DNA from: a virus | IMG/VR virus record: IMGVR_UViG_3300042922_000352 | Location: 1 to 29,475 of that record | Reading direction: 5' to 3' (one strand) | DNA: 29,475 nucleotides | In this document: in pieces, positions 1 through 29,475 of the stretch | Numbering within the stretch: the stretch's first letter is position 1 | Layout of the letters: the number at the start of each line of letters is the position of its first letter | Translations under genes and position numbers: made by a program | The notes under the pieces: generated by a model | Database searches by the model: none | Seen by the model: the letters and a program-made list of their open reading frames with translations, nothing else | Told to the model about the DNA's origin: nothing

Positions 1-770
1 TAATCTGTCTCTGGATTTTCTACATAACGTACAAATTTGTTAGGGATATTAAAGTAATCTAATATTTCTGTAGCTCCATAAGGCATTATAGATTCACTAT
101 CTGTTGCATAGATGTATTCATAATTTCTTTCTTTGCCTGGTATGAATTTCGTTATCATGCAGGTACCGTGGTGGTTAAACCAAACAGTATTGTAATTTAT
201 AGACTGTAGTAAGTCATTTATGATTTCTAGCTTACTAGTCCCTATCTCGTATTCTTTGTCTATGCTTAGTTCTAATTCAGATTCTTGAATGCTTATGTCC
301 AGTATCCCCGTAGACAATATCAGAGTTCTAATGATAGAAGTATAGGGAGTCCCTTTAGGGATTAAGAATCTATTGTCGATTCTGTCTTCACTCAAGATAA
401 CTCCCTGGTCATATGCTTCTATATCCCTATAAATACTGCCCTTCTGTTCGGTTCTATTAGGGGAATTGGGTAAATATATGCCCTGTTCCCATTTAAGCCA
501 ATCTTGACCGATTTTGAGGCAGAATAAAGGCTTAATTCTTTCGCTAAAGAAGTTAATTTCCTTTAAATCTGCCTCGTTTATGCCAAATCTTGCAGAGCCT
601 TTTATTTCGGCTTCTGCGCTCATTCCATAAGAGCTAGTAACGTCTCTTAGTGTATCAATCTTTCGATTATTTTTATCCAAGAGCAAGTACTCCCATTTAA
701 TTGTCCGATTGGATTGTAATGCTTTTCTGACCTGCTCTTCCGTATACCTTGACTGAGACAACTCTTGCAT
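1..770 (-). CDS. Phage tail/baseplate protein, C-terminus outside window (partial)
   Basis: An open frame runs from an ATG at 770 to the window edge with no stop (256 full codons). The start overlaps the stop of the upstream tail protein (TAATG), which implies translational coupling. The N-terminus has an acidic/basic helical stretch followed by a segment on local topology (RDVTSSYGMSAEAEIKGSAR), then a mixed alpha/beta region. This resembles the DUF5048-like tail proteins found after the tape measure in clostridial siphophages, which are probably distal-tail or baseplate-hub parts. The family name is from memory and tentative; a structural tail role is well supported by position. No catalytic motif is visible in the part seen. 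Confidence 0.7.
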   Translation of the reverse strand, partial: MQELSQSRYTEEQVRKALQSNRTIKWEYLLLDKNNRKIDTLRDVTSSYGMSAEAEIKGSARFGINEADLKEINFFSERIKPLFCLKIGQDWLKWEQGIYLPNSPNRTEQKGSIYRDIEAYDQGVILSEDRIDNRFLIPKGTPYTSIIRTLILSTGILDISIQESELELSIDKEYEIGTSKLEIINDLLQSINYNTVWFNHHGTCMITKFIPGKERNYEYIYATDSESIMPYGATEILDYFNIPNKFVRYVENPETD

Positions 771-2824
771 TATTCCTCCAATCTGGTTAGTGTAAATGTA
801 ACCACATACCTATTTAACTCGTTCTCGTTATAATTAGGATTTGGAATTTGCACAGGGTATCTATACCCTTTATCATTTCGATAAATAAGTACAGGACAAT
901 TTAAAAGTTCGTAAACCTTGTCAAACTCTTCATACTCTATAGCGTACTCGTGGTTTTCTGCATGTCCTTTAAATTCCGTTGTTTGCGAGATAGGGTAAGT
1001 CCTTCCATTACATTGAATCAAATACTGATCTTTTGATGCACTTATTCCCTTTCTTTTATCTGAATTTAAAGTAATCCAAAGATTAATATAATTGGAAAGG
1101 TTGTCGATACAATTTAGCACTATGCCGTCAAATTCCAGATTAACAATTATGGTGTCGCTATCGTTGAAACTGTCTAGTGTTACTGCTCTTACGAAATAAC
1201 TATTATCGCCGTGACTTGCAATATGGTCTGTAAAAGTATTTGTTTCTAGATTTGCAATTAGTTTATATTCCTTGTCTTTATTGCTTTTTCTATATAATAA
1301 ATTCGCTGTAGTTAATGAACTTACTATTAGTGCAATAGATAAATCCTCAGTGCTGTTTCCGTATAAATTTGGCTTAACTGGCTTTACGGTGTTTATCGTA
1401 AAGGGAAGAAATATTTCATTGCTCCATAGTCCGTATATATTGCTAATTTGCAAGCTCGCTTTATATGCTCCATTATCAAGAAAATCTAGTACCTTGTATT
1501 GTTTTAAATCTGGTACTGTAAGTTCTCCGTAATCATGCAATAGATTATCACCAGAATATATCTTAATTCTAAATAAATCGCTTTCAATACCACTCCATGA
1601 TATTACAGGATGCATATTATTTGTTATGCCTGTTATGGTAGGGGTTTCTGGCTTACCTATCGAATAAAAACTATACCATTCCGAATAAGGGGATACTTCT
1701 GCAAATGGATTATAACACCTGACTCTCCATAGATAATTACCTCCGCCTATAGTATTTGGTAGCATGATATGTATTAAGCTATCACTAGTAACCGTTGCAG
1801 TTGTTTCTGTTTCGCCTGCTTTTTTATACTGCAAGTCATACTTCGATTGTGTATAACCAAAAGCATCCACAAATCTCCACCTAAAATAAATTTCTTCCCC
1901 AGAATTAACACTTGTATTAACAGGGCTTACTATTGTTGGGGCGGATGGGACGGTTGAGCCAATTGTAAAAGTTGCGATTTCGCTCCAATCACTTTGTGTG
2001 CTTAGATTATCAGTTATTCTTACTCTCCATTTTACTGTATTCCCTACTGCAAAAGTATTAGCAGGTATAGTATAACTGTTTCCACTTCCTCCTGTGGCTG
2101 TTGTATAAGTAGCGAAATTGTCTTTGCTGTACTGCAATGTATAAGCTGTCTGGATACTTTCATTTTGCCATGTTAGTTTAATCTCGCCTGCTCTATTTCT
2201 CGCTGTTGCATTCGGAACTAAATCAGTTGGTGCTTTTGGTGCAGGGTCGCTATAATAAACTATAATATATGGGGCGTAAGCGGATGTTCTGGTTAGTATG
2301 TTTGCATAACATACTCTCATTTTTAAGTTGTTAGTTATATAGTCGGAATCTTGTCTTAAACCTATAAGAAGTTCGTTATTCTCTGGCCTTTCAATATTTC
2401 CAATGCCCATTGCTGCCCATGCGCCATAATAAGACGTTATGTTTAAGCTAGAATCATAATCAGTATTATTTGTTCTCAGAATGTTTCCACTAGTTCCGTC
2501 AGCCCATACACCTCCATAGGAAAGGTTTGTTTCTATCTCTGACAGTGTGTGGCCTAGCATTTTTCTTGCTTTAATAACGTATGAATACCCTGTATTTCCT
2601 GCTAAAGACGGGTCACCCTCACTTGTAAACCCATTCACATAAAAGTATACATCTATTCTAGTTATGACTTTATCAGCAGGGATAGACGCTAAATTAAAGC
2701 CCATTACGGCAGCCTTTATTTCATGTATCTTCATGGTTGCAGAAGAACCGAAATTAAGACCGCCAAATTGTCCGTCTAGGTATGTATCCGCTGTAGCATA
2801 TATTGTAGTATTGTAATTAGCCAA
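770..2824 (-). CDS. Tail-associated DNRLRE / fibronectin type III protein
   Basis: 684 aa. Residues about 1-195 look like a DNRLRE-type beta domain (TADTYLDG, NFGSSATMKI), seen in secreted carbohydrate-binding and phage tail proteins. About 198-480 hold at least two to three fibronectin type III-like repeats (PKAPTDLVPN..., VPSAPTIVSPVN..., KPETPTITGI...), each with the Trp-Arg-Val-Arg edge strand (KWRVRI, LWRVRC). The C-terminal third has no repeat that I recognise. The start is a TTG at 2824, chosen because AAGGAGTGA lies about 5 nt upstream and overlaps the tape-measure stop by 8 nt. Placed directly after the tape measure, it is probably a distal tail or host-surface-binding protein. Receptor specificity cannot be read from the sequence. 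Confidence 0.8.
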   Translation of the reverse strand: MANYNTTIYATADTYLDGQFGGLNFGSSATMKIHEIKAAVMGFNLASIPADKVITRIDVYFYVNGFTSEGDPSLAGNTGYSYVIKARKMLGHTLSEIETNLSYGGVWADGTSGNILRTNNTDYDSSLNITSYYGAWAAMGIGNIERPENNELLIGLRQDSDYITNNLKMRVCYANILTRTSAYAPYIIVYYSDPAPKAPTDLVPNATARNRAGEIKLTWQNESIQTAYTLQYSKDNFATYTTATGGSGNSYTIPANTFAVGNTVKWRVRITDNLSTQSDWSEIATFTIGSTVPSAPTIVSPVNTSVNSGEEIYFRWRFVDAFGYTQSKYDLQYKKAGETETTATVTSDSLIHIMLPNTIGGGNYLWRVRCYNPFAEVSPYSEWYSFYSIGKPETPTITGITNNMHPVISWSGIESDLFRIKIYSGDNLLHDYGELTVPDLKQYKVLDFLDNGAYKASLQISNIYGLWSNEIFLPFTINTVKPVKPNLYGNSTEDLSIALIVSSLTTANLLYRKSNKDKEYKLIANLETNTFTDHIASHGDNSYFVRAVTLDSFNDSDTIIVNLEFDGIVLNCIDNLSNYINLWITLNSDKRKGISASKDQYLIQCNGRTYPISQTTEFKGHAENHEYAIEYEEFDKVYELLNCPVLIYRNDKGYRYPVQIPNPNYNENELNRYVVTFTLTRLEE

Positions 2825-4889
2825 GCTTGATCACTCCTTGCCTTCCTGTTTGCTTAATGTTTTTAAACAAGTTGATAACTTTGTTCATTTCATCAAAATC
2901 TTTAGCATTTACAGTGACGTTTATATATGTATTTCCTCCTAATATAGACTCTGTATCATCACCGCTGTAAATCTTACTTCCTCCCGGCAATCTTACTAAC
3001 TCTGGTTTTCCACCATCGTTTATCCATGTGTCTCCACCTGGGAAGTTATCTGTTCCACTGGCGAAATTGCGACCACCAGAAGAATGAGAGTAGTCGGGTG
3101 CAAAGTATGTATTTCCGTATGTCTCGGACTTCTTTTTTACATAGTTGACCGAATTTGCTGCATCATTTGCCCCGTTTAAGGCTTTGTTTGAGGTGTCAAT
3201 TAGGTCGGTCACAGAATCTTTTACACTGTTCATTGCTTCTTTTATACCTGCTGCTCTTCCAACTATTAGTCCAATTGCAACAGCTACAGCAAGCAATATT
3301 AAAAGTAACGGTCCCATTCCTATACTTGCAACTAGCCCTGTAGCTCCGACGGTGGTATTGGTTGTCGATAACATAGCATTGGCTATCGCCATTTTAGAAG
3401 CTGCTGACGCCACCGACACTAGTACTATTCCTAATCCCCCTAGTATTATTCCTGCCATAAGAACCTCAGGAGACATTCCTCCGATCAGGTCAGCAAATTT
3501 TTCGAATACGGGCAACAACGCCTCTCCAAGTTTCATTTTCACAGCATCAAATTTTTTATTCATTCTGACCATTGCATCATCCATATTATTAAATGCTTGT
3601 ATAGTCTCATTGTCTATGATGTACCCTGCTTCGCGTGCTTCCTTTGCATAACCTTTTATGCCTTTGCTTCCCTCTAGTATTAGGTTATTTAGAGACATTG
3701 CGCTTTTCCCGAAAATAGACATGGATAAAGCGTCTTTTTCAGTTTCGTTCTTGTGTTTTCCTAAAGCGTCTATAACATCATAAAATACAGCTTCGCTATC
3801 ACGTAATTGCCCATTGGATTCATCTATTCTCACTTTTAAGGTTCTAAATGCCTCGGCTGCGTCACCTGTTCCACTTCTTGCAGTATCCATACTCTTTGTC
3901 ATTTTTGCAATGCTGCTTCCTATATCCTCTGCCGACACTTCTAAAAATTCAGCAGCATAATTTAGTTCTTGTATTGTATCAGTGGTTAATCCTGTTTTAT
4001 GTGACAATTCATCTATTTTGCCTGCCGCCTCCGCAGTACTGAGTGTAAATCTACCCAATGTTGTTATCATTGTTCCTATTGTTAAAATTGCCATTCCTGC
4101 CTTTTCGCTTATACCGTCAAACTTGCTAGCCAAAGCCTCTACGGCAGGATTTATATCAATACCGATAGAACTTGCTAATCCTCTGATTGTGTCACCAAAT
4201 GATTTAGTTTTTTCATCGCTATTGTTCATTTTGGTGGTGTTGTCAGCAAGTTCATTGTTTAGCTTTTCTAGTGCAATCTCGTTTTCTAGGTAGGCATTAT
4301 AAAGGTCACTTAATTGTTTTTCGCTTTTATCACCGCTTTTAACAGCATCATCATAAGCATTTTTTGTTGCCTCTACTTTTTGTGCTTGGGTTTCTAACTT
4401 ACCAATCAATAAGGATTGCTTTAAGGTCAATTGCTCCGTTTCATCACCGAATTTTTTTGCCTTTTCGGTTGCTAGATTAAATTCATTTTCAAGAGTCGCC
4501 ATTTTTCTGTCAGCCTCTGATAAAACTAGCTGATCTAATTTTTCTTTATTAGAGGCTAGTTCATTGTTTAGTTTTTCTAATGTGGTGCGCTCTTTTAGTA
4601 ATGCTTTGTCGAGTGCATCGGCTTTTTTTCCTTGATTATCTTGCGAAGCCATGACAGCATCATAAGCTTTCTTTGCTGCTTCAACTTTTTGATTTTGTAA
4701 AGTTATCTTTTGAGTTAATTGGTCTTGCTTGGCAGTTAAGTGATCAGTTTCCTCGCCATATCTTTTAGCCATTTCGGCAGCTAATTTAAACTCTTGGTCA
4801 AGTAATCCCATTTTTCGGTTTATGTCTGCAATACCACCACTAAACTCTGTGTAATCAAGACCTAGTACAATTGTTTTTTTATTACTCAT
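2817..4889 (-). CDS. Tail tape measure protein
   Basis: 690 aa. The N-terminal ~230 residues are coiled coil and contain a duplicated module of about 100 residues (MGLLDQEFKLAAEMAKRYG... and MATLENEFNLATEKAKKFG...). A central region (LSHKTGLTTDTIQELNYAAE, then EALLPVFEKFADLIGGMSPE) is typical of TP901-like tape measures. Two long hydrophobic stretches follow at roughly 475-555, as in tape measures that reach the host membrane. The C-terminus has the usual Gly-rich tail (FASGTDNFPGGDTWINDGG...). Family role: scaffolds tail-tube assembly and sets tail length. At about 0.15 nm per residue the tail would be about 100 nm (inference). ATG follows the GT stop by one base, so translation is probably coupled. 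Confidence 0.93.
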   Translation of the reverse strand: MSNKKTIVLGLDYTEFSGGIADINRKMGLLDQEFKLAAEMAKRYGEETDHLTAKQDQLTQKITLQNQKVEAAKKAYDAVMASQDNQGKKADALDKALLKERTTLEKLNNELASNKEKLDQLVLSEADRKMATLENEFNLATEKAKKFGDETEQLTLKQSLLIGKLETQAQKVEATKNAYDDAVKSGDKSEKQLSDLYNAYLENEIALEKLNNELADNTTKMNNSDEKTKSFGDTIRGLASSIGIDINPAVEALASKFDGISEKAGMAILTIGTMITTLGRFTLSTAEAAGKIDELSHKTGLTTDTIQELNYAAEFLEVSAEDIGSSIAKMTKSMDTARSGTGDAAEAFRTLKVRIDESNGQLRDSEAVFYDVIDALGKHKNETEKDALSMSIFGKSAMSLNNLILEGSKGIKGYAKEAREAGYIIDNETIQAFNNMDDAMVRMNKKFDAVKMKLGEALLPVFEKFADLIGGMSPEVLMAGIILGGLGIVLVSVASAASKMAIANAMLSTTNTTVGATGLVASIGMGPLLLILLAVAVAIGLIVGRAAGIKEAMNSVKDSVTDLIDTSNKALNGANDAANSVNYVKKKSETYGNTYFAPDYSHSSGGRNFASGTDNFPGGDTWINDGGKPELVRLPGGSKIYSGDDTESILGGNTYINVTVNAKDFDEMNKVINLFKNIKQTGRQGVIKLG

Positions 4890-4890
4890 A

Positions 4891-5492
4891 TCACCACCCC
4901 TTTATCTCTTTGAGGCTCTTAATTTTTTTTGCCCTACTTTTGGTATTAAAATACTTTGACTTGTAACTAGTATTATTTGCGGTTGCAGCTTCTAACTGTT
5001 TTTTATCTGCAAACATATCTGTAACTTTTAATATTTTTGATAACTTGCTATTCCAAAATTCTTCCTCGGGACGATTTATTTCTATACAATAAAAATAAAA
5101 AAGGAAATCCCAGTCGATTTCCTCTACTTCATCATTGTTTCCATCATCTCCGCTAACAATTTTTTTTTATCTTCTTCGGTAACAGCTCCGCCCCAACTTT
5201 CTTGGAATTCAGCAATTATTTCATTTACTGTAATAGGTTTCATTTCAGAGGTGATTTTTTTTGCTTCTTCAATTGTAATTGCATTGCCTGCCGATTTTGC
5301 TGTTACATATATAATTTTTGCGCAATATTCGGCTATAGACTTTTGAGACATTAACCCTTTTAATCCGCCTATTTTTTGATCATTTAAATACGATAATGCA
5401 CGTGCGTTAAAGGCTAATTTGATTATTTTTCCGTCTTTAAATTTAAGGGAAACTTCTGTAGCCTCTTCCACACTTATATTTTTATTAATCAT
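4891..5492 (-). CDS. Tail assembly chaperone GT (product of -1 frameshift)
   Basis: Reading the run of nine A (5168-5160, minus strand) with a -1 slip leaves gene G at its third Lys codon and enters a frame open for 89 codons to a TGA at 4893-4891, giving a fusion of about 200 aa. The extension reads IVSGDDGNNDEVEEIDWDFL, then contains EFWNSKLSKILK. This matches the T domains of siphophage G-GT pairs (Asp-Trp-Asp-hydrophobic then Phe-Trp). The T frame has no start codon of its own near the junction and ends one base before the tape-measure ATG. Known role in lambda-like phages: G and GT at a fixed ratio bind the tape measure and recruit tail-tube subunits. Frameshift efficiency cannot be judged here. 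Confidence 0.85.
5124..5492 (-). CDS. Tail assembly chaperone G
   Basis: 122 aa, ATG at 5492. A TTG at 5510 is possible but lies inside the purine-rich RBS stretch (GGGAGGCGGAGGAA), so the ATG is preferred; it overlaps the tail-tube gene by 8 nt. The N-terminal part (TEVSLKFKDGKIIKLAFNARALSYL) resembles phage tail chaperones of the TAC family. The C-terminus carries the DKKK slippery stretch used to make GT. It sits exactly between tail tube and tape measure, as G genes do. Role: chaperone for the tape measure, not part of the mature virion in the lambda model. Confidence 0.85.
   Translation of the reverse strand: MINKNISVEEATEVSLKFKDGKIIKLAFNARALSYLNDQKIGGLKGLMSQKSIAEYCAKIIYVTAKSAGNAITIEEAKKITSEMKPITVNEIIAEFQESWGGAVTEEDKKKLLAEMMETMMK
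5160..5168 (-). promoter_or_regulatory. Programmed -1 frameshift slippery site (A9)
   Basis: Nine consecutive A residues in mRNA sense, in frame GAT AAA AAA AAA TTG. This contains the A AAA AAA heptamer classically used for -1 slippage in phage tail chaperone genes. The zero frame stops about 34 nt downstream (TAG 5126-5124), while the -1 frame stays open to 4891. I did not identify a convincing downstream stimulatory pseudoknot. Confidence 0.82.
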
Positions 5493-6084
5493 TTCCTCCG
5501 CCTCCCTCAATGAGCGTTCCGCCTGGTATGGTGTCTAGAAATAGTCCTGCTGCTTCATCTGTAAAATCTGCATTTGATGTGTCTCCATAAGCTCTTAGTT
5601 TCCCATCAAATTTCCTTTGTACCAAACCAATCGTAATGGAGTCCTGCGAAAAGTTGAAATTGTCAGTAGTCTGTTGCACTGTCTGTGCTCCCATCCTTGG
5701 CTTTCCTTTGAAGAACCAACACAATTCTCTGCAATCGTCCGTTTGTTCAATCTCGATTCCGATTGCAATGTCTTTAGGCTGTGTTCCAACCTTTTCTGAA
5801 AGTACACCATTTTCATACTCAAAGTTGTATATTTCAGCCTTAACCTCTATTGCCAATTTGGTTTGGTCAATCACTAACTCGCCTCCTGTTAATCGGCTAA
5901 TGTCAACCATTTTTACCCCTCTGCCGTAATCTGTTCCACTTGCTACGGTTGGTGTAAATTGCATTTGCTTAATAGGTCCAAAGTCCTTAATGGGACCATG
6001 TTCAAATTTTGTTTTTGAATCTTCTATGATCACCGCATAAACCACTCTTTTGGTATTAAATCTAACCGTCTCTTTGCTTGGCAT
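5485..6084 (-). CDS. Major tail protein (tail tube), phi13-like
   Basis: 199 aa, ATG at 6084 with GGCGGAG upstream. Sequence features of phi13-type major tail proteins are present: an N-terminal VVYAVI/FEHGPIKDFGPIK segment, a central GYEYENG-like turn (YNFEYENGVLS), a charged WFFKGK strand, and a Gly-rich C-terminal tail ending GGGGND. Position between tail terminator and chaperone G supports the call. Role: hexameric ring subunit of the non-contractile tail tube. Confidence 0.87.
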   Translation of the reverse strand: MPSKETVRFNTKRVVYAVIIEDSKTKFEHGPIKDFGPIKQMQFTPTVASGTDYGRGVKMVDISRLTGGELVIDQTKLAIEVKAEIYNFEYENGVLSEKVGTQPKDIAIGIEIEQTDDCRELCWFFKGKPRMGAQTVQQTTDNFNFSQDSITIGLVQRKFDGKLRAYGDTSNADFTDEAAGLFLDTIPGGTLIEGGGGND

Positions 6085-6085
6085 T

Positions 6086-6448
6086 TTATTCTCCGCCTTT
6101 CTTTATTAATTCAAATGTAAGATATGTATGATAAATTTTTGTATCAGTTTCAAGCATGTGCCCTTTTTTAGGATGGGTAAATGTTTTTTCATTTACTATT
6201 GCTTGTTTTACCTCTTGTATCCTGTCTTTTATTTCCCCATACTTAGAGCTTGTTTTTGCTTTGTACCAGAAATCTACCTGGCAATTAACGGTCTCTATTT
6301 CAGCTTTCCCACTTGCAAAAACTGCTCCTTCATCGGCATAAAAATGAAATGTGATGCATGGCCATATATTCTTTGCTTGCCCTTCGTCATAAATAATAGG
6401 ACGTAACGTAGTCGCACCCTCTAAAAATTCCTTTATTCTATCTTCCAC
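6086..6448 (-). CDS. Tail terminator / tail completion protein
   Basis: 120 aa if it starts at the GTG at 6448, which has AAGGCGG about 6 nt upstream. A GTG at 6472 would add 8 residues but has no RBS. It contains an N-terminal helix (EDRIKEFLEG), a beta-rich core (WPCITFHFYADEGAV, VNCQVDFWYKA) and a Pro-Lys rich C-terminal hairpin. This is the pattern of small tail-completion proteins (gpU/gp17/DUF3168-like) between the gp10-like neck gene and the tail tube. Role: caps the tail tube and joins it to the head. Overlaps the upstream gene by 11 nt. Confidence 0.72.
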   Translation of the reverse strand: MEDRIKEFLEGATTLRPIIYDEGQAKNIWPCITFHFYADEGAVFASGKAEIETVNCQVDFWYKAKTSSKYGEIKDRIQEVKQAIVNEKTFTHPKKGHMLETDTKIYHTYLTFELIKKGGE

Positions 6449-6842
6449 TATCCACCGCCTTAAATATTGCACTGTCTAAAACAGCATCAATTCCGCTTTC
6501 AGCTTCTGTCATTGCTTTGTCAGTGAAGTGTGATGCAGGAGTATCCGACGTTCCATTGTCAACTAAGTGCCACTTGTAAGCCGTTTTTCTTCCACCGCCA
6601 ATAATGGCTACTACCTCCCCTTCTTTATCATCCTTTATTTTTATTTTGACATCTGTTTTCATATGCTGATATAAGGGTTTATTAATGTCTGATTCTGGCA
6701 TGTTTTTAACAACGGCAACATTAACAACTTTTGCACAGTCACGAACTATTTTCCCTCTTTGATTGTACATACTTTGGGCAACGTCTTCGATTTCCTGTTT
6801 GAAGAAATTCATTGCTGACTCATAATTTAAATTTACTTTCAT
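6438..6842 (-). CDS. HK97 gp10-like neck/head-tail joining protein
   Basis: 134 aa, ATG at 6842 with AGGTGA just upstream. The sequence has the HK97-gp10 pattern: an N-terminal helix, the mid segment GKIVRDCAKVVNVAVVKNMPESD, then a beta hairpin and the conserved KWHLVDNGTSDTPASHFTDK (family form W-hydrophobic-E-hydrophobic-GT...PA..F). Role in the family: neck component linking connector to tail. Preceded by the head-closure gene with a 7 nt gap. Confidence 0.85.
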   Translation of the reverse strand: MKVNLNYESAMNFFKQEIEDVAQSMYNQRGKIVRDCAKVVNVAVVKNMPESDINKPLYQHMKTDVKIKIKDDKEGEVVAIIGGGRKTAYKWHLVDNGTSDTPASHFTDKAMTEAESGIDAVLDSAIFKAVDSGR

Positions 6843-6849
6843 AATTCAC

Positions 6850-7161
6850 CTACCCACATATAATTACTGTTATATCGTTTTCATTAGGCTTTTCATAAGT
6901 TCTAATTACATCGTATATAGCCCCATCATACTTGACTTGTGTAGCGAATAATGGTCTATTTGTGTCTTGCTCTATATGTCTTGTTAGTTCATAGTCGCAA
7001 GTTCTAGTTTCAAATGTAATTGAAGGTGTTATTCCAGATTGTGCAGCTTTATAAAACTCAGTTCCAGAAACAGACTTCTTTTCAAGGAAGACTTCCGTTT
7101 CAATGGTTTTAACTTCTCCTTCGGATATCGTGTTATAAATTAATAAGCCATCGCTATACAT
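6850..7161 (-). CDS. Head closure / head-tail adaptor protein
   Basis: 103 aa, ATG at 7161 with GGAGG 6 nt upstream. A longer in-frame extension to 7194 lacks an RBS and overlaps the connector gene fully, so it was dropped. The protein is beta-rich with the motif EVFLEKKSVSGTEFYKAAQSG followed by ITFETRTCDYE and a YDVIRTYEK edge, as in SPP1 gp16 / head-tail adaptor family members. Role: plug below the connector that closes the filled head. Overlaps the connector gene by 8 nt. Confidence 0.8.
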   Translation of the reverse strand: MYSDGLLIYNTISEGEVKTIETEVFLEKKSVSGTEFYKAAQSGITPSITFETRTCDYELTRHIEQDTNRPLFATQVKYDGAIYDVIRTYEKPNENDITVIICG

Positions 7162-7426
7162 TTGTTGCCTCCAAATCTGCAAGACCCAAAACAATTTTTA
7201 GTTTTTCGTAAGCATCTTTAAAACGTTCCGAGTTAGGATCTTTTCCAAAATTAGCTTTACAGTAAAATTTTATAGCTTGTATTATTATTGGATTGTCTTC
7301 TTCTATTGGATTTACTCCGCCTAGCATAAGGTCAATTTTGCAGGCTTCAATTAAATCTAATATTTCTTGGTCATATACACTACTTTTTATTGGTATTGCC
7401 AGTTTTATTTTTTCTAACATTGCCAT
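7154..7426 (-). CDS. Head-tail connector protein (gp6/gp15-like)
   Basis: 90 aa, mostly helical: EKIKLAIPI near the start, then EILDLIEACKIDLMLGGV, then IIQAIKFYCKANFG and a final helix (KDAYEKLKIVLGLAD). This is the usual pattern of HK97 gp6-like adaptor proteins that form the ring under the portal. The ATG at 7426 is assumed; an ATG at 7420 is equally possible because neither has a strong RBS. It overlaps the small upstream gene by about 47 nt, which is long but common in this phage type. Confidence 0.8.
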   Translation of the reverse strand: MAMLEKIKLAIPIKSSVYDQEILDLIEACKIDLMLGGVNPIEEDNPIIIQAIKFYCKANFGKDPNSERFKDAYEKLKIVLGLADLEATNV

Positions 7427-7589
7427 CGCTCGCTTTCTTTTGTGGCTCTTCTAGCATTTCCACTAAGACACCATTGGAGGTGGAGTTTATTTGCTCCACT
7501 CTCTCTTCGGTAGCTTCAAAAATTTCTCTTGCATTTCGGATGGTGTCAGTTTCTAAATCATTGAAAGTTCTTAATGTTCTTACTTTCAT
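7380..7589 (-). CDS. Small conserved phage protein after capsid
   Basis: 69 aa, ATG at 7589 with a perfect AAGGAGG. The sequence begins MKVRTLRTFNDLETDTIRNA and then EIFEATEERVEQINS, a pattern seen in short proteins just downstream of HK97 capsid genes in Firmicute phages; the C-terminus is Lys/Asn-rich and disordered-looking. No function is established for it that I can name; a head decoration or connector-related role is a guess. Position and RBS make it a real gene. Confidence 0.75.
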   Translation of the reverse strand: MKVRTLRTFNDLETDTIRNAREIFEATEERVEQINSTSNGVLVEMLEEPQKKASDGNVRKNKTGNTNKK

Positions 7590-7600
7590 TTACTTCCTCC

Positions 7601-8842
7601 TTATGCATTGGGCAAGTCTTGAATCAGTGCAAAAGCTTTATTATCGAGCACCGCTCCATCAACAATGGTATAGGCAGCATAATCAACCGTTCTTGCTTTT
7701 ACATGTTCTTCTGTAGCCACACTCATAGGTTCATTTGTATTGATTATATAACCTGCGTTTGGGTTTCCGATTAAGATATTTTTATTACTTATTCCTGCAT
7801 CTGGTTTTACCACCATTCCAAACATTCTACCTACTCCGCCAGATGTTACATCGGGTATAAATAGAGGTCTTCCATTATCATCTAACAAGGTTGCAAGTTC
7901 TGTCCAAATGGTAGAATTCTTAGCATAGATAGCACATCCAGAAAGATAAGAAGAATGTATTTTGCTAATTGTTAGAACTAGCTTTGCATATGTAAGGGGT
8001 ATTGGTGTGGTCGCATCTGGATTGTAAGTAACAATCTGTGGTTTAGCAGCTTCTGCTATTAATGCAGTTTCAACACCTTCTGGTTCGTTAGTTCCGTTGC
8101 CACTATAACTAGCTGTTCCCATTGCAATACCAACTCTCTCTCCGAGTTCCGCAATGATAAACGGAATGAATTCTTCTGTTGCCATACTTCTAAGTTTCCA
8201 TGTAACGGTAATTGCCTTAGCAAGTTCATGCCCAGCTAACTTGATCTCTCCGAACTCGTTTTCTTCATCCTCTGTAGGTGTTCCTTCTGTGTAGAATTTA
8301 GCATCGCCTGCTTTGATTCCGTTGTGCTTTTTGAGTGTTAATGTTCCGCTAATGTTAAATTTCTTAGCATCGCCAAGGAAAGGATACATTTCCTCTGCTC
8401 TTTTCCAGATGCCTGCTACAACTGTTTCTGGGATTAATACTGCGGTATTGGTTGTGCTGTGAGTGTATGCATTGCTAAATTCTATTTTTTTTGCATTAAA
8501 TATTTCTTGTTCTGCTTTGTCCAGTTTGTGACCCTGCATTACTTTAGCCCATGCATTAAGATACTGCGTTTTCTTATCCACTTTTTCATCCTTTACGGTG
8601 GTTTCTTCAATCGCTACTGCTCCATCTACCCTTACACTCTTGTTTTGTAGGTCTACTGGTTCTCCTGCTCCTTTTAAAGCGGCAATATTTGCATTTGCTA
8701 ATTTTATAGCATCCCACTTCTGGTCAAGTTCTTTCACCTCATTTAGTTTCGCATTTGACTCGTCGATTTTATCTTCATCAATAAGTATCTGTGCCTGATC
8801 CATCAATTCTTTTCTCTTTGCTGCATATTCCTCTTTTTTCAT
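7601..8842 (-). CDS. Major capsid protein, HK97 fold
   Basis: 413 aa, ATG at 8842 with AAGGAGC. The first ~100 residues are a charged coiled-coil delta/scaffold domain (EEYAAKRKELMDQAQILIDEDK...). The HK97 core follows: LIPETVVAGIWKRAEEMYPFL, then the E-loop region and GHELAKAITVTWKL, then the spine helix EEFIPFIIAELGERVGIAMG and the C-terminal GRPLFIPDV...GRMFGM segment. The delta domain is probably removed by the protease encoded next to it (4 nt ATGA overlap). The cleavage site cannot be fixed from sequence alone. Confidence 0.95.
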   Translation of the reverse strand: MKKEEYAAKRKELMDQAQILIDEDKIDESNAKLNEVKELDQKWDAIKLANANIAALKGAGEPVDLQNKSVRVDGAVAIEETTVKDEKVDKKTQYLNAWAKVMQGHKLDKAEQEIFNAKKIEFSNAYTHSTTNTAVLIPETVVAGIWKRAEEMYPFLGDAKKFNISGTLTLKKHNGIKAGDAKFYTEGTPTEDEENEFGEIKLAGHELAKAITVTWKLRSMATEEFIPFIIAELGERVGIAMGTASYSGNGTNEPEGVETALIAEAAKPQIVTYNPDATTPIPLTYAKLVLTISKIHSSYLSGCAIYAKNSTIWTELATLLDDNGRPLFIPDVTSGGVGRMFGMVVKPDAGISNKNILIGNPNAGYIINTNEPMSVATEEHVKARTVDYAAYTIVDGAVLDNKAFALIQDLPNA

Positions 8843-9534
8843 ATTCTTGCTCCTTCCAAGCTTAAAAGTTTGTGTTGCGCCTTAATTTTCTGTATTAAAA
8901 AAGCAGATTCATCCAGTTTGGGTGTCTGCTTATTAATCATATTTTTTACTTTGTCCATCATTTCTTCTGTGGGTAAGCTTACATCGCTAGCTGTAAGCCT
9001 TAATGGTTCTGCCTGTTCGAACATAATTCCATCAATTAGACCTCTGTCTTTTGCTTGATTTGCCGTCAACCAAGTTTCTAGTTCCATCATTTGCAATGTT
9101 TCTTCTTTAGACATTCCACTTTTCAGCATGTAAGCGTTTGAGAGGGAATCATCTGCAATTCTCAGCGTTTCCGCTGTCTTTTCCATATCTGAATGGTTTC
9201 CGCCTGCTCTTGTAGATACACAATGCACCATCATAAGTGCTGTTGGTGACATATAGCATTCTCTTGCCATTGAGATAACGCTAGCTGCGCTACAGGCTTG
9301 CCCGACGATATAAATTTTCACATTGCCTTTGTAGGCTTTAAGGGATGTGTAAATTTCTGAACCTACATCAATCACACCGCCTGGAGAATTTATATAAACT
9401 TCGATATCTTCTCCATTTGCTTCTGTAAGTGTCTTATTTACATTATTGGCACTTGTGTAGTCCTCATTGAAATAGTCATAATACCATGAATAGGAACTTG
9501 GTATTATACTGCCGTATATATTTATACGTTTCAC
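8839..9534 (-). CDS. Prohead protease, ClpP-like (S14)
   Basis: 231 aa, GTG at 9534 with GAGGGTGAT upstream. ClpP fold markers: IYINSPGGVIDVG at about 47-58, the nucleophile motif GQACSAAS with Ser82, and MMVHCVST with His104. At the usual third position the sequence is ELETWLTANQA, with Glu153 where cellular ClpP has Asp; phage relatives often carry this. The ~55 C-terminal residues are a helical tail. Role: removes the capsid delta domain and internal proteins during head maturation. Lies between portal and capsid, as in HK97-type phages. Confidence 0.9.
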   Translation of the reverse strand: MKRINIYGSIIPSSYSWYYDYFNEDYTSANNVNKTLTEANGEDIEVYINSPGGVIDVGSEIYTSLKAYKGNVKIYIVGQACSAASVISMARECYMSPTALMMVHCVSTRAGGNHSDMEKTAETLRIADDSLSNAYMLKSGMSKEETLQMMELETWLTANQAKDRGLIDGIMFEQAEPLRLTASDVSLPTEEMMDKVKNMINKQTPKLDESAFLIQKIKAQHKLLSLEGARI

Positions 9535-9552
9535 TTTATCACCCTCTTTCTT

Positions 9553-10794
9553 TTAAGCAGCCTTTAATAAAGCTGTAATAATGTCTCTTGTTTCTTTGAA
9601 ATTTTCATTGCTAATATTTGATAGTAATTTGTTTACTTGGTTTACAACCTGGGTATCAAGTCTTCTTATTGGCTCGTCACCGCCCTCTATTGGTGCCCAA
9701 TTAAATAGTTCCCTCCATTGGTTGGGTGTCATAGCTCCTCTGTCTACAAGTGAAACAAATGCAAGTTTTGTAGATGTGCTTGCGTAATTCAAATTAGAGC
9801 TTTCAAAGAGTATCTTGTTTCCAAATCCTCTTTCTCTTCTTGTAAATAGCTTTCTTGTGTATTCTCCACTTAATTGGACAATATCAGGCTCAATAGCTAT
9901 CTCGTAGTAACTTATCCACTCATTTTCCGAAAAAGTTCCATGAACTATTTTTTCATTGGTATTAAAAAACGCATATATTCGTTTGACCGTCCTATCAGTT
10001 TGTGAAGAGTTCGGAACATAATCTTGTGGATTTATCTGTTGTGCATCAAATTTAGAGTCTGTTGCTGCTGCGCCTGCTGTATCAGTCGTTTCTGCGTTTA
10101 AGAAACTATCGACAAATTCTTTTGTCTGCTTTTTAATATCCTCTGGTCGTAACTGACCATGGAATTTAAGTAGCCATCTAATTACATTTGAATTTTTTAC
10201 TGCTTTTATAACGCTTTGGTCAGATACAGTTACTACTTCCATCAATTCAGTTAACGCTTCGGCAGGACTATCCCCGAAAATCTCTCCACGATTAAAGTCT
10301 TTTCTTAGATGGATAATATCTGTATATCTGAATGTTACCGTTCTGCCGTCTTTGATAATGAACCTTATGTACGTTTCTCCGCCACTATCTTTTAGTGCTT
10401 CACACGACATTGAATTAATCGGATAAATTTCCATAGGGTATCCATTTTCATCACGATTGATATAAGCAAAAGCATTGTTGTTAAGTTCTAACTGTACCGC
10501 CAACTTTTCTTGTAGCATTTGCCCTGTCATGTATGGATTTGGCTCCTCTAGTAAAAATCTCATATACGCATCTGGGTTTATTTTAAGGTCTTTTGAATTA
10601 GCGGTAATAGTTTCTCTGATATGCTTACCAACCGTTTTCCCTATGGCTCTTGCCTTTGGTCTTATAGCAGCTCTTACAATATCAGACTTGTATAGGTTTC
10701 CATTCCAAGAATAAAACCCCTCTCCTTGTTCTGTTATCATCTGGTACTTAGTAACTGCAACTGTTTTATTTCTAAATCTATCTAAAATCCCCAC
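9553..10794 (-). CDS. Portal protein, HK97 family
   Basis: 413 aa, GTG at 10794 preceded by a near-perfect AAAGGAGGTGA. Typical HK97/phage_portal features: early SDIVRAAIRPKARAIGK, then LLEEPNPYMTGQMLQEKLAVQLELNNNAFAYI, the DIIHLRKDF segment, and the C-terminal SLVDRGAMTPNQWRELFNWAPIEGGDE, where the family has MT.NE.R...N..P..GGD. Role: dodecameric vertex through which DNA is packaged. Follows the large terminase with a 13 nt gap. Confidence 0.94.
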   Translation of the reverse strand: MGILDRFRNKTVAVTKYQMITEQGEGFYSWNGNLYKSDIVRAAIRPKARAIGKTVGKHIRETITANSKDLKINPDAYMRFLLEEPNPYMTGQMLQEKLAVQLELNNNAFAYINRDENGYPMEIYPINSMSCEALKDSGGETYIRFIIKDGRTVTFRYTDIIHLRKDFNRGEIFGDSPAEALTELMEVVTVSDQSVIKAVKNSNVIRWLLKFHGQLRPEDIKKQTKEFVDSFLNAETTDTAGAAATDSKFDAQQINPQDYVPNSSQTDRTVKRIYAFFNTNEKIVHGTFSENEWISYYEIAIEPDIVQLSGEYTRKLFTRRERGFGNKILFESSNLNYASTSTKLAFVSLVDRGAMTPNQWRELFNWAPIEGGDEPIRRLDTQVVNQVNKLLSNISNENFKETRDIITALLKAA

Positions 10795-10807
10795 TTTCTC
10801 ACCTCCT

Positions 10808-12598
10808 TTAAATCAAGTTTAAATATTCTTCTTTGTGGTTTTCGTAAACAATAAAAGCATCCATAAGAGATGCCACGCCATCAATCCTTTTCGTTGCATC
10901 AGAGGTTTTTACAAGTGCCCAGTTATCATTTCTATCTATCTGGATTTTTGCATTGGCAAAACACCATCGAAGCATTGGATTGTTATCGTATACTATTTTC
11001 TTGGCTTTTAACTCTGATTCCATTGATTTTAGAGGACTAGAAAATGTTTTAGGTCCTTGTATCACTGGTATTGCCTCTTTCTTTCCTACTAGAATTTCAA
11101 TTTCGTCAACAATGTATTTTGCATTCCAACTGTCATATCCTGCCTTGTAAAAATAAATATCATCTTGTGATTGCACTTCCATAAACCACTGCATTACATC
11201 ATGGTAATTTATTCTGTTTCCTTCGCATAATCTACACCACCCGTTATCTACCCAGATATCATAAGGTACCTTATCGGTTTTTATATGTTCTTCTAACCTA
11301 TCAGCAGGTATCCAGTACATTTGCTTAACATATAATTTTTCATCCCCTAGTATTCTGAATATTACAGTTGCGCATGTTAAATCTGTAGTATCTGACAAGT
11401 CTAAACCTGCAATACCGTATCTTGGTTTAAGTTCTTTGATACTATATTTAGTCTCATTTAGTATCGTATCAAAACTTAACCATGCTTGTGCTGATGTTTC
11501 TCGAATGTTAAATTCTTTGCAGACAAAGTTTTTTTCAAGCTTCAGATTGCTTGCCACTCTTTTGGCTTTATCTTGTAATGCCCTAAGCTTTTTAATTGTA
11601 CCTAATCCAGGGTTGGCTTTTATCCAATTATTTGCATTCCACCACTCTGACTTCTTATCCAGTTCATAAATAAAAAACAAGGTTCTATCGTCAACCTCGT
11701 TTCCTAATTTTATTTTAGTGAATTGACTTTCTGCCTCTTCGTAGATGTCGTCAAATATGTCTTCTCTTATTGTTCCTGCGGTGGATGTCATAACAATTAA
11801 TGGTTGTTCTCTTGCCGTGATTCCGTCCGCCATGATATCATATAAGGCTTTGCCATTTTTCCATTGATGCCATTCATCCATGATTACAACATGGATATTG
11901 AGACCGTCCATGCTATCACTATCAGAGGCAAGAGCCTTGAATACACCATCGTTAAACTCTGTGTTAATTTCTCCTACAAGGGTCTTGGCTCGTTTTTTTA
12001 GCTTTGGAGATTTATTAATCATCCTCTTTGCTTCGAGCCATACAATTTTAGCCTGGTCTTTTTTTGTAGCTACTGCGTAGCACTCAGGGCCACCCTCACC
12101 ATCTGCAAATAGTCCATAAAGCCCCATTATAGAATCTAATAAGGATTTACCGTTTTTCTTTCCTACGATTAGAATTACTCTTTGACACTTCCTGTTGCCT
12201 TCAATATCTATAAAACCGTAAACACTGGCAAGATATGCCTTTTCCCAAAGCTCCAATACTACTTTTTGTCCTGCCATCTTTCCTTTGGAATGACAACAAA
12301 AATTTTCAGCAAATTCTATAATATGGTTTGCTCTCTCTGGGGAATAGAACCACTCTTTGTAACCGTCTTTTTCTATCCATTTTACGATTTCTTCGTACTG
12401 ATCATAAACCTTCTTGGATACTAATGTTTCTTTATTTTGTATTTGTTCCCAATACTCCAAAATAGAATTATAATCTTTTGGATATTCTTTCAATCTTTTT
12501 TTATTTATAAACGGTTTTACCTTGCCGTAAATAATATTAGGATCTGTTCGTAGATATTTAGTCGGCTCGTGTATTAACGAATTCGTCAAATCCATCAT
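10808..12598 (-). CDS. terL: Terminase large subunit
   Basis: 596 aa. ATPase domain: Walker A GKKNGKS at about 146-152 and Walker B VVIMDEWH at about 237-244, followed by the coupling motif MTSTAG (about 270-275). Nuclease domain: GLDLSDTTDLTCA near 398-410, with Asp400 as a likely metal ligand, and a second acidic cluster in the C-terminal part (GYDSWNAKYIVDEIE). Length and order fit the Terminase_1/P27-associated large subunits that use cos or headful packaging. The start is one of two adjacent ATGs (12598 or 12595) and overlaps the small subunit by about 41 nt. Confidence 0.95.
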   Translation of the reverse strand: MMDLTNSLIHEPTKYLRTDPNIIYGKVKPFINKKRLKEYPKDYNSILEYWEQIQNKETLVSKKVYDQYEEIVKWIEKDGYKEWFYSPERANHIIEFAENFCCHSKGKMAGQKVVLELWEKAYLASVYGFIDIEGNRKCQRVILIVGKKNGKSLLDSIMGLYGLFADGEGGPECYAVATKKDQAKIVWLEAKRMINKSPKLKKRAKTLVGEINTEFNDGVFKALASDSDSMDGLNIHVVIMDEWHQWKNGKALYDIMADGITAREQPLIVMTSTAGTIREDIFDDIYEEAESQFTKIKLGNEVDDRTLFFIYELDKKSEWWNANNWIKANPGLGTIKKLRALQDKAKRVASNLKLEKNFVCKEFNIRETSAQAWLSFDTILNETKYSIKELKPRYGIAGLDLSDTTDLTCATVIFRILGDEKLYVKQMYWIPADRLEEHIKTDKVPYDIWVDNGWCRLCEGNRINYHDVMQWFMEVQSQDDIYFYKAGYDSWNAKYIVDEIEILVGKKEAIPVIQGPKTFSSPLKSMESELKAKKIVYDNNPMLRWCFANAKIQIDRNDNWALVKTSDATKRIDGVASLMDAFIVYENHKEEYLNLI

Positions 12599-12989
12599 CC
12601 TCTACTTTTACAGTTTCTTTGGTTTTAGGAAGGCAGTCTATAAGAATCTTCATTGCTTGGGTTTGTTTTTGAGATAACTGTAGGTATAATTGTGCATCGG
12701 GACTTTGTTTTTTTCCATACTGATTTTCACCATTTTTGTAATCTGATGTTGTGCCCTCACGTATAATAGATTCTCTTAGGTCTTGCATAGTAATTGTCAT
12801 AAAAGCAATATCATCTATAGTTGTAAATACCAGTTTCTTTTTATTTTCATCTATATTTTTAAATAGTTTTTTAAGTCTGCTTGTCTCTTTCTTAATCCTG
12901 TCAACTTTCTCTAAATACCCAGAAATGCTGTCATGTTCCGCTTCTTTTCTAGCTTCTTCAATTTCTTCTTCATCATATATTTTTCTCAA
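12558..12989 (-). CDS. Terminase small subunit (P27-like)
   Basis: 143 aa. Start taken as TTG at 12989, which has AAGGGGGG about 7 nt upstream; a GTG at 12995 is too close to that RBS. Helical, charged protein with the pattern KVDRIKKETSRLKKLFKNID, then DDIAFMTITMQDLRESIIREG, then SPDAQLYLQLSQKQTQAMKILID, as in P27-type small terminases. Role: recognises phage DNA and starts packaging with the large subunit. Family assignment rests on pattern and position. Confidence 0.78.
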   Translation of the reverse strand: MRKIYDEEEIEEARKEAEHDSISGYLEKVDRIKKETSRLKKLFKNIDENKKKLVFTTIDDIAFMTITMQDLRESIIREGTTSDYKNGENQYGKKQSPDAQLYLQLSQKQTQAMKILIDCLPKTKETVKVEDDGFDEFVNTRAD

Positions 12990-13058
12990 TACCACACCCC
13001 CCTTATGAATGTTCTGTGCATTATATCAAACTCCACCATCGGTCTTCTTTCAAATATC

Positions 13059-13382
13059 TTAAATCGTTTTTGATGGGGGGAGTTCGACAACGTTCCCCTC
13101 TTCATCGAAATAATATCTTTCTTCTTCTTTCTCTCTCTTGAAAGTTTTATTTGTGTGACAGTCCAAGCAAAGATATTGAAAGTTATTAAAGTTAAGTGCA
13201 ATGTCTGGGTCATTTATATTTTCTTGTGTTAGCTCTTTTATATGGTCGACTATGTATCCTAATTCTTTCTTGCAATGTTGGCACATCCCACCATCAATTG
13301 ATATTCTTAGTTCTATAAAGGCTTTCCTTGTCTTCTTCCATCTTCCGCTGTTATAGAATGGCTTTGCGAATGGCTTTGCCAT
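13059..13382 (-). CDS. HNH endonuclease (packaging-associated)
   Basis: 107 aa, ATG at 13382 with AAAGGAGA 7 nt upstream; 19 extra in-frame codons further upstream lack an RBS. HNH motif: zinc pair CQHC (about residues 35-38), IVDHIKEL (catalytic His after Asp), then NNFQYLCLDCHTNKT with the second zinc pair and the Asn/His of the motif. HNH proteins next to terminase genes are needed for terminase-dependent DNA cleavage in several HK97-like phages; that role is inferred from position. Confidence 0.88.
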   Translation of the reverse strand: MAKPFAKPFYNSGRWKKTRKAFIELRISIDGGMCQHCKKELGYIVDHIKELTQENINDPDIALNFNNFQYLCLDCHTNKTFKREKEEERYYFDEEGNVVELPPSKTI

Positions 13383-13408
13383 GTATTCTCTCCTTTTATA
13401 CCGATTGA

Positions 13409-13428
13409 CTTGTGTATCTTTGTGTATC
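13409..13428. repeat. Tandem 10-bp direct repeat
   Basis: Two tandem near-identical 10-mers, TTGTGTATCT then TTGTGTATCA on the plus strand (starting at 13410 and 13420). They lie between the leader terminator and the RBS of the HNH gene. Function unknown; candidate protein-binding site or part of a cos/pac region next to the terminase genes. Confidence 0.5.
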
Positions 13429-13430
13429 AC

Positions 13431-13468
13431 AAAAGGCACCCAAGCAGTTCTGCTGCCTAAGTGCCTTT
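13431..13468 (-). terminator. Leader hairpin / intrinsic terminator before the packaging genes
   Basis: Stem AAAGGCAC paired with GTGCCTTT, with a second inner stem AGCAG/CTGCT. Read on the minus strand it ends in TTTT. It sits between the putative late promoter and the HNH gene, so late transcription must pass it. Confidence 0.6.
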
Positions 13469-13494
13469 CATGTATCCATTTATTTCATATTGAC

Positions 13495-13527
13495 AGTATA
13501 TCATTCTTTAGCGTGACATTCGTGACA
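13495..13527 (-). promoter_or_regulatory. Putative late promoter with TGTCACG direct repeats
   Basis: On the minus strand two copies of TGTCACG separated by AA (13527-13512) are followed 11 bp later by TATACT (13500-13495). There is no sigma-A -35 at the right spacing, which fits activator-dependent late promoters. The repeat begins 5 bp after the stop of the sigma-region-4-like activator gene and faces the packaging genes. The link to that activator is inferred. Confidence 0.55.
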
Positions 13528-13531
13528 AACT

Positions 13532-13978
13532 TTAAATTTCTTTAAAGAATCTTTCCACTGCTTTCTTGCAACTGTCTTCTGTGTGTTTCTTCCCCATTCG
13601 GTGCGCCACTTGAATCCATGTCAAATCCTCAATAAATCTTAGATTTAGCAACCTTCTCATTCTTGCATCATCTACTGTGCTAATAAATTCTTCCGCTTGG
13701 TTGATTGATTCTAAGTAATTAAACTCTAAGGTTACTAGTGTAGCTCTTCTTGTATAGTATAGAGTCTTTGCCTGACTGTATTTCGGATAAGGAAACCCTC
13801 TTACTTTGAAGTTCTGTATTCCTCCTTCTCCTCCTTTTACGCAATCTATAACAGCTCCTTCCTCTTCCATTCTGTTTATTTGAATTTCTAGAGCGTCAAT
13901 CTTTCTTCTAAGGTCTTTTACTTCTTCTCTGAGTTCTGCATATTGTATTAGTATTTCTTTGGTTAAGCATTCAGTCAA
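13532..13978 (-). CDS. Late transcription activator, sigma-70 region 4-like (ArpU/RinA/DUF1492-like)
   Basis: 148 aa. Start taken as TTG at 13978, with AAAGGGGGA about 6 nt upstream; an ATG at 14020 would add 14 residues but has no RBS. N-terminal coiled coil (QYAELREEVKDLRRKIDALEIQINRMEEE), then a linker, then a helix-turn-helix: LLNLRFIEDLTWIQVAHRMGKKHTEDSCKKAVERFF. This is the layout of phage late-gene regulators that act like a partial sigma factor. It lies immediately upstream of the packaging genes, where such regulators normally lie. Probable target is the TGTCACG repeat promoter just downstream. Confidence 0.82.
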   Translation of the reverse strand: MTECLTKEILIQYAELREEVKDLRRKIDALEIQINRMEEEGAVIDCVKGGEGGIQNFKVRGFPYPKYSQAKTLYYTRRATLVTLEFNYLESINQAEEFISTVDDARMRRLLNLRFIEDLTWIQVAHRMGKKHTEDSCKKAVERFFKEI

Positions 13979-13991
13979 GTTAATTCCCCCT

Positions 13992-14315
13992 TTACCCCTT
14001 TTCACCATATTTGCATTCATTGCAGTTTTCTCTACATTTGATATAGAAATCTGATGAAGCAGTACATTTATATCCTTTTCTATTTATGTCACTCTTATCA
14101 TCTGAGTGCACTATTTTCTCTTCCTCTATTAGTTTTATCTTGTCCTTCCATTCTGCTACTTTAGAATAAAATTCATTATAGCAATCACTGCACAAATCCA
14201 TTCTTCTATATGCTTCATAGTCTAAATGGAGAGGATGATTTCCATATCCGTTAACTATTTCGCATTTCCATTCTATTCCGCATCTATCACAGCTATAGAT
14301 TGTTCTATTTCCCAT
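13992..14315 (-). CDS. Small zinc-ribbon-like protein
   Basis: 107 aa, ATG at 14315 with AAAGGAG. Two N-terminal Cys pairs (SCDRCG and LCSDCYNEF, about 30 residues apart) make a zinc-ribbon-like knuckle; four more Cys lie near the C-terminus (KCTASS, KCRENCNECKYG). Between them is a Lys/Glu-rich helix. Function unknown; could bind nucleic acid or protein. One of a cluster of Cys-rich small proteins in this part of the early operon. Confidence 0.72.
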   Translation of the reverse strand: MGNRTIYSCDRCGIEWKCEIVNGYGNHPLHLDYEAYRRMDLCSDCYNEFYSKVAEWKDKIKLIEEEKIVHSDDKSDINRKGYKCTASSDFYIKCRENCNECKYGEKG

Positions 14316-14397
14316 TGTTTTTCTCCTTTAAGCATCCTTTTCTGGTGTAGTAGTTGTATGATTTACATTTGTCTATGTGGTGGTTGTCCTGCTGCAT
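14305..14397 (-). CDS. Micro-ORF, 30 aa, Cys-containing
   Basis: ATG at 14397 directly follows the TAG of the upstream gene, with AGGTGA about 5 nt before it. It encodes a 30-residue peptide (starts MQQDNHHIDKCKSYNYYTRK, one further Cys two residues later) and ends inside the start of the next gene. Position and coupling favour translation, but there is no family I recognise. Confidence 0.45.
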   Translation of the reverse strand: MQQDNHHIDKCKSYNYYTRKGCLKEKNNGK

Positions 14398-14796
14398 CTA
14401 ATCACCTGCTATCAACTTTCTTCCACATACGTGGCAATAGTTTTGTATGGGTTTATAATCAGAATCATTATTTTCATGACAATGTTCGTATGTTTGACAC
14501 TCTCCTGCATATTCACATAGCCAACATGGGTTTTCTTTGCAATATTTGCAAGTTTTATTTGATGTTTCCTTCTTGGTTTCTCCACATAAAATTAATCCTA
14601 ACACTTCGCTTGCATATGGTTCATCACAGTTGCACACATGATAGTTGTTACCTGGTTTCTTTCCATCTTTGATTCTTCCAGAAGATATTGCAGAAGATAT
14701 TTGAAGTAATTGGGTTTTCTGTCCTAGGGTTAAGTATTTTCTTATATCATCATTCTTAAATACTTTGAATATGTTTACAATTCTCTTTGCCTTCAT
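14398..14796 (-). CDS. Hypothetical Cys-rich protein
   Basis: 132 aa, ATG at 14796 with AAGGAGG. The N-terminal 50 residues are basic and helical (KAKRIVNIFKVFKNDD). The C-terminal half is full of Cys: CNCDE, KTCKYCKENPCWLCEYAGECQTYEHC and a last CHVCGRK. At least one zinc-ribbon is likely. I do not recognise a function. Its end abuts the micro-ORF at 14397 and its start the preceding gene (1 nt gap), so it is part of the early operon. Confidence 0.7.
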   Translation of the reverse strand: MKAKRIVNIFKVFKNDDIRKYLTLGQKTQLLQISSAISSGRIKDGKKPGNNYHVCNCDEPYASEVLGLILCGETKKETSNKTCKYCKENPCWLCEYAGECQTYEHCHENNDSDYKPIQNYCHVCGRKLIAGD

Positions 14797-14797
14797 C

Positions 14798-14998
14798 CTA
14801 CCTCCTTACAAATTTAAAGCACCATGCTTCATCTTCAATTATGTGAACTTCTCCATTTTCGTTTATAAATGTTGCTTGGATAAACTTAATTTTGAGTTTA
14901 TTATTTTCTGTAGGTCTATCAAGCGTAAAAGAAATTGATAGCACATTAAAAACTTGATCTTTGTAAATCATTTTGTAATCAGTCATTACTATTGGCAT
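14798..14998 (-). CDS. Hypothetical small protein
   Basis: 66 aa from the ATG at 14998, which has AGGTGA about 5 nt upstream; 9 more in-frame codons to 15025 overlap the micro-ORF before it and lack an RBS. Mostly beta-rich (YKDQVFNVLSISFTLDR, then LKIKFIQATFINENGEVHII). No known domain recognised. Starts one base after the stop of the 16-aa micro-ORF. Confidence 0.65.
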   Translation of the reverse strand: MPIVMTDYKMIYKDQVFNVLSISFTLDRPTENNKLKIKFIQATFINENGEVHIIEDEAWCFKFVRR

Positions 14999-14999
14999 A

Positions 15000-15050
15000 T
15001 TATTCACCTGCCTTTTCGTATTCATCTGGATGATTTAAGGTATCCATCAT
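15000..15050 (-). CDS. Micro-ORF, 16 aa, with strong RBS
   Basis: Two adjacent ATGs (15050, 15047) follow a GGAGG at 4-7 nt; the frame encodes 16 residues (MMDTLNHPDEYEKAGE) and stops one base before the next gene's ATG. It may be a true peptide or a translational coupler that feeds ribosomes into the next gene. Confidence 0.35.
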   Translation of the reverse strand: MMDTLNHPDEYEKAGE

Positions 15051-15310
15051 CCTACCTCCGTATCATCAATCTGACCAGATTCCTCTAGCCATTCTTCAAT
15101 GCAAGGAAGGCATGTATAATTTGACACAGGTTCACCAAGTAAAAATCCCGTCTCTCTTACTGCTTGTTCTCCGGCTTGTATTTCTTTTCCGCAGCCTCCC
15201 ATGCATTTATGCGGTTTACGACACTTAACAATCTTTTCTTTGTAGTTTGCTATATCCTCATCGGCTGGGTAAAATCCTGTATCTATGTAATCTTCTGGAT
15301 TGTATTTCAC
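15047..15310 (-). CDS. Small zinc-binding protein
   Basis: 87 aa, GTG at 15310 with AGGAGGT 7 nt upstream. Cys pattern: KCRKPHKCMGGCGKEI and a later YTCLPCIEEWL, so probably one zinc knuckle of CxnCxxxC...CxxC type. The N-terminus is acidic. Similar small proteins (knob of K.R..H.C..C...I..G) are common in clostridial phage early regions, but no function is established that I can name. Confidence 0.7.
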   Translation of the reverse strand: MKYNPEDYIDTGFYPADEDIANYKEKIVKCRKPHKCMGGCGKEIQAGEQAVRETGFLLGEPVSNYTCLPCIEEWLEESGQIDDTEVG

Positions 15311-15346
15311 TTATCTACCTCCTGTAATAGTTCTTACCTAATGATG

Positions 15347-15556
15347 TTATTCATATTTTGTCATAACTGATAGTGCTTCACACAGGCAGCTTTCTGAACA
15401 AAATACATTATCGCTACCATCTTGCTCATCAAAATAATTTACTTGAAGGTAGTTATCTCCGACCATTAAGTATCCACTTCTCTTTACATCAATATCAGTT
15501 CCACATTGCGCACAAGTCTTTATTTCTTCTTTTCCATTTTCTAATCTGTAGTGCAT
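15347..15556 (-). CDS. Small zinc-ribbon protein
   Basis: 69 aa, ATG at 15556 with AAGGAGG. Two Cys pairs: TCAQCG near residue 15 and FCSESCLCEAL near 52, about 35 residues apart with a hydrophobic YLMVGDNYLQV strand between. Zinc-ribbon-like. Overlaps the HNH gene upstream by 16 nt. Function unknown. Confidence 0.68.
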   Translation of the reverse strand: MHYRLENGKEEIKTCAQCGTDIDVKRSGYLMVGDNYLQVNYFDEQDGSDNVFCSESCLCEALSVMTKYE

Positions 15557-15936
15557 CCTTCCTCCTTGCTAATATTTAATCCGATTTTCTCGTAATAGAA
15601 TTTTATTGGCTCTCTGGTTTCTGCTATCATTCCGTACCGCTTTGCAATGCTGTATGTACTTATATCTCTTTGCAATCTGTCAGGGATTTTTCCAAGTTGT
15701 CTTCTAAATTCTTCTAACATCATTGTGTGCTTATAGTTGTTGCAACTTCGACAAGAAGGAAGCATATTGTCTACTGTGTCTGCTTCTTCTCCATTCCATG
15801 CGAAACATTTTACATGATCTGCATTAAAACCCTTAAAAGGTATTTCGCAACCGCAATATGCACAATGGCCAGAGGTCTTATTGTATACTTCTATTCTTTC
15901 TGCTTTACTTAACTTTCTTCTTTTGGGGCTATCCAT
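15541..15936 (-). CDS. HNH endonuclease
   Basis: 131 aa, ATG at 15936 with AAGGAGC. Classic HNH layout: HCAYCGCEI (zinc pair), NADHVKCFAWNGEEADTVDNMLPSCRSCNNYKH with the catalytic His after Asp, the conserved Asn and the second zinc pair. The C-terminal part is helical and may bind DNA (LEEFRRQLGKIPDRLQRD). Close to HNH proteins widespread in Firmicute phages; whether it is a homing-type or a phage-function nuclease cannot be told. Confidence 0.87.
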   Translation of the reverse strand: MDSPKRRKLSKAERIEVYNKTSGHCAYCGCEIPFKGFNADHVKCFAWNGEEADTVDNMLPSCRSCNNYKHTMMLEEFRRQLGKIPDRLQRDISTYSIAKRYGMIAETREPIKFYYEKIGLNISKEEGCTTD

Positions 15937-15939
15937 GTT

Positions 15940-16089
15940 TTACGCTCCTTGCTTCTTTATTGGCTCATAGGGTTTTCTAAGATAGATTGGATTTATAGTG
16001 CTTGGTCTTCTTACGTAGCTATTATAGTGATCTCTGTCCTTTTCTCTTTTTTCGGCAGGACTGTTTAGGTTTGAGGTTCTTCTCTTCAT
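15940..16089 (-). CDS. Hypothetical 49-aa basic protein
   Basis: ATG at 16089 with AAGGAG 5 nt upstream, TAA at 15942-15940. 49 residues, strongly basic (begins MKRRTSNLNSPAEKREKDRD, later YLRKPYEPIKKQGA). It fills an otherwise empty gap and its RBS is good. No known family; the charge suggests nucleic-acid or protein contact. Confidence 0.6.
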   Translation of the reverse strand: MKRRTSNLNSPAEKREKDRDHYNSYVRRPSTINPIYLRKPYEPIKKQGA

Positions 16090-16098
16090 GGTTTCTCC

Positions 16099-16455
16099 TT
16101 ACTTTACGATTCTGAATAGTTTCATTTGTTCTGATTTAGGTCTATATTGGTTGGTATAATATCTTGCTTCAAAGTGGATTAGTACTCCATCAATTCCATG
16201 TTTTCCATAACTCCACTCGATTCCTCTAATTTTAGTTATGGTGATGATTGCAAAGTCTGCTATGTTGCTTTCAATTTCTATTTCATCACCCGTGTTTATT
16301 TCTTTTAAACCGCTGCCGAACTCATGCTTGTATGATGCTTTAAAGTATTTGGTTTCTCCTCTTTCATCTTTTTCAAAGAAGAGACAGTTGTTTTTATTTA
16401 GAGTGCAATTTCCACCATGATAAAAATTCTTTTTGCAAATATCGCATTCTTTAAT
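16099..16455 (-). CDS. Hypothetical 118-aa zinc-finger-like protein with apparent ATT start
   Basis: A frame open for 118 codons ends at TAA 16101-16099. It contains no ATG, GTG or TTG except one ATG six codons before the stop. Upstream, an in-frame TAA (16476-16474) leaves only AAG AAA GGG AGT GAC AAT ATT; the ATT at 16455 is 7 nt after GGGAG, ideal RBS spacing. With ATT as start the protein begins (M/I)KECDICKKNFYHGGNC, a Cys-rich finger, then YFKASYKHEFGSGL and a beta-rich C-half (ITITKIRGIEWSYGKHGIDGV). Neighbour spacing fits an operon gene (9 nt before the next start). Either a true ATT start or a start codon lost by mutation. Confidence 0.6.
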   Translation of the reverse strand: MKECDICKKNFYHGGNCTLNKNNCLFFEKDERGETKYFKASYKHEFGSGLKEINTGDEIEIESNIADFAIITITKIRGIEWSYGKHGIDGVLIHFEARYYTNQYRPKSEQMKLFRIVK

Positions 16456-16479
16456 ATTGTCACTCCCTTTCTTTTACAG

Positions 16480-16508
16480 TTGATTTATCGAACACTTGTT
16501 TGTATAAT
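16480..16508 (+). promoter_or_regulatory. Sigma-A promoter with LexA-type box
   Basis: TTGATT (16480-16485), 17 bp spacer, TATAAT (16503-16508). The spacer holds CGAACACTTGTTTG (16489-16502), a near match to the Firmicute LexA site CGAAC-N4-GTTYG, ending right before the -10. Drives the plus-strand gene at 16533. Confidence 0.7.
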
Positions 16509-16532
16509 GTAGATTAGATTGGAGGGTTGCTT

Positions 16533-16826
16533 ATGCCGTTTTATGAGATTCCGAGGGATGAAAAAATTAATGTTGAATTTGATAAGTTACGTACTCTAAG
16601 TGTTATTGCTGTTTATAATCAAGAGGGCAAGATAAAGCCTTTGTATGTGTCCTTAGTGGACTTGTACGGTAATGTATGTAAGACTAAGATTGAGGGTGTA
16701 AAGTACACTAAGGACTTTAAAGATAGAAAGTCTTTTATTTGTTTGTATAAAAGTGGTGATGTACTTAGAGAGTGTATGTTAACTTTTTATATTAAAGATC
16801 ATAGGTGGGTATTAGAGAATGTTTAG
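16533..16826 (+). CDS. Plus-strand hypothetical gene inside the early operon (moron-like)
   Basis: 97 aa, ATG at 16533 with GGAGGG 6-7 nt upstream (a TTG two codons earlier is too close to the RBS). Beta-rich protein (LSVIAVYNQEGKIKPLYVSL, then SFICLYKSGDVLRECMLTFYIKDHRWVLENV); no known domain recognised. It is opposite to all its neighbours and has its own complete promoter with a LexA-type box, so it is probably expressed in the lysogen and/or after DNA damage rather than with the early genes. Its stop overlaps the stop of the convergent minus-strand gene by 4 nt; I see no terminator between them. Confidence 0.8.
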   Translation: MPFYEIPRDEKINVEFDKLRTLSVIAVYNQEGKIKPLYVSLVDLYGNVCKTKIEGVKYTKDFKDRKSFICLYKSGDVLRECMLTFYIKDHRWVLENV

Positions 16827-17179
16827 TCTAGAATTATATGTTCTTCTCCAATTACCCTAAACCATTCTGGTTCTATCTTGGCTCTTTGGTTAAACTCGGT
16901 CATTAGTTCTTCTAGTTTACAAGCAAGCCATTTCCTATCTTCATCTGTAACATTTTCATAAATATAATCATCACATCCAGAATCATTGCTATAAAGTTCG
17001 TCTAATTCTTCCATGATTCTGTCTGGATCAGCATCCACTCTCGGATGGAAGGTTTCACATTCACCTATGTAAAAATCCCTATATCCGCTCGATATTGCCT
17101 CTTCAATAGCTTCTTCTCTTGTCTTAAAAGTTCCATGAGACCATGTATCGCTTTGTCTTTCATTCCATGACCAATCCAT
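16823..17179 (-). CDS. Hypothetical phage protein
   Basis: 118 aa, ATG at 17179 with AAAGGA. Acidic, alpha/beta: WSHGTFKTREEAIEEAISSG, then YRDFYIGECETFHPRVDADPDRIMEELDELY, ending with a Trp-rich helix (RKWLACKLEELMTEFNQRAKIEPEWFRV). The pattern (GTF.TREEAI.EA, YIGE.E.F.P.V.AD.I.E.L) is shared with small proteins in many clostridial phages, so the gene is real; the function is unknown. Confidence 0.75.
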   Translation of the reverse strand: MDWSWNERQSDTWSHGTFKTREEAIEEAISSGYRDFYIGECETFHPRVDADPDRIMEELDELYSNDSGCDDYIYENVTDEDRKWLACKLEELMTEFNQRAKIEPEWFRVIGEEHIILD

Positions 17180-17209
17180 GATTATTCCTTTCTGCTGCTA
17201 TGGCAGCTA

Positions 17210-17779
17210 CTACCATTTATCATGACTGTATTTAGCCAATCTTCTTGCACTCTCACATTCATATAAGCCTAAATCAAATAATGTATCAGCTTGTTTTTTA
17301 GTTATTAATAAAGCCTCTGAATGAACATATCTTGATTCTCTTTTATTAATATCTTTTGTTATTTTAAGCCACCCTAAATTTTCAAGGCTTCTTTCACCGT
17401 TGTAACTCTTGATTTTTAATTCTTCGCATATGGCATCTGCTGCCCATGAGTGCCCTTCATATCCGCATACATAGGTGTTGCCTTCTGTATCTATCCAACC
17501 ATATAAAAATTTAGGTGAGTTTTTGGGGTATCTTTGTTCTCTGGTTAGAGGTTCTTTATCTTCATTAACCGTGATGATTTCAACAAAATTTTCATCATCT
17601 GGATAAAAGGATGTTCGTCCTCCTACTCTATTAACTATAATGGGTAGGTCTTTTTCTTCAATATACCAGGCTCCTGGTAGGTCTTTGCATTTATCAAGCG
17701 TATTAATGTATTCTCTTGCTTGTAGCCCTCCGAAAGATGTTTTATAGATTGCATACATTGTTTGATTTAATTTGCTCAT
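17210..17779 (-). CDS. Hypothetical protein
   Basis: 189 aa, ATG at 17779 with GGGAG. Contains a Gly/Trp/Tyr-rich middle (PKFLYGWIDTEGNTYVCGYEGHSWAADAICEEL), a pattern seen in phage and mobile-element proteins of unknown role, and a basic C-terminus with ITKKQADTLFDLG. No enzyme motif recognised. Part of a run of four unrelated hypothetical genes between the plus-strand gene and ParB. Confidence 0.7.
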   Translation of the reverse strand: MSKLNQTMYAIYKTSFGGLQAREYINTLDKCKDLPGAWYIEEKDLPIIVNRVGGRTSFYPDDENFVEIITVNEDKEPLTREQRYPKNSPKFLYGWIDTEGNTYVCGYEGHSWAADAICEELKIKSYNGERSLENLGWLKITKDINKRESRYVHSEALLITKKQADTLFDLGLYECESARRLAKYSHDKW

Positions 17780-17809
17780 AATTGTTCTCCCTGCTACCTA
17801 GTTGTCTTA

Positions 17810-18364
17810 TTAATATTCTGATGAAGCTATTATTTCTGGTCCTTTGTATTCTCCATTTAGCTCTATTACCTTTCTGTAGGGCATAAACTTATGTAAGTAT
17901 CCTTCGTACCACATTAAATCTCCAAATTGAGTGGGATTACTTCCTATTCCTGTTCCTTCTGGTGCTTTTTCATGGTCTTCCTTGTCTTCTGTTGGATACC
18001 ACATACCTTTTAAATCAATATCAAGTTCTATTATGCTATCTTCATCTATTAGTTCAGCAATTTCTTTCTCGTAATAAGCTTTAGCTTCATCCTCAGAAAG
18101 TGCCAATACTGTATCTGCTTCGTTAATTTCATATACTTTTATTTGGGTTTTTATATATGATGTAGATATAGCCATGTCTTGAAGTCCTGTTATGAAACTT
18201 TCTCCCTTGGTTACAATGTCGTATCCGATTTGAAGGGCGCATTGAATATAACCATGTTCAATTAGTTCTTTTTGACTATCAGTCAAGTGGCACTCACCTT
18301 TTCTGATTTTTTCTTCTTCTAACACATCAATAACTTTTTTAATTCCTTCTCTCATATCTCTCAT
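17810..18364 (-). CDS. Hypothetical protein
   Basis: 184 aa, ATG at 18364 with AAGG about 6 nt upstream; a second ATG three codons later is possible. Acidic, with an N-terminal helix (GIKKVIDVLEEEKIRKG), an ordered region ending in GMWYPTEDKED and a C-terminal piece WYEGYLHKFMPYRKVIELNGEYKGPEII. No function recognised. Confidence 0.7.
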   Translation of the reverse strand: MRDMREGIKKVIDVLEEEKIRKGECHLTDSQKELIEHGYIQCALQIGYDIVTKGESFITGLQDMAISTSYIKTQIKVYEINEADTVLALSEDEAKAYYEKEIAELIDEDSIIELDIDLKGMWYPTEDKEDHEKAPEGTGIGSNPTQFGDLMWYEGYLHKFMPYRKVIELNGEYKGPEIIASSEY

Positions 18365-18401
18365 AATTTGCCTTCTTTCTGCTGCCTATCTGGCAATCAA
18401 A

Positions 18402-19703
18402 TTATTGAATTGTTCTAAATCCTAATATGCAGTAACTCTCTGTTAGCCCTGTGTAATCTTCTAACATGCTTGTGATTAAGGCTTTAAAGCTTCTTCCTGT
18501 GTGTTCTCCGTTGTTGTATTCCTCGTTTTGGAGGATATCGCCTACTTTGAAATCTCTGTCGTTTTTACGAAGAGTAAATGGCTTTGTTCCGTTTAGTTCA
18601 TCCTCGTAATACATAGTAGCAAGTTTAATTGGATGGATTCTGTCTGTAGGTTCTTTAGATTCTTCTTGTGATTCTTCCTGCTGCTTGATTGGCTGTGATG
18701 TGCTTGTTTGCTTAATTGAATTTGCTTTTTCTTCCTCTTCCCGGTCACTAAGCATGTTGGGTCTGTTTCGGTCTTTAAAATCGTTACAGTTCGTAACCGA
18801 AGGGTCTCTTTTGTCGCATCTGTCCCAATTACTACAGGAATAACACCTTGATGTCATGTAATCGGGGTCAGGACTAAAATTGTCCTCTTCTGGTTCGCTC
18901 TTTGGTTCTTCTGGTGCATATTCTGGATACTCGTCAATATCAATTTGCCCTTCGACTTCTTCCTGCTTGTCCTGTTCTATGATTTCTTTTACTTCTGTAT
19001 AGGTGATAGAGCCTGTTTCTTTATATTGGTTGTAAAGCTCTTTCTGTTCTGCTTCGGGTAGTCCTGCAAGTTGGTCTGCTGCCGAAAAGGTTATGCGGTC
19101 GCTTTTGGTTTCTTCTAGGAACTCTGGTATAAGACTTTTATTGATTTTGTCTATTTGACCTATCTTGGTTTTATTGGTCTGGAGCATAGAAGCAACAATA
19201 TCCCTTAGTCTGCCTTTTGTTAGGTCGTAGCCTTTTATGGGGATTTTGTTATCTCTTAGGTACTCTAGGTTTTCTTTTAGCTTCTGGGTCTCTTCTAAGG
19301 TTTCCCTTATGCTTTTTACACGGTGAGAGTTGCTAATAATTAATTCTATGCTTTCTTCTTTTCTTGTTACTTGTGCCCGAATCTGGCACGTTACTAATTC
19401 AAATTCTTTGTACCCTTGGGAGACTAGGAGTTTTAGAGATTCCCATCTTCTTTCACCGCTTATAAGTCGGTATTCTCCTTTATCGCATGGGTCATATACG
19501 ATAACTAAGTTTTCCATAAGTCCAGACATTAGGATTTTAGATGCTAAATCCTCTATATCGTTTATTTCGTAAAAGTTTGCTTCGTTTCTGTAGATTTTGA
19601 ATATGCTTACGTCTTTTGTACGAAACCTTGCTTTGGGTGAATCGTCTTGACCTGCTTTGCTGTTTTGATTTAAAACATCCGTTATCTTGAATCCTGCTGC
19701 CAT
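18402..19703 (-). CDS. parB: ParB-like protein fused to DUF3850/ASCH-like domain
   Basis: 433 aa, ATG at 19703, 2 nt after the ParA stop. Residues about 27-125 are a ParB/Srx nuclease-fold domain with the signature GEYRLISGERRWESLKLL (GERRW at 83-87). About 130-200 is a helical domain like the ParB DNA-binding middle. An acidic Pro/Glu linker leads to a Cys cluster (Cys287, 290, 296, 306). Residues about 357-431 look like DUF3850, an ASCH-related fold (HPIKLATMYYEDELNGTKPFTLRKNDRDFKVGDIL in family form, written here with its key Arg379-Lys380). The ParB part suggests partition or regulation with ParA; the C-terminal part suggests RNA or small-ligand binding. The fusion seems complete. Confidence 0.8.
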   Translation of the reverse strand: MAAGFKITDVLNQNSKAGQDDSPKARFRTKDVSIFKIYRNEANFYEINDIEDLASKILMSGLMENLVIVYDPCDKGEYRLISGERRWESLKLLVSQGYKEFELVTCQIRAQVTRKEESIELIISNSHRVKSIRETLEETQKLKENLEYLRDNKIPIKGYDLTKGRLRDIVASMLQTNKTKIGQIDKINKSLIPEFLEETKSDRITFSAADQLAGLPEAEQKELYNQYKETGSITYTEVKEIIEQDKQEEVEGQIDIDEYPEYAPEEPKSEPEEDNFSPDPDYMTSRCYSCSNWDRCDKRDPSVTNCNDFKDRNRPNMLSDREEEEKANSIKQTSTSQPIKQQEESQEESKEPTDRIHPIKLATMYYEDELNGTKPFTLRKNDRDFKVGDILQNEEYNNGEHTGRSFKALITSMLEDYTGLTESYCILGFRTIQ

Positions 19704-19705
19704 AA

Positions 19706-20482
19706 TTAATCATCCCCCAAATACATTAATAATTCTTCTGTTACTGCTTTATAATCCTTTGTAGCTATCCCATTCTTTGAAAAGGCAGGAAGGGGCACAA
19801 AGGCATGAGTTGATTTTTCCACTACCACACTCCGTCTGATTGAGGTTTTAAAGGCATTGTAGCTATTTTTAAGCCACGTTTCTGCTTCTAGAGTGGTAAT
19901 ATTCTTTTGTTTCATTGTCATAAGCATCATTAACCTGATATCGGGGTTGAATTGCTCTAATTCCTCTATTTGCTCTATGATATTGTCAAGTGCATCTACT
20001 TCGAATCCACCTAGCTTTACTGGTGCAATTACGTAGTCTGCCGCTATCAGCATATTTGTAACTGCCATATCAAGGGTAAGACCACAATCACATATCAAGT
20101 AGTCGTAAGAATGGCTTATTTCCTCAATGGCATTCTTAAATCGCGTGATCTGGTCGGAATCTCTTTCCAGGAGAAGTTGCATATTGGTTCGCATTAAATA
20201 CCCATTGGCAGGGATTATATCTATGTTTTCATATGGTGTATTTTTAATTAAGTCGATTGTAGAGTATTCACCGCCTATAAGATTATGTTTTTCTAATAAC
20301 TCAGACATTCCTATTCCTTCTGGTTCTAATCTTCCGAAGAGTTTAGATAAGTTTCCTTGTTGGTCGCCGTCTGCTACTAAGACTTTCTTTTTATGGGTTT
20401 CTCCGAGTATATGTATAATAGATGAAGCTGTAATTGTTTTTCCTATTCCCCCTTTGGGGGTCATAACTGCGATTACTTTCAT
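19706..20482 (-). CDS. parA: ParA family ATPase
   Basis: 258 aa from the ATG at 20482 (AAAGGA close by and GGAGG slightly further); an ATG at 20536 would add 18 residues but has no RBS and reads through a hairpin. Walker A is KGGIGKT with the deviant-Walker lysine (MTPKGGIGKTITASS), then VADGDQQGNLSKL and the YDYLICDCGLTLDM Walker B region. Family role: DNA-bound ATPase that segregates plasmids, or a regulator. Pairs with the ParB-like gene directly downstream. Confidence 0.9.
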   Translation of the reverse strand: MKVIAVMTPKGGIGKTITASSIIHILGETHKKKVLVADGDQQGNLSKLFGRLEPEGIGMSELLEKHNLIGGEYSTIDLIKNTPYENIDIIPANGYLMRTNMQLLLERDSDQITRFKNAIEEISHSYDYLICDCGLTLDMAVTNMLIAADYVIAPVKLGGFEVDALDNIIEQIEELEQFNPDIRLMMLMTMKQKNITTLEAETWLKNSYNAFKTSIRRSVVVEKSTHAFVPLPAFSKNGIATKDYKAVTEELLMYLGDD

Positions 20483-20495
20483 GTTTTCCTTTCCT

Positions 20496-20516
20496 CCAGG
20501 GGCTGTGTGCCCCTGG
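20496..20516. promoter_or_regulatory. Perfect GC-rich hairpin just upstream of parA
   Basis: CCAGGGGC and its exact complement separated by TGTGT, an 8-bp stem in an AT-rich region, ending at the GGAGG of the parA RBS. Could be an operator for a ParA/ParB protein, or a hairpin that controls ribosome access. It has no T-tract, so it is not a terminator. Confidence 0.55.
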
Positions 20517-20590
20517 ATAGGCTCTAACTGTTGCATTGTGATATGTATACATCTTAGAGGGGACTTGTTAACTGGTTGCTATAGTCAAAT

Positions 20591-20926
20591 TCAATACTTA
20601 GAATAGACTAGGTTCTTTTTGTTCCAATCATGATAATAGCTTTTCATATAGATTTCTAAATCCTCTTGCATCTGCTCTCTTAATCCTTGATTACCGTTGT
20701 CCATCAAATTATGATGATATCTGCATCCTTTTGCGCCATTTTCCTCAATGCCGAGTCCTCCCTGAGACTTATTAATTATGTGCATTGGGTCGTATGTAGT
20801 AAGGTCGAAGTCGTGCGCTCCGTCGGTGCTGTATCCTAATTTGCAGAATACGCAATCTTCATCACGTTCAAATATTTTAATTTTTGTTGCTTTGCTAAAT
20901 TGTGTTGCTTTAGTTCTTTTATGCAT
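20591..20926 (-). CDS. HNH-type protein next to the methyltransferase
   Basis: 111 aa, ATG at 20926 with GGAG 7 nt upstream; a TTG at 20944 is weaker. Zinc pair CVFCKLG near residue 25, then YDPMHIINKSQGGLGIEENGAKGC and RYHHNLMDNG. This is the HNH layout, but the residue before the catalytic His is Met rather than Asp. It may be a nuclease or a degenerate one. It begins 10 nt after the methyltransferase stop, so the two are likely co-translated. Confidence 0.78.
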   Translation of the reverse strand: MHKRTKATQFSKATKIKIFERDEDCVFCKLGYSTDGAHDFDLTTYDPMHIINKSQGGLGIEENGAKGCRYHHNLMDNGNQGLREQMQEDLEIYMKSYYHDWNKKNLVYSKY

Positions 20927-20936
20927 TATCTTGCTC

Positions 20937-22640
20937 CTATGCAAATTTTAATTGTTCTTGGGTATCATCAATTCTCATGTTGGGCATTCTTTCCGCTGTA
21001 CAGAGGTCTGGAAGATTTGTTTTAACTAAAGCTTTTGCAAATGGTGGCGGTACTGCATTACCACATCTTTTTACCTGTTCAGTTCTCGAATATTCTTTCC
21101 CTTTATGGTCTTTGTCGATTATATAATCCTCTGGAAAGCCTTGTGCATTGTAGAGTTCCCTTGGTTCTAACATTCTGAGTCCTATATCAACTATCTGATA
21201 ATTTACTCCTTTAATGGTCACTAACCCGAATCGATCATTTGAGGTGACTGTATCAAGCGGTTGATTTATATCTTGCCCCGTTCCTTGCCCGTAGTATTTG
21301 GTTAGAAAGGTTCTAACCTCTCCAAAATGTCCTGGTCCAGCAACTATTGTATTAATTGGTTCATTCATATCTTGTCCTGTACTATTATGATTCATTTGTA
21401 TAATACTGCTTGCTGCCAACTCACTTTTACCTTTTCTGTCTCCAAAAACAGGCTTTCCATAATATTTTTTAAAGAATTCCTCAATACCTTCCTTGGGTTT
21501 GATATCATTTGAAAGTTTAATTTCAACCTCTGTCATTACATTTCTGGCAGTAATAGTATGTAACGGCTCTTCCATATCGCTTGCTACCGATCTGCTCTCA
21601 CCTGCATAATTTTTAGATATAAAGGCACTTACCAACCCATATCTATTGCTTCCATCTGCTGTCAATAATGGTTCGTCAATATTCTGACCTCTAACTCCGT
21701 TCTTAGTTGTTTCGCTATGATACTGAATAATTGTAGGAGTTATTAAACAATGTTCATTTTTACTTACTATCGTTGTTAAGGGTTCATGAATCGAATAACT
21801 TCTATCCTTACTAAATCCTGTTTGTCCTATCTGAACTATAAAAGGGCTGTCCGACTCAATAACAAATTTTTGTAAACCTCTAGCTATTCTTTTCATTGTA
21901 TTTTCTGCCAAAGGCCTAACTGCTCTAATTCCGTACTTTTTCATAATATTTTCCGATGTATCAAAAATACTAGGACATGGCAATGAAAAATCTATGCATT
22001 CATAGGCAGCTACATAGGGCTTAAGTAATCCTTGTATGACCATCTCGCTATCTTTTGGTGCATGTGTAGGTTTTGGCCATGCTATTGACTCACTATCACA
22101 TCGCGCAATCATAAAGAATCTTTTTCGCTTAGTGGGTGCCCCATAATCAGCAGCTACTAATTCACCGAATTCTACTTGATATCCCAGATTCCTTAATTGA
22201 TTGATAAATCTTTCAAAAGTCTTGCCCTGTTTTGCTTTAATTGGCCTATGTCTACGGTTTAATGGACCCCATGTTTTAAATTCTTCTACATTCTCTAGCA
22301 TTATTACTCTTGGTCTTACAAGTGCAGCCCATCTTAATGCCACCCATGCTAATCCTCGTATGGTTTTATCCTTAGGCTTACCGCCTTTTGCCTTTGAAAA
22401 ATGTTTGCAATCGGGAGAAAACCAAGCTAGCCCAACCTTGCGACCTTTGCAAGCTTTAACAGGGTCTACATCCCATACACTTTCACAATAGTGTTCTGTG
22501 CTAGGGTGGTTAGCTTTATGCATTTTAATAGCCTCTGGGTCGTGGTTAATTGCTATATCTACGCTTCTTCCAGTTGCTAATTCTATGCCCGTAGAGGCTC
22601 CGCCCCCTCCTGCGAAGTTATCAACTATTATCTCTTTCAA
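20937..22640 (-). CDS. DNA (cytosine-5) methyltransferase with five repeated target modules
   Basis: 567 aa, TTG at 22640 with AGAGG about 8 nt upstream (the next ATG would remove motif I). Motif I FAGGGGAS (9-16), catalytic motif IV FSPDCKHFS with Cys78, motif VI ENV (116-118), motif VIII-like AADYGAPTKRKRFF (163-176), and the terminal motifs IX/X YNAQGFPEDY and RCGNAVPPP (about 525-533). Between VIII and IX sit five copies of an E/Q-P-L/I-x-T-I/V element (at about 286, 323, 358, 427, 460), the likely target-recognition region. Role: 5-methylcytosine in phage DNA, protecting it from host restriction or marking it. Confidence 0.93.
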   Translation of the reverse strand: MKEIIVDNFAGGGGASTGIELATGRSVDIAINHDPEAIKMHKANHPSTEHYCESVWDVDPVKACKGRKVGLAWFSPDCKHFSKAKGGKPKDKTIRGLAWVALRWAALVRPRVIMLENVEEFKTWGPLNRRHRPIKAKQGKTFERFINQLRNLGYQVEFGELVAADYGAPTKRKRFFMIARCDSESIAWPKPTHAPKDSEMVIQGLLKPYVAAYECIDFSLPCPSIFDTSENIMKKYGIRAVRPLAENTMKRIARGLQKFVIESDSPFIVQIGQTGFSKDRSYSIHEPLTTIVSKNEHCLITPTIIQYHSETTKNGVRGQNIDEPLLTADGSNRYGLVSAFISKNYAGESRSVASDMEEPLHTITARNVMTEVEIKLSNDIKPKEGIEEFFKKYYGKPVFGDRKGKSELAASSIIQMNHNSTGQDMNEPINTIVAGPGHFGEVRTFLTKYYGQGTGQDINQPLDTVTSNDRFGLVTIKGVNYQIVDIGLRMLEPRELYNAQGFPEDYIIDKDHKGKEYSRTEQVKRCGNAVPPPFAKALVKTNLPDLCTAERMPNMRIDDTQEQLKFA

Positions 22641-22645
22641 GTCCG

Positions 22646-22744
22646 TTACCTCTTTTTCTTTCCGTACATGAATTGATTCATGTTGCCTTTTTTATTGTTT
22701 GCTGTCATTTTCTTTTTACCTGCTACCTTAACGAATTTCCCCAT
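22646..22744 (-). CDS. Micro-ORF, 32 aa, very basic
   Basis: ATG at 22744 with AAGGAGG 6 nt upstream, TAA at 22648-22646. 32 residues, 12 of them Lys/Arg (begins MGKFVKVAGKKKMTANNKKG). It overlaps the end of the RNase H-like gene and stops 5 nt before the methyltransferase start. The RBS is among the best in the region, so translation is likely. No known family. Confidence 0.6.
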   Translation of the reverse strand: MGKFVKVAGKKKMTANNKKGNMNQFMYGKKKR

Positions 22745-23195
22745 GCTTGTCCTCCTTGTATTCTATTTCCACTCTCTTAAGCATTAATTCTATGTAGCTT
22801 GTGTATTGGTTTGTCTCTACCAAAGAAAAATTAACTTTATGTATTGCGAGCTGTTCAATTAGTTTTTCCCAAAGGTCTGGATTCTTGACAGGTTTGTTTC
22901 CAACTGTCCAGTTTTCTATATTCCATTTGTAGTAGTATTTGTTGATCATGATTTCAGTTAGATAGCGGTTATCTATACTCAGATTAACTGTACATGGTTT
23001 GGTTAAGTAGGATAATGCTTCTATGCAAGCTGTTAAGGCTATTCGGTTCTTGCTTGTGTTAGTAAGTCCCCCGAAGTATTCTCTTGTTTCTGGTTCTTTG
23101 TTGGCTTTTATGTACTCTAGGATTATTCCGTAAGTGCCCTTACCTTTGCTTTGGTGCCCTTGGTGGGTAGTGTTTATATATATGCTTACTTCCAT
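22728..23195 (-). CDS. RNase H-like protein, catalytic residues mostly replaced
   Basis: 155 aa. The RNase HI fold is visible: VSIYINTTHQGHQSKGKGTYGIIL (first two strands), NTSKNRIALTACIEALSYL (the strand-helix that normally holds the catalytic Glu), then VNLSIDNRYLTEIM (third metal Asp retained) and NWTVGNKPVKNPDLWEKLIEQL (terminal helix). The first catalytic Asp is Asn/Thr (INTT for TDGS) and the Glu is Ala (RIAL for RAEL). Either it lost nuclease activity or acts as a structural or nucleic-acid-binding relative. Part of the early operon. Confidence 0.78.
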   Translation of the reverse strand: MEVSIYINTTHQGHQSKGKGTYGIILEYIKANKEPETREYFGGLTNTSKNRIALTACIEALSYLTKPCTVNLSIDNRYLTEIMINKYYYKWNIENWTVGNKPVKNPDLWEKLIEQLAIHKVNFSLVETNQYTSYIELMLKRVEIEYKEDKHGEIR

Positions 23196-23204
23196 GGAAC
23201 CTCC

Positions 23205-23432
23205 TTAGATTTTTCCGCTTTGTAAGTAGGTATCTAGGTTGTAATCATTAAGGCCGAAAAGCTTGTAAAGAATTAATAGTGCTATTCCTGTAAATATTGC
23301 AAAGCAAACTATTCTTGCTAATGATCTAACCTTTATCTCCCTTACGACTCCTTTATTTTCCATAACCTCACATGTTTTATTTACTTCCCATGCAAAGACG
23401 ATTAGTATTAGTACGTTAAATATTAGTAACAT
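23205..23432 (-). CDS. Small membrane protein, two transmembrane segments
   Basis: 75 aa from the ATG at 23432, which has AGGAGG 7 nt upstream; longer in-frame extensions overlap the rep gene and were dropped. Hydrophobic segment 1 is LLIFNVLILIVFAWEV near residue 2-17, and segment 2 is IVCFAIFTGIALLILYKL near 42-60, separated by a charged loop (CEVMENKGVVREIKVR). Function unknown. Follows the Rep gene by 20 nt. Confidence 0.6.
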   Translation of the reverse strand: MLLIFNVLILIVFAWEVNKTCEVMENKGVVREIKVRSLARIVCFAIFTGIALLILYKLFGLNDYNLDTYLQSGKI

Positions 23433-23452
23433 TTTTAGTCCTCCTATCCTTT

Positions 23453-24250
23453 TTATGGTTCTTCTCTTCCGTGGCTGCGTATTTCCTTTATTCTGTATTC
23501 CGTATAGTGATAGTAGCTCATTCCTGTATAGGGATTTACTCCATAGTGTATAGACTCTTGGTCTATGTAATAACCTGGTGTTGGTTCTGCTCCATTCTCT
23601 ATTAGTTTTCTTACTGTCCATCTTCTATGTTGTGTTCTCTCTGGCTCTGGTCGTATTAAGTTGCGAGATGAAGAGTAACTTACCAGTTCTTTTCTTTCCT
23701 TTTCCGAGAAAAGACTTAACTGTCCTTCCATTTCCTCGTCTGGTTGTTTTACAATATAGTTTGCAAGTTTCTTGTATCCGCCATACTCATAGACACTCTG
23801 AAAATTTACACGGCCATTAGTCCAACATTTTTGTATTGTTATATCTGTATCTGGTTTTCCTCTTGACCTGTTTATAAGGATGTGGATGTGGATTCCTCCA
23901 TGCTCTCCAATTTCTATCCGATATATAAATTTGAATATCTCTCCGCACTTCTTATATGTTTTTCTCATTAGCTCTAGAAACTTTTTTAGGTCTTCTTTTA
24001 CTTCCTCTATTGTTTTCCTTATTCCTTCTGGATATTTCAAAGTATTCCATAAATCATCTGGAACAAAATTGGCTTTTATAAGCCTTCTCATTTTCTTTTC
24101 TCTATTTGTTTGGTTTTGCTTTTTAATCTGTTCGGGAGTAGCCTTTTTCTTCTTGGTTCGCTTTTCCCCTTTAGCTCCATACTTTCCTGCGTATTTATAC
24201 TCGTACTCATTGGAGTTGGTAAATTCCCACTTATCTTTCCAGTATGCCAT
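23453..24250 (-). CDS. HUH endonuclease replication protein (Rep-like)
   Basis: 265 aa. ATG at 24250, with AGGAG about 10 nt upstream. A basic N-terminus (YKYAGKYGAKGEKRTKKKK) precedes a helical segment, then the HUH signature EIGEHGGIHIHILINRSRG (HIH at 121-123) and the tyrosine motif YEYGGYKKLANYIVKQPDEE (Tyr165 the likely nucleophile). A conserved-looking tail (RRWTVRKLIENGAEPTPGYYID) completes it. Family role: nicks one strand and starts rolling-circle replication of plasmids and phages. No other replication gene is visible in the region. A relaxase role is the main alternative. Confidence 0.85.
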   Translation of the reverse strand: MAYWKDKWEFTNSNEYEYKYAGKYGAKGEKRTKKKKATPEQIKKQNQTNREKKMRRLIKANFVPDDLWNTLKYPEGIRKTIEEVKEDLKKFLELMRKTYKKCGEIFKFIYRIEIGEHGGIHIHILINRSRGKPDTDITIQKCWTNGRVNFQSVYEYGGYKKLANYIVKQPDEEMEGQLSLFSEKERKELVSYSSSRNLIRPEPERTQHRRWTVRKLIENGAEPTPGYYIDQESIHYGVNPYTGMSYYHYTEYRIKEIRSHGREEP

Positions 24251-24323
24251 TTATACCCGTCTCCTAATCTAACTTTAATATACTTAGAATGTTATTTAAG
24301 GTTGGCTTAACCTCTTCATGAAT

Positions 24324-24352
24324 TTGACAAAACGGTACAAACGTGCTATACT
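24324..24352 (+). promoter_or_regulatory. Sigma-A promoter reading against the operon
   Basis: TTGACA (24324-24329), exact 17-bp spacer, TATACT (24347-24352) on the plus strand. It faces the terminator hairpin 36 nt downstream and the minus-strand operon runs the other way, so the transcript would be short and antisense to the rep leader. Confidence 0.7.
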
Positions 24353-24358
24353 TTATGT

Positions 24359-24424
24359 ATTATATTTTTTAATAGCAATTTGTATCGTTACCTGTCTAAT
24401 TCCCGTTAGACAGGTAATTTTTCT
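24359..24424 (+). ncRNA. Putative antisense (counter-transcribed) RNA in the rep leader
   Basis: From the predicted start near 24359 to the T-tract ending about 24422 this gives an RNA of about 65 nt with no ORF. It is complementary to the mRNA leader 110-170 nt upstream of the HUH rep start and to the last codons of the gene before it. The arrangement mirrors plasmid copy-number control RNAs. Prediction from sequence only. Confidence 0.55.
24388..24422 (+). terminator. Strong intrinsic terminator (or Rep origin hairpin)
   Basis: A perfect 12-bp inverted repeat, TTACCTGTCTAA (24388-24399) with its complement (24406-24417), loop TTCCCG, followed by TTTTT on the plus strand. Minus strand has no T-tract after it. 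A Rep nick-site hairpin is an alternative reading, given the HUH rep next to it. Confidence 0.75.
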
Positions 24425-24594
24425 TGTCTTTCACTCTTGTACCAGTATTGATTGTGAATATCTTTGTAAAACAAATATCTTACGTTTACATTGGTATGTC
24501 CTCTTGTAATACTGCCTATGTACTTTAATTCTTCGGGCTTGTCCTTTTCTGTAAAGCTCGTAGCATTGTTCCAGGCGATATCTAGTTCGTTCAT
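24406..24594 (-). CDS. Hypothetical small protein
   Basis: 62 aa, ATG at 24594 overlapping the stop of the Spo0A-C gene (ATGA). Acidic N-terminus (LDIAWNNATSFTEKDKP), then basic and aromatic (VRYLFYKDIHNQYWYKSERQ). Its last codons lie inside the terminator-like hairpin, so its mRNA end would be complementary to the small antisense RNA. No function recognised. Confidence 0.6.
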   Translation of the reverse strand: MNELDIAWNNATSFTEKDKPEELKYIGSITRGHTNVNVRYLFYKDIHNQYWYKSERQEKLPV

Positions 24595-24923
24595 GCTTTC
24601 TTTACCTCATAGACAATGTACGCAATAAAATTCTTGTTTGTTTCCCCTCCAGAGTCATGTCCGAAATATTTCATCAGGACTTCTTTTTCTGCTTTTTCGA
24701 AAGCTGTTATTATCCCGTGTCTAATTGCTCTTTCTACTTTTGTTTTGCTGCTATCGCATTCATTTCCGATTATTTCGTATAACCCTCCTGCTTTGCATAT
24801 GTAATCAGCTTTGCTTTCATCTGCAACGATTAGCTCTACGGCTTTTTTTATAAATTTGAATCCTAAGTTCCCCATCGGTATTCTTAGCTCTTTTAAAATT
24901 TCAACAATTTTATTTTCTAGCAT
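24591..24923 (-). CDS. Spo0A C-terminal domain protein (no receiver domain)
   Basis: 110 aa, ATG at 24923 with AAAAGGAG 7 nt upstream (a longer version to 24950 overlaps the previous gene). The whole protein follows the DNA-binding domain of Spo0A: an N-terminal helix pair (ILKELRIPMGNLGFKFIKKA), the recognition region KTKVERAIRHGIITAF matching Spo0A SRVERAIRHAIEVAW, and the FGHDS...NKNFIAYIVYEVK end matching the domain's last helix. There is no receiver. Role is inferred: competing for or adding to Spo0A-box regulation, or controlling the phage. Confidence 0.88.
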   Translation of the reverse strand: MLENKIVEILKELRIPMGNLGFKFIKKAVELIVADESKADYICKAGGLYEIIGNECDSSKTKVERAIRHGIITAFEKAEKEVLMKYFGHDSGGETNKNFIAYIVYEVKKA

Positions 24924-25167
24924 GTTTTTTCTCCTTTTCTTTAATAACACATCCTTGCGCTATTTCCGCATATGTGAAAGATTCTAATGTTTTAAAATCT
25001 TCTCCCTTTCCAACAAGAACAATATTAGGATACTTTTTAATGATTTTTGCTTTGGTTCTCGTTGTACAACTTGTCCTGCCGTCAGTTTCTTTTCCTTCTT
25101 TAACGATAATGACTCTGTCGCCTTCTCTTAGTATTTTGCTATTTTCTCTTAATTCTTTTGATGTCAT
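24910..25167 (-). CDS. Hypothetical small basic protein
   Basis: 85 aa, ATG at 25167 with AAAGGAG 8 nt upstream. Contains EGDRVIIVKEG and TKAKIIKKYPNIVLVGKGEDFKTLESFTYAEIAQ, a small beta-barrel-like pattern (SH3-like), with a Lys-rich C-terminus. Function unknown. Second to last before the HUH/Spo0A-C block in reading order. Confidence 0.65.
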   Translation of the reverse strand: MTSKELRENSKILREGDRVIIVKEGKETDGRTSCTTRTKAKIIKKYPNIVLVGKGEDFKTLESFTYAEIAQGCVIKEKEKKHARK

Positions 25168-25203
25168 GCATTAATCTCCTTTGGCTTGTCCATTCGTTAC
25201 CGT

Positions 25204-25368
25204 TTACACGGTTTTCTCCTTTGTTACTGGTACGTAGCCTATTGCCCTTAGTGCCCTGTCATTTATTGCAATACCTATCTCTTTCTGTTTTTCAGGACTT
25301 AGAGTTTCCCATAGGTGGTATTCACCATCTATTTTTATATGGATTCTTGTTGTATATTTAGTTTTCAT
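25204..25368 (-). CDS. Hypothetical 54-aa protein
   Basis: ATG at 25368 with GGAGGTGG 5 nt upstream; TAA at 25206-25204. 54 residues (begins MKTKYTTRIHIKIDGEYHLW, then ETLSPEKQKEIGIAINDRAL). The pattern (IKIDGE.H.W..LS.E....IGIA.N..ALRA.GY) occurs in small early phage proteins of clostridia as I recall them. Function unknown. Confidence 0.75.
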   Translation of the reverse strand: MKTKYTTRIHIKIDGEYHLWETLSPEKQKEIGIAINDRALRAIGYVPVTKEKTV

Positions 25369-25443
25369 GGGTACCACCTCCAGTTAAAATATATGCTCTA
25401 CTGTTTGTACTTGTTTCTTTTTCTTTCTTCGTCTTCTGCCGTG

Positions 25444-25608
25444 CTAGGCAGATTGTTTGTTGTCCCGAAACATAGCTATATCTTTTAATGCGCTCTTGTA
25501 AATAGAAAATGCTTTTCTCTCTTCTGGTCCTAGCATGGAAAGAATTTCTGCAACTTCCATTCCTTCTTGTATGTCCTGCTCTGTTAGATGCTTATAGGAT
25601 CTACTCAT
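25444..25608 (-). CDS. Small helical early protein, first gene of the early operon
   Basis: 54 aa, ATG at 25608 with GGAG 8 nt upstream; an in-frame extension to 25626 lacks an RBS. Helical, charged (QDIQEGMEVAEILSMLGPEE, then SIYKSALKDIAMFR). It is the first gene after the leftward promoter and lies beside the repressor, so it may act in the switch, but no Cro-like helix-turn-helix is obvious. Confidence 0.65.
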   Translation of the reverse strand: MSRSYKHLTEQDIQEGMEVAEILSMLGPEERKAFSIYKSALKDIAMFRDNKQSA

Positions 25609-25649
25609 GGTATCAACTCCTTTCATATGGGTTCTATTTGTGTTCTAAT

Positions 25650-25663
25650 CACATTATAATGTG
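25650..25663. promoter_or_regulatory. Palindromic operator 1
   Basis: CACATTATAATGTG, a perfect palindrome, overlaps the -10 of the leftward early promoter. Half-site CACATT recurs in operator 2; likely repressor binding site. Confidence 0.7.
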
Positions 25664-25681
25664 CTCCAATGTCATTGTCAA
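25653..25681 (-). promoter_or_regulatory. Early leftward sigma-A promoter
   Basis: TTGACA (25681-25676), 17-bp spacer, TATAAT (25658-25653), exact consensus. Operator 1 covers the -10. Confidence 0.85.
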
Positions 25682-25695
25682 GCATTATTTTGTGA

Positions 25696-25724
25696 TTGAC
25701 ACACATTTTTTAATGTGATATTAT
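25696..25724 (+). promoter_or_regulatory. Repressor promoter (rightward)
   Basis: TTGACA (25696-25701), 17-bp spacer, TATTAT (25719-25724). The spacer contains operator 2, so the repressor can control its own promoter. Confidence 0.8.
25702..25717. promoter_or_regulatory. Palindromic operator 2
   Basis: CACATT and AATGTG arms separated by TTTT, the same half-site as operator 1 with 4 instead of 2 central bases, placed in the repressor promoter spacer. Confidence 0.6.
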
Positions 25725-25748
25725 TTATCAGTGGGAGGTGATGAATTT

Positions 25749-26138
25749 TTGAATGTGAATAACAGGATTAAGTTATTAAGGAAAGATTACTTAAAATTAA
25801 CTCAGGAACAATTTTCCGATGCTATATCTATAAGCAGAGCTAACTTGGGTAGTATAGAGGTCGAGAGAATAAATGTTACTGATAGGGTTGTTCAAGATAT
25901 TTGTAGGGAATTTAATGTAAGTGAAGTATGGCTTAGAAATGGTGAAGGTGAAGTATTTATCTCTTTCCCGATAGAAGATGAATTTTTTCGAGCTGCTGCC
26001 GAGTTATCTAAAGAGGGTGACGAATTTATAATCGCAGGAGTTGTTGAGTACTGGAAATTAGACAAAGATAGCCGTTCTATTTTAAAAAATTATTTATTAC
26101 ATATTGCTGATAGAATAAAAAAAGAAGAGCAGTCTTAA
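25749..26138 (+). CDS. CI-like phage repressor (XRE family), no peptidase domain
   Basis: 129 aa. Start taken as TTG at 25749, where GGAGGTGA ends 7 nt upstream; GTG at 25755 is an alternative. Residues about 1-65 are an XRE helix-turn-helix (NRIKLLRKDYLKLTQEQFSD, then AISISRANLGSIEVERINVT). The remaining 60 residues (FPIEDEFFRAAAELSKEGDE..., KLDKDSRSILKNYLLHIAD) are helical and show no S24 protease motif. It lies between divergent promoters and shares its intergenic operators. Role: keeps lytic genes off; must be removed by something other than self-cleavage on induction. Confidence 0.85.
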   Translation: MNVNNRIKLLRKDYLKLTQEQFSDAISISRANLGSIEVERINVTDRVVQDICREFNVSEVWLRNGEGEVFISFPIEDEFFRAAAELSKEGDEFIIAGVVEYWKLDKDSRSILKNYLLHIADRIKKEEQS

Positions 26139-26157
26139 TTCTGCTCTTCTTTTTTTA
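26121..26157. terminator. Bidirectional intrinsic terminator
   Basis: AAAGAAGAGCAG and its complement (26121-26132, 26141-26152) around an 8-nt loop, with T-tracts on both strands. It ends the repressor transcript (stem overlaps its stop) and the convergent 42-aa gene. Confidence 0.85.
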
Positions 26158-26283
26158 TTGAAGATATTTAAGGATTGTGTAAACTTTAATAAGAACCGTC
26201 TTTTCCGTGGTCTCATCTGTTAATTTATGTATGAGTTTCTTATACTCTTCCAGTTCATTCTCTGGCCTTTTCTCCTTCTCCAT
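26155..26283 (-). CDS. 42-aa protein under LexA control (candidate antirepressor)
   Basis: ATG at 26283 with AGGGGG about 5 nt upstream, TAA at 26157-26155 inside the bidirectional terminator. The peptide (begins MEKEKRPENELEEYKKLIHK, ends VYTILKYLQ) is helical and charged with a hydrophobic C-terminus (KTVLIKVYTILKYL), a possible protein-binding surface. It has its own promoter carrying a LexA box and lies convergent to the repressor gene. Together these suggest an SOS-induced protein that acts on the repressor, like Tum of phage 186 in principle; the function is inferred and no homologue is named. Confidence 0.65.
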   Translation of the reverse strand: MEKEKRPENELEEYKKLIHKLTDETTEKTVLIKVYTILKYLQ

Positions 26284-26325
26284 AATAACCCCCTGTGCCT
26301 TTGTTAACTGTCATTTGTTTCCTTT

Positions 26326-26354
26326 ATTATAGAACGTTTGTTCGTATTTTGCAA
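26326..26354 (-). promoter_or_regulatory. Sigma-A promoter overlapped by a LexA (SOS) box
   Basis: TTGCAA (26354-26349), 17-bp spacer, TATAAT (26331-26326). The spacer ends in GAACAAACGTTC (26343-26332), an exact GAAC-N4-GTTC Firmicute LexA core flanked by C on one side, directly next to the -10. LexA bound there would block RNA polymerase. Confidence 0.78.
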
Positions 26355-26427
26355 GCTATTTATTTATTCCCCCCTTTATGCCATATTATACCAATTTGGA
26401 TTATATTTGGAAATAGATTTTAGAAAA

Positions 26428-26445
26428 TGTCCGCACGTGCGGACA
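26428..26445 (-). terminator. 18-bp perfect palindrome, probable terminator of the XRE gene
   Basis: TGTCCGCACGTGCGGACA, GC-rich in an AT-rich gap. As RNA on the minus strand it folds as a 7-bp stem with ACGT loop followed by ATTTTCT, a plausible short terminator after the XRE gene. A protein-binding operator is an equal alternative because the palindrome has no spacer. Confidence 0.55.
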
Positions 26446-26490
26446 AATATTTTAATGGGTTGTTTTTTCTTGGTGTGCAAGTTATACTAA

Positions 26491-26697
26491 TTATTTATAC
26501 TCTGATTCGAATAGTTCTGTTATTCTTACCCCTAATGCCTTTGCAATGGCTTCTAGTTCAATTACATTAACAGGCGATTTCCCTTTCTTCGGATTCTCTA
26601 TATCGCCTATTCTTGATTTCTTAATCCCTGTAAGTTTTACTAATTTTCTCGTAGATATTCTCTTTTCTGTCCGTATCTTTCCTATGTTTATTTTCAA
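26491..26697 (-). CDS. XRE family regulator
   Basis: 68 aa, TTG at 26697 with AAGGTGAT upstream. A nearly minimal helix-turn-helix: IGKIRTEKRISTRKLVKLTG, then IKKSRIGDIENPKKGKSPVN, and a last helix (IELEAIAKALGVRITELFES). A small Cro/CI-type regulator. It is divergent from the membrane-protein/integrase operon, so it may control that operon or the lysogeny switch. Confidence 0.85.
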   Translation of the reverse strand: MKINIGKIRTEKRISTRKLVKLTGIKKSRIGDIENPKKGKSPVNVIELEAIAKALGVRITELFESEYK

Positions 26698-26803
26698 TCT
26701 TGCATCACCTTGTATTATTGTACAGGGTCTGAGAGATTAAATCTTGTGGTTTATTTTTCCTTTACTGTTATTATATGTATTTGTTTTAATTTGTAGTATA
26801 TGG

Positions 26804-26832
26804 TTGATTTTTACATAAATTTAAATTATGAT
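26804..26832 (+). promoter_or_regulatory. Sigma-A promoter of the membrane-protein/integrase operon
   Basis: TTGATT (26804-26809), 17-bp spacer, TATGAT (26827-26832), 29 bp before the TM2 gene start. Confidence 0.65.
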
Positions 26833-26861
26833 AATTCTATAGTTAAGTGGGAGGTTGTATT

Positions 26862-27275
26862 ATGCATGACGATAAAGATATAAGTAATAAGAGTCAAATG
26901 TTGACTTTGGTTTTATTGTTATTGTTTGGTCGATTGGGGTTGCATAGGTTTTATGTAGGAAAATATTTTACAGGTTTAATTTATTTATTGGTTGGTAGCA
27001 CATCTATAGTATTAGATGTTATAGGTTTTCAATTTGCTTTAATCGCTCAGGTTGTTTACTTTTTATTTTTTATCTTGGATGTATATGCTCTGTATTCTGA
27101 TAGTTTTACAGATTCCAAGGGGAGATTATTAACAAGTGCTAAAGCATTGGAATATGACACATACAAAGAAAGAGATCGAATGTTGTTCGATGATAAGCTC
27201 AATAAAATATTGGTAATTTTATTTGGATTTGCTTTTTATATCGTTTATTTAATAGTTGTAAATTTCGTATTGTAG
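26862..27275 (+). CDS. TM2 domain membrane protein
   Basis: 137 aa, ATG at 26862 with GGGAGG 7 nt upstream (a longer version from 26847 lies over the RBS). The TM2 signature is visible: LLLLFGRLGLHRFYVGKYFTGLIYLLVG (G-x-HRFYVGK with two hydrophobic helices), a further hydrophobic stretch (ALIAQVVYFLFFILDVYALY) and a C-terminal one (NKILVILFGFAFYIVYLIVV). About four membrane segments. Position between switch and integrase, in a lysogen-expressed operon, suggests lysogenic conversion or superinfection exclusion; this is inference. Confidence 0.8.
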   Translation: MHDDKDISNKSQMLTLVLLLLFGRLGLHRFYVGKYFTGLIYLLVGSTSIVLDVIGFQFALIAQVVYFLFFILDVYALYSDSFTDSKGRLLTSAKALEYDTYKERDRMLFDDKLNKILVILFGFAFYIVYLIVVNFVL

Positions 27276-27285
27276 GGGGTGTATT

Positions 27286-27846
27286 ATGGGTCTGTTCGGT
27301 AAATCACTTGACGATATGGCAAGGAAAGAAATGGAGTTGCGGAAAGGTTATGTTTCTCGTACTCCTGGTGAAGAGGTCAATGTCAAGATTGATGATCTTA
27401 GAAGTGATGATATAGTAAAAAATGCAAATATTGAGGTTGCCAAGTTGAATTATGGCATTGCTAGGTTGACTAAGTATGCATTGTATGTATTAGTTGCATT
27501 GATTTTTATTGCTGTGTTGCTTACTGTGGTCGAAAATGCAATAAAACCTAAACCTGATTATGAATTATTTCAACGAAATGCGGGTATATATCTTGAGCTG
27601 AATGGAGCAGTAAGTGATTACAGATTTATAGATGACGATATCGTCAGTGTTACAGTCGATGATTCATGGTTCAATAGTTCCAAGTTATCAAAGGTTCGAT
27701 TTTGTACTGCTATAAGAAATGGTTTGACTGCATTCGGTCTTAAGTATCACGTTGTGGAAGATGATTATATCTATACTGTTTTTTACGATAGTGCAGGTGT
27801 TAAGGTTGCGAAGCCTAATTGGGATAGTTTTGATATTTTGTATTGA
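27286..27846 (+). CDS. Single-pass membrane protein with extracellular domain
   Basis: 186 aa, ATG at 27286 with AGGGGGTG. N-terminal ~60 residues hydrophilic (LFGKSLDDMARKEMELRKGY), transmembrane segment about 62-83 (TKYALYVLVALIFIAVLLTV), then about 100 residues with a Tyr/Asp-rich beta pattern (YRFIDDDIVSVTVDDSWFNSSK, RFCTAIRNGLTAFGLKYHVV). Ends 16 nt before the integrase. Not a domain I recognise; probably a surface or exclusion protein co-expressed with the TM2 protein. Confidence 0.7.
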   Translation: MGLFGKSLDDMARKEMELRKGYVSRTPGEEVNVKIDDLRSDDIVKNANIEVAKLNYGIARLTKYALYVLVALIFIAVLLTVVENAIKPKPDYELFQRNAGIYLELNGAVSDYRFIDDDIVSVTVDDSWFNSSKLSKVRFCTAIRNGLTAFGLKYHVVEDDYIYTVFYDSAGVKVAKPNWDSFDILY

Positions 27847-27862
27847 TAATTGGAGGTATGGT

Positions 27863-29302
27863 ATGAGAAAAGCAGCACTATATATACGTGTCAGTACTGA
27901 CAAGCAAGAGGAATTGTCTCCTGATGCACAGAAAAGACTTTTATATGAATATGCAGCAAAAAATGATATTGAAATTTGTGAAGATTACATATTTCTTGAA
28001 GGTGGTATATCTGGTAAGAAAGTAGATAAGCGTCCCCAATTTCAAAAAATGATTGGACTTGCCAAGTCGAATGATCATGTATTTGATGTGATTTTAATTT
28101 GGAAGTTTTCCCGTTTTGCTAGAAACCAAGAAGAAAGTATTGTCTATAAGTCGTTATTAAAGAAAAATAATATTGATGTTGTTAGTATATCCGAGCCTAT
28201 CATTGAGGGTCCATTTGGTTCTCTTATAGAGCGTATTATTGAATGGATGGACGAATATTATTCCATTCGCTTAAGTGGCGAAGTTGTTAGGGGTATGACA
28301 GAAAAGGCTTTAAGGGGTGGTTATCAGTCTATGGCTCCTTTGGGTTATACAAAAGGTAATCCGCCTACTATTATCCCCGAAGAAGCTGAAATTGTTAATT
28401 TGGTTTTTGATAAATACCTAAATGAAGGTTTAACAGTATTTGAAATTGCTAGATTATTAAATGAAATGGGATTAAAAACAAGGCAAGACAATCTTTTTGA
28501 ACGTCGTACAATTGAATACATTTTAGAGAATCCTTTTTATACTGGTCATATAAGATGGTTTAGACAAAATCATGAAAATCATACCGTTAGAGATAAGTCA
28601 GAATGGATTGTTAAAAAAGCTAAACATGAGCCAATTATCTCGGAAGATGTATTTAGACAAGTCCAAGAGCGCATGAGATTAGATCGGAGACCATTAAAAT
28701 CTAGACCTGTAACAGAATATAGACACTGGCTTTCTGGAATAATAAAATGCGGTTATTGTGGTAAGCCCTTAGTTGCTTCAAAAACCAAAAATCCTAACAG
28801 ATATAACTTCCAATGCAGTGGGTATGGTAAGGGTAAATGTGAGTCTAATGGTGTATCCAGTAATAATATAGTACCAGAAATATTAAAAGCTTTCAAACGC
28901 ATAGTTGAATCAGGGGATATTGACTATAGCGTACATGATCATAATGATAATAAATTAAGTACCACCCTGCTTGAACAGCAATTGTCCAAGTTGGATGTAA
29001 AAAGCGAGAGAATAAAAGCAGCTTATATAAATGGGGTTGATACATTAGAGGAATACAAGGCAAACAAAAACGCCATTGTAGATGAACGTAACTTATTGAT
29101 TAAACAAATAAAGGATATAAATAAAATTGCTACTAAAAACCATAAGCCAGAAATGTTGAAAAGGGTTAATAAGGTGTATAATATTCTTATGGATGACAAT
29201 GCCGATATGTTAGTTAAGAATCGTGCTATTAGATCAGTCTGTGAGAAGATTACCTATAATAAAAGGGAAGGGCTCATTGATATTTATTTCTACTATATCT
29301 GA
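27863..29302 (+). CDS. int: Large serine recombinase (phage integrase)
   Basis: 479 aa, ATG at 27863 with GGAGG 6 nt upstream; an in-frame extension back to 27752 overlaps the previous gene and is dropped. Catalytic domain: YIRVSTDKQ with nucleophile Ser11, then IWKFSRFARNQEE (Arg residues of the active site near 84-87). Recombinase domain from about 155 (GGYQSMAPLGYTKGN...). Zinc ribbon Cys296, Cys299, Cys318, Cys326 (IKCGYCGKPL ... FQCSG ... GKCESNG), then a long coiled coil (about 395-460). Role: integrates and excises the prophage at a host attB without a transposase. The att site should lie near its end. Confidence 0.95.
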   Translation: MRKAALYIRVSTDKQEELSPDAQKRLLYEYAAKNDIEICEDYIFLEGGISGKKVDKRPQFQKMIGLAKSNDHVFDVILIWKFSRFARNQEESIVYKSLLKKNNIDVVSISEPIIEGPFGSLIERIIEWMDEYYSIRLSGEVVRGMTEKALRGGYQSMAPLGYTKGNPPTIIPEEAEIVNLVFDKYLNEGLTVFEIARLLNEMGLKTRQDNLFERRTIEYILENPFYTGHIRWFRQNHENHTVRDKSEWIVKKAKHEPIISEDVFRQVQERMRLDRRPLKSRPVTEYRHWLSGIIKCGYCGKPLVASKTKNPNRYNFQCSGYGKGKCESNGVSSNNIVPEILKAFKRIVESGDIDYSVHDHNDNKLSTTLLEQQLSKLDVKSERIKAAYINGVDTLEEYKANKNAIVDERNLLIKQIKDINKIATKNHKPEMLKRVNKVYNILMDDNADMLVKNRAIRSVCEKITYNKREGLIDIYFYYI

Positions 29303-29441
29303 TGTTTTTATTTTTTTCTCATTATGCTATACCCTATTGCAGTTAAGTCCTCCAAATTGTGACATGATAAACATTGCTGTCTTGGGGTTAGTGTTTTTAA
29401 TATTTACAGGATATTGTAGTCTTTTCTCATAATTCCACATA
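29303..29441. other. Right end of prophage, expected to contain the attachment site
   Basis: 139 bases without a gene, AT-rich, between the integrase stop and the host gene remnant. A serine-integrase attachment half-site should lie here, but I cannot place the crossover without the other end of the prophage. No clear terminator was seen. Confidence 0.4.
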
Positions 29442-29475
29442 TTAATACGCTCCTTCCCAAGGCCATGGTTCATCT
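29442..29475 (-). CDS. Host gene end, CotJB-like spore coat protein (partial, 3' end only)
   Basis: A minus-strand frame enters from the window edge and ends at TAA 29444-29442. It encodes DEPWPWEGAY, close to the Trp-Pro-Trp-Glu C-terminus of CotJB spore coat proteins (family end PWPWE as recalled). Only 10 residues are visible, so the identity is tentative. Confidence 0.45.
   Translation of the reverse strand, partial: DEPWPWEGAY

Follow-up and report, generated by a model that had tools for sequence, protein, structure and literature searches.

A predicted antisense RNA beside the only visible initiator, an HUH Rep, of an integrase-bearing tailed prophage looks like plasmid-type replication control

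Our analysis suggests that the DNA studied here belongs to a temperate tailed phage of Lachnospiraceae-type Firmicutes and represents its early replication module. The best explanation is that an HUH Rep protein alone initiates replication at an origin composed of a hairpin and a conserved motif, that an antisense RNA limits Rep and that ParA/ParB are optional; we give this explanation as a whole a probability of roughly two in three. The window, by which we mean the whole stretch analysed, is a linear IMG/VR contig of 29,475 bases. The contig is cut at its left end inside a tail gene, and therefore the lysis end of the genome lies outside the view.

A single visible initiator in the early operon

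The protein encoded by rep (23453..24250, minus strand) was assigned to the HUH rolling-circle initiators by its matches to Pfam PF23343 REP_ORF2-G2P (E 1.1e-16, 61.4 bits against a cut-off of 27.8) and to phrog_3584, "replication initiation protein" (E 2.4e-45). The HUH motif and the catalytic tyrosine are kept: residues E113, H121, H123, Y165 and K168 are invariant in an alignment of 49 sequences. A search of solved structures with the Rep sequence returned no meaningful match. Foldseek matched the predicted model (pLDDT 90) to Reps of siphoviruses and microviruses and, weakly, to HUH domains of viruses; among solved structures the best Foldseek matches were the HUH domains of AAV Rep and circovirus Rep (E 0.008-0.05, low TM), while VIA Z reached at most 6.4 for HUH proteins and 5.5 for pMV158 RepB. 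We found 81 relatives of Rep, nearly all of them in Lachnospiraceae, and tblastn at E 0.01 gave no match in 72,556 plasmids. On this absence Rep is an initiator of a phage lineage, and derivation from a plasmid is not supported.

The early promoter TTGACA-N17-TATAAT (sigma-70, consensus 12/12; 25653..25681, minus strand) is directed toward rep, and the operon genes downstream of it are all on the minus strand. As had been described before, Pfam and PHROGs matches place Rep, ParA and a ParB-like protein in this one operon. It also encodes an RNase H-fold protein (22728..23195; PF00075 E 4.3e-14), a C5-cytosine DNA methyltransferase (20937..22640; PF00145 E 6.2e-31) and an HNH endonuclease (20591..20944; phrog_7370 E 3.8e-11), which is a recurrent neighbour of Rep with homologues in 23/81 loci. 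The commonest neighbour is the RNase H-fold protein, present in 60 of 83 loci; its catalytic centre is not intact, and all four catalytic carboxylates are kept in none of 60 homologues.

The preliminary description saw no helicase, primase, polymerase, SSB or recombinase and regarded Rep as the one candidate initiator, and both statements held. The whole record has no DnaB, IstB/DnaC or SSB, and Pfam and PHROGs scans of the early ORFs detected no primase, polymerase or recombinase. Neither a helicase nor a loader for one was thus found in the record, and the same is true of SSB, primase and polymerase. Rep is also the only visible initiator in a 35-kb relative that includes tail and lysis genes (G001) and in the complete Butyrivibrio phage Arawn; in neither is Rep accompanied by a helicase, primase or polymerase. 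The same holds for the 81 Rep relatives, where no initiator other than Rep was recognised: among the viral records neither DnaB nor DnaC/IstB was seen (0/39 each), and SSB was occasional (7/39). The DNA of this prophage of gut bacteria appears to be copied by a single rolling-circle Rep together with the host machinery. Arawn and Idris (PMC7372960) are a close parallel: they are tailed, their Rep is related (34% identity), and no helicase, primase or polymerase is annotated in them; they differ from the window in having two SSB genes, no ParA/ParB and no antisense unit seen 5' of rep. The paper describing them is silent on replication, a word that is absent from its main text.

A candidate origin upstream of rep

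Directly upstream of rep lies a 26-nt core motif, TAACATTCTAAGTATATTAAAGTTAG (24269..24294, minus strand), which is near-universal in the family and is our candidate for the nick or Rep-binding part of the double-strand origin. It was found at most 120 nt 5' of rep in 61 loci, and elsewhere in these loci the best match has 7-12 mismatches. A small hairpin precedes it on the 5' side (24296..24315, minus strand): a hairpin is predicted at the same place across the family, with unrelated sequence, and its folding z is below -1.5 in 39 of 50 loci. Judging from the sequence, hairpin and core motif together are likely to be the nick origin.

In the loci of the distant Reps (Arawn, L089 and L045) CTTGATA is found where the core motif would be, in Arawn again with a hairpin before rep. 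CTTGATA resembles the nick region of phiX174, caacttg/atattaataac. The HUH nickase and the CTTG/ATA-like site in distant members of the Rep family are features in common with the replicons of phiX174/pC194 type, and ATATTAA is shared with the phiX174 origin. There are two differences: among close relatives the window's family has TCTAAGTATATTAAAG instead of CTTGATA, and the phage is tailed, with double-stranded DNA.

One could argue that the core motif, which includes a TATATT near to a -10 box, is instead a promoter or another protein site serving rep, and that the origin is located elsewhere, for example inside rep. We regard this as unlikely: about 20 nt are conserved, including AAAGTTAG, without a conserved -35 partner, the variable hairpin stands immediately 5' of the motif and the distant relatives have CTTGATA.

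A predicted antisense RNA and the rep leader

Opposite the rep leader we predict an antisense (countertranscribed) RNA of about 65 nt (24359..24424, plus strand). Its sigma-70 promoter, TTGACA-N17-TATACT (24324..24352, plus strand; consensus 11/12), is directed away from rep and occupies the same position in most relatives, and the RNA would end in a terminator stem (24387-24418, plus strand) followed by a T-run. The predicted fold has an MFE of -18.2 kcal/mol (z -6.9), and between the window and the relative L002 the stem covaries, with four compensatory pairs and none broken. The unit of promoter and terminator was found upstream of rep in 31 of 50 dereplicated loci, whereas the sense strand and the region downstream of rep gave 0/50 each, the regions preceding other ORFs gave 1/542, and 899 random segments gave 1.1%. 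Among prophages of named bacteria, the full unit is present in Lachnospiraceae bacterium 10-1 (L053), and Lachnotalea glycerini DSM 28816 (L047) has the promoter, the core motif and Rep. The unit was not found in the ParA clade (L024, L067, L068, L071, L074), nor was it seen by eye 5' of rep in Arawn and L089. The predicted RNAs have almost no common sequence in an alignment of 20. With Rfam, no family overlapped the predicted RNA in the window region at E up to 5, and the only hits in nine relatives, FuFi-1 and RT-4 RNAs, lay elsewhere.

A promoter and a terminator that delimit a short RNA opposite the rep leader are expected of a countertranscribed RNA of plasmid type, such as pMV158 RNAII or pT181 RNAI, and on these sequence features a tailed-phage family seems to control Rep by antisense RNA in the manner of plasmids. 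A close comparison is the copG-repB region of pMV158, where RNAII inhibits the translation of repB (PMC4485353). The RNA predicted here is likewise a short antisense RNA of a rolling-circle replicon, consists of a 5' tail and a single terminator hairpin, and is encoded opposite the leader in the interval from the upstream gene to rep. Here, however, the replicon is that of a tailed phage, the Rep is of PF23343 type and the RNA measures 57-77 nt (48 in pMV158), and the phage leader has an extra element complementary to the antisense target and to the rep start; pMV158 has copG, while no CopG-like protein was identified in the phage. Literature searches returned nothing joining countertranscribed RNA, prophage and rolling circle, and nothing joining temperate phage, antisense RNA, rolling circle replication and replication initiator protein, although absence from such searches is no proof of novelty.

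The extra element, A, is the spacer of the antisense promoter as read in the rep mRNA (24330..24346, minus strand). It is complementary to element B (24375..24388, minus strand), which lies in the region covered by the antisense RNA, and is predicted to pair with the ribosome-binding and start region of rep (RBS; 24245..24263, minus strand; -16.9 kcal/mol in the window). Over 39 loci the complementarity has a z of -13.8 for A:B and -6.2 for A:RBS, neither being reached in 20,000 permutations, and the control B:RBS gives 0.1; the loci are related, so the permutation z values overstate independence. Leader A could pair either with B, which is also the target of the antisense RNA, or with the rep start region; antisense RNA bound to B would free A, the rep start would be closed and less Rep would be made. 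Blocking A raises the predicted access to the RBS (p 0.003). Covering B with the antisense RNA in the equilibrium fold (partition function) did not lower this access significantly (p 0.11, a trend only), so the direction proposed for the switch is tentative.

The same arrangement could also suit a primer of a single-strand origin rather than a regulator: the inverted repeat around the promoter would fold on the single-stranded displaced strand, RNA polymerase would start there and the short RNA would prime the lagging strand. The promoter is indeed directly 5' of the origin candidate, in the orientation that a primer on the displaced rep-sense strand requires, and in many loci the promoter spacer falls within the A:B inverted repeat. 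However, a primer would need neither the strong intrinsic terminator, which stands at a constant distance, nor the complementarity of A to the rep start, and the almost complete lack of common sequence among the RNAs also speaks against it, which makes a primer role quite improbable. We retain antisense control of Rep as the preferred reading.

ParA/ParB and the integrase

The ParA-type ATPase (19706..20536, minus strand; AAA_31 E 2.4e-33, phrog_164 E 9e-53) has the deviant Walker A motif KGGIGKT, and its nearest solved chains are ParA/Soj. The ParB-like protein (18402..19703, minus strand; phrog_4715 ParB-like E 1e-38) has a GERR motif aligned to ParB 6t1f and a ParB_N match just below the Pfam cut-off (E 8.3e-6, 26.2 bits versus 26.3); at its C-terminus we found a DUF3850 (ASCH-like) domain (E 2.8e-19), absent from the preliminary description. 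Adjacent ParA and ParB-like genes with 29-31% identity to these are present in the Flavonifractor phage Cormatin (ON453905), which differs in having a DnaB-like helicase and a second replication initiation gene.

ParA occurs in only 12 of 83 loci. This rules out ParA/ParB as a hallmark of the family, and Rep plus ParA/ParB as a characteristic unit is not supported: the pair is an exchangeable cassette. It never occurs together with PcfK/PcfJ, a frequent occupant of the same slot (0/72 loci with both, p 0.0007), and this exclusivity is weaker after dereplication by Rep (p 0.02 at 80%, p 0.12 at 70%). A search for parS-like repeats recovered 17-bp palindromes in the relatives, at 9 of the 11 further loci with ParA, but in the window it gave a single degenerate site, GTGCCAGATTCGGGCAC, inside parB (19373..19389, minus strand), with 3 mismatches to the L065 site (chance expectation 0.03). 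The CACGTG palindrome at 26428-26445 was rejected as the family parS, as it is in no relative. ParA/ParB-DUF3850 is an optional cassette, exchangeable with PcfK/PcfJ and probably not needed for replication.

The window encodes a large serine recombinase (27752..29302, plus strand; PF07508 E 9.2e-29, PF00239 E 8.7e-27, phrog_95 E 3e-113), and 33 of the 39 viral records, of which the window is one, encode a serine or tyrosine integrase; ParAB is therefore no substitute for integration. In parABS mycobacteriophages such as RedRock and Miko (PMC7157519), which are likewise temperate with ParA/ParB and of which some have a non-coding RNA at the replication origin, parABS stands in place of the integrase and the prophages are extrachromosomal; their initiators are RepA-like or RNA-based, and HUH is not mentioned. 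The window, having its integrase, departs from such phage-plasmids, in which the integrase is absent or replaced by parABS.

The preliminary description suggested that the element could also persist as a circle; a phage-plasmid that is normally a circle, maintained by Rep and partitioned by ParAB, is in our view highly doubtful. It would agree with the ParA and ParB-like proteins, the palindromes of the relatives, the plasmid style of the predicted control RNA and the lysis genes that adjoin the integrase in L024, as expected of an excised circle. Against it are the frequency of integrases, to which the ParA-bearing L067 adds a 364-aa tyrosine-type ORF upstream of its early region (recognised by eye from sequence and position), the scarcity of ParA and the absence of Rep from plasmids. 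What looks plasmid-like, and more so than the preliminary description could show, is the control of replication, with the predicted antisense RNA locus and the candidate origin beside rep.

Under the explanation we prefer, an integrating phage with a single Rep, the protein would nick at the core motif after excision, rolling-circle extension of the 3' end would fall to host helicase, polymerase III and SSB, and the DNA made in this way would pass to the terminase. ParA/ParB-DUF3850 probably acts on the excised circle, in partition, copy control or regulation. We put at about even the chances of a more general picture: widespread integrating tailed prophages in which the synthesis of a single HUH initiator is set by an antisense RNA that diverges fast, together with a three-way switch in the leader that overlaps the origin, as a plasmid-type copy control, with an incompatibility type of its own for each phage and ParABS and PcfJK as exchangeable partners.

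These findings lead to testable predictions: the ~65-nt RNA, the nick site and repression in trans. The core motif and the antisense unit could serve as markers for origins in phages without other replication genes. Lytic phage replication is commonly regarded as unrestrained. A conserved antisense RNA beside the initiator implies that, like plasmids, these phages keep the synthesis of Rep within limits or time it. This could account for the compatibility of prophages, for a delay in replication or for a circular carrier state in bacteria that are abundant in the gut.

The Rep protein and the missing replication genes

The window is the entire linear IMG/VR record of 29,475 bases, and its left end falls inside a tail gene. 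The minus strand carries, from left to right, tail, head, portal and terminase genes, a late regulator (13532-14020), small ORFs and the genes for a ParB-like protein (18402-19703), ParA (19706-20536), HNH, a C5 methylase, an RNase H-like protein (22728-23195) and Rep (23453-24250); a repressor (25731-26138) and a large serine integrase (27752-29302) lie on the plus strand. The grouping of these three proteins in the preliminary description holds: Rep fits the profile PF23343, ParA is clearly an ATPase of the AAA_31 family, and the ParB-like protein combines a weak ParB_N match with a C-terminal DUF3850. The reported lack of standard replication genes is also borne out: DnaB, DnaC/IstB and SSB were not found anywhere in the record, nor were a primase, polymerase or recombinase among the early genes in Pfam and PHROGs scans.

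Searching viral contigs and bacterial genomes with a profile built from five Reps gave 81 related loci; where the genome is named, it nearly always belongs to Lachnospiraceae or other Clostridia. In the 39 viral records, made up of the window and 38 relatives, there was no DnaB and no IstB/DnaC above its cut-off; seven had SSB. Helicase, primase and polymerase genes are likewise missing from G001, a 35-kb relative with a 78% identical Rep that includes tail and lysis genes, and from Butyrivibrio phage Arawn, whose genome is circular. It is therefore unlikely, as the first reading of the sequence had held, that replication genes lie hidden beyond the window's left end. A set of 72,556 plasmids contained no match to Rep, which structure comparison places beside siphovirus and microvirus Reps.

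The RNase H-like protein adjoining Rep is the commonest Rep neighbour despite the loss of its catalytic carboxylates, all four of which are kept in 0/60 homologues. Two positions upstream of rep, an early gene (24591-24950, minus strand) codes for the C-terminal DNA-binding domain of Spo0A on its own (PF08769, E 3.9e-18), lacking a receiver domain, and has a homologue in the related locus L011 (44%). Between the repressor and a TM2-domain gene lies a perfect 18-bp palindrome, TGTCCGCACGTGCGGACA (26428-26445), which has no copy in the relatives and may be a bidirectional terminator; its CACGTG centre resembles chromosomal parS.

Candidate origin and predicted antisense RNA

Upstream of rep the intergenic sequence resists alignment apart from one block immediately ahead of the gene. 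This core, TAACATTCTAAGTATATTAAAGTTAG (24269-24294, minus strand, in the window), lies 35-80 nt ahead of most rep starts; its TTAAA is nearly invariant in 50 dereplicated loci, although column conservation is somewhat inflated because the loci were picked by the motif itself. Elsewhere in these loci the closest match to the motif differs at 7-12 positions. On its 5' side the core has a hairpin whose sequence varies between loci (z below -1.5 in 39/50). At the corresponding position the more distant Reps of Arawn, L089, L045, L029 and L088 have CTTGATA or a near variant of it, a site of the kind nicked in phiX174. Judged from sequence, hairpin and core form a candidate origin.

Most loci also have transcription signals antisense to rep: a sigma-70 promoter roughly 29 nt away from the core, and an intrinsic terminator whose end lies some 55-75 nt past the -10 box. 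A single detector found both in 31 of the 50 loci, compared with 0/50 on the sense strand, 0/50 downstream of rep, 1/542 upstream of other ORFs, 1.1% of random segments (n=899) and 1.0% of shuffles. The window has -35 TTGACA (24324-24329), -10 TATACT (24347-24352) and a predicted RNA at about 24359-24424 (fold z -6.9). The predicted RNAs (57-77 nt, with a terminator hairpin) share architecture, not sequence; between the window and the related locus L002 the stem shows four compensatory changes and no broken pairs. The unit was undetected in the ParA clade L024/L067/L068/L071/L074 and none was seen in Arawn and L089; it is therefore common but not universal. Novelty was gauged against the searched literature and Rfam alone.

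Two prophages in one isolate genome (L012 and L013) have related Reps, an identical core and a near-identical antisense RNA; those of L048 and L054, in another host, are different. Rfam matches in related prophages are FuFi-1 RNA and RT-4 RNA (L016 6134-6299; L003 254-371).

In the rep mRNA the promoter spacer is read as element A (24330-24346, minus strand), which is complementary both to element B (24375-24388, minus strand), the 5' part of the antisense target (z -13.8), and to the rep ribosome-binding and start region (24245-24263, minus strand; z -6.2, or -5.6 without the window), while the control pairing of B with the start region gives no signal (z 0.1); the loci in these statistics are not independent. 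The window's duplex of A with the start (-16.9 kcal/mol) is the second strongest in the set. This suggests that A would shut the rep start unless B holds A, and that rep would stay off when the antisense RNA covers B. An equilibrium partition-function test speaks for A as an anti-start element (p 0.003); the change upon antisense binding was not significant (p 0.11). A cotranscriptional switch in the leader is possible, and the regulatory claims for antisense RNA and leader alike are drawn from sequence.

Partition genes and classification

ParA is present in 12 and the ParB-like protein in 11 of 83 loci (the 81 relatives, the window and MT835488); both lie on the downstream side of the Rep-RNase H pair. 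The same slot holds PcfK/PcfJ, named after genes of plasmid pCF10, in 34 loci; these are common early genes of Rep-family prophages (e.g., L008 11835-14278). ParA and PcfK/PcfJ were never found together in the 72 loci with enough sequence (p 0.0007); with Rep dereplicated at 80% the effect still holds (p 0.02), and at 70% it no longer does (p 0.12).

A search for parS-like repeats, as proposed in the preliminary description, gave palindromes in ParA-bearing relatives and in the window only a degenerate one, GTGCCAGATTCGGGCAC (19373-19389). Seven ParA loci from a single clade have two 17-bp palindromes GTGTC-N7-GACAC inside parB, 69 bp apart, one copy having a single change in L069 and L071; L045 and L065 have one palindrome of this type each and L013 a variant. 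Position and symmetry make them putatively parS-like.

An integrase is present in 33 of the 39 viral records, window included; two of the six ParA-bearing records lack it, and those two may be incomplete. In one ParA-clade locus, L024, lysis genes directly adjoin the integrase, the order expected for an excised circular genome and not for an integrated one.

The nearest functional counterpart of the phage's predicted antisense RNA is RNAII of pMV158, which is 48 nt long, has a 5' tail and a terminator hairpin, and blocks translation of repB (PMC4485353). The mycobacterial parABS phages differ, as there parABS takes the place of the integrase (PMC7157519). Rep is therefore filed as a PF23343 HUH Rep, the antisense RNA as one predicted to work like a plasmid countertranscribed RNA, and the element is not filed as a phage-plasmid.

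Follow-up and report, generated by a model that had tools for sequence, protein, structure and literature searches.

A 42-amino-acid (aa) gene lying tail-to-tail with the repressor gene of a temperate Clostridia phage is, with a probability of about 0.7, an SOS-switched antirepressor that would inactivate the repressor through its C-terminal domain (CTD). The gene lies in a 29,475-bp virus record from IMG/VR, analysed over its whole length and referred to here as the window, whose gene content is that of a temperate tailed phage: structural, ParA-/ParB-like and cytosine methylase genes can be read from the translations, together with a large serine integrase. Recurrence in dozens of diverse Clostridia phages suggests that dormant phages of these hosts probably often use this cassette to wake after DNA damage. 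A preliminary description of the window, which had treated the gene as a single case, underestimated this scope, as the peptide belongs to a widespread family.

Organization of the lysogeny switch and the repressor

The phage repressor gene (25749-26138, plus strand) encodes a 129-aa protein with a helix-turn-helix (HTH) domain (pLDDT about 97) and three C-terminal helices (residues 75-88, 92-102 and 106-128). HTH_19/HTH_3 are the only domains recognized in this protein, its C-terminus being helical. Structural comparison gives only weak matches, driven mainly by the HTH; among them are SinR (1b0n), DdrO and the phage repressors in 9iaq and 9sf2, the AimX entries. The start at 25749 is ambiguous, the candidates being GTG 25731, TTG 25749 and GTG 25755; the last of these fits, because MN-R-IK begins most relatives. 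No Peptidase_S24 domain is found in the repressor or elsewhere in the whole record, and no Peptidase_M78 (ImmA) domain is found beside the repressor or elsewhere in the record, which bears out the earlier reading of a repressor of about 129 aa with neither an autoprotease nor an ImmA-like partner.

A presumed early operon diverges from the repressor, its first gene lying at 25444-25626 (minus strand). The divergent switch region between them (25639-25724) contains an early promoter, TTGACA-N17-TATAAT, with 12/12 consensus matches (25681-25653, minus strand), and a repressor promoter, TTGACA-N17-TATTAT (25696-25724, plus strand). Palindromic repeats such as CACATTATAATGTG (25650-25663) are probable operators, and repeated AATGTGAT/CACATT palindromes surround both promoters. 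Lysogeny switches are usually built in this way, with the repressor and early operon diverging around such palindromes. Within the early operon, the product of a gene at 24591-24950 (minus strand) contains the C-terminal DNA-binding domain of Spo0A (PF08769, E=3.9e-18) and may give the phage access to host sporulation or to Spo0A boxes. The region 26847-27846 (plus strand), which separates the switch from the serine integrase, encodes a membrane protein with a TM2 domain and a second protein, of 186 aa, for which a membrane segment is predicted; a weak match to PHROG 1510 falls in the same region, and these genes are candidates for lysogenic conversion or superinfection exclusion.

The 42-aa gene and its LexA-type promoter

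The candidate antirepressor gene (26155-26283, minus strand) begins with ATG and encodes MEKEKRPENELEEYKKLIHKLTDETTEKTVLIKVYTILKYLQ, a peptide whose predicted helices (residues 7-24 and 28-41) form a two-helix hairpin. It is convergent to the repressor gene, the 3' ends of the two genes being 16 nt apart, and is preceded by the Shine-Dalgarno sequence GGGGG (26289-26293, minus strand). Its promoter combines a -35 element TTGCAA (26349-26354, minus strand), a 17-nt spacer and a -10 element TATAAT (26326-26331, minus strand), with 10/12 consensus matches. Within the spacer and touching the -10 element lies the LexA-type (SOS) box CGAACAAACGTTC (26332-26344, minus strand; GAACAAACGTTC at 26343-26332), and the exact GAACN4GTTC motif occurs as a single copy in the window (0.21 expected by shuffling). 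The sequence and motif scans confirm this promoter and its exact box as originally reported. The bidirectional terminator that had been noted between the two genes (26114-26159) is equally evident as a perfect 19-bp inverted repeat (26114-26132/26141-26159; dG -25.1 kcal/mol, z -6.4); since it carries both an A-tract and a T-tract, it can serve the repressor as well as the 42-aa gene.

GAACN4GTTC is the SOS consensus of B. subtilis, and a search of Clostridium for the forms GAACN4GTTT/C detected them there (PMC4234289). Among genomes with related modules, 13 of the 14 located lexA genes carry 1-4 boxes (at most one mismatch) within a few hundred bases upstream. Because the host lexA genes of relatives bear the same box, the earlier suggestion that host LexA could switch the 42-aa gene is well supported, and the sequence-level case for such control is strong, the box being assigned through the hosts of relatives. 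A recognizable LexA box is missing in about a third of family members. Two of these members have TGTGGA-N3-TCCACA at the corresponding place, and palindromes other than the LexA box, for example TGTGGAATATCCACA and TGTGGATTTTCCACA, sit where the box would be at loci L209 and L287 (also L213, L214 and L220). Palindromes at this place suggest that another regulator may control the same type of antirepressor, and the input promoter may be exchangeable. A separate proposal, that box-less peptides are driven by the operator of the phage repressor itself, was rejected, as no shared operator was found.

Upstream of the LexA-box promoter, in the same orientation as the 42-aa gene, lies a gene for a small Cro-like HTH protein (HTH_26; 26491-26697, minus strand) ending in ...ITELFESEYK; 18 of 74 related loci have a gene for such a protein in the same position and orientation relative to the candidate antirepressor gene. 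An 18-bp palindrome, TGTCCGCACGTGCGGACA (26428-26445), separates this gene from the promoter, and nine loci (L121, L132, L185, L207, L218, L252, L290, L304 and L306) are grouped with it. Of 100 short-repressor loci, 10 have TGTCC-N8-GGACA, often in the form ATTTGTCC-N8-GGACACTT, in the 450 nt that follow the repressor (44 kb in all), compared with only 2 copies in 560 kb elsewhere; this palindrome may represent an operator or a terminator of unspecified kind.

Recurrence of the cassette in Clostridia phages and genomes

A repressor-first search, in which boxes were ignored during collection, yielded 80 viral loci from a repressor alignment, whereas the repressor sequence on its own had retrieved nothing from the viral collection. 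Of the 39 distinct loci whose repressors are at most 140 aa long, 11 have an exact GAACN4GTTC in the 300 nt downstream of the repressor and none has one upstream (0.05 expected from Markov-chain shuffles). When one mismatch is allowed, the counts rise to 18 downstream and 4 upstream, with 2.9 expected, and beside longer repressors the box is at background (1/28).

A box-first scan of IMG/VR for CGAACN4GTTCTATAAT recovered, among many unrelated genes, similar short ORFs at L010, L019, L030, L074, L094, L103, L108, L115 and other loci, with those at L010, L019, L030, L094, L103, L108 and L115 convergent to a short HTH repressor. The same scan (L003-L120) also contains LexA-box promoters directly before other phage genes, among them those for a serine recombinase (L107), a tyrosine integrase (L102) and an HTH regulator (L020). 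A peptide-first profile search of 120 genomes of one family returned 14 matches, 8 of them facing a non-S24 repressor, with 2 of these 8 already in the training set.

When viral and GTDB repressor loci are pooled, a convergent family ORF of 29-62 aa is present in 74 distinct loci, and a LexA-type box (0-1 mismatch) lies upstream of it in 47, a count biased upward because boxed ORFs were preferred among several candidates; the unbiased box count is that of the 39 short-repressor loci (11/39). The search for the same peptide beside related repressors, which the preliminary description had proposed, places the family tail-to-tail with non-S24 repressors in all 74. A family profile trained without the window places its peptide at the top of 1,674 small ORFs (E=1.2e-6; next 0.15), and a profile trained on box-less peptides alone recovers 30 of the 47 boxed ones.

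The hosts of relatives are Lachnospiraceae, Oscillospiraceae and other Clostridia. Blautia phage Montmirail encodes a 39-aa family member annotated as hypothetical, and Terrisporobacter phage TPDSL_ph2 carries a 37-39-aa member with an exact box, at which the annotated ORF is on the opposite strand. An unannotated candidate peptide is present in three of four Clostridioides phages checked, in two of them beside a one-mismatch box; Clostridioides phages phiCD08011 and Hain-Saunders-2022a have unannotated members with one-mismatch boxes. Members with no recognizable box occur in Clostridioides phage HGP05 and in Butyrivibrio phages Closwp03 and Idris, and no family ORF was seen in Faecalibacterium phage FP_Epona when looked for.

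Peptide conservation and coupling to the repressor C-terminal domain

Codon comparisons between related peptides reveal 269 synonymous and 87 non-synonymous single-base differences, and the synonymous fraction of 0.76, against 0.19 under neutral change, indicates purifying selection, with the qualifications that the pairs are non-independent and that the 55% identity cut-off somewhat favours this result. AlphaFold2 with the family alignment predicts a two-helix hairpin with a mean pLDDT above 90 over residues 11-40, and the peptide is soluble and charged, with no membrane segment. The window peptide has no useful match in Pfam, NCBIfam, PHROGs or a tblastn search of phages, and Foldseek with the peptide model returns no match; the family came to light only by way of the repressor and the box. 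PHROGs 19640 and 32810, both of unknown function, match four relatives and one relative, respectively.

The related repressors are mosaics of DNA-binding and C-terminal domains, and the peptide follows the latter. Mean peptide similarity is 0.56 in the 13 pairs with similar CTDs and different N-terminal domains (NTDs), and 0.08, equal to the background of 0.08, in the 374 pairs with similar NTDs and different CTDs. When nearest neighbours are compared over the 74 loci, the one of the peptide coincides with the one of the CTD in 21 and with the one of the NTD in 7. Two contigs of one genome, L357 and L358, have nearly identical peptides and CTDs and different HTH domains, a natural domain swap that predicts cross-induction of both elements. 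Such co-travel is the pattern that would be expected if the peptide interacted with the CTD. The same pattern could arise from physical linkage, as the 3' end of the repressor gene is next to the peptide gene; in a control for linkage, too sparse at 18 usable loci to settle the point, the next gene outward (HTH) does not follow the CTD (rho 0.005). Alignment of the peptide with the repressor profile by hhalign gives a weak match at residues 91-125 (probability 6.7%), and peptides outscore shuffles against CTDs. An origin of the peptide as a recent duplicate of the C-terminus of its own repressor was rejected, since cognate pairs are no more alike, and score no higher, than non-cognate ones.

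Proposed mechanism and alternative explanations

The antirepressor role put forward in the preliminary description gains support from co-travel with the CTD, purifying selection and the lack of any other recognizable protease that could inactivate the repressor, and is considered likely on this comparative evidence. In the lysogen, host LexA bound to the spacer box would hold the 42-aa gene off, while the non-cleavable phage repressor would hold the divergent early promoter off. Upon DNA damage, RecA-driven cleavage of LexA would allow the hairpin protein to be made; this protein could then bind the helical CTD and disrupt the repressor dimer or oligomer, and the early operon would be released once the repressor is inactivated. 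Speculatively, the most likely mode of binding would have the hairpin engage the C-terminal helical interface of the repressor in the manner of SinI on SinR.

Family members at L349, L350, L352 and L354-L356 lie away from such repressors, and small SOS-induced proteins are, as general knowledge, frequent in bacteria; both points would suit a small effector under LexA control that has nothing to do with the repressor, such as a toxin, a cell-division inhibitor or another SOS accessory. This explanation is nevertheless unlikely in view of the conserved tail-to-tail pairing with short non-S24 repressors but not with longer ones, the co-travel with the repressor CTD, and a hairpin that is soluble and charged and has no membrane segment. 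CTD binding would yield the same co-travel if the peptide were instead a co-repressor or modulator that stabilizes or tunes repression and perhaps resets lysogeny after mild damage, a role for which Mor with CI in TP901-1-like switches provides an analogue. SOS induction of such a factor would, however, work against the phage leaving a damaged host, and the record shows no alternative means of repressor inactivation (no S24, no M78), which renders a stabilizing role decidedly improbable.

The close convergence of the two genes also raises the idea that the transcript acts and not the peptide, with convergent transcription or antisense RNA lowering the repressor after SOS induction; the strong terminator separating both genes, and a protein under purifying selection while promoters diverge, make this very improbable. 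A chance combination of a random GAACN4GTTC with a spurious short ORF can draw on the 0.21 exact boxes expected per window, yet it is contradicted by the dozens of distinct loci and by the E-value with which the window peptide joins the family, and deserves almost no weight.

Implications for prophage induction

A broader reading is considered tentatively, at somewhat less than even odds: a hairpin of about 35 aa and the CTD may be exchanged as a unit, independently of the HTH and of the input promoter, and serve as the standard SOS-induction device of many Clostridia prophages. In such an arrangement, the DNA-binding domain would set immunity and the input would be LexA in most cases and a different palindromic operator in others. 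Prophages that differ in immunity and share a CTD type would then cross-induce, and the coupling of peptide and CTD predicts which prophages of a polylysogen can trigger one another. The response of gut-Clostridia prophages with non-cleavable repressors to DNA damage, as caused by antibiotics or inflammation, is largely unexplained, and the family offers a concrete, testable and mostly unannotated switch. With about 35 aa for the peptide and 125 aa for the repressor, such pairs may also be handy as minimal switches.

Relation to known antirepressor systems

Repressors that lack a protease rely on an SOS-activated peptidase or an antirepressor for inactivation (PMC10432266). ImmR/ImmA of ICEBs1 and its relatives likewise involves a non-S24 HTH repressor that needs inactivation in trans, whereas the window record has no ImmA-type M78 protease. 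The TF-smORF modules (Silpe et al. 2023, PMC10432266) resemble the present cassette in that a small antirepressor inactivates a phage repressor without proteolysis; those studied differ in having SOS-independent inputs and autoproteolytic repressors.

SinI/SinR of B. subtilis offers a parallel in architecture, in that a short XRE repressor is targeted at its C-terminal helices by a small antirepressor of two helices (PMC3163267), but SinI is controlled by Spo0A and not by LexA, and the SinI Pfam profile has no match at E<=0.1 among 45 family members. AimX of arbitrium phages (9iaq, 9sf2) is, by entry titles, a small antirepressor in complex with a phage repressor of the short XRE type; its control is by arbitrium and not by LexA, and no chain of either entry is among the matches of the peptide profile at E<=10.

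In the literature surveyed, with subscription journals partially covered, no account was found of this family, of a LexA-controlled Clostridia-phage antirepressor or of the convergent cassette, and an earlier description is possible. The window peptide has no match naming Tum, AntC or GfoA in Pfam, NCBIfam or PHROGs, the family being set apart from these proteins by description. GfoA, GftA and GfhA of the Gifsy phages share the SOS logic, a short non-cleaved repressor and a small LexA-boxed antirepressor gene (PMC3121763), but occur in Gram-negative hosts, use another LexA operator and lie next to dinI near replication genes without being convergent to the repressor. Tum of coliphage 186 and AntC of N15 are also LexA-controlled antirepressors directed against repressors without an autoprotease (PMC3121763, PMC10432266); Tum has 146 aa and is partly DinI-like, whereas the family described here comprises two-helix hairpins of 30-50 aa encoded in a tail-to-tail cassette, with Clostridia as hosts. 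Tum, AntC and GfoA/GftA already provide examples of this switch logic in phages of Gram-negative bacteria (PMC3121763), and the present family is a widespread, unnamed one of the Tum/GfoA-GftA/AntC kind.
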